From positions 1 through 64,000 of the forward strand of contig JAGQZT010000005.1 in assembly GCA_020435335.1 (NCBI GenBank): DNA of 64,000 nucleotides, read 5' to 3'. The notes under the pieces were generated by a model. The model made no database searches and was not told where the DNA came from. It was given only the letters and a program-made list of their open reading frames with translations. The DNA is from Flavobacteriales bacterium (GTDB taxonomy: Bacteria > Bacteroidota > Bacteroidia > Flavobacteriales_E > Vicingaceae). Position numbers and translations under genes: made by a program. This document shows positions 1-64,000 of this stretch, in pieces (position 1 is the first letter of the stretch; each line of letters begins with the position of its first letter).

Positions 1-96
1 CTGAAGCATGCTCGATTTTCCCGGAGCAGGAGCCTTGGCACTTACCAAAACAACAAACAATAAAACCAGAATTGAATATACTTTTACCTCTTTCAT
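1..96 (-). CDS. Partial exported protein (N-terminus only)
   Basis: A minus-strand reading frame begins with ATG at 96 and runs off the left edge of the window. The 32 visible residues start with a short basic stretch, then a strongly hydrophobic core (SILVLLFVVLV) and a small-residue site (SAKA), which is a typical Sec signal peptide with probable signal peptidase I cleavage near residue 22. No lipobox cysteine is visible. It is divergent from the small lipoprotein gene at 151, with about 54 bases between the two starts, so both promoters must lie there. The function cannot be judged from the signal peptide alone. Confidence 0.5.
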   Translation of the reverse strand, partial: MKEVKVYSILVLLFVVLVSAKAPAPGKSSMLQ

Positions 97-150
97 ATAT
101 TTGATTTAGAATTTAAAGATACAAATTATTAAAAAACATAACTTCGGGAT

Positions 151-438
151 ATGAAAACAAAAATTGCTCTATCCATATTGATCCTGGCCGTGTTTTATTC
201 CTGTGCCAGCATGTTTAACGGCATGGTTTTACCCAACCAGTGTAAGAAATGTGCCGTATTAAACAGGATCAACAACGACACCATTTTCAAGAACGAAGGC
301 TGTGGGAGTGAGAACACACGACTGGAAGAAGATGCTAAAATCCAGGCTTACGACCTGAGCCGGAATGGCTACAACCTCTGCGACCTGGAAGTGGTTTGTG
401 AAAGCTGGAGAAAAGATCCGGAAAAAACTACCGAATAA
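151..438 (+). CDS. Small cysteine-containing lipoprotein, unknown function
   Basis: This 95-residue protein starts with a type II signal peptide: a hydrophobic stretch followed by the lipobox FYSC, with the lipidated cysteine at residue 18. The mature part has five further cysteines, including a KKC and a CGS pair, which could form disulfides in the periplasm. There is no recognisable domain. It reads in the same direction as the 79-codon gene at 493 with a 54-base gap, so they may share a transcript. The lipoprotein assignment is well supported; the role is unknown. Confidence 0.65.
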   Translation: MKTKIALSILILAVFYSCASMFNGMVLPNQCKKCAVLNRINNDTIFKNEGCGSENTRLEEDAKIQAYDLSRNGYNLCDLEVVCESWRKDPEKTTE

Positions 439-492
439 ATCGACTTTGGCACAAGGCTTGTAATCCAGGTTCCAAACACTAAAACATTTGTT

Positions 493-732
493 ATGGACAA
501 TTTGGATTTACGGTACAACGATGTTTCCATCTACAACATCACCGACACCATTCAAAAATCTTTTGTAACAAGCATTAAGAACAGCATTGAACGAGCTTTG
601 GCTCCTGTAAAAAAAGACCTGGAAAAATCGGACGGGTTTGTTCGTGTGAATTATAAGAACGACCGGTTGGAGATCACAACCTACCACCTGCCCCTGAACC
701 TGGAGCAAAAAATCCATCGCATATTAAAATAA
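493..732 (+). CDS. Small cytoplasmic protein, unknown function
   Basis: A 79-residue soluble protein without a signal peptide or membrane segment. It is mixed alpha/beta in character with a basic, amphipathic middle (TSIKNSIERALAPVKKDLEK) and a short beta-rich C-terminal part. I do not recognise the family. The next sequence is a strong bidirectional hairpin that ends this transcript and that of the convergent MFS gene. Coding is supported by the codon use and by the tight fit between the upstream gene and the terminator; an overlapping minus-strand frame of 69 codons is taken to be a shadow. Confidence 0.6.
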   Translation: MDNLDLRYNDVSIYNITDTIQKSFVTSIKNSIERALAPVKKDLEKSDGFVRVNYKNDRLEITTYHLPLNLEQKIHRILK

Positions 733-768
733 AGGCTGCAGCTTTTATGCCGCAGCCTTCTCTTTTTT
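731..768. terminator. Bidirectional intrinsic terminator
   Basis: An 8-bp stem (AAGGCTGC at 732-739 with GCAGCCTT at 752-759) is followed by a T-rich run on the plus strand and by TTTATTTTA on the minus strand. It lies at the convergent ends of the 493 and 745 genes and overlaps the last codons of the latter. Confidence 0.7.
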
Positions 769-1965
769 CACCAGATTCCGGAGGTAGATCAACAACAGGA
801 TTGCCAGTAAAAGCATCCCCGTCATGATGTACCAGGTGGCCTCATAGCCCAACCAGTGGATCAGTTGCATGCCCGAATTATGGGCAAAAATGTGTGCCAC
901 GGAAAAGGTCATCGTAAACAGAGCCATGTAATCACCCTGGTTGTTGAATTGAGCTGCCCTGTTCATGGCAAAGGAATTCAGGAACGGAAAATTCAACATC
1001 TCGCCTACACTCATCAACAACATACCGATGGTTAAGACTCCCACCCAGCCACTCACATTCAATATGGCAAAGCTTAATGCAAAAAGCAAGGTACTAACCG
1101 CCAGGATCCGGTACAACGAAAACCGGTCTTGCTCAAAATAACCCACCAACGGCATTTCAATTAAAAAGATTAGAAAACCATTAAGTGCCATCAGGTAACC
1201 GATCTGATCTTCCGACAAGCGATGTACTTCGCTGTAATACAACGGGATGGTCGAAAAATACTGCAGGAAAGCAAATCCGATCAGAAACATTGCCAACAGG
1301 AAAACACCGTAAACCTTATCCTTGTATGGAGACCCCTTCTCTCCGGGAGCTTCGTCCGCAACGGCATTCCCTGCTTTTTTAGGACGAAGTACCCGTAAAA
1401 ACAACAAACCGGCTGCCCCACAGGTAACTCCATCTACCCAAAACAACCCGGAATAACCTGTTGCCAGAATGATTGCCCCTCCTATCGCCGGCCCGAACGA
1501 GAACCCCAGGTTAATCGCCAGGCGGATCAAGGTAACGGACCGGGTTCGGTTCTGCGGTTTACAATAAGCCGCAACAGCCACAAACAAGGCCGGACGAAAA
1601 GTATCGGCTACCACCATCAGGATGAAGATAGCAACACAAATGCCCTCAAACGTTTTGATGTACTGCAAACCGACAAACAGGAAACCCGAAACGATCAAAC
1701 TCAGGTACATCACCTGATAAAAGCCGAACTTATTTGTTAATTTTCCTCCCAGCCAGGCTCCGCAAACAGATCCTACCCCAAAAGCAGTCATGATCCAACC
1801 AACATGGCTCAATGTGAAGCCCAGATCTTCGGTCAGGTACAGCGACAAAAACGGAATAACCATCGTCCCTGCCCGGTTGATCAGCGTAATGAATGCCAAC
1901 CACCAGACCTGTACCGACAAGCCCCGGAATGAATTCTGATATGATCTTAATGCTCTTGCAACCAT
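745..1965 (-). CDS. MFS transporter
   Basis: A major facilitator superfamily permease of about 406 residues with twelve predicted membrane helices. The loop between helices 2 and 3 carries the MFS signature region (GAWLGGKLTNKFGF), and a charged cytoplasmic loop (RPKKAGNAVADEAPGEKG) separates the two six-helix halves. The family resembles drug or small-molecule/H+ antiporters; the substrate cannot be assigned. The ATG at 1965 is preferred over a TTG three codons upstream because the latter lies within the T-run of the preceding terminator hairpin. The gene is separated from the DUF4349 gene by that terminator, so it is probably transcribed alone. Confidence 0.85.
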   Translation of the reverse strand: MVARALRSYQNSFRGLSVQVWWLAFITLINRAGTMVIPFLSLYLTEDLGFTLSHVGWIMTAFGVGSVCGAWLGGKLTNKFGFYQVMYLSLIVSGFLFVGLQYIKTFEGICVAIFILMVVADTFRPALFVAVAAYCKPQNRTRSVTLIRLAINLGFSFGPAIGGAIILATGYSGLFWVDGVTCGAAGLLFLRVLRPKKAGNAVADEAPGEKGSPYKDKVYGVFLLAMFLIGFAFLQYFSTIPLYYSEVHRLSEDQIGYLMALNGFLIFLIEMPLVGYFEQDRFSLYRILAVSTLLFALSFAILNVSGWVGVLTIGMLLMSVGEMLNFPFLNSFAMNRAAQFNNQGDYMALFTMTFSVAHIFAHNSGMQLIHWLGYEATWYIMTGMLLLAILLLIYLRNLVKKEKAAA

Positions 1966-1977
1966 GATAAACAAAAA

Positions 1978-1997
1978 AGCCCCGCAACAGCGGGGCT
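1978..1997 (-). terminator. Intrinsic terminator just upstream of the MFS gene
   Basis: A perfect 8-bp GC-rich stem (AGCCCCGC / GCGGGGCT, 4-base loop) is followed on the minus strand by six T residues. It would stop minus-strand transcripts coming from the DUF4349 gene or from the short reading frames at 2003-2177. It lies only 12 bases before the MFS start codon, so it could alternatively act as a leader attenuator. Confidence 0.6.
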
Positions 1998-2002
1998 TTA
2001 AA

Positions 2003-2177
2003 CTATTTTATTCGTTCAAATTTATAATAAGTACCCCTCGCTCTTTCTCTTGGAAAGCTTACATGAAACCGGATCCACCGTATTATAAATTTTAATTCTC
2101 ATCATTAATTATTTCTTGAATACATAACGTAATCCTTCCGAATAGGTTGCTTGAGCTCCGGTTATTTTCTTATTTTT
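2003..2177 (-). other. Intergenic segment with possible remnant of a coding gene
   Basis: Between the DUF4349 gene and the MFS gene the minus strand holds short open frames that look protein-like but have no good start. One (2109-2177) reads ...KKITGAQATYSEGLRYVFKK then stop, resembling the C-terminal end of a barrel or enzyme; another ends at 2003 (...RARGTYYKFERIK). A 27-codon ORF starting with two ATGs spans 2022-2105. This could be a decayed gene tail or an untranslated RNA ended by the hairpin at 1978-1997. The evidence is only the look of the translation. Confidence 0.25.
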
Positions 2178-3037
2178 TTACGTATATACCTCACCAACAA
2201 CCAAATACCTATTGTAATAATTAAGAGAAAAGGCCAGATGTTGATTAGCCCGATGAAAAACCACAACAAACCTTTCCATCCGTTTTCAGCTCCTTTTGCC
2301 GCTTTCTTACCAAACCCAAAACCTTTTTCAGTGATTTGATAATAGGTGATGTTCAACGTACTTAAACTAACCTGATCTTTCAGATACCTCAGGCGCCCTT
2401 CCGTGGCTTCAATTTGTTCGCGTAACCGGGCCAGTTCATTCTCTATCTGAAGTATATCGCCTACGCTGTGTGCCTTACTCAACAAATCCAGGTACCGCTG
2501 CTCAACCGCTTTTTTAGCCTTTAATCGGGCCTGAACATCCACATACTCCTCCGTTACATCTTTCACGGAAATCGTTTGATCATCCATCTCAGCAACCGAC
2601 TTCGAAATTTCATTTAACAACGCATCGAAGTGCTCGGAAGGAACCCTGATCGTAACACTGTGCTGAATCCGGTCGCCGTAACTGTACTCATTATCGTTCG
2701 ACAAATACGCCTTGAATTTCTTTGCTGCCTGCTCAATGATGGCTGTTGTTGCTTTACAATCCTGTGTTTCAAAACTGATGCTTCCATCCTTGATGAGTTT
2801 TCTCTCCATCGCCTGGATCTGGTCGGAAGATACATCCTTCTCCTCAGGATGTGGATTTTCCAGATTCTGATTCATCGGTTCTGCCTCTGCAGATTCCTCG
2901 TACAGGTCATCATAAGCTTCTTCTTTTGCCGTTCCGGCAAATGTAGATGAAAGGTCTTCGGTATAAGCCTGTTCTCCTCCGCAGGAGAAAAGGATCACGG
3001 ACAGGGTTACCGCTACTATTAAACTGCTAATTTTCAT
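2162..3037 (-). CDS. DUF4349 family lipoprotein with C-terminal membrane anchor
   Basis: A 291-residue protein with a lipobox (LFSC, cysteine at 19), an acidic linker rich in Glu/Asp/Tyr (residues about 22-70), then a DUF4349-type core. The core includes a coiled-coil hairpin around residues 150-215 (RLKAKKAVEQRYLDLLSK; IENELARLREQIEATEGRL), and a single membrane helix lies near residues 257-285 followed by a basic tail. DUF4349 proteins are common Bacteroidota envelope proteins of unknown function. The gene follows a small lipoprotein gene but is cut off from it by a strong palindromic terminator. Confidence 0.85.
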   Translation of the reverse strand: MKISSLIVAVTLSVILFSCGGEQAYTEDLSSTFAGTAKEEAYDDLYEESAEAEPMNQNLENPHPEEKDVSSDQIQAMERKLIKDGSISFETQDCKATTAIIEQAAKKFKAYLSNDNEYSYGDRIQHSVTIRVPSEHFDALLNEISKSVAEMDDQTISVKDVTEEYVDVQARLKAKKAVEQRYLDLLSKAHSVGDILQIENELARLREQIEATEGRLRYLKDQVSLSTLNITYYQITEKGFGFGKKAAKGAENGWKGLLWFFIGLINIWPFLLIITIGIWLLVRYIRKKIRK

Positions 3038-3067
3038 GATTTTAAGGTTTTGGTTGTTACTAATTTA

Positions 3068-3099
3068 AAAAAAGCGGGCTGAATTCAGCCCGCTTTTTT
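3068..3099. terminator. Perfect palindromic terminator
   Basis: A 20-base perfect palindrome centred on GAATTC (GCGGGCTG/CAGCCCGC arms) is flanked by seven A on one side and six T on the other, so it works in both directions. It ends the small lipoprotein gene on the minus strand, before the DUF4349 gene. Confidence 0.75.
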
Positions 3100-3103
3100 G
3101 ATG

Positions 3104-3346
3104 TTATTCTGCTTCTTTTTCCACAATTTCTTCTTCCGTCATATCAGCAGGCTCTACAGCCGTTGAATCGTCTTCAACAACCAACGAATCTGCCATAGCG
3201 TTCATGTCATCGATCACATCATCAAGCTGATCCAACGTAATCACATTCGGATCTTCTGTTGGTGCGGAATCACATGCCACAAATGAAACACTCATTACTC
3301 CCAGGCAAAGAATTGCCATAACTAAGTTTTGCTTTAAATTTTTCAT
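3104..3346 (-). CDS. Small acidic lipoprotein
   Basis: An 80-residue lipoprotein. The signal peptide ends in the lipobox FVAC; the mature part is almost entirely acidic (about 55 residues with many Asp and Glu, ending EEEIVEKEAE) and is probably disordered. The ATG at 3346 is preferred over a TTG eight codons upstream, as it gives a normal signal peptide. No family is recognised. It lies upstream of the DUF4349 gene in the same direction, separated by a terminator, and its acidic mature part resembles the acidic linker of that protein. Confidence 0.65.
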   Translation of the reverse strand: MKNLKQNLVMAILCLGVMSVSFVACDSAPTEDPNVITLDQLDDVIDDMNAMADSLVVEDDSTAVEPADMTEEEIVEKEAE

Positions 3347-3477
3347 AACTTTAAGTTTTTGGTTAAACAATGACCCAAACTTACAAGGCTGAAAACCGAA
3401 GCAAATGAATAATGCTTGTAAATGTATTGTAATCTATTTTACAATTTGTAAAACAAGCTGTAAAGCCCGTCAACAAA

Positions 3478-4416
3478 GTGTCTGAGCAAGATTTGAAATA
3501 TTTCGAATTGTTGAAGCAGGAGGTTGCAAAAACACTCCAGAAATCCTATTCGGTAAACCCGGACATTAAAAATTGGAAGGGACAGGACATCACCTTTTTG
3601 CAGGATGACCTGTCGGACAAGGTAAATGGAAGAATTTCCGAGAAGTGGTTCTATACCCACATGAAATCGGATGGCGGCAAGTTACCCCGCATCGATATGC
3701 TCAATATCTTTTCGGAATACACCGGCTTTCAGAACTGGAATGATTTCAAGTCAAACCATACGATCGAACACATCAAATTAAAACCGGCCGGGAAGAAAAA
3801 GAACAGATCATTCTTAAAAATCATAGTCCCGGTAATCATCATTACGATTACCGTTACGGCCTATCTCATGTATCCCAGAACACATACTTACACATTTTGT
3901 TTTGTAGATGCCAACCTGAAAGCCCCGATCAAAAACAGCCCGATCTGGATCGTGGTATTGAACAACGATGAATCTCCCCTGATTACCCAATGCGATTCCA
4001 GCGGGTGCTTCTCTTTACAAACGAAACATGAACAAATCCAATTCGTTGTCCGTTCGCCCTATTACAAAACCGACACCATTACCCGAATCGTGCACAATAA
4101 AGCACTCAATGAGGAACAGATTCAGCTCAAAACCAATGATTATGCCCTGATGATCCATTTGTATTCAACCTCCAAGGTAACCAACTGGCGAAAAAGAAGA
4201 AAACAACTCGGCTCCATGCTAACCGACGATGCACGCATTTACCAATTGTATGAAGATGGTGTTACCGGCATGGAGTTGTATAATAAATCGGAATTCATCG
4301 ACAAGTTAACCACGCCAACCAAAGGATTAAAGAATATTGAGATTATTGAAACCATATACACCGGCGACAAGATCTCGATCCTCCGGTTCAAACAAACTGC
4401 AGATCATGGTGTTTAA
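3478..4416 (+). CDS. Single-pass membrane protein with soluble N-terminal domain, unknown function
   Basis: The 312-residue product has a cytoplasmic N-terminal domain (about residues 1-95, with RISEKWFYTHMKSD and FSEYTGFQNWNDFK). A basic stretch and one membrane helix (about 113-131) follow, then a periplasmic part: a beta-sandwich-like segment (about 135-220) and an alpha/beta end (LYEDGVTGMELYNKSEF) that loosely recalls NTF2/SnoaL-type folds. GTG at 3478 is the only plausible start because a stop lies 16 codons upstream with no ATG between. The 3' end overlaps the next lipoprotein gene by 11 bases, so they are translationally coupled. The layout suggests signalling across the inner membrane, but this is inference only. 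Confidence 0.7.
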   Translation: MSEQDLKYFELLKQEVAKTLQKSYSVNPDIKNWKGQDITFLQDDLSDKVNGRISEKWFYTHMKSDGGKLPRIDMLNIFSEYTGFQNWNDFKSNHTIEHIKLKPAGKKKNRSFLKIIVPVIIITITVTAYLMYPRTHTYTFCFVDANLKAPIKNSPIWIVVLNNDESPLITQCDSSGCFSLQTKHEQIQFVVRSPYYKTDTITRIVHNKALNEEQIQLKTNDYALMIHLYSTSKVTNWRKRRKQLGSMLTDDARIYQLYEDGVTGMELYNKSEFIDKLTTPTKGLKNIEIIETIYTGDKISILRFKQTADHGV

Positions 4417-5047
4417 AAGAATAACATACCTAACGATGATGCTTTTCCTGCTGGCTTGTGCCGGTGAGGCCCGATACGATGAGTTAATCACCGAATCCGC
4501 TTCCGAAATGGAAGAGCCGGTTCAGGAAGAGGTCCCCGCCGGCATGATGCCGGAAGTAATCCCCCAGGAACTTTCTCACGAAGAACAGGACGCCTATCAG
4601 CTTCGGGCCAAACAGAAATTTCAGGATTTTTGTGATTACCTGAAAATATTAACCGACAAACGCATTAACAATGACCTTCAGCAACATGCCAGGAAAATGA
4701 TCCGGGAGTTATTCGTTAGCGACACCGTTAAACTTTCCGGAGCGGATTCGGTTTTCTTCTCTACCACCGACAGTCTGACTGAAATACCCCTTAAAGAACT
4801 TATCGATCTTCCTTATGAAACTATTCCGGGGCAATTACCACTCGTCATCCACCTCAAATCAATGGATTTCAGTTCCCCGCTGCAATCAGATAGTCAGATT
4901 GGCTATCGTGGACGTTTAACAGTGACATTCACAGCCCATCAGAAATCACATCAAAAAAACATAGACGTGTTTCTTGTGGAAACCACCAAACAATTCGGAG
5001 AGTATTCCGAAGGGACCATAGAGGTTAAACTAGGAAACATTTATTAA
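4406..5047 (+). CDS. Lipoprotein coupled to the upstream membrane protein
   Basis: The ATG at 4406 gives a signal peptide ending in the lipobox LLAC (cysteine at 18) and a 213-residue product. An acidic linker (about 20-60) is followed by a helical segment (QKFQDFCDYLKILTDK) and a beta-rich C-terminal domain. The mature start, CAGEARYDE, resembles the CGGEQAYTE start of the DUF4349 lipoprotein next door. It overlaps the upstream gene by 11 bases and is followed by a terminator, so the two form a bicistronic unit. No family is recognised; a periplasmic partner of the upstream protein is the natural guess. Confidence 0.7.
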   Translation: MVFKRITYLTMMLFLLACAGEARYDELITESASEMEEPVQEEVPAGMMPEVIPQELSHEEQDAYQLRAKQKFQDFCDYLKILTDKRINNDLQQHARKMIRELFVSDTVKLSGADSVFFSTTDSLTEIPLKELIDLPYETIPGQLPLVIHLKSMDFSSPLQSDSQIGYRGRLTVTFTAHQKSHQKNIDVFLVETTKQFGEYSEGTIEVKLGNIY

Positions 5048-5051
5048 CAAA

Positions 5052-5073
5052 AAAACCGCATCACTGCGGTTTT
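5052..5073. terminator. Bidirectional intrinsic terminator
   Basis: A 9-bp stem (AAAACCGCA / TGCGGTTTT) with loop TCAC lies between the convergent genes 4406-5047 and 5094-5948, with A and T runs on both flanks. Confidence 0.7.
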
Positions 5074-5093
5074 CTACGTCTGTGCGTTTGATT

Positions 5094-5948
5094 TTATTCT
5101 ACAACAAGTACCAAATACTTGGAAGAAGACCAGAAAGTTTCGGGATCTTTAATGACAATCTTCTCGTAATTACCTTCCGTTCCCACTAAATCGTAAGATT
5201 CCTTGGGATGGTTGGTGATCATTTTCACTTTCTTCACGTTCAATTCAATCTCACGATCAACGGAAATATTAACCTGAGTAAAATACTCCTTGTTAAAGTC
5301 TTCCGATAACTTGGCCGTTTTTCCCAAACCAATAAAACCACCTTCTTTGGTGATCACCCCCTGAGCTTTCAACTCTTTTTCCGAACCGTAGCAGTAGAAA
5401 GCCTTATTCAGTTTTTCCTCTTGCTCACCGAGCTCTTCGATGCGGTTATTATACTCCTCAAAGAGCACTGCCAACTGCTGATTCGCTTCGGCCAACTGAC
5501 TCTGCAGATTAGCAATCTGAGCGTCTTTTTCCTGCAACTGCATTTCCAGATTCTGGATCATTTTTTCCAATTCGCTGATGCGTAAGTTCGATTTTTTCAA
5601 CCGGGCATTTAGCGACGACATCTTTTCTTTGTTCTCCAATAACAAGTTGTTGATCATTTCAATATCGGCGATAATATCTTCTTTCATCCCGTTATCCATC
5701 TCAACATTGCCTTTATCGAAACGAGCGGTCATGATCCCTTCACGTTCCTTGATCTTAGCCAGGTTGTCCTGAATCTCGTTCATGGAACCGATAAATTCAA
5801 CGATCAGTTCTTCTTTTTCATTGAGCTGACCCTGTGCTTCTAAATTTTGTTCCTGAAGGTTGGCTATTTCACCTTCCAACTCATCGGTATTGCATGAAAA
5901 AAGGATGGTCACGCATGCCAGAACAAATCCCCAACTTAATGCTTTCAT
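5094..5948 (-). CDS. Coiled-coil lipoprotein
   Basis: A 284-residue lipoprotein (lipobox LFSC, cysteine at 19). Residues about 22-190 form nearly continuous coiled coil with many Gln, Glu, Leu and Asn heptads, reminiscent of envelope spacer or adhesin proteins. A compact C-terminal domain (about 190-284) contains a CYGSEKELKAQGVI segment and ends in beta-strands. Similar long coiled-coil lipoproteins occur in many Bacteroidota without assigned function. It is a single gene, convergent with the 4406 lipoprotein and divergent from the head-GIN gene at 6028. Confidence 0.7.
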   Translation of the reverse strand: MKALSWGFVLACVTILFSCNTDELEGEIANLQEQNLEAQGQLNEKEELIVEFIGSMNEIQDNLAKIKEREGIMTARFDKGNVEMDNGMKEDIIADIEMINNLLLENKEKMSSLNARLKKSNLRISELEKMIQNLEMQLQEKDAQIANLQSQLAEANQQLAVLFEEYNNRIEELGEQEEKLNKAFYCYGSEKELKAQGVITKEGGFIGLGKTAKLSEDFNKEYFTQVNISVDREIELNVKKVKMITNHPKESYDLVGTEGNYEKIVIKDPETFWSSSKYLVLVVE

Positions 5949-6027
5949 AAAATGTATTTTAGTTTTAGTAGTAACTTCTTAAGTAACAAAATTATTACTT
6001 TTATAGCGTATTATTAAAATTTAAGTC

Positions 6028-6729
6028 ATGTCTTTTATACGATTTTTTTTCATTGTTGTTTTACTTTCTGTGATCACTTCCTGCGTGAATACCATTGATG
6101 GAAACGGAAATGTAGTTCGGGAAGAACGAACTGTAACTTCATTCAGGGAAATTGAAATTTCCGGTGGTTTTGAAGTGTTGTTGAATCAGGGTAAGGAAGA
6201 AAAACTGGAACTGGAGGTCGATGAGAACCTGCTGGAACTGATCCAAACTGAAAGCAAAAACAATAAACTGGTTATTAAATCGGGAAAAAACATAGGCAAA
6301 GCCAAATCCCTGAAGTTGTATATAACTGTTGTGGAACTGGAAGACATGGACGTATCTGGAGCCGTAACGCTGAATAATAAGGGCACCTTCGAAGGTGATC
6401 ATTTGTCCATCGAGATTAGCGGAGCCGCCGATGTGGATCTAAAACTGGATCTGGAAGAACTCAGCATGGACATGAGTGGCGCCAGCGAAACTACCCTTGC
6501 CGGAAAAGCCAATCATTTTGAAATCGAACTTTCAGGTGCCGGTGAGTTGAATGCCGAAAAATTAAAAACCCGAAATGCAATCATCGACATCTCGGGAGCC
6601 GGCAGTGCCACTGTCCACGCTAAAAAGACCCTGAATGTAGAAGTTTCCGGTGCCGGATCGGTTCAATACAAAGGCAATCCGAAAGTCACCAAGTCGATCA
6701 GCGGAGCCGGTTCCGTGAAAAAGTTATGA
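6028..6729 (+). CDS. Head GIN domain (DUF2807) lipoprotein
   Basis: A 233-residue exported lipoprotein (lipobox ITSC, cysteine at 19) made of the DUF2807 'putative auto-transporter adhesin, head GIN' domain. The domain is a right-handed beta-helix visible as repeated rungs with the core S-G-A (MDVSGAV, IEISGAAD, MDMSGAS, IELSGAGE, IDISGAGS, VEVSGAGS, SISGAGS), ending close to the last rung. The family is very common in Bacteroidota envelopes; adhesin or scaffold roles have been suggested but not shown. It is followed after 45 bases by the thioesterase gene in the same direction. Confidence 0.88.
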   Translation: MSFIRFFFIVVLLSVITSCVNTIDGNGNVVREERTVTSFREIEISGGFEVLLNQGKEEKLELEVDENLLELIQTESKNNKLVIKSGKNIGKAKSLKLYITVVELEDMDVSGAVTLNNKGTFEGDHLSIEISGAADVDLKLDLEELSMDMSGASETTLAGKANHFEIELSGAGELNAEKLKTRNAIIDISGAGSATVHAKKTLNVEVSGAGSVQYKGNPKVTKSISGAGSVKKL

Positions 6730-6774
6730 ACGGTTTGGGCTTCCTGAAAATGAGCCTTATATTAGCTTCCCGGA

Positions 6775-7227
6775 ATGGAAAAACTTATTGAAATATACAA
6801 TCAGGTCAACCAGTTTGGCCGCGAGAATGGTATGAAACTGGAGATCATTGCTCCCGGTGAAATCGAATACCGTATGGAAGTCAGCTCCAAACACCTGGCC
6901 ACTCCCTCAACCATCCACGGCGGAATGATTGCTGCCATGATGGATGGTGTACTGGGTGTAGCTGCACTGAGTGCTGTCGCTCAGGAAGGAAAACTGGTAG
7001 CTACCGTCGAATTTAAGATCAGTTACTACCAACCTGCACTTGTTGGCGACCTGCTCATCGGAAAAGGGAAGGTCGATAAGAAAGGAAACCGGATCATCTT
7101 CGCCGAAGGCGAGATCTTCAATCAACATCATCAAACTGTCGCCAAAGCTTCAGGAACATTCAATGCCTACCCTTTTGAGAAAAGTGACGTGGCGCAATAC
7201 TTGAAAAATAAATCTCAGGAACTATGA
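6775..7227 (+). CDS. PaaI-family hotdog-fold thioesterase
   Basis: A 150-residue cytoplasmic protein of the PaaI/4HBT hotdog family. It has the conserved loop before the central helix (STIHGGMIAAMMDGVLG, residues about 46-62), then the strands VATVEFKISYYQPA and GKGKVDKKGNRIIFAEGE. Such enzymes hydrolyse acyl-CoA thioesters; the specific acyl group cannot be assigned. The stop codon overlaps the start of the giant BNR-repeat gene (ATGA at 7224-7227), so the two are translationally coupled although their functions look unrelated. Confidence 0.85.
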   Translation: MEKLIEIYNQVNQFGRENGMKLEIIAPGEIEYRMEVSSKHLATPSTIHGGMIAAMMDGVLGVAALSAVAQEGKLVATVEFKISYYQPALVGDLLIGKGKVDKKGNRIIFAEGEIFNQHHQTVAKASGTFNAYPFEKSDVAQYLKNKSQEL

Positions 7228-10200
7228 AAAAACTTGCAATAACCCTCTTGGCTATCACATTCGTTCTAAATGTTTCTGCCCAAAAGAAAAAAGAAGAACC
7301 GAAAAGCAGATACAATTCCGGCCTGTTCAGCACCCTTAAATTCAGGAGTGTTGGCCCCGCATTTACCGCCGGAAGGATAGCCGACATTGCTGTTAATCCC
7401 AACAACCACTCGGAATATTACCTGGCCGTTGCCAGTGGCGGAGTCTGGAAAACCAGCAACGCGGGTACGACTTACAATCCCATCTTCGACGGACAGGGAT
7501 CTTACTCCATCGGTTGTGTAACCATCGATCCCAATAATACCAACGTGATTTGGGTCGGCAGCGGCGAAAACAACAACCAGCGTAGTGTGGCTTATGGTGA
7601 CGGAGTTTATAAATCATTGGACGGGGGAAAGACCTGGAAGAACATGGGGCTCAAGAAATCCGAACACATTGGTAAGATCATCGTTCATCCGACAAACTCC
7701 GACATTGTTTATGTGGCTGCATACGGTCCGCTTTGGTCGGAAGGCGGCGATCGCGGTGTTTATAAAACAACCAACGGCGGCGAAACCTGGGAACGGATTT
7801 TACACATTTCAGACCACACCGGAATAGCAGAAATAGCTATAGATCCAAGAGATCCCAACGTAATTTACGCTTCAGCTCATCAACGCCGCAGACACGTCTT
7901 CACCTACATTGGCGGCGGCCCTGAATCCGGTTTACATAAAACGACCGATGGCGGAAAAACATGGAAGAAAATCAACAGCGGATTACCAAAAGTTGATATC
8001 GGACGTATCGGCCTCGCCATTTCTCCGGCAGATCCGGACGTGGTTTATGCCATTGTAGAAGCCAGTCAGGATGAGGGTGGATTCTATAAAAGCAGCAATC
8101 GCGGCGAAAGCTGGGAGAAGCAAAGCAAATACAACACCAGTGGAAATTACTACCAGGAGATTTATTGTCACCCGACCAACGTAGATATCGTTTATGCTAT
8201 GGACACCTGGTTCCACCATACGGAAGACGGAGGCAAAACCTTTAAACAGACCGGTGAAAAGAGCAAGCACGTAGATAACCATTGCATGTGGATCGATCCG
8301 AACGACACCGAACACTGGTTGGTTGGTTGCGATGGCGGACTTTACGAGACCTGGGATGCCGCTTCAAACTGGCAGTATAAGCCCAACCTGCCGATCACCC
8401 AGTACTACAAGGTAGCTACCGATAATGCTTTCCCGTTCTATAACATCTACGGTGGAACACAAGATAACAACAGTCAGGGAGGACCATCAAGAACTACCAA
8501 CAACGCCGGGATTGTGAACTCCGACTGGTACATCACCAACGGTGGCGACGGTTTCGAATCTCAAATTGACCCGAAAGACCCTAATATTGTTTACGCTCAA
8601 TCTCAGTACGGCTGGCTGGTACGCTACGACAAACAAAGCGGTGAACAGGTCGGCATTAAACCTTTCCCGAAAAAAGGGGAACCTGCTTTACGGTTCAACT
8701 GGGATGCTCCGCTACTGATTAGTCCACACAACCACAAACGCCTGTATTTCGCTGCTCAGAAATTGTTCAAGAGCGACGACCGAGGTGATACCTGGACAGC
8801 AATAAGCGGCGATCTGACCCGCCAGCTGGATCGGAACAAAATGCAAGTGATGGGTAAAGTGTGGAGCATCGACGCCGTGATGAAAAACAAATCCACCACC
8901 ATTTACGGAAACATTGTTGCTCTGGATGAATCGCCTAAAAAAGAAGGATTATTGTATGTCGGGACGGACGATGGCTTGATCCAGGTTTCCGAAAATGACG
9001 GGCAGACCTGGAAAAAATACATAGCCTTTCCAGGAATCCCTGAGATGACCTATGTGAATATGCTTAAGGCCTCCAAACACGACGAAAACACTGTTTTTGC
9101 CGTATTTAACAACCACAAACGAGGTGACTTCAAACCTTATGTTTTACGCAGTAAAGACAAAGGAAAAAGCTGGGCAAACATTGCCGGGAACTTACCGTCC
9201 GACCAGGCGGTGTATTGCATCGAGCAAGATCATGTTAACCCGAATATTCTTTTTGTCGGAACCGAATACGGTGTTTTTGTAACCCTCAACGGAGGCAAAC
9301 ACTGGATTCAATTGAAATCGGGATTACCAACCATTGCCGTACGGGATATGGAGATTCAGCAACGTGAGAACGATCTTGTACTGGCCAGTTTCGGCCGGAG
9401 TTTTTACGTGCTCGATAACTATGCACCCCTTCGTGAGTTGGCTGATGAAAGCCTGTTGGATAAACGTTTTCACATTTTCGATGTAAAGAAAAGCCTGATG
9501 TTTAACGAATCCAACCCGTTGGGTTACAAAGGAAAAAATGCTCAGGGAGAAAGTTTTTACACCGCAGAAAATCCTCCCGTTGGAAGTGTAATTCGTTATT
9601 ATTTCAGTGACACTTTAAAGACAGCGCAGGAAATCCGCCGCGAAAAAGAAAAGAAATCGGACGATGATTTTTACCCGAACAAGGAAGAAATCCGGAAAGA
9701 AGCTACCGAAGAAAAAGCCTTCCTGCTATTCGTCATTAAGGATGAAAACGGGGAAGAAATTCAACGCATTAAAACCGATGCCAAAGCCGGATTGAATGAA
9801 GTGGTTTGGAATTTCCGCTACGAAACAACTACCCCGATCAAACTAAAAACTAAAACCCCTGGACGGTATGAATCGGAAGATGTCGGGCAAATGGCCTTAC
9901 CCGGAACATATACGGTAACCGCTTTCCTCGCTAATAACGGTCAGGCAGAAAAATTAGGCGAACCCAAATCATTTGAAATTGAGTTGCTGAACCATCAAAC
10001 CCTGGTGGCTCAGGATAAAGCCGCTGCTTTAGCATTCCATAAGGAGATCAGTGAGTTACGAAGAAGTGTTCGCGGAACCAGTAACCAATTGGGCGAAATC
10101 AACAACCGCATCAAGTTTATTAAACAAGCTGTAGAGAACTACATCAATGTAGACATGAGCTTGATGGCCAGGGTGAAAGAACTGGAAAAAACCAGTTACG

Positions 10201-10487
10201 ATGCAGCCATGGCACTTTGGGGTGACAATGACATTGCCAAGCATGAGTTTGAGACCTATCCGAGCATCATGGACCGCATCGAGATCGCCGTTTGGGATGT
10301 CTGGAACACAACAGCTGCTCCACCGAATACGGCGAAGAGCAACATCAAAATCGCTCAGGAAGAATATCCTCCGGTTCAGGAAGCCATTAAGAAATTATTG
10401 ATTGATGTGGAATCGATAGAAAAACAACTGACCAATGCCAAGGTGCCTTATACACCTGGCCGCGGCGAGGAATGGAAGGAGGAATAA
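7224..10487 (+). CDS. Secreted sortilin/VPS10-like BNR-repeat beta-propeller protein
   Basis: A 1,087-residue exported protein: signal peptide (residues 1-19, cleaved before QKKK), then about 730 residues of Asp-box/BNR repeats. About ten Asp-boxes are visible, such as SLDGGKTWK, TTNGGETWE, TTDGGKTWK, SSNRGESWE, SDDRGDTWT and SKDKGKSWA. This forms one or two propellers of the sortilin/VPS10 or glycosyl-hydrolase 'WD40/YVTN/BNR' type. A C-terminal part (about 760-1087) has a beta-sandwich-like segment and an alpha-helical end. No T9SS sorting domain is seen, so it is probably periplasmic or soluble. Such proteins are common in marine Bacteroidota; the ligand is unknown and hydrolase activity should not be assumed. 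Confidence 0.85.
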   Translation: MKKLAITLLAITFVLNVSAQKKKEEPKSRYNSGLFSTLKFRSVGPAFTAGRIADIAVNPNNHSEYYLAVASGGVWKTSNAGTTYNPIFDGQGSYSIGCVTIDPNNTNVIWVGSGENNNQRSVAYGDGVYKSLDGGKTWKNMGLKKSEHIGKIIVHPTNSDIVYVAAYGPLWSEGGDRGVYKTTNGGETWERILHISDHTGIAEIAIDPRDPNVIYASAHQRRRHVFTYIGGGPESGLHKTTDGGKTWKKINSGLPKVDIGRIGLAISPADPDVVYAIVEASQDEGGFYKSSNRGESWEKQSKYNTSGNYYQEIYCHPTNVDIVYAMDTWFHHTEDGGKTFKQTGEKSKHVDNHCMWIDPNDTEHWLVGCDGGLYETWDAASNWQYKPNLPITQYYKVATDNAFPFYNIYGGTQDNNSQGGPSRTTNNAGIVNSDWYITNGGDGFESQIDPKDPNIVYAQSQYGWLVRYDKQSGEQVGIKPFPKKGEPALRFNWDAPLLISPHNHKRLYFAAQKLFKSDDRGDTWTAISGDLTRQLDRNKMQVMGKVWSIDAVMKNKSTTIYGNIVALDESPKKEGLLYVGTDDGLIQVSENDGQTWKKYIAFPGIPEMTYVNMLKASKHDENTVFAVFNNHKRGDFKPYVLRSKDKGKSWANIAGNLPSDQAVYCIEQDHVNPNILFVGTEYGVFVTLNGGKHWIQLKSGLPTIAVRDMEIQQRENDLVLASFGRSFYVLDNYAPLRELADESLLDKRFHIFDVKKSLMFNESNPLGYKGKNAQGESFYTAENPPVGSVIRYYFSDTLKTAQEIRREKEKKSDDDFYPNKEEIRKEATEEKAFLLFVIKDENGEEIQRIKTDAKAGLNEVVWNFRYETTTPIKLKTKTPGRYESEDVGQMALPGTYTVTAFLANNGQAEKLGEPKSFEIELLNHQTLVAQDKAAALAFHKEISELRRSVRGTSNQLGEINNRIKFIKQAVENYINVDMSLMARVKELEKTSYDAAMALWGDNDIAKHEFETYPSIMDRIEIAVWDVWNTTAAPPNTAKSNIKIAQEEYPPVQEAIKKLLIDVESIEKQLTNAKVPYTPGRGEEWKEE

Positions 10488-10497
10488 GGAAATGAAC

Positions 10498-10518
10498 GGG
10501 AGATTCCATTCTCCCGAT
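10498..10518 (+). repeat. Inverted repeat in the gap after the BNR gene
   Basis: A 7-bp inverted repeat (CGGGAGA / TCTCCCG) separated by 6-7 bases fills the short gap between the BNR-propeller gene and the next ORF. It has no T-run, so it is a weak terminator candidate at best; it may be an mRNA-stabilising hairpin. Confidence 0.35.
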
Positions 10519-10523
10519 GGCCG

Positions 10524-11054
10524 ATGAACTCTGCTCAGGAAGGAATATACTATGATCAACAAAAAATCCGGTTTTCTCCGCTAATAACAGGGGGAGCGTT
10601 TTCATTGATCATTTTTGGCTATATTCTGTTTGAACCATCCCCTCTTGTTGGATATTTACTCATAGGTACCGGTTCCTCATTGCTGGTGTACTTATTCCGT
10701 ATGATATCCAAAACGGCTATTCTGAAGTGGAAAATAAGCAACTCCGGAGAACTGGAATTTACCATCTGCAACAAGGAGTATCTCCTGAAAAATCCGACGG
10801 AAGTCAGCTATGGATTCCGGAAAAATCAGGTAAAAGGAATGGTTTACCAATACCGGCTGTATGCCGTTATTAAATCAAATCAATTAGATGAACCGCTAAT
10901 TTTGACAGAAGAACTACCAGCCGGCAGAAGTATTCCCGACAATTGGGAAGAAATATATGAAATCCCCCCTTCTACCAAAGTCTATGGAAATTCAAATGGT
11001 TTCATGCTAAGAAAAAGTGGTTTACCTGATATCATCGAATTACTGAAAAATTAA
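10524..11054 (+). CDS. Small membrane protein, unknown function
   Basis: A 176-residue protein with two adjacent membrane helices near residues 20-38 and 43-62, followed by a soluble cytoplasmic domain of about 110 residues rich in beta-strands (PH-like in pattern: AILKWKISNSGELEFTICN, then VYQYRLYAVIKS). There is no signal peptide. No family is recognised. The gene is 36 bases after the BNR-propeller gene in the same direction. It could be a PH-domain-like membrane protein, as often found in bacteria, but this is a guess from topology. Confidence 0.55.
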   Translation: MNSAQEGIYYDQQKIRFSPLITGGAFSLIIFGYILFEPSPLVGYLLIGTGSSLLVYLFRMISKTAILKWKISNSGELEFTICNKEYLLKNPTEVSYGFRKNQVKGMVYQYRLYAVIKSNQLDEPLILTEELPAGRSIPDNWEEIYEIPPSTKVYGNSNGFMLRKSGLPDIIELLKN

Positions 11055-11165
11055 ACCGTATTTATCAGAAAGCCCGAATTGATATTCGGCTACTTTGATG
11101 ATTTCAGGATTCGTCCAACCATTTTACAAGCATTTCTTTATTCCTAAAATCCTGATTTTTGCTTC

Positions 11166-11702
11166 ATGTCAATAAAGCAAGAAGAGCCCCATATTGCATC
11201 CAATATCATTATCGATAAGATACATATGATCAGAGGCCAGCAAGTCATGTTAGATGTAGATCTGGCCGAACTTTATGAAGTTGAAACCCGAGTATTAAAT
11301 CAGCAGGTTAAAAGAAACGAAAACAGGTTTCCGGCAGACTTTATGTTTCAACTGACAAACGAGGAATGGGAAAACTTGAAATCACAAAATGTGATTTCAA
11401 GTTGGGGCGGCAGGCGAACTTTGCCCTATGTCTTCACGGAACATGGTGTATTAATGCTCTCCAGCGTATTAAAAAGCGACAGAGCCATTACTGTAAATAT
11501 CTACATCATGAGGGTTTATACAAAACTCAGGGAATCTCTGCTAACAAACAAAAAACTGATTCATGAACTTGAATTCGTAAAACAGCAAACGAATAAAAAT
11601 AAGAATGATATCGAACTTGTGTTTAGATACCTGAAGCAATTGGAACAAGCCAAACAAAAAGAGTTAGAACAGCAAAACCGCAAACGAATAGGCTATAAAT
11701 AA
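11166..11702 (+). CDS. ORF6N domain protein
   Basis: A 178-residue protein with an ORF6N DNA-binding-type domain (about residues 12-100), showing the family hallmarks: MLDVDLAELYEVETRVLNQQ, then NRFPADFMFQLTNEEW, then SSWGGRRTLPYVFTEHG. A coiled-coil C-terminal tail (about 115-178) is rich in Lys, Glu and Gln. ORF6N domains come from phage and dsDNA viruses (KilA-N related) and are widespread as single genes in Bacteroidota, where the role is unknown. No other phage gene is near. The coding region contains a perfect 13-bp inverted repeat at 11373-11403, described separately. Confidence 0.88.
   Translation: MSIKQEEPHIASNIIIDKIHMIRGQQVMLDVDLAELYEVETRVLNQQVKRNENRFPADFMFQLTNEEWENLKSQNVISSWGGRRTLPYVFTEHGVLMLSSVLKSDRAITVNIYIMRVYTKLRESLLTNKKLIHELEFVKQQTNKNKNDIELVFRYLKQLEQAKQKELEQQNRKRIGYK
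11373..11403. repeat. Perfect 13-bp inverted repeat inside the ORF6N gene
   Basis: AACTTGAAATCAC and GTGATTTCAAGTT form a perfect stem around the 5-base loop AAAAT. It encodes the family-conserved ENLKSQNVISSW segment, so codon choice alone could produce it, but 13 consecutive pairs is striking. Confidence 0.6.
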
Positions 11703-11728
11703 AAAGCCCGGTCAAATGACCGGGCTTT
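11703..11728. terminator. Bidirectional intrinsic terminator
   Basis: A perfect 12-bp stem (AAAGCCCGGTCA / TGACCGGGCTTT) with a 2-base nominal loop directly follows the ORF6N stop codon. It lies between convergent genes and serves both. Confidence 0.75.
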
Positions 11729-11749
11729 CATATCGTTTAAAGATTTAAC

Positions 11750-11962
11750 TTAATTTTTAATGAAAATGGGCTGAAGAACATACTGAGGACCAAAGGTTTT
11801 TGTTACCCATTGGATCAACTCATCCACATCTTCTTCCAGTAAATTCTGATAGGCTTTAGCCAGTTCTTTTTTAAACAACGAAATATCAAAACTCACCTTC
11901 TGCAACACTCGCTTACTGTACTCCAACATTTTCTTTGATGTGCTTTTAGTAATCATTTGCAT
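11750..11962 (-). CDS. Small helical protein, conserved-looking
   Basis: A 70-residue, largely alpha-helical protein without signal peptide or membrane segment (KKMLEYSKRVLQKVSFDISLFKKELAKAY...). Small proteins of this pattern occur as conserved hypotheticals in Bacteroidota, to my recollection. It starts with ATG CAA ATG; either ATG could be used. It is transcribed towards the ORF6N terminator and lies divergent from the M61 peptidase gene with about 150 bases between them. No function can be offered. Confidence 0.6.
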   Translation of the reverse strand: MQMITKSTSKKMLEYSKRVLQKVSFDISLFKKELAKAYQNLLEEDVDELIQWVTKTFGPQYVLQPIFIKN

Positions 11963-12062
11963 AATCAGGTTTTATTGCGGTTAAAAATACCAAGCGGACT
12001 TGGATTTCGGATTAGTTATTGTAATAAGTTATAACCAAACAAAACTTAATAACTGTTTTAGC

Positions 12063-12080
12063 AGCTAATTATTATTAGCT
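12063..12080. promoter_or_regulatory. Operator-like hairpin and -7-like box before the M61 gene
   Basis: An inverted repeat AGCTAAT-tatt-ATTAGCT lies 36 bases before the M61 peptidase start, immediately followed by TAACTTTA, one base off the Bacteroidota -7 consensus TAnnTTTG. The arrangement suits a promoter with an operator, but a regulator is not known. Confidence 0.35.
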
Positions 12081-12115
12081 AACTTTACTTTTTATCAAAT
12101 TTTAACATACTCTTC

Positions 12116-13861
12116 ATGAAAAAGCTACTGCTACTCATTTTTGTACTGTCTTCCCTTATACTCCATTCGGCCGAAATAAGTTACAAAATTTCAATGCCCG
12201 AACCACATACCCATTATTTTGAGGTCATTATGAATGTTAAAGGTCACTCCAAACCTTACTTCGACATTCAAATGCCTGTTTGGGCTCCCGGCTCATACCT
12301 GGTTCGGGAATTCTCCAGGAACATAGAAGATTTGAATGCCACCTTCAATAAAAAACTCCTGAAAACAGAAAAGATCAATAAAAATACCTGGAGAATCTAT
12401 ACGGACAAGGCCGATAATGTAGACATCCGCTATAAAGTGTACGCATTTGAAATGAGTGTTCGTACCAGCTTCATCGATGCCTCCCACGGCTACTTTAACG
12501 GAACCAGCATGTTCATGTTTATCGATGAGCTGAAAAACATACCGCATCAGGTGTCAATTACTCCATATAAGGATTGGAAAAAAGTAAGTACCGCTCTTCC
12601 GAAAGCAGCTGAAAAAGGTTTCGAATATACCGCGCCGAATTACGACATCCTGGTTGACTCTCCTTTTGAGATCGGTAACCATGAAACCTTTGATTTTACT
12701 TCTGCAGGTGTTGTTCACCACGTTGCCATGTACGGCAAAGGTAATTACAACATCGAAACTCTGAAAACCGACATGGCCAAAGTGACTCAGGCCTGTACCG
12801 ATGTTTTTGGCGTAAACCCGAACAAAGAATACACGTTCATCATTCACAACCTGACGGAAGGAAGCGGCGGACTGGAACACCTGAGTTCAACAACCTTGCA
12901 GGTAAACCGTTGGACCTATGAAGGCCATGCTTATCTGGGCTTTCTGAGCCTGGTTGCTCACGAATATTTTCACTTGTGGAATGTGAAGCGCATCCGCCCT
13001 AAAGCTTTAGGTCCGTTCGATTACAACAATGAAAACTACACTCACCTGCTATGGGTGATGGAAGGATTCACCAGCTATTATGATGAACTGTTACTCTACC
13101 GTGCCGGATTCTACACCGAAGATGATATCCTGAAAAAGCTGAACGGTTCCATCAACAGTATCGAAAACCAACCGGGAAACAAAGTGCAACCGGTAGCTGA
13201 TGCCAGTTTCAATGCCTGGATCAAAGCATACCGCCCGGATGAAAACAGCTACAACACAACCATCTCCTACTACACAAAAGGTTCGGTTGTGGCCAACATG
13301 CTCGACCTGACCATCGCACACGCTACGAAAGGCCAGAAACACCTCGATGATGTGATGAAATTCCTCTACAACGAATATTACCTCAAACAAAACCGTGGGT
13401 TTACCAGTAGCGAAATGCAACAAGCGGTTGAAAAGGTAAGTGGCTTAAAAATGAATGATTTCTTCGAAAAATACATCTATGGCACCCAAACCTTCGATTA
13501 TGAAACCATCTATGGATATGTTGGCATGCCCGTTCAAACTATGATAAACAAAGAACCTTCCATGGGAGTTTCTACTTCCGGTAATGTCGTAAAAAGAGTG
13601 ATTCGCGGGTCTTCTGCTTACGAGGGCGGACTCAATGTGAATGATGAGATTTTAGCCGTTGACGGGTTCCGGGTTCAGGACAATCTGGGTGACCTGGTCG
13701 CCTCCAAAAATGTGGGGGATGTCATTGACGTGCTCATCAGCCGCGACAACCTGATTCAAACCGTTCGCTTTCCGTTGAAAGAAAATGGAGGTATGCACTA
13801 CTACATCATCAATGATGCCGACAGCAGCAGTCCTGTTTATAAAAAATGGATGACCAAATGA
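12116..13861 (+). CDS. M61 family metallopeptidase with PDZ domain
   Basis: A 581-residue exported peptidase: signal peptide (1-19), an N-terminal beta-sandwich, a gluzincin catalytic domain with HEYFH at residues 282-286 (zinc ligands and catalytic Glu) and the third ligand in WVMEGFTSYY near residue 315, and a C-terminal PDZ domain (about 475-560, GSSAYEGGLNVNDEILAVDG). M61 enzymes (glycyl aminopeptidase type) cleave peptides in the periplasm. The length fits the family. Its stop codon overlaps the folA start by four bases (ATGA), indicating translational coupling to a functionally unrelated gene. Confidence 0.92.
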   Translation: MKKLLLLIFVLSSLILHSAEISYKISMPEPHTHYFEVIMNVKGHSKPYFDIQMPVWAPGSYLVREFSRNIEDLNATFNKKLLKTEKINKNTWRIYTDKADNVDIRYKVYAFEMSVRTSFIDASHGYFNGTSMFMFIDELKNIPHQVSITPYKDWKKVSTALPKAAEKGFEYTAPNYDILVDSPFEIGNHETFDFTSAGVVHHVAMYGKGNYNIETLKTDMAKVTQACTDVFGVNPNKEYTFIIHNLTEGSGGLEHLSSTTLQVNRWTYEGHAYLGFLSLVAHEYFHLWNVKRIRPKALGPFDYNNENYTHLLWVMEGFTSYYDELLLYRAGFYTEDDILKKLNGSINSIENQPGNKVQPVADASFNAWIKAYRPDENSYNTTISYYTKGSVVANMLDLTIAHATKGQKHLDDVMKFLYNEYYLKQNRGFTSSEMQQAVEKVSGLKMNDFFEKYIYGTQTFDYETIYGYVGMPVQTMINKEPSMGVSTSGNVVKRVIRGSSAYEGGLNVNDEILAVDGFRVQDNLGDLVASKNVGDVIDVLISRDNLIQTVRFPLKENGGMHYYIINDADSSSPVYKKWMTK

Positions 13862-14367
13862 TCCGTTCCCTGATCGTAGCCGTTGCCCGTAATCATGCCA
13901 TTGGTAAGGATAATGACCTGCTTTGGCACTTACCGAACGATATGCGTTATTTCAAATCCAGAACAGTTGGGCACCACATCATCACCGGCAGGAAAAACTA
14001 CATCTCCATTCCTGAAAAATACAGGCCGCTAAGCGATCGAACCAACATCGTACTGACCAGAAATCACGGCTTTCAGGAAGCCGGATGCATTGTGAAACAC
14101 ACGCTGGAAGATGCCATCAATTATGCTCAGCAGCAGCAGGAGGCAGAAGTGTTTATCATTGGCGGCGGGCAGATCTACCACGAAGCGCTGGAAAAAAATC
14201 TGATTGATCGCATGTACATTACGCACGTCGACGGAGATTTTGATGCTGATACTTTTTTTCCCGAAATAGACAACAGCAAGTGGAAGAAAACAGATGAAGT
14301 TCTTCATCCGGCAGACGAAAAACATGCCTTCGCCTATTCATTTGCTGTTTATGAAAAAATGAATTAA
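13858..14367 (+). CDS. folA: Dihydrofolate reductase
   Basis: A 169-residue DHFR that reduces dihydrofolate to tetrahydrofolate with NADPH. Typical features are the N-terminal IVAVARNHAIGKDNDLLWHLPNDMRYF block (substrate-binding Trp-His-Leu-Pro-Asn-Asp), the GRKNY cofactor site, and the FIIGGGQIYHEAL block near residue 105. The ATG at 13858 is chosen because it overlaps the M61 stop as ATGA; an in-frame ATG four codons upstream would extend the overlap. In many Bacteroidota folA is next to thyA; here no thyA is visible. The assignment is secure. Confidence 0.95.
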   Translation: MIRSLIVAVARNHAIGKDNDLLWHLPNDMRYFKSRTVGHHIITGRKNYISIPEKYRPLSDRTNIVLTRNHGFQEAGCIVKHTLEDAINYAQQQQEAEVFIIGGGQIYHEALEKNLIDRMYITHVDGDFDADTFFPEIDNSKWKKTDEVLHPADEKHAFAYSFAVYEKMN

Positions 14368-14390
14368 TTTTAGCTGAATTAACACATGCT

Positions 14391-15200
14391 ATGAAACATC
14401 TACATGTTATATTGATCCTTAGTATTCTCGGCCTGTTTGCCTGCAAAGAATCAGATCGTGATCAGGATACATCCATCAACTCCTGTGAGGATTTCGGTGC
14501 CGCACAATCTTATGCTTATGATGCCTTTAAATTGGTGCATCAGGCAGCACTGAGCTCCAAAGGAATTACGGCTGCTAATCCGGCAATGGCTACGACCTTG
14601 TTCGGCTGCGACACCCTCATTGTAGATACAAGTTCCAGCCCGATGTCCATCACCATTCGCTTCAACGGGAGTTGCACATACAATACCGACATCAGAACAG
14701 GTGAGATCATCGCTACTTTTACCGGAAAATATGACAACCTGGGAACCCAGGTTTCGATCAGCTTTAACAAGTATACATTTAATGATTACCCTGTTTCCGG
14801 TAGCATGAACTACAAATTCCAGGGAACCATCAGCACCAATCCGACTTACGCCGTAACCATTCAGGACTTCTCCATGGAAAACAGCAAGAACAGAATCATG
14901 ACATTTTCCGGGAGCCAGACTTTGAGTGTTTCCTCCGGAGAAACAACCGCATTATTCAACGACGATACCTACTCCATTTCGGGAACGGCCTCAGGGAGAG
15001 CCTTCCGGGGGAATGATTACTCAGCAATGATCGAAGAAAACCTGATCCTGAAAGGAAGTTGCAAGTGGGTGAATTCCGGTGCGGCAACCGTTAGCCCCGA
15101 AAATAAACAACCCCGTTTTTTAGACTTCGGCTCAAGCTGTGATAATAAAGGGAGCGCTCAAATTTACAGCATCAGCTATGAAGTGGTATTTCCGGAATAA
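14391..15200 (+). CDS. Hypothetical lipoprotein
   Basis: A 269-residue lipoprotein (lipobox LFAC, cysteine at 18). The mature protein is beta-rich with repeated strand patterns (ITIRFNGSCTYNTDIRTGEIIATFTGKYDN; FTLSV-type edges; SISGTASGRAFRGNDYSAMIEE) and at least four more cysteines, compatible with disulfides. It resembles beta-sandwich lipoproteins of unknown role in Bacteroidota. It lies 23 bases after folA and six bases before the flavin reductase gene, so it may be part of one transcript. Confidence 0.7.
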   Translation: MKHLHVILILSILGLFACKESDRDQDTSINSCEDFGAAQSYAYDAFKLVHQAALSSKGITAANPAMATTLFGCDTLIVDTSSSPMSITIRFNGSCTYNTDIRTGEIIATFTGKYDNLGTQVSISFNKYTFNDYPVSGSMNYKFQGTISTNPTYAVTIQDFSMENSKNRIMTFSGSQTLSVSSGETTALFNDDTYSISGTASGRAFRGNDYSAMIEENLILKGSCKWVNSGAATVSPENKQPRFLDFGSSCDNKGSAQIYSISYEVVFPE

Positions 15201-15214
15201 GTGCGATGTGTGTG

Positions 15215-16051
15215 ATGAAAACCATTAACCCGAAAGAAATAGAAATCCCCCAATTGCACCGCTACCTGCTAGGTGCCATAGGACCACGCCCCATTGCTTT
15301 TGCAAGCACAATCGACGAGAACGGCAACCGCAATTTGAGTCCGTTCAGTTTCTTCAACGTATTCAGTGCCAATCCCCCGATCATGGTGTTCTCTCCGGCC
15401 AGAAGCGGCAGGACTGGTGCTACAAAAAACACCTTCGACAACGTAAAAGCTACAAAAGAAGTCGTAATTAATGTAGTGAACTACAATATCGTACAACAAA
15501 TGTCCTTATCCAGTTCGCCCTATGCTTCAGGAGTGGATGAGTTTGTGAAATCCGGACTGACTCCCATAGCCTCCGAGACTATTAAACCGTTCCGGGTAAA
15601 AGAATCGCCGGTTCAATTTGAATGCAAAGTAAACAACATCATCGAATTAGGCCAGGGCGGAGGCGCCGGGAACCTAGTGATCTGTGAAGTGTTACGCATC
15701 CATATCGATGAACATGTACTGGATGATACCGGTATGATCGATCAGCATAAAATTGACCTGGTAAGCCGAATGGGTGGCAATTGGTATTGCCGGGCCGATC
15801 AACACTCCATGTTCGAGATCGAGAAACCCATCACCACCATTGGTATCGGTGTCGATCAAATTCCGGATACGGTCCGAAACAGCACAATCTTAACCGGAAA
15901 TGATCTTGGATTACTCGGTAGTGTTGAAGCTCTTCCTTCTTCGGAAGAAATTAACCAATACGTCGCTCCCGAAGGAGAAAAACATGCCGTTGCCAAATCA
16001 CTGATCGAAAAAGGAGAAGTGATGGACGCCTGGAAAGTACTTTTAAAGTAA
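15215..16051 (+). CDS. Flavin reductase family protein (FMN-binding split barrel)
   Basis: A 278-residue protein whose first 190 residues form the flavin-reductase-like FMN-binding split barrel: LLGAIGPRPIAFASTIDENG (substrate/FMN loop), NLSPFSFFNVFSANPP (FMN phosphate region), then SYRTGA-type ligands and GLVICEVLRIHI. The C-terminal 85 residues are an extension often seen in Bacteroidota. Such proteins bind FMN and may reduce it with NAD(P)H, but substrate and partner oxygenase are unknown. The ATG at 15215 is chosen over an ATG three codons upstream because the family usually starts at MKT. The stop overlaps the following transporter start by one base (TAATG). Confidence 0.88.
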   Translation: MKTINPKEIEIPQLHRYLLGAIGPRPIAFASTIDENGNRNLSPFSFFNVFSANPPIMVFSPARSGRTGATKNTFDNVKATKEVVINVVNYNIVQQMSLSSSPYASGVDEFVKSGLTPIASETIKPFRVKESPVQFECKVNNIIELGQGGGAGNLVICEVLRIHIDEHVLDDTGMIDQHKIDLVSRMGGNWYCRADQHSMFEIEKPITTIGIGVDQIPDTVRNSTILTGNDLGLLGSVEALPSSEEINQYVAPEGEKHAVAKSLIEKGEVMDAWKVLLK

Positions 16052-17442
16052 TGAGCTTTTCCGACAAATACAGCAAAGTATTCAAGTACCTCCTCCCTGC
16101 TCCTTTTACCATTGCCGTATTACTTACTATTTTCACCTTCGGCATTGCTTTGATCGTAACACTTCCGGAAGCATCATCTGTCGGTGATTACTCCCTGAAA
16201 TTACTCCAATTCTGGGAAGGTGGTATCTGGGATTCCGGACTGCTCGTTTTTGCCATGCAGATGATGCTGATGCTTGTTTTAGGACATGTGCTGGCACTCA
16301 GCAAACCGGTAGACCTGTTCCTCAACCTAATCGTAAGAAGCTGTAACAGTACAGCCAAAGCAGCAGCGCTGGTTACCTTTCTGACGATCCTTGTTAGCCT
16401 TTTCAACTGGGGACTGGGACTCATCTTCGGAGCCATATTTGCCCGGAAAGTCGGTGAGCATGCCTCCAGATTCAATATCCCGATCAACTATGCCATTATC
16501 GGTGCAGCAGGGTACTCCGGACTGATGGTCTGGCATGGAGGCCTGTCCGGCTCATCCCTGGCCAAGGTAGCAGAACCCGGGCATTTGAAAGCCATGATGA
16601 GCGGTATTTTACCGGATGATCAATTAACCGCTTTACCCGAGCAGATTACGTATGCCTCCACCGTAGGTTCCAACATGAACCTTGCTGTGATGTTACTCCT
16701 GCTGGTTATTTTACCGCTTTCGATGTATTGGTTGGGTAAAAAATCGACCGGAACCAAACTTAATTTGCCGCATGAAAAAACAACGGAACAGGAAACCGGA
16801 CATGCCGAAGGAGCCGAAAAACTGGATCATTCAAAAATCTTTTCATTGCTCTTCGGTGCCATTATTTTCTTTTACATCGGCTTTAAGGTCGTTGATGAAT
16901 ACGATTTCAATTTGTTCAAGTTCTTTACCCCCAACAACATCAACCTCTTACTTTTTGCATTAGCTGTACTGCTGCATAAAAATTTTACTTCCTTTTTAAA
17001 AGCTGTTGATGAAGCTATTTCCGGTGCTGCGGGCATATTGATCCAGTTTCCCTTGTATTTTGGCATCATGGGCATCATGAAGAGTTCAGGACTGGTTACC
17101 GAAATTTCCGATTTCTTTGTTTCCATTTCAACGGCAACCAGTTATCCGGTATACACCTTCCTGAGTGCGGGACTGGTTAATCTATTTGTTCCCAGTGGTG
17201 GTGGACAATGGGCTGTGCAGGGGCCGATTATTGTACAGGCTGCTGCCGATCTTGGACTTTCATTGCCAAAAAGCATTATGGCTCTGGCATACGGCGATCA
17301 GCTGACCAACATGCTCCAGCCTTTTTGGGCCCTGCCATTATTAGGAATTACAGGATTGAAAGCGAAAGAAATTCTTCCTTATACTTTATTCTTAATGGTA
17401 ATCGGTACGTTGATTTTTTTATCCGGTTTATTGTTCTTCTAA
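16051..17442 (+). CDS. AtoE-type short-chain fatty acid transporter
   Basis: A 463-residue permease with about twelve membrane helices. Features of the short-chain fatty acid transporter family are the NWGLGLIFGAIFARKVGEH segment, the HGGLSGSSL motif, and near the C-terminus FVPSGGGQWAVQGPII followed by YGDQLTNMLQPFWALPLL. These transporters take up short-chain fatty acids such as acetoacetate or butyrate. It is coupled to the flavin reductase gene by TAATG. It is convergent with the OppC-type permease gene, and the two stop codons share bases at 17439-17442. Confidence 0.9.
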   Translation: MSFSDKYSKVFKYLLPAPFTIAVLLTIFTFGIALIVTLPEASSVGDYSLKLLQFWEGGIWDSGLLVFAMQMMLMLVLGHVLALSKPVDLFLNLIVRSCNSTAKAAALVTFLTILVSLFNWGLGLIFGAIFARKVGEHASRFNIPINYAIIGAAGYSGLMVWHGGLSGSSLAKVAEPGHLKAMMSGILPDDQLTALPEQITYASTVGSNMNLAVMLLLLVILPLSMYWLGKKSTGTKLNLPHEKTTEQETGHAEGAEKLDHSKIFSLLFGAIIFFYIGFKVVDEYDFNLFKFFTPNNINLLLFALAVLLHKNFTSFLKAVDEAISGAAGILIQFPLYFGIMGIMKSSGLVTEISDFFVSISTATSYPVYTFLSAGLVNLFVPSGGGQWAVQGPIIVQAAADLGLSLPKSIMALAYGDQLTNMLQPFWALPLLGITGLKAKEILPYTLFLMVIGTLIFLSGLLFF

Positions 17443-18677
17443 ACCGCAGGTGGAAGGTCGTCCACTGTTTTAGAATCCAGTGCATCTCGAATGCCGTTAC
17501 CCACAAGTACGAACGCCAGTACCATTAAAATAATGGCCACTCCGGGTAGTACTGCCAGATATGCTTTCCCGGTAATTAAATAACCCTTGTGCTCGGCAAT
17601 GATTTTCCCCCAGGTTGCTTGAGGTGGCTGGGCACCGATCCCCAAAAAGCTCAAACCGGCCTCAATCAGGATAGCGGCGGCAAAGTTGATAGCAGAAATA
17701 ACGATCACAGGACCCAATACATTCGGGATCATGTGCTTGAAGATGATTCGGGCATTATTAAACCCTAGGGCCCTACCCGCTTCAACAAATTCTTTCTCGC
17801 GCAGGCTGAGCATTTGTCCACGAACCACACGCGCCACTTCCACCCACATGGTTAATCCCACAGCGATAAACACCTGCCAGGTTCCTTTACCCAGCGCCAT
17901 CGTAATGGCAATTACCAATAACAGGGTTGGAATAGACCATACCACATTGATGAACCACATAATAACGTCATCCAGCCATCCCCTGAAATACCCCGCAAGG
18001 GCACCGAGAGAAATACCAATCAACAGGGAAATGAATACTGAAATAAATCCAACAAACAGAGATATCCAGGTTCCGGCCATCAGTCGGCTTAACAAATCCC
18101 TTCCATATTTATCCGTACCTAAATAATACTTGCGTGTAATGATGTTCTCGGATTTGATCTTGGCTATCAGCTCATCAATCGATTCATGCTTCTTCCCTTC
18201 GGTCACGGTGTAGAAATCCAGGTATCCGTCATTCATTTTTACCTTATTGTGGTCCAATGAATAAACAATATCTGCTAAATTGTATTCCATAATTTGCCCG
18301 TCGTTTACATCACCACCGGTATATTTTTCAACGATCAGCCGGTCTCCTTCAAAATTATAATCATAAATCGGAATGGTGGTATAACTACTCTCCGCACCAT
18401 TACTAAGATAGGCCCACAAACCGGGTTCCTCAATTTTTTTGTTCTTTTTAATCTTAAGCAACTCAACCGAAAATCCAGGTTTCTGTGTCGTTATTTCCAG
18501 AATCTGATCGTTGGCTTTCGGCGTGCTATCAGGACGGATGGAGGGGCCTAATAAGGATACTATTACGGCACATACAATGATAAACAACCCAAACAGCGAT
18601 AGCTTGTTTTTCTTCAAGCGTTGCCAGGCTATCCTTGACAAGGATTTGGAGTTGATGTGTTTTTTACTTTTAGCCAT
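17439..18677 (-). CDS. OppC/DppC-type ABC transporter permease
   Basis: A 412-residue inner-membrane permease of the peptide/nickel ABC importer type. It begins with a basic segment and helix TM1 (about 28-48). A soluble insert of about 130 residues follows, then YYLGTDKYGRDLLSRLMAGTW, five further helices, and the EAA loop (EFVEAGRALGFNNARIIFKHMIPN) for ATPase contact. Peptide import is the inferred role. No ATPase, second permease or binding protein is near, so its partners must be encoded elsewhere. Its start overlaps the GT2 stop by eight bases, making it the third gene of a minus-strand operon. Confidence 0.9.
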   Translation of the reverse strand: MAKSKKHINSKSLSRIAWQRLKKNKLSLFGLFIIVCAVIVSLLGPSIRPDSTPKANDQILEITTQKPGFSVELLKIKKNKKIEEPGLWAYLSNGAESSYTTIPIYDYNFEGDRLIVEKYTGGDVNDGQIMEYNLADIVYSLDHNKVKMNDGYLDFYTVTEGKKHESIDELIAKIKSENIITRKYYLGTDKYGRDLLSRLMAGTWISLFVGFISVFISLLIGISLGALAGYFRGWLDDVIMWFINVVWSIPTLLLVIAITMALGKGTWQVFIAVGLTMWVEVARVVRGQMLSLREKEFVEAGRALGFNNARIIFKHMIPNVLGPVIVISAINFAAAILIEAGLSFLGIGAQPPQATWGKIIAEHKGYLITGKAYLAVLPGVAIILMVLAFVLVGNGIRDALDSKTVDDLPPAV

Positions 18678-19791
18678 GTACCGGTCTGCTTTTCCATTCG
18701 TATCGCAACAGTTGGGAGAGTATCCAAATCAAAACCACATAACATGGATAAATCACCTGAACCGGGATAAAATAGAACAAAATGCTTCTCCTTTTAAATC
18801 TAGAAGCCACCAAAAATAATAATATAAAATCAATAAGCCATTTGCAAAGTAATAAGATTACCCGTACAAACTCCTTTTTTTCGACTAAAACTAAACTGGT
18901 GTAGATGAATAACAGGGCCAGGTTTTGCAGGATAATCAAAATACCTAAAGATATCAATACAGGATTGCTGTAGTATTTTGTTTTAGACGACCACCTCAGC
19001 CGCTGATGAAAAAACGACTTTAAGTTGGGTTCGGATTTGGTTTCAACCAGAAAATTACGATCGAATGTTCCGGTTATCTTTAAGTCCTTTCCGACAAATT
19101 TTTCCAACAAAAAAACATCATCGCCAGAGGGTGTTTGATGGTCATCATAGCCTCCCACTTCATAAAATGCCTCCTTCCGAAAGGAAAGATTTGCCCCATT
19201 ATTCAAAACCGGTCGCTGCTGTGCCAGCATCCCAAAACCAATGCCTTGCATGGCCATCATATCCAGCAGCTGGAATGCTCCTAAAAACCCCGTGACGGGA
19301 AGTTGTAGAACAGGTCCGAGCATCATCGAATACTCGTTAGACAGGCTTGCATTGATGGTTGACAGCCAATTTTTCGGAACAGCACAATCGGCATCCGTTG
19401 TAGCGATGATCCCGTAACGCGACATCCTGACTCCCGACTCCATCGCTTTTTTCTTGGAATAGCCGTGCTCAGGAACGGATAATCTGACCTGAAGCGAAGG
19501 ATGATGAGCTATAAACTGCTTTACAAGAGCTCCTGTTTGATCTTCAGAGTGATCATCGATGATGATAATCTCAAATTGATCCAAAGGATAATCCTGGTCG
19601 GCCAGATGCTGCAAACACGAATAAATGGATGCTTCTTCATTCCGTACGGCGATCACCACCGAAATAGGCCGGGTTTTAACCCCACCAATCATATTCTTTG
19701 TTTGCCGAGCTTTCAATAACCCAAATACAACATAAAGAAGCATCAGCACGTAGCACGACGTTATAACAACCAGTATGAATGTAACAAGCAT
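18670..19791 (-). CDS. Glycosyltransferase family 2, membrane-anchored
   Basis: A 373-residue GT2 enzyme: an N-terminal membrane helix, then the GT-A domain with VVIAVRNEEASI, the IIIDDHSED (nucleotide-sugar) motif, TTDADC (DxD metal site), GANLSFRKEAF and the acceptor-side QRLRW motif, then two or three C-terminal helices. It transfers sugars to an undecaprenyl-phosphate or other lipid acceptor at the membrane; the product is not known. The ATG at 19791 overlaps the preceding stop (TGATG). It follows the LPG-synthase-TM-like gene directly, so a lipid-linked sugar pathway is plausible. Confidence 0.9.
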   Translation of the reverse strand: MLVTFILVVITSCYVLMLLYVVFGLLKARQTKNMIGGVKTRPISVVIAVRNEEASIYSCLQHLADQDYPLDQFEIIIIDDHSEDQTGALVKQFIAHHPSLQVRLSVPEHGYSKKKAMESGVRMSRYGIIATTDADCAVPKNWLSTINASLSNEYSMMLGPVLQLPVTGFLGAFQLLDMMAMQGIGFGMLAQQRPVLNNGANLSFRKEAFYEVGGYDDHQTPSGDDVFLLEKFVGKDLKITGTFDRNFLVETKSEPNLKSFFHQRLRWSSKTKYYSNPVLISLGILIILQNLALLFIYTSLVLVEKKEFVRVILLLCKWLIDFILLFLVASRFKRRSILFYFIPVQVIYPCYVVLIWILSQLLRYEWKSRPVHG

Positions 19792-20735
19792 CACGACTGT
19801 TGAATGAGGTTTAACTGGCGTATGTGAGTTAATCCGAATAACGCAGGTACAGCCACATTGATGAACCAGAGCGAAATAGACGCAAATACGATATGGCTGA
19901 CTTCCTGGCTAACCAATCCGAAAACCAAAATGGCTACCGATCCGCGTACGCCGAGCTCCGATAGTAGAATAGTAGGAATGATCGAACTTAACAAAAAACT
20001 CAACGGAATCAGTAAAAGCGAATTCAAACCATTCAAGTGAATGCCAAAAGCGGATAAGATGATGAAGTATTGAAGCGAAAATACACCATAACGTATCACA
20101 CTTAATGTGAACATGTAGAGTAATTCTTTCCGGTTAACATCGGATAACGTTTCTCCAACACTTTTCACAACAGGTATTCTATTAAACAAGGATATGAGCA
20201 ATTTCGGGTTAAAATAACCATAAAATAAAATAATCAAAAGTAGGGATAACGCAATCAACATGAACGTGGAATTGATCTGCATGGGAATAAAATGACCCAA
20301 TCCATACAAGCTAATAACACCGAAAAACAAGGTTGCCAGCATCTGGCTATAACTGGCCAACAGGGTTTTGGTTGTCAGCTCCTTAAATTTCGATTTGTTT
20401 AGTAAGAGTGCTCTCACCGGGATTTCCGCTATCCGGTTCGGTGTTAGAATGCCTGCAGTAATCCCCATAAAGGTATACTGCATCGCTTTGAACAAGGAAA
20501 TGGATTCGGATTTCCGCACAACATATTTCCATTTATAGGCTTCTATTCCCCAATTTAAAAACATGAGTATAAATACAAAAAGCAGCCCGATATAATTAAC
20601 ACGCTCAGGATTTACCGCTTTAATTTCCAGGAGGAAATCATCTTTGATTTTAAAATAGATAAAAATTAATGCGCCTACACCAATGACAACCTTGATCGGT
20701 AAATTGATATATTTGTATAAGCGCTTGTTGATCAA
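19791..20735 (-). CDS. LPG-synthase-TM / UPF0104-type integral membrane protein
   Basis: A 314-residue protein with about eight membrane helices matching the lysylphosphatidylglycerol synthase TM-region family (also AglD/UPF0104). The family signature is seen in GITAGILTPNRIAEIPVRALLL and the C-terminal LLSSIIPTILLSELGVRGSVA. Members move or build lipid-linked molecules or modify phospholipids; the catalytic LPG domain is absent. The only usable start is TTG at 20735. It is the first gene of a three-gene overlapping operon with GT2 and the permease, and divergent from ruvC across 45 bases, which must hold both promoters. Confidence 0.85.
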   Translation of the reverse strand: MINKRLYKYINLPIKVVIGVGALIFIYFKIKDDFLLEIKAVNPERVNYIGLLFVFILMFLNWGIEAYKWKYVVRKSESISLFKAMQYTFMGITAGILTPNRIAEIPVRALLLNKSKFKELTTKTLLASYSQMLATLFFGVISLYGLGHFIPMQINSTFMLIALSLLLIILFYGYFNPKLLISLFNRIPVVKSVGETLSDVNRKELLYMFTLSVIRYGVFSLQYFIILSAFGIHLNGLNSLLLIPLSFLLSSIIPTILLSELGVRGSVAILVFGLVSQEVSHIVFASISLWFINVAVPALFGLTHIRQLNLIQQS

Positions 20736-20780
20736 AATCCGGCAATTTTTGGTTAAGTTAATACGAATAGCACATTTATT

Positions 20781-21335
20781 TTGATTAAAGATAAAATAAT
20801 ATTAGGAATAGACCCCGGAACTACCGTAATGGGTTATGGCGTTATCCAGATCAAAAATAATAAGATGCAGCTTTTAACCATGGGTGCCATCGAATTGCAC
20901 AAGATCGAATCCCATTTTTTGCGCCTTCAGAAAATATTTGAACGTACTCAATACCTGATTAATGAGTATCAACCCGATGAATTTGCCATTGAAGCCCCAT
21001 TTATGGGTAAAAATGCCCAATCTATGTTAAAACTCGGCAGGGCACAGGGAATCTCCATGGCTGCAGCATTGGAAAAGAACATTCCTGTGAGTGAGTATGC
21101 CCCGAAAAAGATCAAACAATCCATTACAGGAAGAGGAATGGCTTCCAAGGAGCAGGTTGCGGGTATGCTTGCCAGCCTGTTAAAGCTAAAAGCCCTTCCG
21201 AAACATTTGGATGCTACCGACGGACTGGCGGTGGCTGTTTGTCACTATTTTCAACTGGGAAAGCCTCAATCCGAGAAAACCTATTCAGGCTGGAAGAGTT
21301 ACATTAAAGAAAATCCGGGTAAAACAAAGGGTTAA
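20781..21335 (+). CDS. ruvC: Holliday junction resolvase RuvC
   Basis: A 184-residue crossover-junction endonuclease. The four catalytic acids are at D11 (GIDPGTT), E71 (FAIEAPF) and D144/D147 (HLDATDGLAVA), and the region from GRGMASKEQV to the C-terminus matches the family. The enzyme dimer cuts Holliday junctions in homologous recombination, working with RuvAB, which are not in this window. The start is TTG. The stop codon shares bases with the convergent HIT gene's stop (both read from TTAA at 21332-21335), and no terminator separates them. Confidence 0.96.
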   Translation: MIKDKIILGIDPGTTVMGYGVIQIKNNKMQLLTMGAIELHKIESHFLRLQKIFERTQYLINEYQPDEFAIEAPFMGKNAQSMLKLGRAQGISMAAALEKNIPVSEYAPKKIKQSITGRGMASKEQVAGMLASLLKLKALPKHLDATDGLAVAVCHYFQLGKPQSEKTYSGWKSYIKENPGKTKG

Positions 21336-21721
21336 GCCTCTAGAATGGCCTGTTGAATGGTCTTAAATTCTTCTTCAGCCAATTGCAACTTAGGCCTTGA
21401 AAAATTGATATCCTGCACGTTGTTAATCGGAACCAGGTGAATGTGGGTATGAGGAACCTCCAGACCAATCACAGCTATCCCTATCCGTTCACAGGGAACC
21501 GCTTTTTCGACTTTAGCAGCAACTTTTTGGGCAAATTCCCACAACCCGTTATAAGTAGGTGCATCCAGGTTGAAGATGTAATCCACTTCCTTTTTAGGTA
21601 CAACCAGCGTGTGGCCCTTAGCCAATGGAAATACATCCAGAAAAGCAATGAAATCATCATTTTCTTCCAGAATATACGCCGGAAGTTCTTTGTTGATGAT
21701 TTTGGTAAAGATGGAAGCCAT
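21332..21721 (-). CDS. HIT family protein
   Basis: A 129-residue histidine-triad nucleotide-binding protein, with the HTHIHLVPI motif near residue 91 (His-x-His-x-His). The ADP-binding core includes DFIAFLDVFPLAKGHTLVVPKK. HIT proteins of the HinT/Fhit branch hydrolyse AMP-linked substrates; the natural one is unknown. It follows greA with a one-base TAATG overlap, and it is convergent with ruvC. The pair greA-HIT is a familiar neighbourhood in Bacteroidota, and both parts fit well in length. Confidence 0.94.
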   Translation of the reverse strand: MASIFTKIINKELPAYILEENDDFIAFLDVFPLAKGHTLVVPKKEVDYIFNLDAPTYNGLWEFAQKVAAKVEKAVPCERIGIAVIGLEVPHTHIHLVPINNVQDINFSRPKLQLAEEEFKTIQQAILEA

Positions 21722-22194
21722 TATCTGGAGATCTCGATGATTTCAAATTTCATGATGCCTGAAGGAACTTTAACTTCAGCAACATCACCTACAGACTTAC
21801 CCAGTAAACCTTCTCCGATGGGTGAATCAACAGAAATTTTCTTTTGTTTTAAATCCGCCTCTTTTTCGGATACCAACGTATATTCCATGATGGCGCCATT
21901 GGCCGTGTTTTTAATCTTTACCTTGGAAAGAATTAATGCTTTAGATGTATCCAGTTGGGATTCGTCGATCACCCGGGCATTGGACAATACCTCTTCGAGT
22001 TTGGAAATTTTCAGCTCGAGTAAGCCTTGTGCTTCTTTGGCTGCGTCATATTCCGCATTCTCCGAAAGATCGCCTTTATCTCTGGCTTCTGCGATCTGAG
22101 CAGATATCTTAGGGCGTTCAACATGTTTTAACTGCTCTAACTCTTCGTTAAGTTTACGCAGTCCTTCTTCAGTATAATAATTTACGTGAGACAT
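21721..22194 (-). CDS. greA: Transcription elongation factor GreA
   Basis: A 157-residue GreA. It has the N-terminal antiparallel coiled coil (YYTEEGLRKLNEELEQLKHV... through RDKGDLSENAEYDAAKE, carrying the acidic tip D/E residues that reach the RNA-polymerase secondary channel) and the C-terminal FKBP-like domain (GLLGKSVGDVAEVKVPSG). It rescues backtracked polymerase by stimulating transcript cleavage. Expression is probably from its own promoter, since a strong terminator at 22217-22244 separates it from the barrel gene behind. It is coupled to the HIT gene. Confidence 0.97.
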   Translation of the reverse strand: MSHVNYYTEEGLRKLNEELEQLKHVERPKISAQIAEARDKGDLSENAEYDAAKEAQGLLELKISKLEEVLSNARVIDESQLDTSKALILSKVKIKNTANGAIMEYTLVSEKEADLKQKKISVDSPIGEGLLGKSVGDVAEVKVPSGIMKFEIIEISR

Positions 22195-22216
22195 AATTTA
22201 GCTGTTTTTAAGGCAA

Positions 22217-22244
22217 AAAGAGAACTCAAAAATGAGTTCTCTTT
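22217..22244 (-). terminator. Terminator of the TonB/T9SS/PorV operon
   Basis: A perfect 12-bp stem (AAAGAGAACTCA / TGAGTTCTCTTT, 4-base loop) lies 27 bases past the PorV-like stop. On the minus strand it is followed by a T-run, so it ends the long operon before greA. Confidence 0.75.
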
Positions 22245-22270
22245 GTAAATTGGAAAGTATGTAATTAATC

Positions 22271-23356
22271 TTATAGGTCGAGTTTCACTCCTATACTATG
22301 AGTTCCTGAAAAGTTTTCAGTCATTTGGTAAGCATAGTGGAATCCGAAAGTGGTTCCGTTCTTACCTAGCGGCGCAACAAAAGAAGCTCCGAATGCTGGT
22401 CCGGAATAAGCATTTGCACGCTTATCACCATCGAACCAAACTCCTTGCTCCATCACATAACCACCTCTGATCATGAACATGCTTCTAAAAGCATACTCCA
22501 GACCAATTCTGTATTGGTCATTGGTAAATGAGTTGGAAGTATAAGTTCCGGCTAATGTAATTCTATGATCAGAATTGATTTCACTGCTCGTAGAATCCGC
22601 TGTTGGAGCCAGATAAAAGTCATAGGATGCACCAATATTCAACAAAGATGGCAGCTGATAAATTGCCGATCTGTGTTCCTGAGTTGAAGAAATATCAAAT
22701 CCTGCATTATCGTTTGTTTCTGTAAAAGACAGACCATCTCCCGAATATTGCATGGTAGGACCGATGTTTTTTAAGGCGATACCAAATTTCACCTGATCGT
22801 TGTCTCCGGTAACATATCGGATACCTGCATCAAAGGCAACACCTCTGGCAGAAGCATTGGCAATGGATTCACTGATAATCCGGGCACCGATACCACCGTA
22901 AATACTGTTAGAGAACGTTTTCGCATATCCCACATCAATTGTTGTGTATGATGGAGAGAAAGTCCCAATTCCACCTTCCGGAAGATCAACTTTAGTGATG
23001 TCGACCTGACCGAAATCCATTGACATCACAGACATACCGATTACACCGGTTTCTCCGACTTTTTGGGCAAATCCAAATGTATTGACGTTCACGTCGGATC
23101 CTACCAAATAGCGTTTGTGGTTAACCAGAAGTTCTGTTTTTCTGGTAAATGCCATACCTGCTATATTTAAGCCCATCGCTTCCAATCCGCTTACAGAGGA
23201 ACTATTTGCTCCGGCAAATCCAACGCTTTGTGTCCATGGATTAATCAGCAACTGAGAAGCACCAGCTTCACCCGCTCGATCCGGATTTCCTGCAAACGAA
23301 CTAGCTGTAATTCCACAAGCTAATAGTGTCAGTATTGATAATTTAAATTGCTTCAT
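22271..23356 (-). CDS. PorV/PorQ-family outer-membrane barrel
   Basis: A 361-residue exported beta-barrel of the PorV/PorQ (DUF3308) family: signal peptide to about residue 22, then the family N-terminus GEAGASQLLINPWTQSVGFAGAN with LNIAGMAF, strands with alternating hydrophobic residues throughout, and a C-terminal strand ending in IGVKLDL. PorV (LptO) is the T9SS shuttle protein that binds cargo C-terminal domains and brings them from the translocon to the attachment complex. This copy is the third gene of an operon with a T9SS-exported protein and a TonB receptor, so it is probably a paralogue dedicated to them rather than the main PorV. Confidence 0.85.
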   Translation of the reverse strand: MKQFKLSILTLLACGITASSFAGNPDRAGEAGASQLLINPWTQSVGFAGANSSSVSGLEAMGLNIAGMAFTRKTELLVNHKRYLVGSDVNVNTFGFAQKVGETGVIGMSVMSMDFGQVDITKVDLPEGGIGTFSPSYTTIDVGYAKTFSNSIYGGIGARIISESIANASARGVAFDAGIRYVTGDNDQVKFGIALKNIGPTMQYSGDGLSFTETNDNAGFDISSTQEHRSAIYQLPSLLNIGASYDFYLAPTADSTSSEINSDHRITLAGTYTSNSFTNDQYRIGLEYAFRSMFMIRGGYVMEQGVWFDGDKRANAYSGPAFGASFVAPLGKNGTTFGFHYAYQMTENFSGTHSIGVKLDL

Positions 23357-23391
23357 ATCTTATAATCGTTATATTCTCTTACAGTTAATTA

Positions 23392-26300
23392 TTAGAATCC
23401 GTTCAAATCGGTCGGTTTCATGATTCCGTACCACTTTAATGTACGCTCACCAATATCCGGAACCTGTACATGGATCAGGTATAATCCACTGGCCACTGGT
23501 ACATTGATGTGGTTTTTCAAATCCCAATCCAGGCTGGTAGAAGGATCTCCTTTCTTAAACCTTCTCATTAAGGTACCACTCACGTTGTAGATCGAAATCG
23601 TACATACTTCAGGTAAGTTAGTAATCTTAATGCGGTTATCCAACTGATCCGTTTCATATTCAGAGTATGCATAATACGGATTAGGAACCACGTTGATCAT
23701 CGCCAGTACGGAATCCATCGCAGCAGTAACACCCGTATCCACTTCCAATCCGCTCATATCAAATTCATACATCGGAAGTTGGTTGTTAACCGTAGATGCT
23801 GTTGCAAACCTTCTGAATGGGCGCTCTACTCTCAGTTTCACTTTCGCATCGGTTTCGAATAACGTATGACCTTCTTCCAGCATTGGGATACCGGCCCATA
23901 CACAAGTCGTCCAGGCTTTCGTTTTATCCAATACCGATGAATTCATTTTCGTGGCTAAGGCCGCACAACCGTCATAAGCTGGCATAACTGCTGTTCCGTT
24001 ATAGTAGTTACCTTTTTTGAACACATACACATAATGCTTACCTCCCATCATCAATTGACTGTTAAATCCGGCAAAGGCGACGGAAGTCGGATTCCACTTC
24101 ATATCTCTACCATTTTCACCCGCTAACCAGCTGTCTTCAGCAAAAGCGACATTCAATCGTTCACCGGTCTCCACGTTAATTGCATACCCTGGGAACCATC
24201 CCATACCATTCCCTGTTCCATCCGGGTTTCCATTTTTATCAACACTCGGAGATTTTCTTGGGTTCAAATGCGCGGCACCGCCTTCGGCAAGTACAACATC
24301 ATTTCTGGCTTCGAAAACGATACATCTACTCCATTTACTCTTATCAGACGTAAACACGATGTCAACCGAAGGAACAGAATCCAGGTAACTGTTTCTAACC
24401 GCCAATCCTGAAAGTCCATCGTAACCGATCGCATCTTGCATATCCGGCTCACTGGTCAAACTACTGGTTTGCAAGTAAGATACTAAACCGTAAGGAGCCC
24501 AGGTTCCGCTGATTAAGCCTTCAAAGTCAGATTCAGGGTCTATGTAATTCGGAGCATTGTTATCGTTGAAGGCACTTGGAGACGAATCATCATAGTCAGA
24601 ATCTCCCGATCTGATCCAGTTCGCATCAGTCTGGCCTTCCTGATCGGAGAATCCGCCCAACCAACGTTTTGTTGAATCGGCATATTCGATTTCCGCTCCG
24701 ATGAAACCATTACCAAGTTCTTTCTCTACTCCAGGCTTAGCCTTTTGTTTTACAGTAATAGATAAACCATCATCAAGGAATAATTGCTCATTTTCAATCG
24801 CAATGACCTGATCGGAACTGATAATTTCACCTCTAGGTGTGTGTAATAACCAGTAAGCGTCATCCATTTTACCTCCTGTAGTGTCCTGGAATTGAACACG
24901 GTATACACCGGCTTTCACATTCAGCGGGTCAACCACTTTCACGTCAATAGGACCATGACCTGATTTATAAACCGGGTAATCGGCAAAATTGTTGGCAACA
25001 ATTGCAGCTTCACTTTCTGCCGTTAATTCCAGGAAGTTACCATTGTTTCCTTCCCCTTCGATACGTTTAATCATCGGTTGATCTCCGTATTCAGCATTGG
25101 CTACTGTACCTCCATTCTCAGGAGCAGGGTTGTGAGGAATAGCCGAGAACGATCTCAATCCTTGTCCACCTGCTAACTTTCTGGATGCAATATAAGGTTG
25201 TGTTTGACCATCCAATGCCATCGGATCAAGCGGGTCATAATGTTTGTATTCATTATAACCGTAAGCGATAGCCATGTAATAGTAGGTTTTATGGTTCACC
25301 AACCTGCTGCTTCCGCTGGCAAATAAATCCTCAGTGATTCTGAATGAATGCTTGATTCCTAAATCCGCACCATTTACCATTTCCTTAGGAACGTTTGCCT
25401 GCAAATCCTGATCAAATGTATAGTTAACCAATTGAGTGATACCATCTTTCAAATCAACCTGAGCTACCAGTCTGGCCTTGTTAGGATCATCCAGTTCAGA
25501 TGCCGTAATCAAACCATTTTTCATTTGGTAGATTTGATATCCCTGGAATGTATAGAATTTCAAGGTATCCTTATCTTCATCCGATCCCTGGTAAACACCG
25601 TCTAAGGTATCAGGAATAGCAATGAATGGGTTCTTTTGATTGTATGACTCATTGTAGTTATTTGAAACTTTTCTGTTGCTCAGGTAGATGATCAACTCAT
25701 TTTCCATTTCCTGGAACGTGAGGTCCGGAGCATCCGGTCCTTCCGCAATTTTAAAGCAGTTATCGAACAAAGCCTGAGCTTTATCGTCAGCAACACGCAT
25801 CACGTTGATGGATGATAAGTTATCACCAGATACGGCTCTTGCCCATACCACACCAACTGTTAAATCGTTCACCGCTCCCGGCTCCAAAGTAAACGGACCG
25901 GCTGATTCCAAGAACCTTCTATCACCAGGTTGATTACCTGCTGAAGCCTCCGTCCAGATAGCAGGAGCTGCAGAAATCCCCTGAGTACTCCAGAACAATG
26001 GATCAGAATCTCCGGGGAATAATAAATCAGCTAAAACAGTACCTCCCGAAGAAGCAGCATTCCCGTTTCCTCCCCACACCATGTGAGCACCACCGTTTCT
26101 CCATCTTCCTCTCAGGTAGTTGTAGTAATCCAATGCGTTTTGAGGGTCACCATCTCCGAAGAACTGACCACCACCGATCGAATAGTAAACGAATTTACGC
26201 ATTCCGTAACGCTCATTATCCACGATGCTGTCACCGTACCCGATTCCCAATCCTTTGTAAGGAATACCTCCATTCGCTAACGCATAAGGAACATTGGTTG

Positions 26301-27450
26301 ATAGTGGATTATCGATACCATCATCATCTGCATAAGGACCTTCGAAGAAGTCAACCCCGATACAAGGAGGAACAGATCCATAACCTGTAACACCATTACC
26401 ACCGTTGTCTACTTCGTTACCATTGTAACAGTAACCCAATCCTCTCTGAGCATCACAACCGACATAATCATCGGTAGAACCTCCCAAATCCGAATCCACC
26501 CATTGACCGAAATAAGTTTCGTACAATGTAAATGTAGAACGGTTGATCATTTCATAATTGTAGAAAGTCATGTTGTTCACTTCGTCGTTCGTAGCGAAGG
26601 CGAAAGCTTGTCCTCTGATCTCCATACCGATAGATGGTCCCTGAGTCTCAGAGTGCGTATTCCCCTTATCGTTGAACACGAACCAAATGGTGGTATCACC
26701 GAACAATCGAACATCTCTGGTTGTTCTACAGTCGATTTCTCCCAACACATCGTATTTCGGATAATCTCCGGAATTCGGGTCATAATAATCATCACCATCT
26801 TTGTCGTAGAATGGTGCTAACTCCTGAGTTACGGTATAACTGTAACCACCATTCACCACGGTATTTCCTTTCGCAGGCCATTCTTCAATCACTTTAGGAA
26901 TGGAATATCCCGGAAACTCTACATTTTCATCACAGTTAGGATCCTGAACACAATCATACCAGGCAATAAACTTATCTACCTGAGCACGTGAAATTCCCCA
27001 GCTTCTATCGAAAGCCGCACACTCACTGGCTGTAATCTCAGCCGTAGTCGGGTTCAACGGACCAGGCCAGAAGTCATTACCGGCATTTCTAAAGGTTACT
27101 GCAGCCAGTTTCAACTGACCGTTGATGTCCTGTCCACCCATCCACAGTGCACCTGCATAGATCGAGGTATATTTCGGATCATCATTACTGGTTCTTTTAG
27201 GCACCTCATAGTCGGCAACGCTATTCGCACGATCCTGCCACATACTACCGCCGGTTCCTTCAATTCTGGTTCTGACATTATTCAGTTTCAAAACAGCAAT
27301 ATCTACGGCTGAAGCACAACCTGCAGCCGGAGTCGGATTCCCTCCCCCTTTATTGCTGTTCATATCTCTCCTCGAATATCCGCTGGTCACCATAAAGAGT
27401 GTCAGCGCTGCTAATGCAATTTTGTTGATTGAAATTTTCACGTTTTGCAT
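23392..27450 (-). CDS. Large T9SS-type surface protein
   Basis: A 1,352-residue exported protein with signal peptide (about residues 1-25). A conserved-looking N-terminal region (GSMWQDRANSVADYEVPKR, SIYAGALWMGGQDINGQLK) is rich in Gly/Asp and Ca-binding-like stretches (DKDGDDYYDPNSGDYPKYD). A long beta-rich middle follows. The C-terminal domain has VVPNPYYAYSEYE, then ISIYNVSGTLMRRF and SGLYLIHVQVP, which matches the T9SS type A sorting domain pattern. It should be surface-exposed or released. It lies 29 bases after the TonB receptor and 35 bases before the PorV-like barrel in one operon. The substrate or ligand is unknown. Confidence 0.82.
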   Translation of the reverse strand: MQNVKISINKIALAALTLFMVTSGYSRRDMNSNKGGGNPTPAAGCASAVDIAVLKLNNVRTRIEGTGGSMWQDRANSVADYEVPKRTSNDDPKYTSIYAGALWMGGQDINGQLKLAAVTFRNAGNDFWPGPLNPTTAEITASECAAFDRSWGISRAQVDKFIAWYDCVQDPNCDENVEFPGYSIPKVIEEWPAKGNTVVNGGYSYTVTQELAPFYDKDGDDYYDPNSGDYPKYDVLGEIDCRTTRDVRLFGDTTIWFVFNDKGNTHSETQGPSIGMEIRGQAFAFATNDEVNNMTFYNYEMINRSTFTLYETYFGQWVDSDLGGSTDDYVGCDAQRGLGYCYNGNEVDNGGNGVTGYGSVPPCIGVDFFEGPYADDDGIDNPLSTNVPYALANGGIPYKGLGIGYGDSIVDNERYGMRKFVYYSIGGGQFFGDGDPQNALDYYNYLRGRWRNGGAHMVWGGNGNAASSGGTVLADLLFPGDSDPLFWSTQGISAAPAIWTEASAGNQPGDRRFLESAGPFTLEPGAVNDLTVGVVWARAVSGDNLSSINVMRVADDKAQALFDNCFKIAEGPDAPDLTFQEMENELIIYLSNRKVSNNYNESYNQKNPFIAIPDTLDGVYQGSDEDKDTLKFYTFQGYQIYQMKNGLITASELDDPNKARLVAQVDLKDGITQLVNYTFDQDLQANVPKEMVNGADLGIKHSFRITEDLFASGSSRLVNHKTYYYMAIAYGYNEYKHYDPLDPMALDGQTQPYIASRKLAGGQGLRSFSAIPHNPAPENGGTVANAEYGDQPMIKRIEGEGNNGNFLELTAESEAAIVANNFADYPVYKSGHGPIDVKVVDPLNVKAGVYRVQFQDTTGGKMDDAYWLLHTPRGEIISSDQVIAIENEQLFLDDGLSITVKQKAKPGVEKELGNGFIGAEIEYADSTKRWLGGFSDQEGQTDANWIRSGDSDYDDSSPSAFNDNNAPNYIDPESDFEGLISGTWAPYGLVSYLQTSSLTSEPDMQDAIGYDGLSGLAVRNSYLDSVPSVDIVFTSDKSKWSRCIVFEARNDVVLAEGGAAHLNPRKSPSVDKNGNPDGTGNGMGWFPGYAINVETGERLNVAFAEDSWLAGENGRDMKWNPTSVAFAGFNSQLMMGGKHYVYVFKKGNYYNGTAVMPAYDGCAALATKMNSSVLDKTKAWTTCVWAGIPMLEEGHTLFETDAKVKLRVERPFRRFATASTVNNQLPMYEFDMSGLEVDTGVTAAMDSVLAMINVVPNPYYAYSEYETDQLDNRIKITNLPEVCTISIYNVSGTLMRRFKKGDPSTSLDWDLKNHINVPVASGLYLIHVQVPDIGERTLKWYGIMKPTDLNGF

Positions 27451-27479
27451 ATGATTTTGTCTTTAATTCCTAGTTCTAA

Positions 27480-30400
27480 TTAAAAGTTTAATTGTATACC
27501 TAATCTGATTCTTCTAGGTAATGCGTAATTGAATCCATTTTGCAGTTTCGCCTCGTAGAGGTTTCTGAAAGAAGTTTCATCAATTTGGTTTACAATATAT
27601 TGTTGTTGGTAAGATGCAGCAAGGAACCCATCGTCATCCGGGTTACCAGTAGAGGCATACACACCAATGATATTTTTAGAATTTAACAGATTCAGTGTCT
27701 GAATGTAGATGTTCAATGTTGCTTCTTTTCTGTCTTCTCCTTCTCCTTTACCCCATTTCAGATCAATGGTTCTATCGATCTTCGCATCAAATGTGGTGTT
27801 AAACGGAAGTCTGGAAGCATTCAACTGACCTTCCTGTGGTGAAGTCCCTTGAGAAGTAAACAGAATTCCTGAACCGTTCACACGAGATCTCTTCGTGTAA
27901 GGTGTTCCTGAACCTGCTCTCATGGTTACGTTCAATCCGGTATTTTGCAAGATATCTTTTCCGAACAGTACAGGTCCATTGTAGTTCTTACCTGAACCGT
28001 AACGGTAATCCGCACGTAAGGTAATTCGGTGTCTTTGATCGAATGATAACGGAATTAATGTTCTTAAGTTACCATTACCGGAAGAAACCAGGTTTTGAGA
28101 AGTCGTTGTACTGGATCCTGTTCCATCAGCAAACTGCAAGGTATAACTCGCGTTCATGGAAATGTTTCCTCTGGTTCTCAAATCATACGTAATCGTTACC
28201 CCTTTTACTGTACCGAAATCGAGGTTATCGAAAGTGAAGTAGTTACCAGGGAAAGCACCGATGATTTGTCGGGTTTGTACCTGATCTCTGTTTTCTCTGT
28301 AGAATGCAGCGATTTTCAATGCTGAATAGTTATCTAATTTTTGTTGGAATCCTAATTCGTAATCGATTGTTTTTTGGGCTCTTAAAGCAGGGTTATTGAA
28401 ATAACCTCCGAAGATATTCGTTCCTCCGGAACCGAAAGCCAGGTAACTGATCAAATCCATTCTGTTGTTGGACTCCGGACGCTGAGTCAACACATCATAG
28501 TGAGCGAAGAACAACGCTTCATCAGAAATCGGGAAAGAGAATGCGATCCTTGGAGAGATATTCACCTGAGGCTCGTAATCTTTAAACGATTCTCCGTCTA
28601 AGTCTTCGAATACACTATCATCATTAGGGTCTACCAACCAAGGTTGAGGAACACCTGATGAACTCAGGATAGATGGATCGGTGATCAACTCACCTTCTTT
28701 GTTATACCAAACATCTCCGTCACGGTAACCAACAACATCATCAATGGTTGGGTTCGCGGCATCGGCTACATAAACAACGAAGTCGTCTCCGATGTTTTGT
28801 CCAATCGGATCAAGTCCTTCAATCTCTCCAACCGTTTTAACAGGGAAAAGAGAATACTTGTCTTTTAATACAGACTGGTTCGCATCGTAACGATCGATAC
28901 GGATACCCACGTTAAAGATCAGGTCATCGAAAGCAAATTTATCCTGGATGAAACCTGCCACATAGATCGGACGGAAAGCCGGGTTCTCTCTCAGGTAATT
29001 TCCGTTGTCATCTTGCTTGGTGAAGAAATCGTCTACACTTGGGTTTCCGGAAAGTTTAGCTCCGGTGTGATCGTATCCGAAGTTGTTTACATACCCTCCG
29101 TTGGTGATTAACTCATCCGGAGAGAACATACCGATGTTCCACACATCAGGACCATAAGAATCGAAATCGATCCACTCTCTACCGTCAACCGGTAATCCCA
29201 GAGATTCTCTCAGGTTCTTATCAAACGTACTGTGTGCAGTCGGGTCATAAGCCTGAATAAAGGTAAATCTGTCGAAACCACCGGTCCAAGGCTCTTGAGT
29301 AAATGTTCCTACGGTATAATCACGCTGTTGTAATTGAGTATTCACCAACTGACGGCCTAAGTTCCACAGTCCTACAGGAGCAGCAGAGTAGAATCTGTCA
29401 TCTCGTTGCTCGTACTCAAACCCAATTTGCAGGGCGTGATCCTTAATGGTGGCACTACCTTGAGCGGAAACTCTGAACTGTGATTGATCTTGCTTGGTAT
29501 AGCCATTGCTTACCCGGCCCATGGAAGACCACATACCGTAAACATCGGCAGGGTTATCACCGTTCACCAAACCACCAAAGGTTCTTACATTGTTAATGTC
29601 ATCCCAATGTCCTTCCGGATCATTTGCATAGACATCGTAATAACTGGATGTGTAATTCGCCAGAATCGGGTTGATGTCTCCTGCTTCGTATGAATACAGG
29701 ATGGAATTCTGATTAGACAGGAATCCGTAATCAATGGAAACGGTATCGCCGTTTGAATCCGTGATGTAGATAGAATCCACTTCATCATAAGTAGTTTCAT
29801 AAGTTGTTGTAAACTTACCTATATAACCGTAATGAGACAGCTGATCTTTGTGACGCTCGTCCTGATTCGTAAAGTTGTAGTTAGAATAATCAATCTGGAA
29901 GTTGATGAAGGCATCCTTAATTAAGGAAGGATTCTCTTCATCGCTGGAGTTGGCAAAACGCTGTGTAAATCGACCATAAACCCTCCATGTTCTATCGATA
30001 GATTGTGGATTGTTTGCTGAGTTCAGCAGCGAATAGGCTGTCCCCGAACCTCTGACATAATCATTCCCATCGCGGTAGTCAAACGACCCTCCGACAGACA
30101 CGTTAGTCGTTTTTGAGGTAGTAATGTCTATTTTACCAGCCAGGTTCAATGATTTACGAGCCACATTTAAACGGAACGGAGTTTGTTCCATATCGTTAAA
30201 AGTCAGGTAACTGGCAGAATTAATTACCCCTCCTGCTTCACTTAAGTTTTGAATGTAAGGCGTAGCATTTAACGAATCCATCACATCGTCCTTCACTTTC
30301 CAGTCCCCACCATAAAATGGTCTCGGATCAACCTCATGTTTGGCTTCACCGGACAGGAAGAACCCTGCAATAGCGTCTTTCTTATTTCCTAATGAATCTT

Positions 30401-31220
30401 TTCTTGTTTTGATCGGACCTGAAATACTACCTGCCAACAAGTTAAACCCGAATTTATCCAAACCAACCACTTTATCGCCGGTTTTAAATCCTGACGTTAA
30501 GTATTCAATTCCACCGAACCATTCTTTAGATGCACCTCTGGTTGTAATGTTAACGATACCTCCGGTTGCATCCCCGTACTGTGCAGGAATACCTCCTGTA
30601 ATTACAGATACCTGATCAATGGCCGAGTTAGGTAAGTTTTGTGTCCCCCTTACTTTGATCCCATCGATATACGTAGTGGTTCCACTTGTTCTGGCTCCTC
30701 TTACACTAAGTGCGGAACTACCATCATCCGTTGAATAAACACCACCAACAGTAGCAGCAATAGAGGCAGCCGAACGACCCGGCATCTTCTTGATCTCCTC
30801 CGCGGTAATGGTTCCTCCGGAAGACGTTTGATCTTTAGAAATTAACGGCACTTCATAATCAATAACAACAAATTCCTCCAGATTCTCAGCACCGGAAGAA
30901 GCTTTAATGTCTTTCATGAAAGTAATCTGACCTGCTGAAACGACGATGTCATTCACCTGAATCGGTTGGTATCCCACATACGTTGCCTGAACGGTATATT
31001 TTCCCGGTGTTAAGGCCGTGAACGTAAATTTACCATCAAAGTCCGTCATGGTTCCGGCCACCTGTGATCCACCTTTCATCAGTACAACGTTCGCAAATGC
31101 TAATGGTTCACCATTGTCCTTATCGAGCATCTTTCCCTTAATCGTTCCCTGGTTACCTTGTGCAAATGACGTAAGGACAAAGAACACCATAGATACTAAA
31201 ACAGCTAGTCTTTTTAACAT
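27480..31220 (-). CDS. TonB-dependent receptor with carboxypeptidase-regulatory domain
   Basis: A 1,246-residue outer-membrane receptor. It has a signal peptide (1-20), a carboxypeptidase-regulatory-like N-domain (about 24-105, GTIKGKMLDKDNGEPLAFAN), and a plug domain (about 120-230, GRSAASIAATVGGVYSTDDG; RGARTSGTTTYIDGIKVRG; GGIPAQYGDATGGIVNI). A large barrel ends with a C-terminal aromatic-type strand (RRIRLGIQLNF). TonB receptors import large ligands using proton-motive force; its loops and partner protein are not those of a SusD pair, since no SusD is beside it. It heads an operon with a T9SS protein and a PorV-like barrel. Confidence 0.92.
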   Translation of the reverse strand: MLKRLAVLVSMVFFVLTSFAQGNQGTIKGKMLDKDNGEPLAFANVVLMKGGSQVAGTMTDFDGKFTFTALTPGKYTVQATYVGYQPIQVNDIVVSAGQITFMKDIKASSGAENLEEFVVIDYEVPLISKDQTSSGGTITAEEIKKMPGRSAASIAATVGGVYSTDDGSSALSVRGARTSGTTTYIDGIKVRGTQNLPNSAIDQVSVITGGIPAQYGDATGGIVNITTRGASKEWFGGIEYLTSGFKTGDKVVGLDKFGFNLLAGSISGPIKTRKDSLGNKKDAIAGFFLSGEAKHEVDPRPFYGGDWKVKDDVMDSLNATPYIQNLSEAGGVINSASYLTFNDMEQTPFRLNVARKSLNLAGKIDITTSKTTNVSVGGSFDYRDGNDYVRGSGTAYSLLNSANNPQSIDRTWRVYGRFTQRFANSSDEENPSLIKDAFINFQIDYSNYNFTNQDERHKDQLSHYGYIGKFTTTYETTYDEVDSIYITDSNGDTVSIDYGFLSNQNSILYSYEAGDINPILANYTSSYYDVYANDPEGHWDDINNVRTFGGLVNGDNPADVYGMWSSMGRVSNGYTKQDQSQFRVSAQGSATIKDHALQIGFEYEQRDDRFYSAAPVGLWNLGRQLVNTQLQQRDYTVGTFTQEPWTGGFDRFTFIQAYDPTAHSTFDKNLRESLGLPVDGREWIDFDSYGPDVWNIGMFSPDELITNGGYVNNFGYDHTGAKLSGNPSVDDFFTKQDDNGNYLRENPAFRPIYVAGFIQDKFAFDDLIFNVGIRIDRYDANQSVLKDKYSLFPVKTVGEIEGLDPIGQNIGDDFVVYVADAANPTIDDVVGYRDGDVWYNKEGELITDPSILSSSGVPQPWLVDPNDDSVFEDLDGESFKDYEPQVNISPRIAFSFPISDEALFFAHYDVLTQRPESNNRMDLISYLAFGSGGTNIFGGYFNNPALRAQKTIDYELGFQQKLDNYSALKIAAFYRENRDQVQTRQIIGAFPGNYFTFDNLDFGTVKGVTITYDLRTRGNISMNASYTLQFADGTGSSTTTSQNLVSSGNGNLRTLIPLSFDQRHRITLRADYRYGSGKNYNGPVLFGKDILQNTGLNVTMRAGSGTPYTKRSRVNGSGILFTSQGTSPQEGQLNASRLPFNTTFDAKIDRTIDLKWGKGEGEDRKEATLNIYIQTLNLLNSKNIIGVYASTGNPDDDGFLAASYQQQYIVNQIDETSFRNLYEAKLQNGFNYALPRRIRLGIQLNF

Positions 31221-31406
31221 ATTTCTAGTTTTAATCTTTTAAAAAATATTTAGTGCAAATAAAGAGGCGTAAAGATATATAATATAAAACTCGAAAACCA
31301 AATTATTTTGAGTAAAAATATGAATAAGCTTTCTTTTTTTTGAAGCCTACTTCATGAACGGTTCTTTTTTTCAAAAAAAACTAGCCTCCCTTTTGAGAAA
31401 AGGAAA

Positions 31407-31434
31407 AAATAGGGAAAGAAAAATAGGGAAAGAA
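31407..31434. repeat. Tandem 14-bp repeat
   Basis: The 14-mer AAATAGGGAAAGAA occurs twice in direct tandem (31407-31420, 31421-31434), just before the end of the small Gly/Asp-rich lipoprotein gene in the otherwise A/T-rich gap upstream of the TonB receptor operon. Confidence 0.7.
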
Positions 31435-31442
31435 AATAATTA

Positions 31443-31817
31443 TCAAACGCCGCCCTGACCGGAAGAAGAAGGGTTGGTATCAGAACCGCCTCCCTCACCA
31501 TTCAGATCGAAGTTTTCATCTACATCGTCGTCGTCCTCATTGTCATCACCTCCAATAATCGTCGATGGATCGGACGGATCACCTGTTCCTGTACCACCAC
31601 CAACTACGCCTCCTTTGCCCGGATCCGTACCTTGCTCCCCACCACCTTGAGTTGATGGAGTGCCACCTTCCCGCGCATTGGAACCATCCCAGTTTTCAGC
31701 ACTTTGAGACAGCCCGTCACCGTAAGGTACAGGCTCATTCCCCTTCTGACATGAAGCCAAAACAAGAACAACCATCGTGGCTAAAACCAGTGTGATATTT
31801 TTACAGAATAGACTCAT
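31443..31817 (-). CDS. Low-complexity Gly/Asp-rich lipoprotein
   Basis: A 124-residue lipoprotein (lipobox LASC, cysteine at 23). The mature part is low-complexity: Gly, Ser, Asp, Glu and Pro with runs such as GGVVGGGTGTGDPSDPS and DDNEDDDDVDEN, so it is probably disordered and acidic. It lies between the TonB-receptor operon start and the lpxK gene, which is divergent, and it has the same orientation as the receptor, 222 bases upstream of it. No family or function is recognised. Confidence 0.65.
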   Translation of the reverse strand: MSLFCKNITLVLATMVVLVLASCQKGNEPVPYGDGLSQSAENWDGSNAREGGTPSTQGGGEQGTDPGKGGVVGGGTGTGDPSDPSTIIGGDDNEDDDDVDENFDLNGEGGGSDTNPSSSGQGGV

Positions 31818-31908
31818 TACTCACAAATGTAAACATTTTTTTTATTATAACTTATTTTTTAGCGTATTTATTACAACAATCAAAAGAATTTTTAGTTTTA
31901 CAGCTACT

Positions 31909-32988
31909 TTGAAGATATTACGCTATATATTATTGCTTCCTTTTTCACTGCTTTATGGTCTTACGGTATTTTTACGGAATTGTTGCTACGATTACGGAAT
32001 TTTTAAAACCTACCGGTTTCACCAAAAAGTCATCTCTGTCGGGAATATCAGTGTAGGCGGAACCGGAAAAACTCCTCATACCGAATACCTTACCCGCCTG
32101 CTTTCTGATTCACACCGTCTGGCTATTCTGAGCAGAGGCTACAAAAGAAAAACAAAAGGATTTATCCTGGCTGATGAGCATAGCTATGCTCCGGATATTG
32201 GTGACGAACCGCTACAATACAGGAAAAAGTTCAAGGACATTGTTGTTGCCGTGGATGAAAAACGGGTTCATGGCATCGAGGAAATTTTACGCCTTGATCC
32301 CAAAACGGAGGTTTTTTTGTTGGATGACGCTTACCAGCACCGATCCGTTTATCGGGGAATGAATATCCTGATTACCGACTACAATCATTTATATTGCCAC
32401 GACCACCTGTTACCAGGCGGGACGCTACGGGAATGGCGCTCGGGAAGCCAAAGGGCAGACCTGATCATTATCTCCAAAACACCTCCAAATCTTCCTGATA
32501 AAACTCAAGAAGCAATCGCCAAGAAACTGAATCCGCTTGCCCGGCAAAAAGTATTTTTCACAGGCATCCAACACGGTGCTCCCTGCCTGTTTAATGGCAA
32601 GCAATCCGCTTTACCGGATAAGTCAACTCATGTATTGGCACTCTGCGGGATCGGCAATCCCTCTCCTTTCCTTGCTTATTGCAGGGACCGGTTTACGCTG
32701 TCGGATGACCTGATTTTCAGAGACCACCACGCATATTCCATTTCCGATATTCAGCAGATCATCTCCCGTTTTGAGAAACTATCTGTTGAGAATAAAGCAA
32801 TAATTACTACCGAAAAAGATATAATGAGATTATATTTGCCGGAATTAAAAAATGCTTTAGCAGACATTCCTGTTTTTTACCTGCCCATTGAGGTCTGTTT
32901 TCAAGGAAATGGAAAAGAGGAATTCGACAACGAAATATTGAGCTATGTTAGATCAGATCAAAGAGACGAAAGAATTTCTTCAACGTAA
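31909..32988 (+). CDS. lpxK: Tetraacyldisaccharide 4'-kinase LpxK
   Basis: A 359-residue LpxK that phosphorylates lipid A disaccharide at the 4'-position. It has an N-terminal membrane helix (about residues 5-24), a P-loop GNISVGGTGKT at 45-55, and the typical SRGYKRKT, LLDDAYQHRSV and LLPGGTLREW motifs. TTG at 31909 fits the usual MKI-type N-terminus; an in-frame TTG further upstream (near 31777) would add 44 unlikely residues overlapping the neighbour. The gene overlaps the PNP gene by 44 bases, so they are co-transcribed. With lpxH nearby, lipid A synthesis genes cluster in this region. Confidence 0.94.
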   Translation: MKILRYILLLPFSLLYGLTVFLRNCCYDYGIFKTYRFHQKVISVGNISVGGTGKTPHTEYLTRLLSDSHRLAILSRGYKRKTKGFILADEHSYAPDIGDEPLQYRKKFKDIVVAVDEKRVHGIEEILRLDPKTEVFLLDDAYQHRSVYRGMNILITDYNHLYCHDHLLPGGTLREWRSGSQRADLIIISKTPPNLPDKTQEAIAKKLNPLARQKVFFTGIQHGAPCLFNGKQSALPDKSTHVLALCGIGNPSPFLAYCRDRFTLSDDLIFRDHHAYSISDIQQIISRFEKLSVENKAIITTEKDIMRLYLPELKNALADIPVFYLPIEVCFQGNGKEEFDNEILSYVRSDQRDERISST

Positions 32989-33775
32989 GATAACTGTTTC
33001 ACCTGTTGCCGGAATTGTATTGGGAACCGGTTTGGGAAATTTATCTACGGAAATAAAGGTCGATGTTGCCATTCCTTATGCTGAAATCCCTCATTTTCCG
33101 GTTTCTACGGTTGAGGGTCATCACGGTCAATTATTATTCGGCCACCTGAACGGCGTGCCTGTAGTTGCCATGCAGGGAAGATTTCATTATTACGAAGGTT
33201 ATTCGCTTAAGGAATGTACATTCCCTATCCGGGTTATGCATGCTTTGGGTATTAAAAACCTGATCCTGAGCAACGCCAGCGGTGGTGTGAACCCTGATTT
33301 CGAAATTGGAGACATTATGCTGATTACTGATCACATTAACATGTTGCCTGACAATCCGTTACGCGGTAAAAACATCAATGAACTGGGCCCCCGTTTTCCC
33401 GATATGAGCGAACCCTACAGTAAAAAACTGAATACTCTTGTTCGAAAGATTGCGGCTGACCATAACATTAAATTACAGGAAGGTGTTTATGTTGTGCTTT
33501 CGGGACCGACCTTTGAAACACCTGCAGAATACAAAATGATGCGCATCATCGGTGGCGATACCGTAGGTATGAGTACCGTACCGGAAGTAATCGTTGCCAA
33601 TCACATGGGCTTACCGTGTATGGCTTTATCCATCATCACGGACTTGGGTGTAGATGGCAAGATCGTTGAAATTTCCCATGAAGAAGTTCAGGAGGTAGCC
33701 AAGGCATCCGAGCCTAAAATGACTTTGATCGTAAAAGAAGTACTTTCCCAAATTTATGCCCTCAATCCTGCCTGA
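32945..33775 (+). CDS. punA: Purine nucleoside phosphorylase (type I, trimeric)
   Basis: A 276-residue PNP that splits inosine and guanosine with phosphate to base and ribose-1-phosphate. Family features: GIVLGTGLGNLS (phosphate binding), GRFHYYEGYSL, LILSNASGGVNPDFEIGD, TDHINM, and SGPTFETPAEYKM with the downstream purine-binding NHMGLPCMALSIITD. Length and order of motifs match the bacterial/mammalian trimeric class. It overlaps lpxK by 44 bases and is followed after five bases by gatB, so all three form one operon. Confidence 0.94.
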   Translation: MLDQIKETKEFLQRKITVSPVAGIVLGTGLGNLSTEIKVDVAIPYAEIPHFPVSTVEGHHGQLLFGHLNGVPVVAMQGRFHYYEGYSLKECTFPIRVMHALGIKNLILSNASGGVNPDFEIGDIMLITDHINMLPDNPLRGKNINELGPRFPDMSEPYSKKLNTLVRKIAADHNIKLQEGVYVVLSGPTFETPAEYKMMRIIGGDTVGMSTVPEVIVANHMGLPCMALSIITDLGVDGKIVEISHEEVQEVAKASEPKMTLIVKEVLSQIYALNPA

Positions 33776-33780
33776 TCACC

Positions 33781-35229
33781 ATGAGTATTTATGATAAATA
33801 TGAAGCAGTCATCGGACTGGAGATTCACGCTCAGCTTTCCACAAAAAGTAAGGCCTATACCGCCGATTCGACTGCATTCGGGACGTTACCCAACACCAAC
33901 ATCAGTCCCATTTCACTTGGGCATCCGGGAACACTACCCCGTTTAAACAAAAAGAACATTGAATACGCCGTAAAATTAGGATTGGCTGTTCATGCCGACA
34001 TCCGGGAGCATAACGAATTTGCCCGGAAGAATTACTTTTATGCCGACCTTCCGAAAGGATATCAGATCACTCAGGACAAAACGCCGATCTGCAACAACGG
34101 TTACATCACGCTCTTCCCGAACACCGATCAGGAAAAAAAGGTGAACATTACACGAATCCACCTGGAGGAGGATGCCGGTAAAAGTATCCACGATCAGGAT
34201 CCTTTCCATTCGCTGATCGATTTGAACAGGGCCGGGGTCTCTTTGGTTGAGATCGTATCCGAACCCGAAATCAGTTCCTCGGACGAGGCTTACGAATACG
34301 TTACTCAGGTCAGAAAATTAGTGCGTTACCTGGAGATTTGCGATGGCAACATGGAAGAAGGAAGTTTGCGTTGTGACGCCAACGTATCTGTCCGCTTAAA
34401 AGGTTCCACGGAATTTGGCCAGCGTACGGAAACCAAGAACATGAACTCCATCCGAAATGTGAAGCGTGCCATTGATTACGAAATCAAACGTCAGATCGAC
34501 ATTCTGGAAGCAGGTGGGAAGATCGACATGGAGACCCGAAGTTTCAATGCTGTAGATGGCTCCACCTTTACATTGAGAAGCAAAGAAGAAGCACATGACT
34601 ACCGCTATTTTCCGGAACCTGACCTTCAGCCTACCCGTGTTACGACCGGATACATCGAAGAAGTGAGAGAAACTTTACCGGAACTGCCCAACGAGCTCTA
34701 TAAAAAATACACGGAAGCTTATGGCTTATCCGAATATGATGCGAACATTCTGATCGAATCCAAACCCATTGCGTTGTACTTCAACGAGGTTTGTCAACTG
34801 ACCAAAAACTACAAAGCCGCGGCGAACTGGATCAACGGGCCGATCAAATCACACCTGAATAAGAACGCTATTTCCATCAGTGAGCTGGAGTTTGTTCAGC
34901 CGAAAGACGTTGCCGATATCATTGCTTTGATTGAAGAAGGTAAGGTAAACAACTCCATTGCTGAGCAAAAGATTTTTCCTGAAAAAGTAAAAAGCAATGC
35001 TACCGCCCTCGAGATCGCAGAAAAAAACAACCTCATCCAGGAAGGTGATGATGATGCTATCGTTGCATTCGTGAAGCAAGTCATCGACCAAAACCCGAAT
35101 GAGGTAGAGCGCTATAAAAACGGCGAAAAACAACTCACCGGCTTCTTTATGGGGCAGTTGATGAGAGTTTCTCAGGGCAAAGCAGACCCTAAAAAGGCGA
35201 ATCAAATCTTACGTGAAATGCTTAATTAA
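33781..35229 (+). CDS. gatB: Asp/Glu-tRNA(Asn/Gln) amidotransferase subunit B
   Basis: A 482-residue GatB, the tRNA-binding and kinase subunit of the transamidase that makes Gln-tRNA(Gln) and Asn-tRNA(Asn). It has the N-terminal block YEAVIGLEIHAQLSTKSKAY, the conserved PKGYQITQ and LEEDAGKSIHD, DLNRAGVSLVEIVSEPE, and EGSLRCDANVSVR, then the helical YqeY-like tail (IEEGKVNNSIAEQKIFPE). GatA and GatC are not here. It lies between PNP and the TlpA-type gene with gaps of five and eight bases. Confidence 0.97.
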   Translation: MSIYDKYEAVIGLEIHAQLSTKSKAYTADSTAFGTLPNTNISPISLGHPGTLPRLNKKNIEYAVKLGLAVHADIREHNEFARKNYFYADLPKGYQITQDKTPICNNGYITLFPNTDQEKKVNITRIHLEEDAGKSIHDQDPFHSLIDLNRAGVSLVEIVSEPEISSSDEAYEYVTQVRKLVRYLEICDGNMEEGSLRCDANVSVRLKGSTEFGQRTETKNMNSIRNVKRAIDYEIKRQIDILEAGGKIDMETRSFNAVDGSTFTLRSKEEAHDYRYFPEPDLQPTRVTTGYIEEVRETLPELPNELYKKYTEAYGLSEYDANILIESKPIALYFNEVCQLTKNYKAAANWINGPIKSHLNKNAISISELEFVQPKDVADIIALIEEGKVNNSIAEQKIFPEKVKSNATALEIAEKNNLIQEGDDDAIVAFVKQVIDQNPNEVERYKNGEKQLTGFFMGQLMRVSQGKADPKKANQILREMLN

Positions 35230-35237
35230 TTCCATAT

Positions 35238-36365
35238 ATGAAAAAAGCAACCCTATTCCTTGGCTTAGCCATCCTTTTATTTTCCTGCGGGAGCGATACT
35301 GATTCTTCATCGGCATCTTCCGTTCATGGAAACCTGACCAATTTACCCGAAGGATCATCCGTTTACCTGGATTACCTTACCCAAACCGAGATCATGACCA
35401 AAGATACTGCGGTGATTGACGGAGACGGTGCTTATGCGTTCGACTTTAACGTAGATCAGTTGGGGTATTACCGGTTACGGATCAACAATCAGAATTTCAT
35501 CAACCTGATTCTGGAACCGAATGAGGCTCCTGCCATTAGTGGTGACGGGTCCAACTTAATGGACACGTACACCGTTGAAGGTTCAACAGGATCTCAATTG
35601 TTGAAAGAATTCAACATTGCCATCAAGAAAGATTACATGTATCAGGATTCGCTGAACAAGTATTTCCAAATGAACCAGAATGATCCGCAGGTATTTATGG
35701 ATATCAAACAAAAATCCATGGGTTCGGAAAACCAGTTGAAATTATATTTCAAAAAACTGGCCGATGAAAATCCGGGGAGCCTCATCGGTTTAGCCGCCGT
35801 GCAGCAACTCGATCCTGAAGTACACATTGACGTGTACAAAAAAGTGGATGAGGCCCTGGCCCAAACCATTAGCAACACACCATACTATGCGCCTTTCCAT
35901 CAACGTGTTGAGAGCTTAACCAAAATCAGCGTAGGTGGTGAAGCGCCGGACTTCATGGTGAACGATAAAGACGGGAACCCGATTAAATTGAGTGATTTAC
36001 GAGGAAGCGTGGTATTGGTTGACTTCTGGGCTTCCTGGTGTCGCCCTTGCCGCGCCGAAAACCCGAATGTGGTTAAAGCCTACAATACTTACCATTCGAA
36101 AGGATTTGATGTATTCAGTGTTTCCCTGGACGGGTTACCTCAACAACAAAGCCCTAAAAATGCGTGGATTGATGCCATCAACAAAGATGGGTTGATCTGG
36201 AAGAACCATGGCTCCGAATTGCAGGGCTGGCAATCGTCGTTCGTTCAGCTTTACGGTATTCAAGGTATTCCGTTCACGATTCTGATCGACCGGGAAGGAA
36301 AAATTATTGGTAAAAACCTGAGAGGCGCTGCGTTGGAAGAGAAACTGGCTGAAATTTTCGGATAA
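35238..36365 (+). CDS. TlpA-like thioredoxin-family lipoprotein with DUF4369-type N-domain
   Basis: A 375-residue lipoprotein (lipobox LFSC, cysteine at 17). The N-terminal half (about 30-150) is a DUF4369-like beta domain (GNLTNLPEGSSVYLDYLTQT), then a helical linker, then a thioredoxin fold (about 240-372) with active-site CRPC (ASWCRPCRAENP) and the cis-Pro loop QGIPFTILID. It probably reduces disulfides or supports cytochrome or envelope protein maturation in the periplasm. It follows gatB by eight bases and precedes an M1 peptidase gene by two, which suggests co-transcription. Confidence 0.92.
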   Translation: MKKATLFLGLAILLFSCGSDTDSSSASSVHGNLTNLPEGSSVYLDYLTQTEIMTKDTAVIDGDGAYAFDFNVDQLGYYRLRINNQNFINLILEPNEAPAISGDGSNLMDTYTVEGSTGSQLLKEFNIAIKKDYMYQDSLNKYFQMNQNDPQVFMDIKQKSMGSENQLKLYFKKLADENPGSLIGLAAVQQLDPEVHIDVYKKVDEALAQTISNTPYYAPFHQRVESLTKISVGGEAPDFMVNDKDGNPIKLSDLRGSVVLVDFWASWCRPCRAENPNVVKAYNTYHSKGFDVFSVSLDGLPQQQSPKNAWIDAINKDGLIWKNHGSELQGWQSSFVQLYGIQGIPFTILIDREGKIIGKNLRGAALEEKLAEIFG

Positions 36366-36367
36366 TT

Positions 36368-39300
36368 TTGACTCACAAGCTTCCGCTTATATTACTTCTT
36401 TTCCAATCGTTTTTTACGATTGCTCAAGAGGATGCTTTCTATTTTCAACAGGAGGTGAACTATGAAATTCGTGTTGAACTGGACGACCGGAAACACGAAC
36501 TGAATGCTTTTGAGCAAGTAACCTACATCAACCATTCGGACCAACCGATTCATTCCATCTATTTTCACTTGTGGCCCAATGCTTACAGGAGCTACCAGAC
36601 TGCGCTGTGTAAACAAAAACTGGAAGAAGGGAGTACCACCCTCTACCATGCTCCGGAAAGTTTGTTGGGATATATCGACGGACTCGAATTTAAAACGGAT
36701 GATCAGCCTTTGGAATGGGATTTCGATCACGTGAATCAGGACATCTGCCAGGTGCAACTCCTTGAAGCCCTGAAGCCTGGCGAATCGGTGGTGATCACCA
36801 CGCCGTTCCATGTCAAACTTCCGGAAGGTATTTTTTCGCGGATGGGGCACCTCGGCGAATCGTATCAGATCACCCAATGGTATCCTAAGCCCGCCGTATT
36901 GGACAAAGATGGCTGGCATGCCATGCCTTACCTCGATCAGGGTGAGTTCTATTCCGAATACGGAACTTTTGATGTATACATTACCTTACCGGAAAATTAC
37001 GTGGTCGGTGCTACCGGTGATCTGACCGATTGTGAACAGGAAGTGGCATGGTTAACCAAAAAAGCGGAAGAAACCCAGCGAGGCATTGACAACAATGAAA
37101 TTCCACAGTACCTAAAAGATGTTACAACTCCGGATCTTACTTTTCCGGCATCGAGCGACAAAACCAAAACCCTGCACTACCATCAGGAAAGGGTCCATGA
37201 TTTTGCCTGGTTTGCCGACAAGCGTTACCATGTACTGAAAGGAGAAGTGGAACTCCCTCACTCCAAGGAGAAAGTAACAACCTGGGCCATGTTTACCAAC
37301 AACGAAGGTGAACTGTGGAAAAACAGCCTGGAATACTTACATGATGCGGTTTATTATTACTCCCTGTGGAATGGTGATTATCCCTACAAGCAGGTAACCG
37401 CCGTTGACGGAGCTCTGAGTGCCGGTGGCGGTATGGAGTACCCGAATGTAACCGTTATCGGTGAATCAGGTAATGATTTTGGATTAGAAACCGTGATTAT
37501 GCACGAAGTAGGACACAATTGGTTTTATGGTATTCTGGGAAGCAATGAACGGGACCATGCCTGGATGGACGAAGGGCTCAATTCCATGAACGAGAATCGA
37601 TACATTGAAACGAAGTATCCCGACAGAAAATTGATCGAAATTGATTCCGGCGATGTAAAATCGCCAGCCCGATTATTCGACCTGGAGCAATACACCCACA
37701 AAGCAACCTATGAGCTGGCGTATCTGGCCAACGCTACCCGAAACAGGGATCAGCCCATCGATTATCCTGCCGGTGAATACACATCATTGAACTATGGTGG
37801 CATCGTTTATTCCAAAACAGCCCTCGTATTCGATTACCTGATGGCCTATTTGGGAGAAGAATTATACGATAAGTGTATGCAACGCTATTTCAACGAGTGG
37901 AAATTCAGGCATCCGCAACCGGATGATCTCCGAAAGATTTTCGAAGAAGAGACCGGAAAAGACCTTACCTGGTTCTTCGACGACCTGATCAAAACAACGA
38001 AGAAGCTGGATTACAAGATCGTTCGGGCAAAGAAAGATACGGCTAATCCGGAAAACGTACTGCTTAAGATCAGGAACCGAGGCATCAACGGGCCGTTCTC
38101 CGTATCCGGCGTAACTAAAGACGGCGAGATTGTGAGTACCCAATGGTACGAACCGATCGGTAAAAAAGAATTTGTTTCTTTCCCTAAAGGCGACTTCTAC
38201 AAGTACCGGATCGATGCCCGGCTGGACATCCCGGAGGTCAAACGCAAGAACAACAATTTGCAGGTGAAAGGCCTCTTTAAAACCACCGAACCGCTTCGAT
38301 TTCAATTATTAGGCAGCGTAGAAAACCCGGATAAGACCCAGTTGTTTTTTACCCCGGTAGCCGGTTGGAACATGAACGATAAAGGGATGATCGGGATGGC
38401 GTTTTACAACAGTACCATTCCTTTTAAAAAATTCGAATACGTATTGGCTCCTTTATATGCTCCCAATTCGGAAAACATCAACGGATATGCCAGTGCCTAT
38501 TATCACATCATGCCGAAAACCCTTTTTTCTGACATAGCCGTGGGAGCCTCATCGGCATCATTCTCCTACCTGAGGTTTAACACGGATCAAAACAGCTCGG
38601 GCCGGGAAATCCTTGAATACTACAAAGTGAACCCCAATGTAACATTTACGTTCAAGAAAAAAAGGGCTCGCCAATTCAGTCAGGCTTATATCAAAATGGA
38701 AAACATCAACATCTTTGAGGAAAAAGCCAATTATGCATTCGATTCCATTGCCGGCGCTTACCGATACAATCTGGATCTGGAGAATTTCTATGTGAATCGG
38801 CTCACGGTTGGGATCGGAAGCAAACATCCGATCAATCCGTTCGGTGCCTCGATGATTGTTGAACAAGCCAAAGATTTCGTGAAACTGAACCTGGAAGCCA
38901 ACTACTATTTTGCTTACAAAAAACGAGGAACAGGATTAGGTATCCGGGTATTTATCGGTTCGTTCCTCTACAACGATTACACGGACGGTCGGTTTGAATA
39001 CAGCCTGAGCGGCAATTCGGATTATACTTACGACAACATCCTGTTAGCGCGGAATACGTTCAACACCTTCCTGAATCAGCAGCTGATCCCCAACGACGGC
39101 GGATTTAAGCAGCTCACCACTACACGAACCGGAGACCGCTGGATCAGATCCATCAACATCAAAAGCAACTTGTTTACCAGAATGATCAGTGCTTACGGCG
39201 ATTTCGGGATTACCGGATATACCGATCGCGACTACAACGGCAATGAAGTGGATGCTGCCTCGGAAGCGACGTACAACATGGGCTTATCGCTGAACATCGT

Positions 39301-39439
39301 TCCGAATATCTTCGAAGTGTACTTCCCCGTTTATATGTCGAGCGACCTTAATCAACTAAGCTATGGGGAAAAAATCAGATTTGTACTGAATATCAGCAAC
39401 TTTAATCCGTTTAAGTTTGCCAGAAGTTTTGATCTTTAG
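36368..39439 (+). CDS. M1 family metallopeptidase with C-terminal barrel-like region
   Basis: A 1,023-residue exported peptidase: signal peptide (1-19), N-terminal beta saddle, then the gluzincin domain with the GGGMEYP substrate motif and HEVGH at 379-383 with the third zinc ligand E402 (WMDEGL). Residues about 640-1023 are beta-rich with alternating hydrophobic strands (RFQLLGSVENPDKTQLFFTP; MGLSLNIVPN) ending in FARSFDL, like an outer-membrane barrel end. So the protease may be held at the outer membrane, as in other Bacteroidota homologues of this size. The start is TTG, two bases after the TlpA-type gene. Confidence 0.9.
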   Translation: MTHKLPLILLLFQSFFTIAQEDAFYFQQEVNYEIRVELDDRKHELNAFEQVTYINHSDQPIHSIYFHLWPNAYRSYQTALCKQKLEEGSTTLYHAPESLLGYIDGLEFKTDDQPLEWDFDHVNQDICQVQLLEALKPGESVVITTPFHVKLPEGIFSRMGHLGESYQITQWYPKPAVLDKDGWHAMPYLDQGEFYSEYGTFDVYITLPENYVVGATGDLTDCEQEVAWLTKKAEETQRGIDNNEIPQYLKDVTTPDLTFPASSDKTKTLHYHQERVHDFAWFADKRYHVLKGEVELPHSKEKVTTWAMFTNNEGELWKNSLEYLHDAVYYYSLWNGDYPYKQVTAVDGALSAGGGMEYPNVTVIGESGNDFGLETVIMHEVGHNWFYGILGSNERDHAWMDEGLNSMNENRYIETKYPDRKLIEIDSGDVKSPARLFDLEQYTHKATYELAYLANATRNRDQPIDYPAGEYTSLNYGGIVYSKTALVFDYLMAYLGEELYDKCMQRYFNEWKFRHPQPDDLRKIFEEETGKDLTWFFDDLIKTTKKLDYKIVRAKKDTANPENVLLKIRNRGINGPFSVSGVTKDGEIVSTQWYEPIGKKEFVSFPKGDFYKYRIDARLDIPEVKRKNNNLQVKGLFKTTEPLRFQLLGSVENPDKTQLFFTPVAGWNMNDKGMIGMAFYNSTIPFKKFEYVLAPLYAPNSENINGYASAYYHIMPKTLFSDIAVGASSASFSYLRFNTDQNSSGREILEYYKVNPNVTFTFKKKRARQFSQAYIKMENINIFEEKANYAFDSIAGAYRYNLDLENFYVNRLTVGIGSKHPINPFGASMIVEQAKDFVKLNLEANYYFAYKKRGTGLGIRVFIGSFLYNDYTDGRFEYSLSGNSDYTYDNILLARNTFNTFLNQQLIPNDGGFKQLTTTRTGDRWIRSINIKSNLFTRMISAYGDFGITGYTDRDYNGNEVDAASEATYNMGLSLNIVPNIFEVYFPVYMSSDLNQLSYGEKIRFVLNISNFNPFKFARSFDL

Positions 39440-39491
39440 TTGAAATAGTTTTAAAGTTGGTAAGTTTATTAGTTTTGAAGTTTATAATTTT

Positions 39492-39523
39492 CTGAACAAC
39501 TGAACAACTGAACAACTGAACAA
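39492..39523. repeat. Four tandem CTGAACAA octamers
   Basis: The octamer CTGAACAA is repeated four times exactly in tandem (39492, 39500, 39508, 39516), 14 bases before the lpxH start. The preceding 50 bases are rich in AGTT-type words (AGTTTTAAAGTTGGTAAGTTT). Such octamer tracts are a recurrent intergenic feature in several Bacteroidota genomes as I recall. Confidence 0.8.
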
Positions 39524-39537
39524 GTTTTATCAACATC

Positions 39538-40290
39538 TTGACAAGAACTAAAATATATTTCGCATCCGATTTCCATTTGGGAGCACCCAATCAGGAGGAG
39601 AGCTTTAAGCGTGAACTCCGTATTATCGCCTGGCTCGATTCCATCAAGCACGACGCCAAGGAAATCTATTTACTGGGCGATCTGTTCGACTTCTGGTTCG
39701 AGTACAAGCATGTTGTTCCGAAAGGTTTTATTCGCTTTCAGGGAAAAATTGCGGAGTTATCTGACAGCGGGATCAAGATTCACGTTTTTACCGGTAATCA
39801 CGACATGTTCATATTCGATTACCTGCCCAAAGAATTAGGGTTTGAACTTTACCGCCATCCGGTAACGAAAGAATACAACGGTAAAAAATTCTTCATCGGC
39901 CATGGCGACGGATTAGGTCCCGGCGATCACAAATACAAGTTCATCAAACGTTTTTTTGCGAGTAAATTCTGTCAGTGGGCCTATGCCCGTATCCATCCCG
40001 GATTTGGGCTTAGTTTTGCCTACGCCTGGAGCAGAAGCAGCCGGAAGACCAATGCGGCTTATGATGAAAAGTTCCATGGCGAAGACAAGGAATTTCTGGT
40101 GATCTTCTGCAAAGAATATGTCAAAAAAGACAACTCGATCGATTACTTCGTGTTCGGTCACCGCCATTTACCGTTAGAGATCAAGATCAACGAAAAGGCT
40201 ACGTATTTTAACCTGGGCGAATGGATCAAGCATAATACTTATGCGGTATTTGACGGGGAACGATTTGAAATGAAGCGTTTCAACCCTTAA
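39538..40290 (+). CDS. lpxH: UDP-2,3-diacylglucosamine diphosphatase LpxH
   Basis: A 250-residue calcineurin-like metallophosphoesterase that cleaves UDP-2,3-diacylglucosamine to lipid X in lipid A synthesis. Motifs are in order: FASDFHLGA (D-x-H), LLGDLFDFWFEY (GDxxD), VFTGNHDMF (GNHD), GHGDGLG and the C-terminal FGHRHLP (GHxH). The only fitting start is TTG at 39538, preceded by tandem octamers and without an evident ribosome site. It is followed by a gap holding a 44-codon ORF. With lpxK in the same window it belongs to the lipid A theme. Confidence 0.95.
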   Translation: MTRTKIYFASDFHLGAPNQEESFKRELRIIAWLDSIKHDAKEIYLLGDLFDFWFEYKHVVPKGFIRFQGKIAELSDSGIKIHVFTGNHDMFIFDYLPKELGFELYRHPVTKEYNGKKFFIGHGDGLGPGDHKYKFIKRFFASKFCQWAYARIHPGFGLSFAYAWSRSSRKTNAAYDEKFHGEDKEFLVIFCKEYVKKDNSIDYFVFGHRHLPLEIKINEKATYFNLGEWIKHNTYAVFDGERFEMKRFNP

Positions 40291-40365
40291 CCTCAACTTC
40301 ACATTCCATCAAAAAGCTTAACACAAGGCTAAATATGCCTTTAGCTTAAGATGTTGTATTGCAGC

Positions 40366-40373
40366 TAGTTTTG
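40366..40373 (+). promoter_or_regulatory. -7-like box before the 44-codon ORF
   Basis: TAGTTTTG matches the Bacteroidota -7 consensus TAnnTTTG, 23 bases before the ATG at 40397. No clear -33 TTTG partner is seen at the usual distance, so this is a weak call. Confidence 0.35.
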
Positions 40374-40396
40374 CCGCAAATTCAAAAACAAAAACT

Positions 40397-40531
40397 ATGA
40401 TTGTAAGTACAGCACTCGCTGCCCTGTTCTTTCGAAAAATGTATCGAAAACATTGGAAGAAGAAGGGTAATTCCAGGCAAAAAACACCGGTTTATACCGA
40501 TTTTACAGAAGTAGAGTTCTTAGGGATCTAA
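40397..40531 (+). CDS. Small ORF of 44 codons
   Basis: The ORF runs ATG at 40397 to TAA at 40531 and encodes 44 residues: a hydrophobic start (MIVSTALAALFF), a strongly basic middle (RKMYRKHWKKKG) and a polar end (TDFTEVEFLGI). This could be a short membrane-associated basic peptide. A -7-like box lies just upstream. It ends three bases before the convergent M1 peptidase stop. No homologue is recognised, and a spurious ORF is possible. Confidence 0.4.
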   Translation: MIVSTALAALFFRKMYRKHWKKKGNSRQKTPVYTDFTEVEFLGI

Positions 40532-40534
40532 GAC

Positions 40535-42871
40535 TTACTTCTGTTCTTTTTTCAGCTCCTCGTTACGTTTGTCGCGTTGCATCGGGTTCTCGCGGCCATC
40601 GGCACCCCAACCGTAGTTTCGTTGCTTGTAGAGCTGGAACTTCGATAATTGGGCTTTTCTCGGCCAGTTGTTGTTGTACATTTCCGTATCGGCCGTTTCC
40701 AACCAGGGATCCATTTCGATGCTTTCCACTTCTTTCTTGAAAAAGAATACTTTGGTCACGTTTTCATGATTTTTACGCCAAATCTCGGCCGGGATGCGGA
40801 TTTCTTCCGACGTTCCGTCTGTGAATTTGAAGTTAAGCACCAACGGCATCACCAGGCCGCCGATGTTCTCAAACTCCACATTGTAATAGTTGTAGTCGGA
40901 GTTCAGCAGTGCAATGTCTTTCTCGTCCAGCTTGGCCAGATAGTTCTTATAATCTTCCTCGTCCACCAAGGTAGCTTCGAAAGGATCATACTTGTTATAA
41001 AAATCGAGCGTAGAAGGATCGTATTCGGAGTACGTTTGTTTGATGTCTGTCTTGTTCCGGGTAATGCCAATGTGCACATCTTCAGCGGCTTCCAATTCTT
41101 TGGCGATGGCTTTCTCCACTTTCGGGTCCTTGGTATCGATCTTAAACCATTCTACATTCTTGATCGCCAAATCCACATGATCGGTAGTGAAGAACCAACC
41201 TCTCCAGAACCAGTCCAGATCCACCCCGGAAGCATCTTCCATGGTACGGAAGAAATCGGCCGGAGTCGGATGCTTGAATTTCCAACGGTTGGAATAGGTT
41301 TTAAAGGCGTAATCGAACAGCTCCCTGCCCATCACGGTCTCACGCAGAATATTCAAAGCAGCAGCAGGTTTTCCGTAGGCATTGTTACCAAACTGAAACA
41401 AGGATTCCGAGTTGGTCATGATCGGTGTGATAAATTTCTTATCACCTTTCATGTAGTCCACGATCTTGTATGCAGGGCCTCTTCTGGACGGATAATCACG
41501 TTCCCATTCCTGCTCGGTGAGGTATTGCGTAAAGGTATTCAGTCCTTCATCCATCCAGGTCCACTGACGTTCATCGGAGTTCACGATCATCGGGAAGAAG
41601 TTATGTCCTACTTCGTGGATGATCACCCCGATCATGGCATACTTGGTTCGCTCGGAATACGTTCCGTCCTCTTCCGGTCTACCACCATTGAAGCAGATCA
41701 TCGGGTATTCCATGCCGATGCTTTTCGAGTGAACGGAGATGGCTACCGGATACGGATAGGTTACCGTGTATTTCGAATAGGTTTTAATGGTGTGTGCCAC
41801 CACTTTGGTACTGTACTTTTCCCACAACGGGTTTCCTTCTTTCGGATAGAAACTCATGGCCATGGTTTGTGTGCCTTCATATTTCACGGCCATCGCATCC
41901 CAGATGAATTTCCGGGAGCTGGCGAATGCGAAATCACGCACATTGGTCGCGCTGAAACTCCAGGTTTTGGTTTCCTTGGCTTTAGTCTTTTCTTTCTCTT
42001 CCGCTTCTTTCTGATCAACGATCATCACCGGGTTCATGTATTCGGACTGAGCTTGTTTTAACTTCTCGCGTTGAGAAGCTGTTAAGACAGTAGAAGCATT
42101 GGACAAAGTTCCAGTAGCAGCCACAATGTGGTCCGAAGGCACGGTAATGTTCACTTTAAAGTTACCGAACGTTAGAGTAAACTCACCATTTCCGAGGAAC
42201 TGTTTGTTTTGCCAGCCTTCCACCTCATTGTAAACCGCCATTCTCGGATAGAACTGGGCAATAGTATACAGGTAGTTGTCGTCTTTCTCGAAATATTCAT
42301 ACCCGCTTCTGCCTCCGATTTCATCCCGGTTGTTGATGTTGTACCACCAGCCGATCTTGAGCGTGTAGGTAGCACCAGCAGCAAGCGGTGTGGGCAGATC
42401 AATGCGCATCATGGTCTTGTTGATGGTGTATTTCAGGTCCTGCCCTTTCCCGTCCTTCACATATTCCAGTTTAAACCCACCGTCGAAATCGTTGTGCAAA
42501 CGGGCCAGCTCTCCGAAGCTGATGCTCTCACCCATATCCATGCTGTTGATGAGCTTAGTATCGGAATCCTTGGCTCTGACATTCTGATCGAGTTGAATCC
42601 ATAGATAATCGAGTTTATCCGGTGAATTATTCTTGTAGGTAATCACCTCTTTACCGGTAACTTTTTGATTCTCATCGTCCAGTGTCACATCGATCAGGTA
42701 GTCGGCCTTTTGCTGGTAATACATATGTCCCGGAGCACCGGAAGCCGTACGGTAAACGTTGGGTGTAGCCAGTTCTTCCTTCAGTTGTTTGAACTTGTTG
42801 TGGTTGTAATTATCCTGTCCGAAAACAGTAGCCGTTACGACCATGGCAATGGTTAGAATGCTGTATCTCAT
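40535..42871 (-). CDS. M1 family metallopeptidase
   Basis: A 778-residue exported aminopeptidase of family M1. Signal peptide ends near residue 20 (VFGQ), followed by the N-terminal beta domain (YLIDVTLDDENQKVTGKEVITY), the substrate motif SIGMEYPM, and the zinc site HEVGH at residues 419-423 with the third ligand E442 (WMDEGLN). The C-terminal part is helical-plus-beta with KFTDGTSEEIRIPAEIWR. It probably trims peptides in the periplasm. ATG at 42871 is preferred to a TTG five codons upstream, which would overlap the preceding stop. It lies four bases after a DUF6702 gene, which is likely co-transcribed. Confidence 0.92.
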   Translation of the reverse strand: MRYSILTIAMVVTATVFGQDNYNHNKFKQLKEELATPNVYRTASGAPGHMYYQQKADYLIDVTLDDENQKVTGKEVITYKNNSPDKLDYLWIQLDQNVRAKDSDTKLINSMDMGESISFGELARLHNDFDGGFKLEYVKDGKGQDLKYTINKTMMRIDLPTPLAAGATYTLKIGWWYNINNRDEIGGRSGYEYFEKDDNYLYTIAQFYPRMAVYNEVEGWQNKQFLGNGEFTLTFGNFKVNITVPSDHIVAATGTLSNASTVLTASQREKLKQAQSEYMNPVMIVDQKEAEEKEKTKAKETKTWSFSATNVRDFAFASSRKFIWDAMAVKYEGTQTMAMSFYPKEGNPLWEKYSTKVVAHTIKTYSKYTVTYPYPVAISVHSKSIGMEYPMICFNGGRPEEDGTYSERTKYAMIGVIIHEVGHNFFPMIVNSDERQWTWMDEGLNTFTQYLTEQEWERDYPSRRGPAYKIVDYMKGDKKFITPIMTNSESLFQFGNNAYGKPAAALNILRETVMGRELFDYAFKTYSNRWKFKHPTPADFFRTMEDASGVDLDWFWRGWFFTTDHVDLAIKNVEWFKIDTKDPKVEKAIAKELEAAEDVHIGITRNKTDIKQTYSEYDPSTLDFYNKYDPFEATLVDEEDYKNYLAKLDEKDIALLNSDYNYYNVEFENIGGLVMPLVLNFKFTDGTSEEIRIPAEIWRKNHENVTKVFFFKKEVESIEMDPWLETADTEMYNNNWPRKAQLSKFQLYKQRNYGWGADGRENPMQRDKRNEELKKEQK

Positions 42872-42875
42872 GTTA

Positions 42876-43373
42876 TTAGATTTCAATCGTTTCTGTTTGT
42901 TTCCCTTTATCGAAATAGAGGGTATGTGTTTTCCCGTTCACCTTCAGGTAAAGGGTGTTCTTTTGCTCCGGAAAAGTATGCACCAGTAAGGAATTCTTGA
43001 TGGTTAACTTTTCAGGTAAATCCGTTTTTTCGGTTTCAAGGTAGCAGTAAATGAAGTCGTCGTTATTGATCTCTTTCCCGATCAGTTTCAGGTCGAGGGT
43101 GTGTTCACCAGCGATAAAACGAAGGTGTTTTTCGATCATGGATTCCAGGTATTCATTGGCATTCCCGGCTTCTTTATCCGTACCCAGGTGTAATTCCGGA
43201 GTTCCATGATCCGACAGCGCTTTTTCAAGATCGTGGCCGATGAATTTTACAGAGATCTCCAGCTTTTGGGATGTGCTGTTATAAGCCGCTTCCGTGATGG
43301 AAACAAAGTATTTGTGCCAGCTAAAACTTAGCAAAGCCACGGTAAAAATGCCAATAAATAATCTCTTAACCAC
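42876..43373 (-). CDS. DUF6702 family protein
   Basis: A 165-residue exported protein starting at GTG, with a short hydrophobic N-terminus (about residues 4-17) and the family-type segment HKYFVSITEAAYNSTSQKLEISVKFIGHDLEKAL. The rest is a beta-sandwich (YCYLETEKTDLPEKLTIKN; YLKVNGKTHTLYFDKG). The family is small, periplasmic and Bacteroidota-specific, without known function. In other genomes such genes are often just upstream of an M1 peptidase gene, as here with a four-base gap. My recall of that pairing is not checked. Confidence 0.75.
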   Translation of the reverse strand: MVKRLFIGIFTVALLSFSWHKYFVSITEAAYNSTSQKLEISVKFIGHDLEKALSDHGTPELHLGTDKEAGNANEYLESMIEKHLRFIAGEHTLDLKLIGKEINNDDFIYCYLETEKTDLPEKLTIKNSLLVHTFPEQKNTLYLKVNGKTHTLYFDKGKQTETIEI

Positions 43374-43410
43374 TTAGTGCCAGCTTTTTAAGGAAGGCTA
43401 ATTTACAAAT

Positions 43411-46218
43411 TTAATTCAGAAAACTGCGGGCTTTTTCGATAGCGGCTTCAATTCCATCGATGTAACTCCCTCCAGCTGTGGCGAAGAAAGGTTGACCGCC
43501 GCCGCCGCCTCTCATTTCCTTGGCGGCTTCGCGGATGATGTTTCCGGCATGCAGGCCTTTCTCGTTGACCAGGTTTTCGGCGATGGCGATGGTTAAATTG
43601 GGTTTCCCGTTTATTTCGGCACCCAGTACCATGAAGAGGTTATCCACTTCGTTTTTAAGCTGGAAGGCGAGGTCTTTGATGGCGCCACTATCGCCCAGAT
43701 CGATGCGTTGAGCAATCACATTGACACCATTCACCTCCTGAACCTGCTGCAATAAGGTTGCTTTGATCTCTTTCGCTTTTTCGGCGGCTCCGGCCTCATC
43801 GGCTTTGGCGAGTTCTTTTGCTTTTTGATTAAACTTATCAATAAGTTGCTTCGGAGCCTTTATTTCAGACAAGAGCGAAGTTGATTTTTGAATTTTCTTA
43901 AGGTTAGTACTTAAATCATCAGATATTATTGCCTTCTCAACCACAGATACTAAGTTTATTGCTTGAGCAGAAGCAATTCCTTTCTCGTACAACTCTTTTA
44001 AATCCTGCAATTCACTTTTTAAATCATCTGATATTAATGACCCTGAAATTTCATTTGCCAATTGAATATTTACACACTTTTCAGACAACCATTTTGCAGC
44101 TCCTTCGTTTGTTAAAGCTTCTATTCTTCTTATTCCTGCTGCAACGGAACCCTCTGATTTAATTCTAAACAGCCTTATTTCAGAGGTGTTTTCCACATGA
44201 ATTCCTCCACACAGTTCTTTCGAATCACCGAATTCGATCATGCGGACCACGTCTCCATACTTTTCTCCGAAAAGCATCATGGCTCCGGCCTCTTCGGCCA
44301 GGGTGATCGGAATTTCGCGGTGTTCGTTCAGCGGAATGGCAGCATTAATTTTTTCGTTCACAAACGCCTCGATCTCTTGCAATTGTTCGTCATTTACCTT
44401 TTCAAAATGAGAGAAATCGAACCGCAAATAATCCGGTGCCACGAGCGAACCTTTTTGCTCCACGTGAGTTCCCAGGATGGTTCTTAAAGCCTGATGCAAC
44501 AGGTGAGTTGCCGAGTGATTACAGGCCGTTAGTCGACGCTCCCGGCTCACCACCGCTTTAAAACCGGCCTGTACATCCGAAGGCAATGCTTTCGTGAAAT
44601 GGATAATCAGGTTGTTCTCCTTTTTGGTGTCGATGATCTCTACCTGCTCCCCATTCGCTTCAAGGTATCCGGTATCGCCGATTTGTCCACCGCCCTCCGG
44701 ATAGAAAGGCGTTAAATTAAACACCAGTTGGTATCCTTCCTCGCCTTTGGCAATCACTTTCCGGTATCTGGTAATCTTAATGTCTGCTTCGGTATAATCG
44801 TATCCGATAAACTCCTCCACATCATCTTCCTGAAGCACTACCCAATCGTCGGCCTCGATCTTTCCGGCAGCGCGGGAACGTTCTTTTTGTTTATCCAACT
44901 CAACAGTAAAGCCGGGCATATCCACTCTAAATCCGGTCTCGGAGGCCATCAGTTCGGTGAGATCGATCGGAAAACCGAAGGTATCGTACAATTCGAATGC
45001 AAAGGCCCCATCGATCATCTTATCGTTGGCCGTAGCGATGTAATTGTTGAAGCGTTGAATGCCTTTATCGAGGGTTCTGAGGAAACTCTCTTCCTCTTCC
45101 TTAATCACTTTGGTGATGATCTCTTCCTGGGCCTTCAACTCTTTGAAATAGACGCCCATTTGGTTCACCATGACCGGAATCAGTTGATGAATAAAAGCTT
45201 CTTTCTGATCCAGGAAACTGTATCCATAGCGGATGGCTCTCCGCAAGATTCTGCGGATCACATAACCGGCGCCATTGTTGGAAGGAAGCTGCCCATCGGC
45301 AATAGAAAACGCTACCGCACGAACGTGGTCGGCAATCACTCGAATGGCTACATCCGATTTCTTGGACGCATCCAAACTGTAGCTGTAAGGAACACCTGAG
45401 AGTTCTGAAATCCTGCTGATCAGCGGCCCGAACACATCGGTATCGTAGTTTGATTTCTTGCCTTGCAGCACCATCGATAAGCGTTCAAAACCCATGCCGG
45501 TATCCACGTGTTTGGCAGGCAGGGATTGTAACTGGCCATTGGCCATGCGGTTGAACTCCATGAACACGAGGTTCCAGATCTCCACCACCTGAGGATGATC
45601 CTTATTCACCAGTTCCCTACCCGGAATCTGCGCAATTTCGACCTCGTCGCGGAGATCGATGTGAATTTCGGAACAAGGTCCGCAAGGACCGGTATCCCCC
45701 ATCTCCCAAAAGTTATCTTTCTTATTGGCTTTCAGTATTTTATCTTCGGTCAACCCGTTTTTTTCGAGCAATTCTTTCCAGTAACCGTAAGCTTCCTCAT
45801 CGAAGGGCGTGTTATCCGCTTCATCGCCTTCAAAAACCGTAAAATAGAGCTTATTCTTATCGATTTTGTATACATCCACCAACAGTTCCCAGGCCCATTC
45901 GATGGCCTCTTTTTTGAAGTAATCGCCAAAGCTCCAGTTCCCCAGCATTTCGAACATGGTGTGGTGGTAAGTATCTACCCCAACCTCCTCCAGGTCGTTG
46001 TGTTTACCCGAAACGCGCAAACACTTTTGCGTATCGGCAATTCTCGGAAATTTCACCTCACTGTTCCCCAGGAACAAATCCTTGAACTGGTTCATCCCGG
46101 CATTGGTAAACATCAGCGTTGGATCATTCTTGATCACCATGGGTGCGGAAGCAACGATTTCATGCTGTTTTTGCTTGAAAAAATCTAAAAATTGCTGGCG
46201 AATTTCGGTTGAATTCAT
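43411..46218 (-). CDS. alaS: Alanyl-tRNA synthetase
   Basis: A 935-residue AlaRS: class II catalytic core with [26 protein letters not shown] (motif 1/2 region), [24 protein letters not shown] (motif 3), the editing domain with [14 protein letters not shown] (HxxxH) and [12 protein letters not shown], and the C-terminal DHHA1 domain ([14 protein letters not shown]). It charges tRNA(Ala) and edits mischarged species. The stretch 43865-44190 (editing/DHHA1 linker) is much more AT-rich than the rest, described as a finding. It is divergent from the M23 peptidase gene across about 100 bases. Confidence 0.98.
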
Positions 46219-46319
46219 AGTTCTTAAAAAGTGTTAAATATGCGTTAACGGGTTTTAACCTGAATTTAATTTTTATTTATTTGATTAAATTAGCACCCAA
46301 AATTAGCATATTATCTTGA

Positions 46320-47291
46320 ATGGCTAAGGCAAAATACAGATATAATCCGCACACCCTCAGTTACGATAAAATCGAGATGAGCTTTCGTGACCGGTTGATG
46401 CGTGCATTCATGTTTTTGGGTGCCGGATTGATCATCGGGATCGGGATTTATTTCATTACCGACGCCTATGTGGATTCTCCGAAGGAAAAAAAGCTGAAGC
46501 AGGACAATGCCGAACTCCAGTCACAGTATGCCATTCTCAACAAAAAGCTGGAACAAATGAACGTGGTGCTGGAAGATTTACAGCACCGCGACGACAACAT
46601 TTACAGGGTCATTTTTGAGGCTGAACCGATTGCCAGTGAGATTCGCGAGGCCGGATTCGGTGGGGTGAACCGCTACAAAGAGCTTGAAAACTATTCGAAT
46701 GCCGAACTGATCATCAGCACGGCCAAGAAACTGGACAAGCTTTCCAAGCAACTTTACATTCAATCCAAATCGTTTGACGAAGTATTCGAAATGGCTCAGA
46801 AAAAAGAAGAAATGCTGGCTTCCATTCCGGCCATTCAACCGGTTTCGAACGAAGATCTGACCCGGATGGCGAGTGGTTATGGCTACCGGACCGACCCGGT
46901 TTATAAAACCACGAAGTTCCATGCCGGCATGGATTTTACAGCTCCCCGCGGCACACCGATCTACGCTACCGGTAACGGAAAAGTGATTCAGGCTGATGCC
47001 GAATCCCGAGGCTATGGAAACCATGTCCGGATCGACCATGGTTATGGCTACGTGACCCTATATGCACACATGAGTAAAATGGATGTAAAAGTGGGGCAAA
47101 AAGTGAAGCGTGGTGATGTGATCGGTTATGTCGGGAATACGGGTAAATCGGTTGGACCACACTGCCACTACGAAGTACGTAAAAATGATGAACCGATCAA
47201 TCCCGTAAACTTCTACTTCAACGATCTGACACCGGAACAATATGCCAAAATGCTGGAGATGGCGAACGATCCTTCACAATCATTAGACTGA
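46320..47291 (+). CDS. M23 family metallopeptidase (LytM type)
   Basis: A 323-residue inner-membrane-anchored peptidase: short cytoplasmic N-terminus, one membrane helix (about 30-48), a coiled-coil segment (about 55-95), and a C-terminal LytM domain (about 190-305). The domain has FHAGMDFTAPRGTPIYATGNG (Zn-binding H and D) and HMSK...PHCHYEVRKN (His-x-His). It likely cuts peptidoglycan cross-links or regulates amidases at division. The divergent arrangement with alaS is familiar in Bacteroidota. The stop overlaps the bestrophin start (TGATG). Confidence 0.94.
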   Translation: MAKAKYRYNPHTLSYDKIEMSFRDRLMRAFMFLGAGLIIGIGIYFITDAYVDSPKEKKLKQDNAELQSQYAILNKKLEQMNVVLEDLQHRDDNIYRVIFEAEPIASEIREAGFGGVNRYKELENYSNAELIISTAKKLDKLSKQLYIQSKSFDEVFEMAQKKEEMLASIPAIQPVSNEDLTRMASGYGYRTDPVYKTTKFHAGMDFTAPRGTPIYATGNGKVIQADAESRGYGNHVRIDHGYGYVTLYAHMSKMDVKVGQKVKRGDVIGYVGNTGKSVGPHCHYEVRKNDEPINPVNFYFNDLTPEQYAKMLEMANDPSQSLD

Positions 47292-48166
47292 TGATCAAGT
47301 ACAATCCCAAACTCTGGTTCAGACATATCATTAAGTTTCATAAAAGTGACACGCTTCGGCAACTGCTCCCTGAGATTTTTTTAGTTGCGTTGTACACGTG
47401 GGCGATCAACTTTCTGATCTATAAATACTTCCCGGATTTCAATACCAAGCTTTTCAAAAACGCTTTCAGCATCCACACTTTAGTTGGTTTTGTGATGGGT
47501 CTCCTGCTGGTGTTCCGCACCAACTCGGCTTACGACCGGTGGTGGGAAGGCCGGAAACAATGGGGTGCACTGGTCAACAATACCCGCTATGCCACTGTAA
47601 AGATCAATACCCTGCTTCCCGATGGTGATGAGAAAAAGGAGATGGTCAGCCTGATTAAAAGCTTTCCGTATGCACTGAAAAACCATCTGCGTGACGAAAC
47701 GCATTTGGAAGAATTGAAGCTTTCCGAAAAGACATTGGAAACCATCAAAGGCTACGACCACATCCCGAACGGACTGATTAACCGCATGTACTCCATATTA
47801 AACACCTGGAAAAGCAAGCAGGTTATTTCCGATGTGGATTTGTTGCTGATGGATAAGGAGATCAAAAACTTTATCGATATTTTGGGTGCTTGTGAGCGGA
47901 TAAAAAACACACCGATCCCCTATTCTTACACCCTGTTTATTAAGAAATTTATTTTTATTTACATCCTGACCCTGCCTTTCGGTTTTATTCCTGATTTCGG
48001 ATATTATACGATAGGAATAACCACGTTTATATTCTACGTGTTTGTATCCATTGAGCTGGTGGCCGAAGAGATCGAAGATCCGTTTGGAACGGATGATAAT
48101 GATTTACCGACGGATGAGTTGAGTACGAAGATCGATGCCAACATCGATGAAATCATGCGGAAATAA
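47291..48166 (+). CDS. Bestrophin family ion channel protein
   Basis: A 291-residue membrane protein of the bestrophin/UPF0187 family. It shows the conserved VGFVMGLLLVFRTNSAYDRWWEGRKQWGALVNNTR region (residues about 62-96) and ELVAEEIEDPFGTDDNDLP near the C-terminus. About four membrane helices are expected, and members form homopentameric chloride or sodium channels. The one-base overlap with the M23 gene indicates translation coupling. Its stop is two bases from the convergent glucosaminidase stop, with no terminator between. Confidence 0.94.
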   Translation: MIKYNPKLWFRHIIKFHKSDTLRQLLPEIFLVALYTWAINFLIYKYFPDFNTKLFKNAFSIHTLVGFVMGLLLVFRTNSAYDRWWEGRKQWGALVNNTRYATVKINTLLPDGDEKKEMVSLIKSFPYALKNHLRDETHLEELKLSEKTLETIKGYDHIPNGLINRMYSILNTWKSKQVISDVDLLLMDKEIKNFIDILGACERIKNTPIPYSYTLFIKKFIFIYILTLPFGFIPDFGYYTIGITTFIFYVFVSIELVAEEIEDPFGTDDNDLPTDELSTKIDANIDEIMRK

Positions 48167-48168
48167 CA

Positions 48169-49107
48169 TTAGTTTTTCGGTTTCCTGAGGTATATTTTAC
48201 TCCCAACCTGGGGTTCAGTTCCCATGATCATCTGATTTCTTTTGTAGAGTTTTTTCAGCTTCACTCCGTAAAGTTGTGAGATATCGCGCATGCTTTGGCC
48301 ACTTTCCACCACATGAAACTCTTCTTTGGCGGTATTCTTTTTGGGTTGCAGGTAGATGATATCACCCTCCTGAATAGCATCTCCTTTATTCAGGTCGTTG
48401 TATTTTAAAATCTGCCACAGGTTCATCTTGTAATCCTGGGTGATTTGTTCGTACGTATCTCCTGCTTTCACACGTATGTATTTGATGTTGTTGTGTAATT
48501 TGATCGTTCGTTCGGAACCAGTTCCCGCCAATGAAACGGAACTTCGATCCTTTTGCATACGGCGGGGAGGTACTTTCCCATAACTATCGTACTGATACAA
48601 TTTGTTTTGTTCGATCAGGTCGATGAGCATGTCGTCGTATTTCGGATGCGTGGCATAACCTGCTTTTTTCAATCCTTTTGCCCAACCTTTATAATCGGTG
48701 ATTTTGAGATCGAACAAGAAGGCATATCGTCCGCGTGTAGACAGGAAATCGGAATGATCGCGGTAGGATTCGTATACGTCTTTGTATTTCCGGAAGCATT
48801 CGTTCTTGGCATCATCATCGAGGTGCATGGTTTTCCCTTTCCAGTCGCTATGGCATTTGATCCCGAAGTGATTCTTCCCGTAAACCGCCAGCGGCGAATT
48901 GCCGTCACCCGATTCCAGTATTCCCTGTGCCAGTGTGATACTTGCCGGAATTCCGGTGCGTTGCATTTCCCGGATGGCGTCTTCTTTGTAGGTATCAATG
49001 TATTCCTGGCGGGAAAACCGGTGCTCGGCAGGTTGCGATTTCCCTTTCTGGCAATACCCCATAAATCCGAACAGGATCAGTAGCGATATGGAAAAAAATT
49101 TACGCAT
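48169..49107 (-). CDS. Glucosaminidase with LysM repeats
   Basis: A 312-residue exported peptidoglycan hydrolase. The signal peptide (about 1-19 from ATG 49107) is followed by a mannosyl-glycoprotein endo-beta-N-acetylglucosaminidase-like domain (about 35-180) with SITLAQGILESGDGNSPLA (catalytic Glu in ILESG) and NHFGIKCHSDWKGK. Two LysM repeats follow (KYIRVKAGDTYEQITQDYKMNLWQI; FHVVESGQSMRDISQLYGVK). It should cleave the glycan strand in the cell wall. ATG 49107 is chosen over an upstream TTG at 49143, which would lack a good signal peptide. Confidence 0.92.
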   Translation of the reverse strand: MRKFFSISLLILFGFMGYCQKGKSQPAEHRFSRQEYIDTYKEDAIREMQRTGIPASITLAQGILESGDGNSPLAVYGKNHFGIKCHSDWKGKTMHLDDDAKNECFRKYKDVYESYRDHSDFLSTRGRYAFLFDLKITDYKGWAKGLKKAGYATHPKYDDMLIDLIEQNKLYQYDSYGKVPPRRMQKDRSSVSLAGTGSERTIKLHNNIKYIRVKAGDTYEQITQDYKMNLWQILKYNDLNKGDAIQEGDIIYLQPKKNTAKEEFHVVESGQSMRDISQLYGVKLKKLYKRNQMIMGTEPQVGSKIYLRKPKN

Positions 49108-49185
49108 GGTTTCTCTTACAAAGGTAACGACAGAAAAAAGCAAGCATAAACAATGCCCGACAAGATATTAACAGCATCTTTTTGA

Positions 49186-50109
49186 TTACAGCACGACACC
49201 CAATCGTTCTTCGAAGCCTTTATTTCCCTGCAGTCCACCGGTATGGATCACCAGGATAGAGCGGTTGTCCAATTCGGCGGTATACTGCAACAGGTTGAAG
49301 ATGCCGTAGAGCATTTTTCCCGTGTAGATCAAATCGAGCGGCACCTGATGCAAAGTGTGAAACTCCCGTACAAAATCGACCAGTTGCCGGTTGATTTTAG
49401 CATACCCACCAAGATGATAATCGAGTTGAAGCTTCCAGGGTTTCGGGGTTAGCGTCAACTTTTCCGCTTGCTCGAATGCATCCAACAAGGTTGTGATCTC
49501 ATCGTTTAAGAATCCGCCGTTTTTTAAGGCCGGGAATCCAAGGAATTCGGCTTTGGAAGCGGCAATGAGTCCGGCGGCCGTCGCTCCGGTACCACAGGCA
49601 CAGCAAAGCAGATCGTAATCGGCATTGATATTATCGAGGATTTCGACGCATCCTTTCACAGCCAGATGGTTCGATCCTCCTTCGGGAATCAAGTAAAAAT
49701 CCCCATAGTTTTCTTTTAATTCTTCCCGGAAAGAAACCGTATGCTTTTCGCGATACTTTTCCCGTGAACAATAATTGAGTTGCATGCCGTATCCGGCAGC
49801 TAATTTCAGGGTTGGATTAAGCGGCAAGGCTTCTTCACCCCTGATGATGCCTATCGTTTTGAATCCGAGCTGATGACCGGCTGCAGCTGTTGCGGCAATG
49901 TGATTGGAATAGGCTCCTCCGAAAGTGAGCATGGTATCGTGCCCTTGCTGCTTAGCCTCTTCCAGATTGTACCTAAGCTTACGCCATTTGTTTCCGGATA
50001 TTTCCGGATGGATCAGGTCTTCACGCAGGATGTGGAGCCGGCTGTTCTTTCGACGCAACCGGTCATCATGAATCTCAACAACAGGGATGTTTTCCGGAAT
50101 CTGAAGCAT
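49186..50109 (-). CDS. PLP-dependent ACC deaminase / D-cysteine desulfhydrase family enzyme
   Basis: A 307-residue PLP enzyme of the tryptophan-synthase-beta fold. It has the lysine region SGNKWRKLRYNLEEAKQQG (PLP Schiff-base Lys in GNKWRK), TFGGAYSNHIAATAAAG, and the PLP-phosphate loop CACGTGATAAGL. Members deaminate 1-aminocyclopropane-1-carboxylate or desulfhydrate D-cysteine; which one applies here cannot be told. ATG 50109 is preferred to an upstream TTG. It is 17 bases after the response-regulator gene in the same direction. Confidence 0.9.
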   Translation of the reverse strand: MLQIPENIPVVEIHDDRLRRKNSRLHILREDLIHPEISGNKWRKLRYNLEEAKQQGHDTMLTFGGAYSNHIAATAAAGHQLGFKTIGIIRGEEALPLNPTLKLAAGYGMQLNYCSREKYREKHTVSFREELKENYGDFYLIPEGGSNHLAVKGCVEILDNINADYDLLCCACGTGATAAGLIAASKAEFLGFPALKNGGFLNDEITTLLDAFEQAEKLTLTPKPWKLQLDYHLGGYAKINRQLVDFVREFHTLHQVPLDLIYTGKMLYGIFNLLQYTAELDNRSILVIHTGGLQGNKGFEERLGVVL

Positions 50110-50126
50110 CCTCAAAAGTACGGATT

Positions 50127-50498
50127 CTAATTCAGTACTCTTGCAATTTCAGCATGGATCATGGCCTGATCGGCATCGAATTTGGAGACAAAGCCATCGA
50201 CGCCTGAATTTCGCATTTTTTCGAGGCTTGTAGCACTTCCGAAGGCTGTTAAGCCAATCACTTTAACCTGTTTAAAGTGTTGTTTAACCAGCTCGGTGGC
50301 TTCAAAACCATCCATGTGCTTCATTAATGCATCCATAAAGATCACATCGACCGAATGCATGATCAAAAAGGGGATTACTTCCTCTCCATCCCGGCATTCT
50401 CCCATCAACTGGACATCCGGAACTTTTTCGAGCAAGGCTCGAAATGATTCTCTAACTACTTCATTATCATCTACTAACAAAACTCTTACTGGGTGCAT
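50127..50498 (-). CDS. Stand-alone response regulator receiver domain
   Basis: A 123-residue CheY-like protein. Conserved residues: D10/D11 (LLVDDNE), phospho-acceptor D56 (VIFMDALM), T84 (IGLTAFGS) and K106 (FVSKFDAD). No output domain follows, so it must work by protein-protein contact. No histidine kinase is in the window. It is the first gene of a possible pair with the PLP enzyme and divergent from the XRE gene at 50598 over about 100 bases. Confidence 0.93.
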   Translation of the reverse strand: MHPVRVLLVDDNEVVRESFRALLEKVPDVQLMGECRDGEEVIPFLIMHSVDVIFMDALMKHMDGFEATELVKQHFKQVKVIGLTAFGSATSLEKMRNSGVDGFVSKFDADQAMIHAEIARVLN

Positions 50499-50597
50499 AT
50501 TTTTAATTTTAAAGGTGTATTATCAAATATACAAATTATTGTCTTTATGTGAATCAATCTCGCTTTACGACAACCTTTAATTCGGTATCATTGTCTC

Positions 50598-50939
50598 ATG
50601 GATATTGGTCAAAAAATCAAAATTCTTCGGGCTAAAAAAGGCATTAATCAGCAAGAATTAGCCGATTTAATCAATAAAACCAGGACTTTGATCTCCCACA
50701 TCGAAGTCACCTCCAAGGTTAACTACTACACCTTGAGTGAGATCGCCAATGCTCTTGACGTACCGGTTGAGTATTTTACCGACGACAATTTTGATGACAA
50801 TATTGCTGCCGAAGCGGGTGTCCATTATTCGAATCTTAAAGACAAGGTGATCAAGCTCGAACGGGAAGTGGAACTGCTGAATGAGATCATTGCTAACCAA
50901 AAGGAGATCATCAAGCAATTGAAAGAACGACTGAAATAG
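50598..50939 (+). CDS. XRE-family regulator with C-terminal coiled coil
   Basis: A 113-residue transcription factor: helix-turn-helix of the XRE type at residues 5-60 (IKILRAKKGINQQELADLINKTRTLISHIE...) followed by a short coiled coil (YSNLKDKVIKLEREVELLNEIIANQKEIIKQLKERL) that likely dimerises it. No target can be named. It precedes the DUF5522-urocanase pair, whose -7-like box lies between, so it could control the latter, but this is only position. Confidence 0.9.
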   Translation: MDIGQKIKILRAKKGINQQELADLINKTRTLISHIEVTSKVNYYTLSEIANALDVPVEYFTDDNFDDNIAAEAGVHYSNLKDKVIKLEREVELLNEIIANQKEIIKQLKERLK

Positions 50940-50979
50940 ATACTAAATCGGTTTATAACTTTTCCTTCTTTTCTTCTTT

Positions 50980-50987
50980 TATCTTTG
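50980..50987 (+). promoter_or_regulatory. -7 box before the DUF5522-hutU pair
   Basis: TATCTTTG matches the TAnnTTTG -7 consensus and lies 14 bases before the ATG at 51002, implying a nearly leaderless transcript for DUF5522-hutU. No -33 element is clearly visible. Confidence 0.5.
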
Positions 50988-51001
50988 TAATTTTGCCCCT
51001 T

Positions 51002-51184
51002 ATGGCAGATTTTGCGACATCCGAAGGTCCGGAAAACGAAGACTTTTATTACACGCCGGAGGACTACAAGGTCTTTACGGAAAAATACCTGCTGAAAAGA
51101 GGTTATTGTTGCCAGAACGGCTGCCGCCATTGTCCGTACGGATTCGATAAGAGTAAAGGAAGAATTATAAAAGGAAAGAAATGA
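51002..51184 (+). CDS. DUF5522 family small Cys-rich protein
   Basis: A 60-residue protein with four cysteines in the pattern GYCCQNGCRHCPYGFD, which is the DUF5522 signature and looks like a metal (Zn or Fe-S) site. ATG 51002 follows the -7-like box closely; a TTG three codons earlier is possible. It overlaps the urocanase start by four bases (ATGA), so the two are coupled. The role is unknown; given the metal-like motif, a maturation or trafficking partner is one idea, without evidence. Confidence 0.82.
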   Translation: MADFATSEGPENEDFYYTPEDYKVFTEKYLLKRGYCCQNGCRHCPYGFDKSKGRIIKGKK

Positions 51185-53214
51185 GTACTACAACTGAATT
51201 AGATTTTCAACAACAAATTAAACAAGGTATTCCAACTGAACTGCCTCCCAAAAAAGAACTGGATCCTGCCGTGAGCCATGCTCCGAAAAGGAAAGAAATA
51301 TTAAGTCAGGAAGAAAAGAAACTGGCGATCAAAAACGCATTGCGTTATTTCGACAAAAAACACCATGCAGTGCTGGCGCCGGAATTTGCCGAGGAACTGG
51401 AAAAATACGGAAGGATTTACATGTATCGCTTTCGCCCGGATTACCGCATGTATGCCCGACCTGTTTCCGAATACCCCGGAAAATCGTTACAGGCCAGATC
51501 CATCATGCTCATGATCCAGAACAACCTGGATTATGCGGTTGCTCAACATCCCCATGAATTAATTACCTATGGTGGGAACGGAGCCGTGTTCCAAAACTGG
51601 GCTCAATACCTGCTTACTATGCAGTACCTGTCGGAAATGACCGACGAACAAACCCTGGTGATGTATTCCGGTCACCCGATGGGCCTCTTTCCATCCCATA
51701 AAGATGCTCCGCGCGTGGTTGTGACCAACGGGATGATGATCCCCAACTATTCGAAACCCGACGACTGGGAAAAATTCAACGCATTAGGTGTTACCCAATA
51801 CGGTCAAATGACCGCCGGAAGTTACATGTATATCGGTCCGCAAGGCATCGTACATGGCACAACGATCACCGTGTTAAATGGTTGCCGCAAGATTGATACT
51901 TCGACACCGAACCGTTCAGGCTCAGGCACTGCCGGAAAATTATTCGTTACAGCCGGATTAGGTGGCATGAGCGGTGCTCAACCCAAAGCCGGGAACATTG
52001 CCGGTGTGGTTTCGGTTACGGCCGAAGTAAACCCTGCGGCTACCTATAAAAGGCACGAGCAGGGCTGGGTGGACGAAGTAATCACCGACCTGGATGAACT
52101 TTGTGAACGCGTTGCAAAAGCAAAAGCCAACAAGGAAGTGGTTTCGATCGCTTACGACGGAAACATTGTGGATGTGTGGGAGAAATTCGATCGGGAAAAC
52201 ATCTATGTGGATCTGGGAAGTGACCAAACCTCCTTGCACAATCCGTGGGCCGGAGGTTATTACCCGGCAGGACTCAGTTTTGAGGAAAGTAATGAGATGA
52301 TGGCCACAAACCCGGAACTATTCAAAGAAAAAGTGCAGGAGAGCTTGCGCCGGCAGGCAGCTGCCATCAACAACCACACGGCCAAAGGAACCTACTTCTT
52401 CGATTACGGAAATGCTTTCCTGCTGGAAGCTTCCCGGGCCGGTGCCGATGTGATGGCCGAAAACGGGATCGATTTCAGGTATCCCAGCTATGTTCAGGAC
52501 ATCATGGGGCCGATGTGTTTCGATTACGGATTCGGCCCTTTCCGCTGGGTATGTACCAGCGGCGATCCGGCCGACCTGAAAAAATCGGATAACATCGCTT
52601 GTGAAGTTCTGGAAGAGATCATGAAGAACTCGCCAAAAGAGATCCAGCAGCAAATGGCAGACAACATCCAATGGATCAAAGGCGCCCAGGAAAACAAACT
52701 GGTAGTTGGTTCTCAAGCCCGTATTTTATATGCTGACGCTGAAGGTCGGACTAAAATTGCCGAAGCTTTCAATCAAGCCATCAAAGCCGGACACATCTCT
52801 GCCCCGATCAATTTAGGGAGAGACCATCACGATGTGAGTGGAACAGATTCTCCTTACCGGGAAACCAGTAACATTTACGATGGCTCTGCTTTTACCGCTG
52901 ATATGGCCATCCACAATGTGATCGGTGATTCCTTCCGCGGTGCTACCTGGGTATCCATCCACAACGGCGGTGGAGTTGGCTGGGGTGAAGTGATCAACGG
53001 TGGTTTCGGAATGACCCTGGATGGCTCGGAAGATGCCGACAGACGCTTGAAATCCATGTTATTCTGGGATGTAAACAACGGTATTGCCCGAAGAAGCTGG
53101 GCCAGAAACGAGGAAGCCCTGTTTGCCATCAAACGCGAAATGGAGCGAACCCCGGATCTGAAAGTGACCTTACCGAACATTCCGGACGATCAATTGATCA
53201 ACAACCTCTTTTAG
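51181..53214 (+). CDS. hutU: Urocanate hydratase, long form
   Basis: A 677-residue urocanase that converts urocanate to imidazolone propionate in histidine degradation, using NAD+ as prosthetic group. The core shows VMYSGHPMGLFPSHKDAPRVV, GTAGKLFVTAGLGGMSGAQPKA (NAD-binding glycine region), and GVGWGEVINGGFGM. Bacterial enzymes are commonly about 550 residues; this one is the long type, similar in length to animal urocanase. It follows the DUF5522 gene with ATGA overlap. No other hut genes are within the window, so the pathway must be completed elsewhere. Confidence 0.96.
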   Translation: MSTTTELDFQQQIKQGIPTELPPKKELDPAVSHAPKRKEILSQEEKKLAIKNALRYFDKKHHAVLAPEFAEELEKYGRIYMYRFRPDYRMYARPVSEYPGKSLQARSIMLMIQNNLDYAVAQHPHELITYGGNGAVFQNWAQYLLTMQYLSEMTDEQTLVMYSGHPMGLFPSHKDAPRVVVTNGMMIPNYSKPDDWEKFNALGVTQYGQMTAGSYMYIGPQGIVHGTTITVLNGCRKIDTSTPNRSGSGTAGKLFVTAGLGGMSGAQPKAGNIAGVVSVTAEVNPAATYKRHEQGWVDEVITDLDELCERVAKAKANKEVVSIAYDGNIVDVWEKFDRENIYVDLGSDQTSLHNPWAGGYYPAGLSFEESNEMMATNPELFKEKVQESLRRQAAAINNHTAKGTYFFDYGNAFLLEASRAGADVMAENGIDFRYPSYVQDIMGPMCFDYGFGPFRWVCTSGDPADLKKSDNIACEVLEEIMKNSPKEIQQQMADNIQWIKGAQENKLVVGSQARILYADAEGRTKIAEAFNQAIKAGHISAPINLGRDHHDVSGTDSPYRETSNIYDGSAFTADMAIHNVIGDSFRGATWVSIHNGGGVGWGEVINGGFGMTLDGSEDADRRLKSMLFWDVNNGIARRSWARNEEALFAIKREMERTPDLKVTLPNIPDDQLINNLF

Positions 53215-53299
53215 GATTCCAAATTTGAAGTGAATTACGACTCATTAGTGAGTCTGATTTAACTATTTTTGATTCAACAATTTAAATCGATTTAGTAAA

Positions 53300-56200
53300 A
53301 TGAAGAATGCTGTATTTGCCCTACTTTTCAGTCTATTTACATTAGGGATTTTCGCCCAGGACACGATTGAAGTCAAAACCCTTAACTTCAGCGACATTAC
53401 CAAACGGAGAGGATGGTACGTCTTTCCGAAAGACACCAACCGCTACGAGAAGATCCTGATGTACTATACACTAAAGTGTGATGCAGCAACCACTCAGGAT
53501 CAATACGCCTGCGGTGAATGGGATTATACGACTTATACCAACCTGTATCAGCATAACAACGTAGGGGCTCCACGTTACCTGGTAGACGGAAACTACCCCG
53601 ACACGATCAATTACGTAACGAATCCGACTTACACTTATTTCCAGAACCAGCAATACTTCATTGTATATGATAACACCACCTCCGAAACCGATTACAGCAT
53701 CGGAAGCGGAAGTACTGCTTTAACCAATACGTTCAATTCGGGATTAGCCAACAGCAAGGCGCAATACCTGTGGACGGCAGCCGAACTTTCCGGATCAGGG
53801 ATTTCTGCAGGAACCATCGACAAGATCAAGCTCGATTTTTCAAGCCTGGGCAGCGACCTGAATTACCTCACTGTCCGAATGAAACACACTGCCTTAAGCT
53901 CGTTGCATGATACGCTTTACGAGACCTCGGGCTTTACGGAAGTATACCACCTGAACACCCAGATTCCCAGCACAGGAATCAATACCCTGAACCTGACCAC
54001 CCCTTTTGTTTGGGACGGCACATCCAACCTGATCGTAGAATTCTCCTTCAGCAATGCCAATCCGGGAACCGGTCACACCCTTGTGGGCGAGACCACCTCA
54101 TTTAATTCAGCCGTTTATGCCACTCAGGATGATGGCAAACTGGATTTTGTTTGGGGAGACTATGTAGAAGTGCCGGCGAGTGCGTTTGCTGCCATCGACA
54201 GCTTTATCACCGTTTCGTTCTGGTGTTACGGAGATACCGGCAAGCTTCCGGAAAGCACTTACATCTTCGAAGGCCGTGATGCCAACGGGAACCGGGTGAT
54301 CAACTCGCATTTACCCTGGAGCAACAGTGAAGTGTACTGGGATGCCGGTAATTCAGGGACTGCTTCTTACGACCGCATCAACCAACCGGCCAATACGATG
54401 GATTTTGAAGGACAATGGAATCATTGGGCCTTCACCAAAGATGTAAGTACCGGAGAAATGAAAATCTACCTGAACGGTTCGCTATGGCTTAGCGGAACAG
54501 GAAAAACACGTACCATGAGCGGAATTACTTCGTTCAAAATCGCCGGACAAGCCAACAGCTACGGAAAATACGACGGTGCCATCCACGATTTCCGGATCTG
54601 GAATGTGGCACTGGACAGCAACACCATTCAGGACTGGATGTATAAAGACGTAACCGCTTCGCATCCGAACTACGCCAATCTGCAGGCCTATTACAAGTTT
54701 GACGATATGACCGGTTACACAGCTACCGATGCATCTGCCAGTAACGCAGACGCCAACTTGATGGGACTCCCTTCCTGGAACTACATCAAAGGCTGGGATC
54801 AGTACCGGAACATGACCGTTGCCATGGAGCGCCCGAACATTAGCTTCACTCAAGGAATTTACACTACACACCTCGATTCGATCATGGTTCTCGACTCCGT
54901 TATGAATGCCCCGAAAAGCATTATTCAGTATTCCACCAGCATCGACACGAACAACTCCGGTATCACCATGGCTGTGATCGACACCACCTACGGCTGGGAA
55001 TCGGGATGGGTTTATACCTACGACCAGTACGGCAACAAAGTGGATTCTACTTACATCAATTACGACAACCAATTGGTCAATCAGTATAATCAAACTACTT
55101 TCCAATTGCAAAACTACGTAACACCCTACGGTATCGGTTTGAGCCTTGGCCCCGACGGATTTCGATGGGTATACGATGTAACCGACTATGCGCCTCTATT
55201 CCACGACACGGTAGAACTCTCTGCCGGAAACCAACAGGAACTGATCGATCTGCGTTTCATCATGATTAAAGGAACGCCTCCCCGTGACGTCATTAAAATC
55301 GAATCCATCTGGCTGGGCGATTATCAGCATTCCGACATTGCGAATGATTTTGTGATGCCTGCTGTTAATGTGGATCTGGATCCGACTGCCGCTTCCTTCC
55401 GCATCAAGACCAGAACGAGCGGACACTGGTTCGGCGGATTCCAGAACTGTGCTGAATTCTGCCCGAAATACCACAACGTATTTGTAGACGGTGTAAAACG
55501 TTTTGAGTGGCTGAACTGGAAAGAGTGTGCCGACAACCCGGTGATCGCACAGGGAGGCACCTGGATCTACGACCGTGCCGGATGGTGTCCGGGTGCATTT
55601 ACCGACACCTACGATCACGAGTTAACTCCTTACGTTACACCGGGCACGACCGTATCGCTCGATTACGGCATGGAATTCACAGCCGGAGGCATGGAAGGAA
55701 ACTACCGGACCACCATGCAATTGGTTACTTACACCCCGAATAATTTCAATCTGGATGCCCGCATCGATGAGATCATTTCTCCGACCGACTGGGAATACCA
55801 CAGCAAGATCAACCCGATCTGTACCGATCCGCAGATCGTGATCCAGAACACAGGAACAACCACACTAACCTCATTAACAATCACCTACAACGTACTGGGC
55901 GGAACCCAGGAAACGTACAACTGGACCGGCAGCCTGGCCTTCATGGAAAGGGAAATGGTTACTCTCCCTATTCCGGGACCATCTTTCTGGACAACTGCTT
56001 CGCAGCAAAACATTTTCGAAGTGAGCATCAGCGCTCCGAATGGCGGTATGGATGAATATGCCTACAACAACAATGCGTCGAGTGCCTTCGAAAAACCGGA
56101 CGTGTACAGCGGCCTGTTCTCCCTGAGAATACAAACCAACAATGCCGGAACCGAGAATTCGTATACCATTAAGGATGATCAGGGTAACATTGTGATGCAA

Positions 56201-56701
56201 CGAGCCACGATGGCCAACAACACCTTGTATTACGACACCCTTAATTTACCGGATGGTTGTTATGTATTTGAACTACTCGACAGCGATGATGACGGAATGA
56301 GTTTCTTCGCCAACAACGACGGAAACGGCACCATTCGTTTCTGGCCTACCCCATTAACCTGGGTAAAGAACTTCAATGCCCAGTTCGGTAAATTCCTGCG
56401 TTACCATTTTATTATTGATAATACGGTGGGCATTGACAGCTATGATAAGATGCAGGAAATCGAAGTCTTCCCGAACCCGAGCAAGGGCAGTTTCACCATT
56501 AATGTAACCGGCTTTGATAACGAGCAGGTTACCCTGGCTATTTACAATACGCTGGGTGAAAATTTCTACAGTGAACAGGTACAATCGGTGAATGGACTAA
56601 TCAACAAACGGATCGACTTGAGTGCCATTCCAAACGGCATTTATTACGTACGGGTGTTTGCCAAAAACAACTACGCAGTACAACGTATTGTGAAGCACTA
56701 A
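53300..56701 (+). CDS. PNGase F-like secreted protein with inserted LamG domain and T9SS sorting signal
   Basis: A 1,133-residue exported protein. Signal peptide ends near residue 20. The N-terminal PNGase F half begins at 21 and has CGEWDYTTYT with D75 aligning to the catalytic Asp60 of Elizabethkingia PNGase F. About 500 residues are then inserted, including a LamG/concanavalin domain at about 277-460 (WNHWAFTKDVSTGEMKIYLNG). The N-domain resumes at residue 601 (FQLQNYVTPYG, then VYDVTDY), and the C-half carries NCAEFC with E719 (Glu206 equivalent) and WIYDRAGWCPG. The C-terminus has a type A sorting domain (EVFPNPSKGSFTI; IPNGIYYVRVFA). It probably removes N-glycans from glycoproteins outside the cell. 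The Glu118 equivalent is not evident. Confidence 0.85.
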   Translation: MKNAVFALLFSLFTLGIFAQDTIEVKTLNFSDITKRRGWYVFPKDTNRYEKILMYYTLKCDAATTQDQYACGEWDYTTYTNLYQHNNVGAPRYLVDGNYPDTINYVTNPTYTYFQNQQYFIVYDNTTSETDYSIGSGSTALTNTFNSGLANSKAQYLWTAAELSGSGISAGTIDKIKLDFSSLGSDLNYLTVRMKHTALSSLHDTLYETSGFTEVYHLNTQIPSTGINTLNLTTPFVWDGTSNLIVEFSFSNANPGTGHTLVGETTSFNSAVYATQDDGKLDFVWGDYVEVPASAFAAIDSFITVSFWCYGDTGKLPESTYIFEGRDANGNRVINSHLPWSNSEVYWDAGNSGTASYDRINQPANTMDFEGQWNHWAFTKDVSTGEMKIYLNGSLWLSGTGKTRTMSGITSFKIAGQANSYGKYDGAIHDFRIWNVALDSNTIQDWMYKDVTASHPNYANLQAYYKFDDMTGYTATDASASNADANLMGLPSWNYIKGWDQYRNMTVAMERPNISFTQGIYTTHLDSIMVLDSVMNAPKSIIQYSTSIDTNNSGITMAVIDTTYGWESGWVYTYDQYGNKVDSTYINYDNQLVNQYNQTTFQLQNYVTPYGIGLSLGPDGFRWVYDVTDYAPLFHDTVELSAGNQQELIDLRFIMIKGTPPRDVIKIESIWLGDYQHSDIANDFVMPAVNVDLDPTAASFRIKTRTSGHWFGGFQNCAEFCPKYHNVFVDGVKRFEWLNWKECADNPVIAQGGTWIYDRAGWCPGAFTDTYDHELTPYVTPGTTVSLDYGMEFTAGGMEGNYRTTMQLVTYTPNNFNLDARIDEIISPTDWEYHSKINPICTDPQIVIQNTGTTTLTSLTITYNVLGGTQETYNWTGSLAFMEREMVTLPIPGPSFWTTASQQNIFEVSISAPNGGMDEYAYNNNASSAFEKPDVYSGLFSLRIQTNNAGTENSYTIKDDQGNIVMQRATMANNTLYYDTLNLPDGCYVFELLDSDDDGMSFFANNDGNGTIRFWPTPLTWVKNFNAQFGKFLRYHFIIDNTVGIDSYDKMQEIEVFPNPSKGSFTINVTGFDNEQVTLAIYNTLGENFYSEQVQSVNGLINKRIDLSAIPNGIYYVRVFAKNNYAVQRIVKH

Positions 56702-56718
56702 CTAAACAGGCAGACACA

Positions 56719-56748
56719 AAAAAGCCCCGGAACTTTCCGGGGCTTTTT
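56719..56748. terminator. Bidirectional intrinsic terminator
   Basis: A perfect 13-bp stem (AAAAAGCCCCGGA / TCCGGGGCTTTTT) with loop ACTT lies between the convergent PNGase-like and 3-hydroxyacyl-CoA dehydrogenase genes. Confidence 0.8.
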
Positions 56749-56751
56749 CAA

Positions 56752-57909
56752 TTAAAAGAATTTCTTTCCGTCGCGAACCATTCTTCGTAGCAAGGGACTA
56801 GGACGATAGCGATCTTCGCCGTACTCGTTGAACATACTTTCGAGTTTGGTCAATACGTTTTTCAATCCGATCTCATCAGCCCAGGCCAGCAAACCTTTCG
56901 GGTAGTTCACCCCTTTGGTCATGGCCAGATCAATATCCTCTTTCGTGGCAATATTGAGGAACAACGCATCTACTGCTTCGTTGATCAGCATCATGAGGAT
57001 GCGGTCGAGAATTTGTTTCCCTAGTATTTCATCTTTTGTCGGCTGAGGCATTTCTACCCCTTCAGCATAGTTGTAATAACCTCTCCCCGATTTCCGTCCG
57101 TACCAACCCGCTTCGGAATGTCGTTTTTGAGTAAAGGAAGGTTTATATCTCGGATCGTAATAGAAAGCGGCAAACACCGTTTCGGTTACCGTATAATTCA
57201 CATCGTTGCCGATGTAGTCCATCAGGGTAAAAGGTCCCATGCGGAACCCGCCCAATTCGGTCATGGCCCAATCGATGGTTGCAAAATCGGCAATCCCCTC
57301 TTCGTAGATTCGGAGTGCTTCTCCGTAGAACGGACGGGCAACGCGATTCACAATAAACCCTGGCGTATCTTTGGCCAGTACCGTTACTTTTTTCCAGTCG
57401 TCAATCAGTTTTCTGGACAGCTCTTTCGTTTTTTCCGAAGTCTGAACCGCAGGAATGATCTCCACCAAAGGCATGAGTGGAGCAGGATTGAAGAAATGAA
57501 TACCAATTACTTTTTCGGGATTCTGGCAGGCTGAAGCGATGGATGCGATAGACAAAGATGACGTGTTACTTGCCAGAATACAAGTATCACTAACGATATT
57601 TTCCAATTCTTCAAACACGTGTTGTTTCACTTCCAGGTTTTCTACGATGGCTTCGATCACGATGCCACATTCAAAAAAGTCGCTGATATTTTCCGAAAAC
57701 TTGATCCGGCCGATCACCTCGGCGGCATTCAGTTTTCCTTTTTCCTCGAGTCGGGTCAGGATGCTTTCCAATTTGGCTTTTGACTTATTAAGTACCTGAT
57801 TATTCAGGTCGACCAACACCACCTGATGGCCTTCAGTAGCTGCGATTTGAGCAATTCCACTTCCCATGGATCCTGCTCCCAGAACTCCAACTATTGTATG
57901 CTTATCCAT
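56752..57909 (-). CDS. 3-hydroxyacyl-CoA dehydrogenase (PaaH/Hbd type)
   Basis: A 385-residue NAD-dependent dehydrogenase. The N-terminal Rossmann motif GAGSMGSGIAQIAA is followed by the conserved ASNTSSLSIASIA and GIHFFNPAPLMPLVEIIPA. The helical C-domain shows PGFIVNRVARPFYGEALRI, with an extra C-terminal half-domain (LLAWADEIGLKNVLTKLESM). Longer than the 280-residue butyryl form, it fits 3-hydroxybutyryl- or 3-hydroxyadipyl-CoA dehydrogenases. It is third in an operon with an enoyl-CoA hydratase (three-base gap) and a biotin carboxylase. Confidence 0.9.
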   Translation of the reverse strand: MDKHTIVGVLGAGSMGSGIAQIAATEGHQVVLVDLNNQVLNKSKAKLESILTRLEEKGKLNAAEVIGRIKFSENISDFFECGIVIEAIVENLEVKQHVFEELENIVSDTCILASNTSSLSIASIASACQNPEKVIGIHFFNPAPLMPLVEIIPAVQTSEKTKELSRKLIDDWKKVTVLAKDTPGFIVNRVARPFYGEALRIYEEGIADFATIDWAMTELGGFRMGPFTLMDYIGNDVNYTVTETVFAAFYYDPRYKPSFTQKRHSEAGWYGRKSGRGYYNYAEGVEMPQPTKDEILGKQILDRILMMLINEAVDALFLNIATKEDIDLAMTKGVNYPKGLLAWADEIGLKNVLTKLESMFNEYGEDRYRPSPLLRRMVRDGKKFF

Positions 57910-57912
57910 TTA

Positions 57913-58689
57913 TTATTCTCCTTTAAATTCGGGTTTTCTTTTTTCCAGGAAGGCATTTACCCCTTCGTTGTAATCGTAGGTTTTTCCTGCTTCCGTTTGC
58001 AATTCACCTTCTCGGTTGAGTTGTTGAGTCAGATCATTGCCATACGATTCGTTCAGTAAACGCTTCGTCAAGCCGATCCCTTTGGTCGGCATCTGAGCCA
58101 GTTGAAGAGCCATTCCCATGGCTGTTTCATGCAATTGATCGTCGGTAACCGCTTTGTAGATCATGCCCATTCGTTCCGCATCGGCAGCCATCACTTTATC
58201 TCCCAGGAACATCAAAGCAGCTGCTTTTTGCATGCCAATGAGTCGAGGCAGGTAGTAGGTTCCACCGCTATCGGGAATAAGACCGATCTTACTGAATGCC
58301 TGAATAAAAGAAGCTGATTCCGCAGCCAGGGTAATGTCGCAGGCCAACGCAATATTGGCTCCGGCACCTGCAGCCACACCGTTCACGGCACACACGATCG
58401 GTTTTTCAATGTTTCGGAGTCGTTCGATGATCGGGTTATAATGCTCCTCCACAATCTTCGGCAATTCGGTTTGATTGGGATCGATGGCCTCAGCCAGGTC
58501 CTGTCCGGCACAAAAGGCTTTGCCTTCTCCGGTCAGATAAATTGCCCGTACGGCTTGATCCTTCTCACATTCGTCCAACGCCTTTTGCAGATCAAAAGCC
58601 ATTTGACGTACAAAACTGTTGAATTTATCAGGACGGTTTAATTTAATGATCCCTACTCCATTCTCTATTTTAAAATCTATATTGCTCAT
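57913..58689 (-). CDS. Enoyl-CoA hydratase/isomerase family protein (PaaG-like)
   Basis: A 258-residue crotonase-fold enzyme: IKLNRPDKFNSF, GEGKAFCAGQDLAEA (oxyanion loop), VAAGAGANIALACDITLA and FSKIGLIPDSGGTYYLPRLIG. The FCAGQDL and SKIGLIPDSGG motifs are most like PaaG, the epoxy-phenylacetyl-CoA isomerase of phenylacetate degradation. The same words occur in other crotonase enzymes, and no other paa genes are seen. It is in an operon between biotin carboxylase (six-base gap) and the dehydrogenase. Confidence 0.9.
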   Translation of the reverse strand: MSNIDFKIENGVGIIKLNRPDKFNSFVRQMAFDLQKALDECEKDQAVRAIYLTGEGKAFCAGQDLAEAIDPNQTELPKIVEEHYNPIIERLRNIEKPIVCAVNGVAAGAGANIALACDITLAAESASFIQAFSKIGLIPDSGGTYYLPRLIGMQKAAALMFLGDKVMAADAERMGMIYKAVTDDQLHETAMGMALQLAQMPTKGIGLTKRLLNESYGNDLTQQLNREGELQTEAGKTYDYNEGVNAFLEKRKPEFKGE

Positions 58690-58695
58690 GCTATT

Positions 58696-60174
58696 TTACT
58701 TTCTGTTCAACTTCCATTTCGACTTTGATGCTACTGAGGCAGTCTCCACTCTCTTTTTGTTTCCCGATTCGTAGAGATGAGCTGCAAACAAGGCGGCAAC
58801 CTCTTCGGTTTCGGGATAATCTTTCATTAACACCTCAGGAGTAAAATATTTTCCCACGAAATGGGTATCGAAATTTCCGCTGATAAAAGCTTCGTGCTCC
58901 AACGCGAACTTACAGAACTGCAAGGTCGTTTCCACGCCGCTGATCTTGTAATCCTCAATAGCCCGAAGCATTCTTACGCGGGCTTCTTCCCGGTCTTTTC
59001 CGTGGGTAATCAATTTCGAGATCATCGGATCGTAGTAGATCGGGATCTGCATCCCTTCTTCGAAACCGTCATCCACACGGATTCCCATACCCTCCGGACG
59101 TTCATAGGTATTTAACCGTCCGATATCCGGCAGGAAATTGTTCATGGGGTCTTCGGCATATACCCGAACCTCGAAAGAATGACCGTTGATCTTCAGGTCG
59201 TTTTGCGTAAAGCTCAGTTTTTCGCCGCGGGCTACCTTGATCTGCTCTTTTACCAGGTCGATTCCGGAGATCATTTCACTAACCGGGTGTTCCACCTGCA
59301 ACCGGGTATTCATTTCCAGGAAGTAAAAGTCTTTGTTGTTCTCCAGCAGGAATTCCACGGTACCGGCTCCTACGTAGTCGCACGAACGCGCCACATCCAC
59401 GGCACATTTCCCCATGGCTTCCCGGATTTCGGGAGTGAGTACGGACGAAGGGGCCTCTTCGATCACTTTTTGGTGACGACGCTGAATCGAGCATTCGCGT
59501 TGGAACAGGTAAACGATATTACCGTGACTGTCGTCCAGCAGCTGAATTTCGATATGTCGTGGTGAACCCACGTATTTTTCAATGAATACGGCTCCGTTTC
59601 CGAATGAAGATACGGCTTCACTCACGGCCCGGTTCATTTGTTCTTCAAACTCATTGGGTTCTTCAACCACCCGCATTCCTTTCCCACCACCACCGGCAGC
59701 GGCTTTGATCAGGATCGGAAAACCAATGCTTTCAGCAATTTTTTTCGCCGCAGGAATGTCTTCAATAGCTTCATCGGTTCCCGGAACCATTGGAATGTTA
59801 TACCCCTTAACGGTATCCTTAGCCCGCAATTTATCACCCATGAGTTCCATGGCATGTGGCGACGGGCCGATAAACGTAATTCCGGCATCGGTGATTTTCC
59901 GTGTAGCATCCGCATTTTCCGATAAAAACCCATATCCGGGATGAATTCCATCCACGCCTAATTCCTTACAAACGGCAATGATCTTATCAACCTGCAAATA
60001 CGATTCGCTGGACGGCGGCGGACCGATACACACCGCTTCATCGGCGTATTTCACGAAAGGCGCATTCCGGTCGGCCTCCGAAAAAATAGCTACAGTCCTG
60101 ATTCCCATTTCCTTAGCAGAGCGCATCACTCGCAGCGCGATTTCCCCTCTGTTTGCTACTAAGATTTTATTCAT
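58696..60174 (-). CDS. Biotin carboxylase subunit of an acyl-CoA carboxylase
   Basis: A 492-residue biotin carboxylase. ATP-grasp motifs are complete: AAAGGGGKGMRVV, ECSIQRRHQKVIEEAPSS, VEFLLENNKDFYFLEMNTRLQVEHPV. N-terminus NKILVANRGEIALRVMRSAKEMG. It carboxylates biotin on a BCCP for acetyl-, propionyl- or methylcrotonyl-type carboxylases; the partner subunits are not here. A C-terminal tail of about 20 basic residues is a little longer than in AccC. It heads the operon with an enoyl-CoA hydratase and a hydroxyacyl-CoA dehydrogenase, which suggests an acyl-CoA degradation role rather than fatty-acid synthesis. Confidence 0.93.
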   Translation of the reverse strand: MNKILVANRGEIALRVMRSAKEMGIRTVAIFSEADRNAPFVKYADEAVCIGPPPSSESYLQVDKIIAVCKELGVDGIHPGYGFLSENADATRKITDAGITFIGPSPHAMELMGDKLRAKDTVKGYNIPMVPGTDEAIEDIPAAKKIAESIGFPILIKAAAGGGGKGMRVVEEPNEFEEQMNRAVSEAVSSFGNGAVFIEKYVGSPRHIEIQLLDDSHGNIVYLFQRECSIQRRHQKVIEEAPSSVLTPEIREAMGKCAVDVARSCDYVGAGTVEFLLENNKDFYFLEMNTRLQVEHPVSEMISGIDLVKEQIKVARGEKLSFTQNDLKINGHSFEVRVYAEDPMNNFLPDIGRLNTYERPEGMGIRVDDGFEEGMQIPIYYDPMISKLITHGKDREEARVRMLRAIEDYKISGVETTLQFCKFALEHEAFISGNFDTHFVGKYFTPEVLMKDYPETEEVAALFAAHLYESGNKKRVETASVASKSKWKLNRK

Positions 60175-60219
60175 ATGCTATGCTTTTTTGAGTCTTTAAA
60201 GGTACTAGAATGACTTGAA

Positions 60220-61170
60220 TTATTCCTCCCTATTCAGGAAATTTCTGAAAACAGATTTACCGAAATGATAGTTCAAAGTAACCCCTGCATAAGGCGCCGG
60301 ATCCAGGTCTTGCCGATCGCCCGTACGCCAGGTACTGATCTTCTGAAGATACGAATAACCTCCTTCCAGCTTGATTTTATAGTGTTTCCCCAGTTTACCA
60401 TTCAAGGCCACAAAGGCTTTCATCTGACTAAAGTTCAGGTTGTTACTATCACTGCTGAATCCCGATCCATCCCGGTAGATGGTATTAACACCCGCAAACT
60501 GGTTGACGAGATCGAAATCCCAATCCTTACTGAAGGAATAATTCAGTTTAACATGGAGCGGAATTACAATTTCCGCCTTAAGATTTTTAGCAATCTTCGA
60601 TTTCAATCCCAGAACCGGAAACGGAACTACTTTACCCTGATTTAGCAAAACACCGGCTCCATAAAAGTAATAGGTATTCAAATCCTTGATCTTCAGGTTG
60701 GCTACATAGGCCCTGAAATTCGGTGTAAACCCGTCGCTAAATGTATTTTTGTTCTCATCGGCATAAACGGTTCCGGAGTACAACCAGATACCATGGCGCA
60801 CGCTGGCCGTAATCGCCGTTAATCCTACCCCGATCTTGTATATGTTCTCCAACCCGTTATCCGCATTCATTTTAGGCTGAGTCACACTCCCGTAATAATC
60901 AAGAAAAATCTGACTGGCCTTGGCATCCATTTTCTTGAAATCGAAACCCTTGAGATCGATCCCCATTTTCGTTCTGAGCGGCTGGATGTATCGGAATTTA
61001 TACTTCACCATTTCAAAATCGGTGCTATCGTTCAGAGCCGAAGGAGCCAGGTAATCGGCACCAACAATAACTCCCGGACTGAATAAAAAATCGAGGTGGA
61101 AAGACTGGGAAAATGCCCCGAAAATCAAGGCATGACACAACGCAACTAGTATGCTGATCTTTTTAATCAT
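60220..61170 (-). CDS. Outer-membrane beta-barrel protein, DUF6268-like
   Basis: A 316-residue exported protein: signal peptide (about 1-21, FSQ), then beta-strands with alternating hydrophobic residues (YKFRYIQPLRTKMGIDLKG, VPFPVLGLKSKIAKNLKAEI, AFVALNGKLGKHYKIKLEGG), ending NYHFGKSVFRNFLN. It looks like a small outer-membrane barrel of the DUF6268 kind; the family name is from memory. It lies upstream of the carboxylase operon in the same direction (45-base gap), divergent from the BatA-type gene. Confidence 0.7.
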   Translation of the reverse strand: MIKKISILVALCHALIFGAFSQSFHLDFLFSPGVIVGADYLAPSALNDSTDFEMVKYKFRYIQPLRTKMGIDLKGFDFKKMDAKASQIFLDYYGSVTQPKMNADNGLENIYKIGVGLTAITASVRHGIWLYSGTVYADENKNTFSDGFTPNFRAYVANLKIKDLNTYYFYGAGVLLNQGKVVPFPVLGLKSKIAKNLKAEIVIPLHVKLNYSFSKDWDFDLVNQFAGVNTIYRDGSGFSSDSNNLNFSQMKAFVALNGKLGKHYKIKLEGGYSYLQKISTWRTGDRQDLDPAPYAGVTLNYHFGKSVFRNFLNREE

Positions 61171-61219
61171 ACTGCCCCGTAAAGTTATAGAAATATCGCC
61201 AGTAGTAAATAAAAATAAT

Positions 61220-61227
61220 TACCTTTG
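61220..61227 (+). promoter_or_regulatory. -7 box before the BatA-type gene
   Basis: TACCTTTG fits the TAnnTTTG consensus exactly, seven bases before the ATG at 61235. Such close spacing implies a leaderless or nearly leaderless mRNA. A -33 element is not obvious. Confidence 0.5.
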
Positions 61228-61234
61228 TGCTTTA

Positions 61235-63265
61235 ATGAAATTCGCTTATCCAGAGTTCCTCTACGCCCTCTTCGCAATAGCGATCCCGATTATCATTCAC
61301 CTCTTCAATTTCCGGAAATTTAAAAAGATTTACTTCTCGAATGTAGAGTTCCTGAAGGAAGTCCAACAGGAAACACAGGCCAAGTCGAAACTGAAACACC
61401 TGTTGATCCTATTATCACGGATACTGGCCATCACTTTCCTCGTATTGGCCTTCGCCCAACCCTACCTTCCGGCTTCCGACCAGGCTAATACCAGCCAGCA
61501 CAGTGTTGTGGGACTATACATCGATAATTCATTCAGCATGGAGAGTATCGGCGAGAACGGATCCCTGCTCCACGCAGCCAAAGTAAAAGCCGCCGAAGTG
61601 GTTTCCAATTACCGGTCAACCGACAAATTCATATTGGTTACCAATGACTTCAGGGCAGGCGACCAACGCTTACTGGGCGCCGAGGAAGTAACCGACAAAA
61701 TTGAAAACATTGAAATCTCCTCCGAATCCCGTAAACTTTCTGCTATTTATTCCCGAATGAACGATGCCTTAAACAGTTCGGAAATCAATGACAAATCGCT
61801 TTATCTTTTTTCAGATTTTCAGCGATCAACCGCTGATTTTAAATCGATAAAAGCAGACTCCGCCATAAACACGTACCTGGTACCCGAACAATCGGGCGAC
61901 ATAAGCAACATCTACATTGACAGCTGCTGGTTTGCGACCCCAACTCATCTGATCAACCAGAATGAAGAACTCTCGGTAAGGATTAAAAACAATTCGAACA
62001 ACGACCTGGAAAACATTCCGCTCAAGCTATTCATAAACGGGCAAAGCGTTGTTCCGGCAACCTTCTCCGTTAAGGCAAATGATGAAACCATCCTGGTGTT
62101 GAATTACATGAACCGATCCTATGGTCACCAGCAAGGCCGAATCGAATTGCAGGACAATACGGTAACCATGGATGATGCTTTTTTCTTTGCATATGAGATC
62201 GCTCAAAACATCGAAGTACTGAGTATCGGCAATACGGACGATGAACGGGCATTAAGATCGGTATTCAGTACAGACAGTATGTTTCACTACCGGAATTTCC
62301 AGGTGAACCAGCTCGATTATTCGCTGATCAAGAAGAGTGATTTTGTGATCGTGTACCACCTTGATGATATCAGTTCCGGACTGGCCAGCGCACTGCAGGC
62401 ATTTGTAGAAAACGGAGGAAACCTCTACATCATTCCATCCGATCAAATCGACCTGAATAGCTACAAAGAATTTTTAAGCTTGCTTTCCATCAATTATTTT
62501 ACCGGGCTGGACACGGCTGACACCAAAGTACGTGACATCAATTACAAGCATCCGGTATACAACAATGTATTTGAAAGCGAGCCGGAAGGCAACATCAACC
62601 TACCCGTTGTTACCAACCATTATCAACTTTCAAAATCGACTGTAGGCTTCCGGACTGCACTCATGAACCTGAAAAACGGCGACTCCTTTTTAACAGCTTA
62701 CCAGGTTGGCAAGGGCACGGTTTATTTGAATTCCAGTAGCTTAACGAAAGAATCGAGCAACTATACTAATCATGCGATCTTTGTGCCTACACTTTATAAT
62801 ATGAGTCTCCTGAGCCGGAAGCAATTCCCGCTTTTTCACACCATCGGCAGCCAATCGACCATTGATCTGGATCGAAGTGAGAAAGATGATGTTTACCACA
62901 TTAAAAATGATCAGGTCGATATTATTCCTCAAATAAAAAACACCAGTAACTACACGACTGTTTTCGTAAACAACGGCATTGAAACTGCCGGAAATTACCT
63001 GCTGGAAAACGGGAAAGAAGAACTGGCCCTGGCTTTTAATTACGATCGTTTGGAATCAGATCTTCATACGTTGAATCCGGATGAAATCGAATCCGTCATC
63101 GCATCCGGATCGTTGAATGCCAGATACCTGAACACCTCCGAAAGCAGTATGCAATCTGCCCTGAGCGAATTGAATATCGGAAAAAAATATTGGAAATATT
63201 GTATTATTTTGGCCTTGCTTTTTCTGGCCGTTGAAATAGCACTTATAAAACTCTTAAAGTCATGA
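61235..63265 (+). CDS. BatA-domain membrane protein
   Basis: A 676-residue inner-membrane protein. The N-terminal 80 residues are the BatA (aerotolerance regulator N-terminal) double-helix domain: PEFLYALFAIAIPIIIHLFNFRKFKKIYFSNVEFL and LLILLSRILAITFLVLAFAQPYL. Then comes a VWA-like region (VGLYIDNSFSME) and a large periplasmic part, with a third membrane helix close to the C-terminus (YCIILALLFLAVEIALI). These proteins occur with Bat operons or alone in Bacteroidota; function is undefined. An extended upstream start (61151) is rejected because it lacks a fitting N-terminus. It overlaps the dihydroorotase-like gene by four bases. Confidence 0.88.
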   Translation: MKFAYPEFLYALFAIAIPIIIHLFNFRKFKKIYFSNVEFLKEVQQETQAKSKLKHLLILLSRILAITFLVLAFAQPYLPASDQANTSQHSVVGLYIDNSFSMESIGENGSLLHAAKVKAAEVVSNYRSTDKFILVTNDFRAGDQRLLGAEEVTDKIENIEISSESRKLSAIYSRMNDALNSSEINDKSLYLFSDFQRSTADFKSIKADSAINTYLVPEQSGDISNIYIDSCWFATPTHLINQNEELSVRIKNNSNNDLENIPLKLFINGQSVVPATFSVKANDETILVLNYMNRSYGHQQGRIELQDNTVTMDDAFFFAYEIAQNIEVLSIGNTDDERALRSVFSTDSMFHYRNFQVNQLDYSLIKKSDFVIVYHLDDISSGLASALQAFVENGGNLYIIPSDQIDLNSYKEFLSLLSINYFTGLDTADTKVRDINYKHPVYNNVFESEPEGNINLPVVTNHYQLSKSTVGFRTALMNLKNGDSFLTAYQVGKGTVYLNSSSLTKESSNYTNHAIFVPTLYNMSLLSRKQFPLFHTIGSQSTIDLDRSEKDDVYHIKNDQVDIIPQIKNTSNYTTVFVNNGIETAGNYLLENGKEELALAFNYDRLESDLHTLNPDEIESVIASGSLNARYLNTSESSMQSALSELNIGKKYWKYCIILALLFLAVEIALIKLLKS

Positions 63266-64000
63266 ATGTTTTAATCAAATCAGCCCGAATTGTTGATGCA
63301 AACTCCAAACACCATGGTAAAACTATCGATGTACTGATCGAAAAAGGGATCATCAGGGAAATCGGGAAAGGATTAAAAGCACCCAAAAACTGTCGGGAAA
63401 TCAGCATCAAGGGGCTCCACCTTTCAACCGGTTGGTTCGACCTTCGTGCTAATTTCTGCGATCCGGGACATGAATACAAAGAAGATCTGAACAGCGGATT
63501 GGAAGCCGCCGCTCGAGGTGGTTTTACCGGCGTTTTGATTATGCCTGACACGGAGCCGGCCATCGACAGCAAAGCCGGGGTCGAATACATCATTAACAAA
63601 ACCAAAGGCAATCTGGTAGATGCACATCCCGCCGGATGCCTCTCTCACCACACCGAAGGAAAAGAAATTGCCGAGATGTACGACATGCACCTGGCCGGAG
63701 CAAAAGCATTTACCGACAATAAAAAGAGCATCGACAGCGCCAGCTTACTCAACAGAGCCTTGCTTTACAGCCAGTCGTTCGGCGGATTGATCATGAATTT
63801 CCCGAACAACCACGAGCTCAGCAAAGGCGGACAGATCAACGAAGGGATCGTGAGTACCAAACTCGGACTAAAAGGCATTCCGGCTCTGGCAGAAGAACTG
63901 ATGGTAAGCCGTGACATCTATCTGGCCGAATATTGCAATGCCCGCATCCACTTAACGAATATCAGTACCAAACAATCCGTAAAACTGATCAAGGAAGCCA
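63262..64000 (+). CDS. Dihydroorotase homologue, partial at window edge, metal-ligand histidines missing
   Basis: The first 246 residues of an amidohydrolase of the dihydroorotase/allantoinase type. The usual metal site after the first beta-strands, which reads D-x-H-x-H-F-R-x-P-G in active enzymes, is here DLRANFCDPG, so both histidines are replaced (Arg and Asn). Downstream family features are kept: ALRGGFT-like AAARGGFTGVLIMPDTEPA and later LAGAKAFTDNKKSI. This class of non-catalytic homologue is found in Bacteroidota beside an active copy; it may have another role or regulate pyrimidine synthesis. The gene runs off the right edge. Confidence 0.85.
   Translation, partial: MNVLIKSARIVDANSKHHGKTIDVLIEKGIIREIGKGLKAPKNCREISIKGLHLSTGWFDLRANFCDPGHEYKEDLNSGLEAAARGGFTGVLIMPDTEPAIDSKAGVEYIINKTKGNLVDAHPAGCLSHHTEGKEIAEMYDMHLAGAKAFTDNKKSIDSASLLNRALLYSQSFGGLIMNFPNNHELSKGGQINEGIVSTKLGLKGIPALAEELMVSRDIYLAEYCNARIHLTNISTKQSVKLIKEA

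Follow-up and report, generated by a model that had tools for sequence, protein, structure and literature searches.

Why should a PorV-like barrel be encoded together with a TonB-dependent receptor and a large predicted T9SS cargo? The operon that raises this question lies in a 64,000-nucleotide stretch of a Flavobacteriales genome (here, the window) and consists of three minus-strand genes. The ORF list and domain matches identify the first, T, as a TonB-dependent receptor of 1246 aa (27480..31220). The second, C, is a predicted T9SS cargo of 1352 aa with an N-terminal Sec-type signal sequence (23392..27450), and the third, P, is a PorV/PorQ-family beta-barrel of 361 aa (22271..23356) that falls outside the PorV, PorQ and PorV2 groups. 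The first-pass annotation of the window had described this layout, with gaps of 29 and 35 bases, a terminator at 22217-22244 and no SusD, and all three points are borne out. The operon ends in an intrinsic terminator on the minus strand, a 12-bp stem (22244-22217) followed by a T-run; the RNA of positions 22260-22205 on this strand folds at -16.2 kcal/mol (z = -5.6), and none of 200 shuffles is equally stable. A simple terminator scan did not pick up the stem, which is a limit of that scan. No SusD gene adjoins the operon, and PF07980 (SusD) has no match anywhere in this genome or in genomes G412 and G447. T contains a CarboxypepD_reg domain (residues 26-100) and a Plug domain (residues 130-222; Pfam PF13620/PF13715 and PF07715, respectively) and matches no SusC-specific model in NCBIfam; C matches neither a SusD model nor CHU_C in Pfam.

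P belongs to the PorV family in the broad sense, scoring 131 bits against the NCBIfam model PorV_fam (NF033709; cut-off, 90), and remains below the equivalog models for PorV, PorQ and PorV2 (55.9, 73.6 and 42.4 bits versus cut-offs of 250, 220 and 325). The genome has six PorV-family matches, four of which were assigned by family model as PorV, PorV2, PorQ and P. PorV is located immediately 3' of PorU and PorV2 immediately 3' of PorU2, whereas PorZ is encoded elsewhere. The possibility that P is the genome's sole PorV and exports all cargo, which the annotation had named as fatal to its proposal of a dedicated shuttle, is thus ruled out by the separate genes for PorV, PorV2 and PorQ. Structure models were built on 62-sequence alignments (mean pLDDT of 88 for P and 81 for a 1092-aa cargo homologue). 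The top Foldseek matches of the P model are 8gl6_F, the PorV of a substrate-bound T9SS translocon (E = 2e-13), and 6h3i_F, also PorV. PorV precedes FadL among the matches, although the PorV-family barrels and FadL have a common fold, and is closer to P than BamG. In a tree of the barrels, PorV (99), PorQ (100) and PorV2 (100) form supported groups, and the barrels from T-C-P modules come together apart from all three with moderate support (80, by a quick method). The orthologues of P from the window form one group (100) that includes several classes, and some groups of paralogues draw their members from more than one phylum, which suggests that the duplications are old. The PorU2-PorV2 arrangement of this genome lies at L255:3811-10109 (G000:C79), where PorV2 (363 aa) directly follows PorU2 (1695 aa), both named by NCBIfam; a paper search found no relevant publication on this pair.

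The genome encodes the T9SS translocon SprA (2651.7 bits) and yields 113 type A sorting domain matches, so that the operon is expected to operate alongside a functional T9SS that serves many ordinary cargos. The best conserved parts of C are its N-terminal region and its C-terminal domain (CTD), which is 37% identical between classes, compared with 16% for the middle of the protein. The CTD (residues about 1226-1352; 23395..23775, minus strand) includes a conserved Lys with a tail of 13 residues after it. A Lys at the apparently corresponding position is found in 41 of 49 module CTDs; in published structures, the PorV-facing surface of the CTD is poorly conserved except for one Lys that contacts PorV (PMC10994853). 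The 13-residue tail was considered as a hallmark of the CTD class and rejected, diverged modules ending 5 residues after the Lys. Module CTDs, with a consensus of roughly VVPNPY...F.NLP..CTIRIF...G.LV.TI...WDL......VASG.Y..HV....G....KF..I, are poorly covered by existing models. The C terminus of C reaches 20.5 bits against TIGR04183 when searched as a protein (cut-off, 23) and 23.9 bits in the genome scan, over model positions 10-61 only, and weakly matches PorZ (about 20 bits); among ten module cargos, Pfam gave weak, subthreshold CTD-type matches in two and nothing else. The TIGR04183 matches in this genome that end before model position 66 are those of PorU, PorU2, PorZ, C and two other proteins, one of them type B-like and the other, of 1015 aa, encoded next to a 345-aa gene. 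The module CTD represents a distinct CTD class.

The N-terminal region of C (residues about 45-606; 25633..27318, minus strand) has no Pfam match and loose fold matches at most. The cargo model matched PorZ and PorU in the PDB along with, loosely, GH94/GH116-type enzymes at TM-scores too low to be relied on. This region is also found in lone paralogues without an adjacent P, which carry ordinary type A CTDs (e.g., L106 and L068). This is a natural contrast, in which one N-terminal region has a different CTD depending on its genetic context. Four such paralogues (L068, L073, L076 and L106) are short, about 600 to 700 aa, and often adjoin an extra lone cargo with a module-type domain.

To what extent the three genes belong together was assessed from the cargo side. 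A scan of GTDB genomes returned at least 579 cargo-encoding stretches, the best 80 of which take in Latescibacterota, Fidelibacterota (Marinimicrobia), Ignavibacteriota, Kryptonia, Rhodothermota, Eiseniibacteriota and a MAG labelled Deferribacteres. The cargo is present in 58 of 60 relatives and in 192 of 393 genomes sampled from the phylum. Within that sample, all 192 cargo-positive genomes encode SprA, and the cargo is absent from all 81 genomes without SprA (Fisher p about 1e-28, uncorrected for phylogeny). Gene order was scored at 145 loci that encode a full-length cargo (N-terminal region plus CTD) and have the neighbors in view. At 125 of these, T lies upstream and P downstream of C on the same strand, a rate that applies to the cargo and not to T or P because the loci were picked by cargo similarity; T adjoins the cargo at 127. 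Seen from the cargo, the members of the trio therefore occur together far more often than apart; their occurring mainly apart was what the first-pass annotation had named as refuting its proposal. Already among the first 81 loci, 62 had the full trio, its genes separated by a median of 31.5 and 34 bases, and this, together with the enlarged set, excludes a chance arrangement. The order is kept in several classes of Bacteroidota and at all loci scored in Fidelibacterota (3/3), Latescibacterota (2/2) and Ignavibacteriota (4/4). The remaining 20 full-length cargos possess the module CTD without adjacent P and T, so that PorV or a distant P may serve some of them.

PorV-family genes are numerous in other FCB genomes, with up to 27 in one Latescibacterota genome. 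In three genomes with many such genes, the surroundings of 36 copies other than PorV were read with profile-based gene picking; 28 of them lie downstream of a protein with a module-type CTD that is itself preceded by a TonB receptor (at one of the 28, L327, the stretch examined ends before the receptor position). The other eight comprise two copies directly after a receptor, two that group with PorQ, two that group with PorV2 and two unplaced long branches. The two PorV-like barrels directly after a TonB receptor, at L296 and L328, have no cargo between, and they group in the tree (98). Seven full-length module receptors all have the CarboxypepD_reg domain, and six of them match Plug. The annotation had portrayed the trio as a self-contained system; the operon is organized as it described, but it is not a one-off, many diverged copies being present in other FCB genomes, at times twelve or more in a single one. 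Its proposal of one cargo per shuttle also stands in part. In this genome, the module CTD profile has a single strong match, the cargo in the window (two more pass 1e-6), but L068, L076 and L089 have extra cargo copies without a P of their own.

The annotation had further proposed to check whether the cargo and barrel phylogenies match, and the comparison was positive. Across paralogous modules, the distances between CTDs correlate with those between the P proteins (rho = 0.60; Mantel p = 0.0005). The correlation is also seen within single genomes (rho = 0.69 in G449, 0.71 in G132 and 0.66 in G030; p <= 0.0012), where species history is common to all modules, so that it reflects duplication and divergence of the unit. 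Within G449, the T and P distances correlate at rho = 0.82 (Mantel p = 0.0002 for this genome). At the level of sequence, the correlated distances of T, CTD and P show linked descent, not physical contact.

The distribution of the trio is opposite to that of SusD. Five Bacteroidia genomes lacking the trio have 10 to 38 PF07980 matches each. Among 312 SprA-positive genomes, the median number of SusD candidates, as counted with the single Pfam model PF07980 and uncorrected for phylogeny, is 14 in cargo-negative versus 0 in cargo-positive genomes; only 2 of the 312 have neither cargo nor SusD. Both are present in some genomes, for example, G158 (24 SusD candidates), G064 (13) and G162. The T-C-P unit is not a SusCD system, given that SusD, a defining part, was looked for and is absent. 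The parallels to SusC/SusD (RagA/RagB) are that a TonB receptor is encoded with a dedicated large surface partner, that many diverged copies exist per genome and that the receptor has a CarboxypepD_reg domain ahead of the plug. Conversely, the partner here is a predicted T9SS cargo, neither a SusD homologue nor a lipoprotein, and a third gene, for the PorV-like barrel, is part of the unit. T-C-P looks like a counterpart, not described so far, of the familiar SusC/SusD pair for nutrient uptake.

The reading that we consider probable is that C is a T9SS-exported surface partner of the receptor T and that its own barrel P exports it and probably also holds it. C would be made with a Sec signal and would cross the outer membrane through SprA by means of its CTD, to be received by P, which would take the place of PorV or be preferred to it. 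P would then keep the CTD bound and uncleaved. Such retention of the CTD is proposed by analogy with PorU and PorZ, whose CTDs are retained on PorV and PorQ, respectively (PMC10202324), and from the pattern of early-ending TIGR04183 matches. C would thereby stay at the surface beside T, where its N-terminal part could capture a ligand or close over the receptor, and T would import the ligand with TonB energy. By analogy, the unit may thus work like SusC/SusD, with the lipid anchor of SusD replaced by a T9SS CTD and a PorV-like barrel; we infer the export by P, the contact between C and T and the role in nutrient uptake alike.

P could instead be a permanent surface anchor and processing partner of C, as in PorU-PorV or PorZ-PorQ, in a complex that does not feed T, the receptor being co-regulated, a sensor or an assembly partner. 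This arrangement has precedents in PorU-PorV and PorU2-PorV2, which are adjacent pairs without a TonB receptor, and the CTD of C resembles that of PorZ. It is unlikely, however, in view of the receptor adjoining 127 of the 145 cargos, the recurrence of the three-gene order in paralogous modules, the strongly correlated T and P distances and the two loci where T is kept next to P without a cargo between. A different objection to a dedicated role is that P might be a transient, redundant shuttle of the PorV type, with C undergoing the usual fate of type A cargo, namely, processing by PorU and then either attachment to LPS or release. The CTD of C is indeed type A-like, close to the TIGR04183 cut-off and with the conserved Lys, and some lone cargos have no adjacent P; on the other hand, the CTD with its tail shows unusual conservation and differs from the ordinary CTDs of this genome, and the early-ending match places C with PorU, PorU2 and PorZ, which makes this possibility quite improbable. 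Finally, the fold common to PorV-family barrels and FadL leaves room for P to be a FadL-like transporter of a hydrophobic substrate, that is, a second import pore of an uptake operon rather than a cargo carrier. We regard this as very improbable because PorV, ahead of FadL, is the best structural match and because the strict pairing of P with a CTD-bearing protein would go unexplained.

The reading of P as a dedicated barrel that holds a surface partner of T can be set against several known systems. PorU-PorV, PorU2-PorV2 and PorZ-PorQ likewise combine a barrel of the same fold and family with a protein carrying an atypical CTD, known to be retained in PorU and PorZ. Unlike these, the module barrels form a separate group, the unit includes a TonB receptor and occurs in many copies, and C lacks a sortase or PorZ domain. 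Type B CTD substrates are encoded next to the PorP/SprF barrel that is their cognate shuttle, and the pair sets localization (PMC12618676, PMC9143113); the cargo gene lies beside that of its shuttle barrel in both cases, but P is of the PorV/PorQ family, the CTD of C is not type B and a TonB receptor is added. In BamG-BamH of the Bacteroidota BAM, which serves outer membrane protein assembly, a FadL-fold barrel also holds a large extracellular protein (PMC12611786, PMC12578637). An identification of the trio with BamG-BamH of BAM was ruled out: BamH is a lipoprotein (PMC12611786), and P is structurally nearer to PorV than to BamG.

A search of the open-access literature, excluding subscription papers and preprints, found no paper describing the T-C-P trio and none using terms such as PorV family, paralogues or homologues. 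A recent paper states that type A CTDs are all recognized by PorV (PMC12618676), and the question of how the various CTDs are recognized and tied to localization is raised in a 2023 review (PMC10202324). More tentatively, and on broader ground, T-C-P units may form an ancient family of TonB-dependent uptake systems, spread throughout the FCB group, whose surface partner is delivered by the T9SS and held permanently, by way of a separate CTD class, on a dedicated barrel of the PorV family. Such systems would replace SusCD in SusD-poor lineages, and dedicated cargo barrels could then be a general principle of the T9SS and not a special case of PorQ and SprF. If so, there would be dozens of natural CTD-barrel pairs, each by its own TonB receptor, making recognition specificity testable by swaps. 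T9SS export would be tied to nutrient uptake, with a hint at how the surface of SusD-poor FCB bacteria is equipped.

Other genes surround the operon. About 220 bases upstream of T is a small lipoprotein-like ORF of 124 aa, acidic and Gly/Asp-rich (31443-31817, minus strand), with a GGDDNEDDDD motif that is kept within the genus; in other families, this slot is occupied by a basic secreted protein of about 100 aa (QTK..RKRMKK..KKSKR). The trio is followed by genes for proteins of 157 aa and about 130 aa (21332-22194, minus strand; GreA-like and HIT-like by sequence), as it is at most Bacteroidia loci, an order that is long-lived with no obvious functional link. Elsewhere, the downstream genes vary by lineage (a GWxTD protein, a lipid A acyltransferase, TPR/cytochrome or an oxidoreductase) and the pair of 157 and about 130 aa is mainly found in Bacteroidia, so that the neighbors are uninformative on function. 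The same window also encodes an ordinary T9SS cargo of 1133 aa (53300-56701, plus strand), whose type A sorting domain is clear (44.7 bits against TIGR04183).
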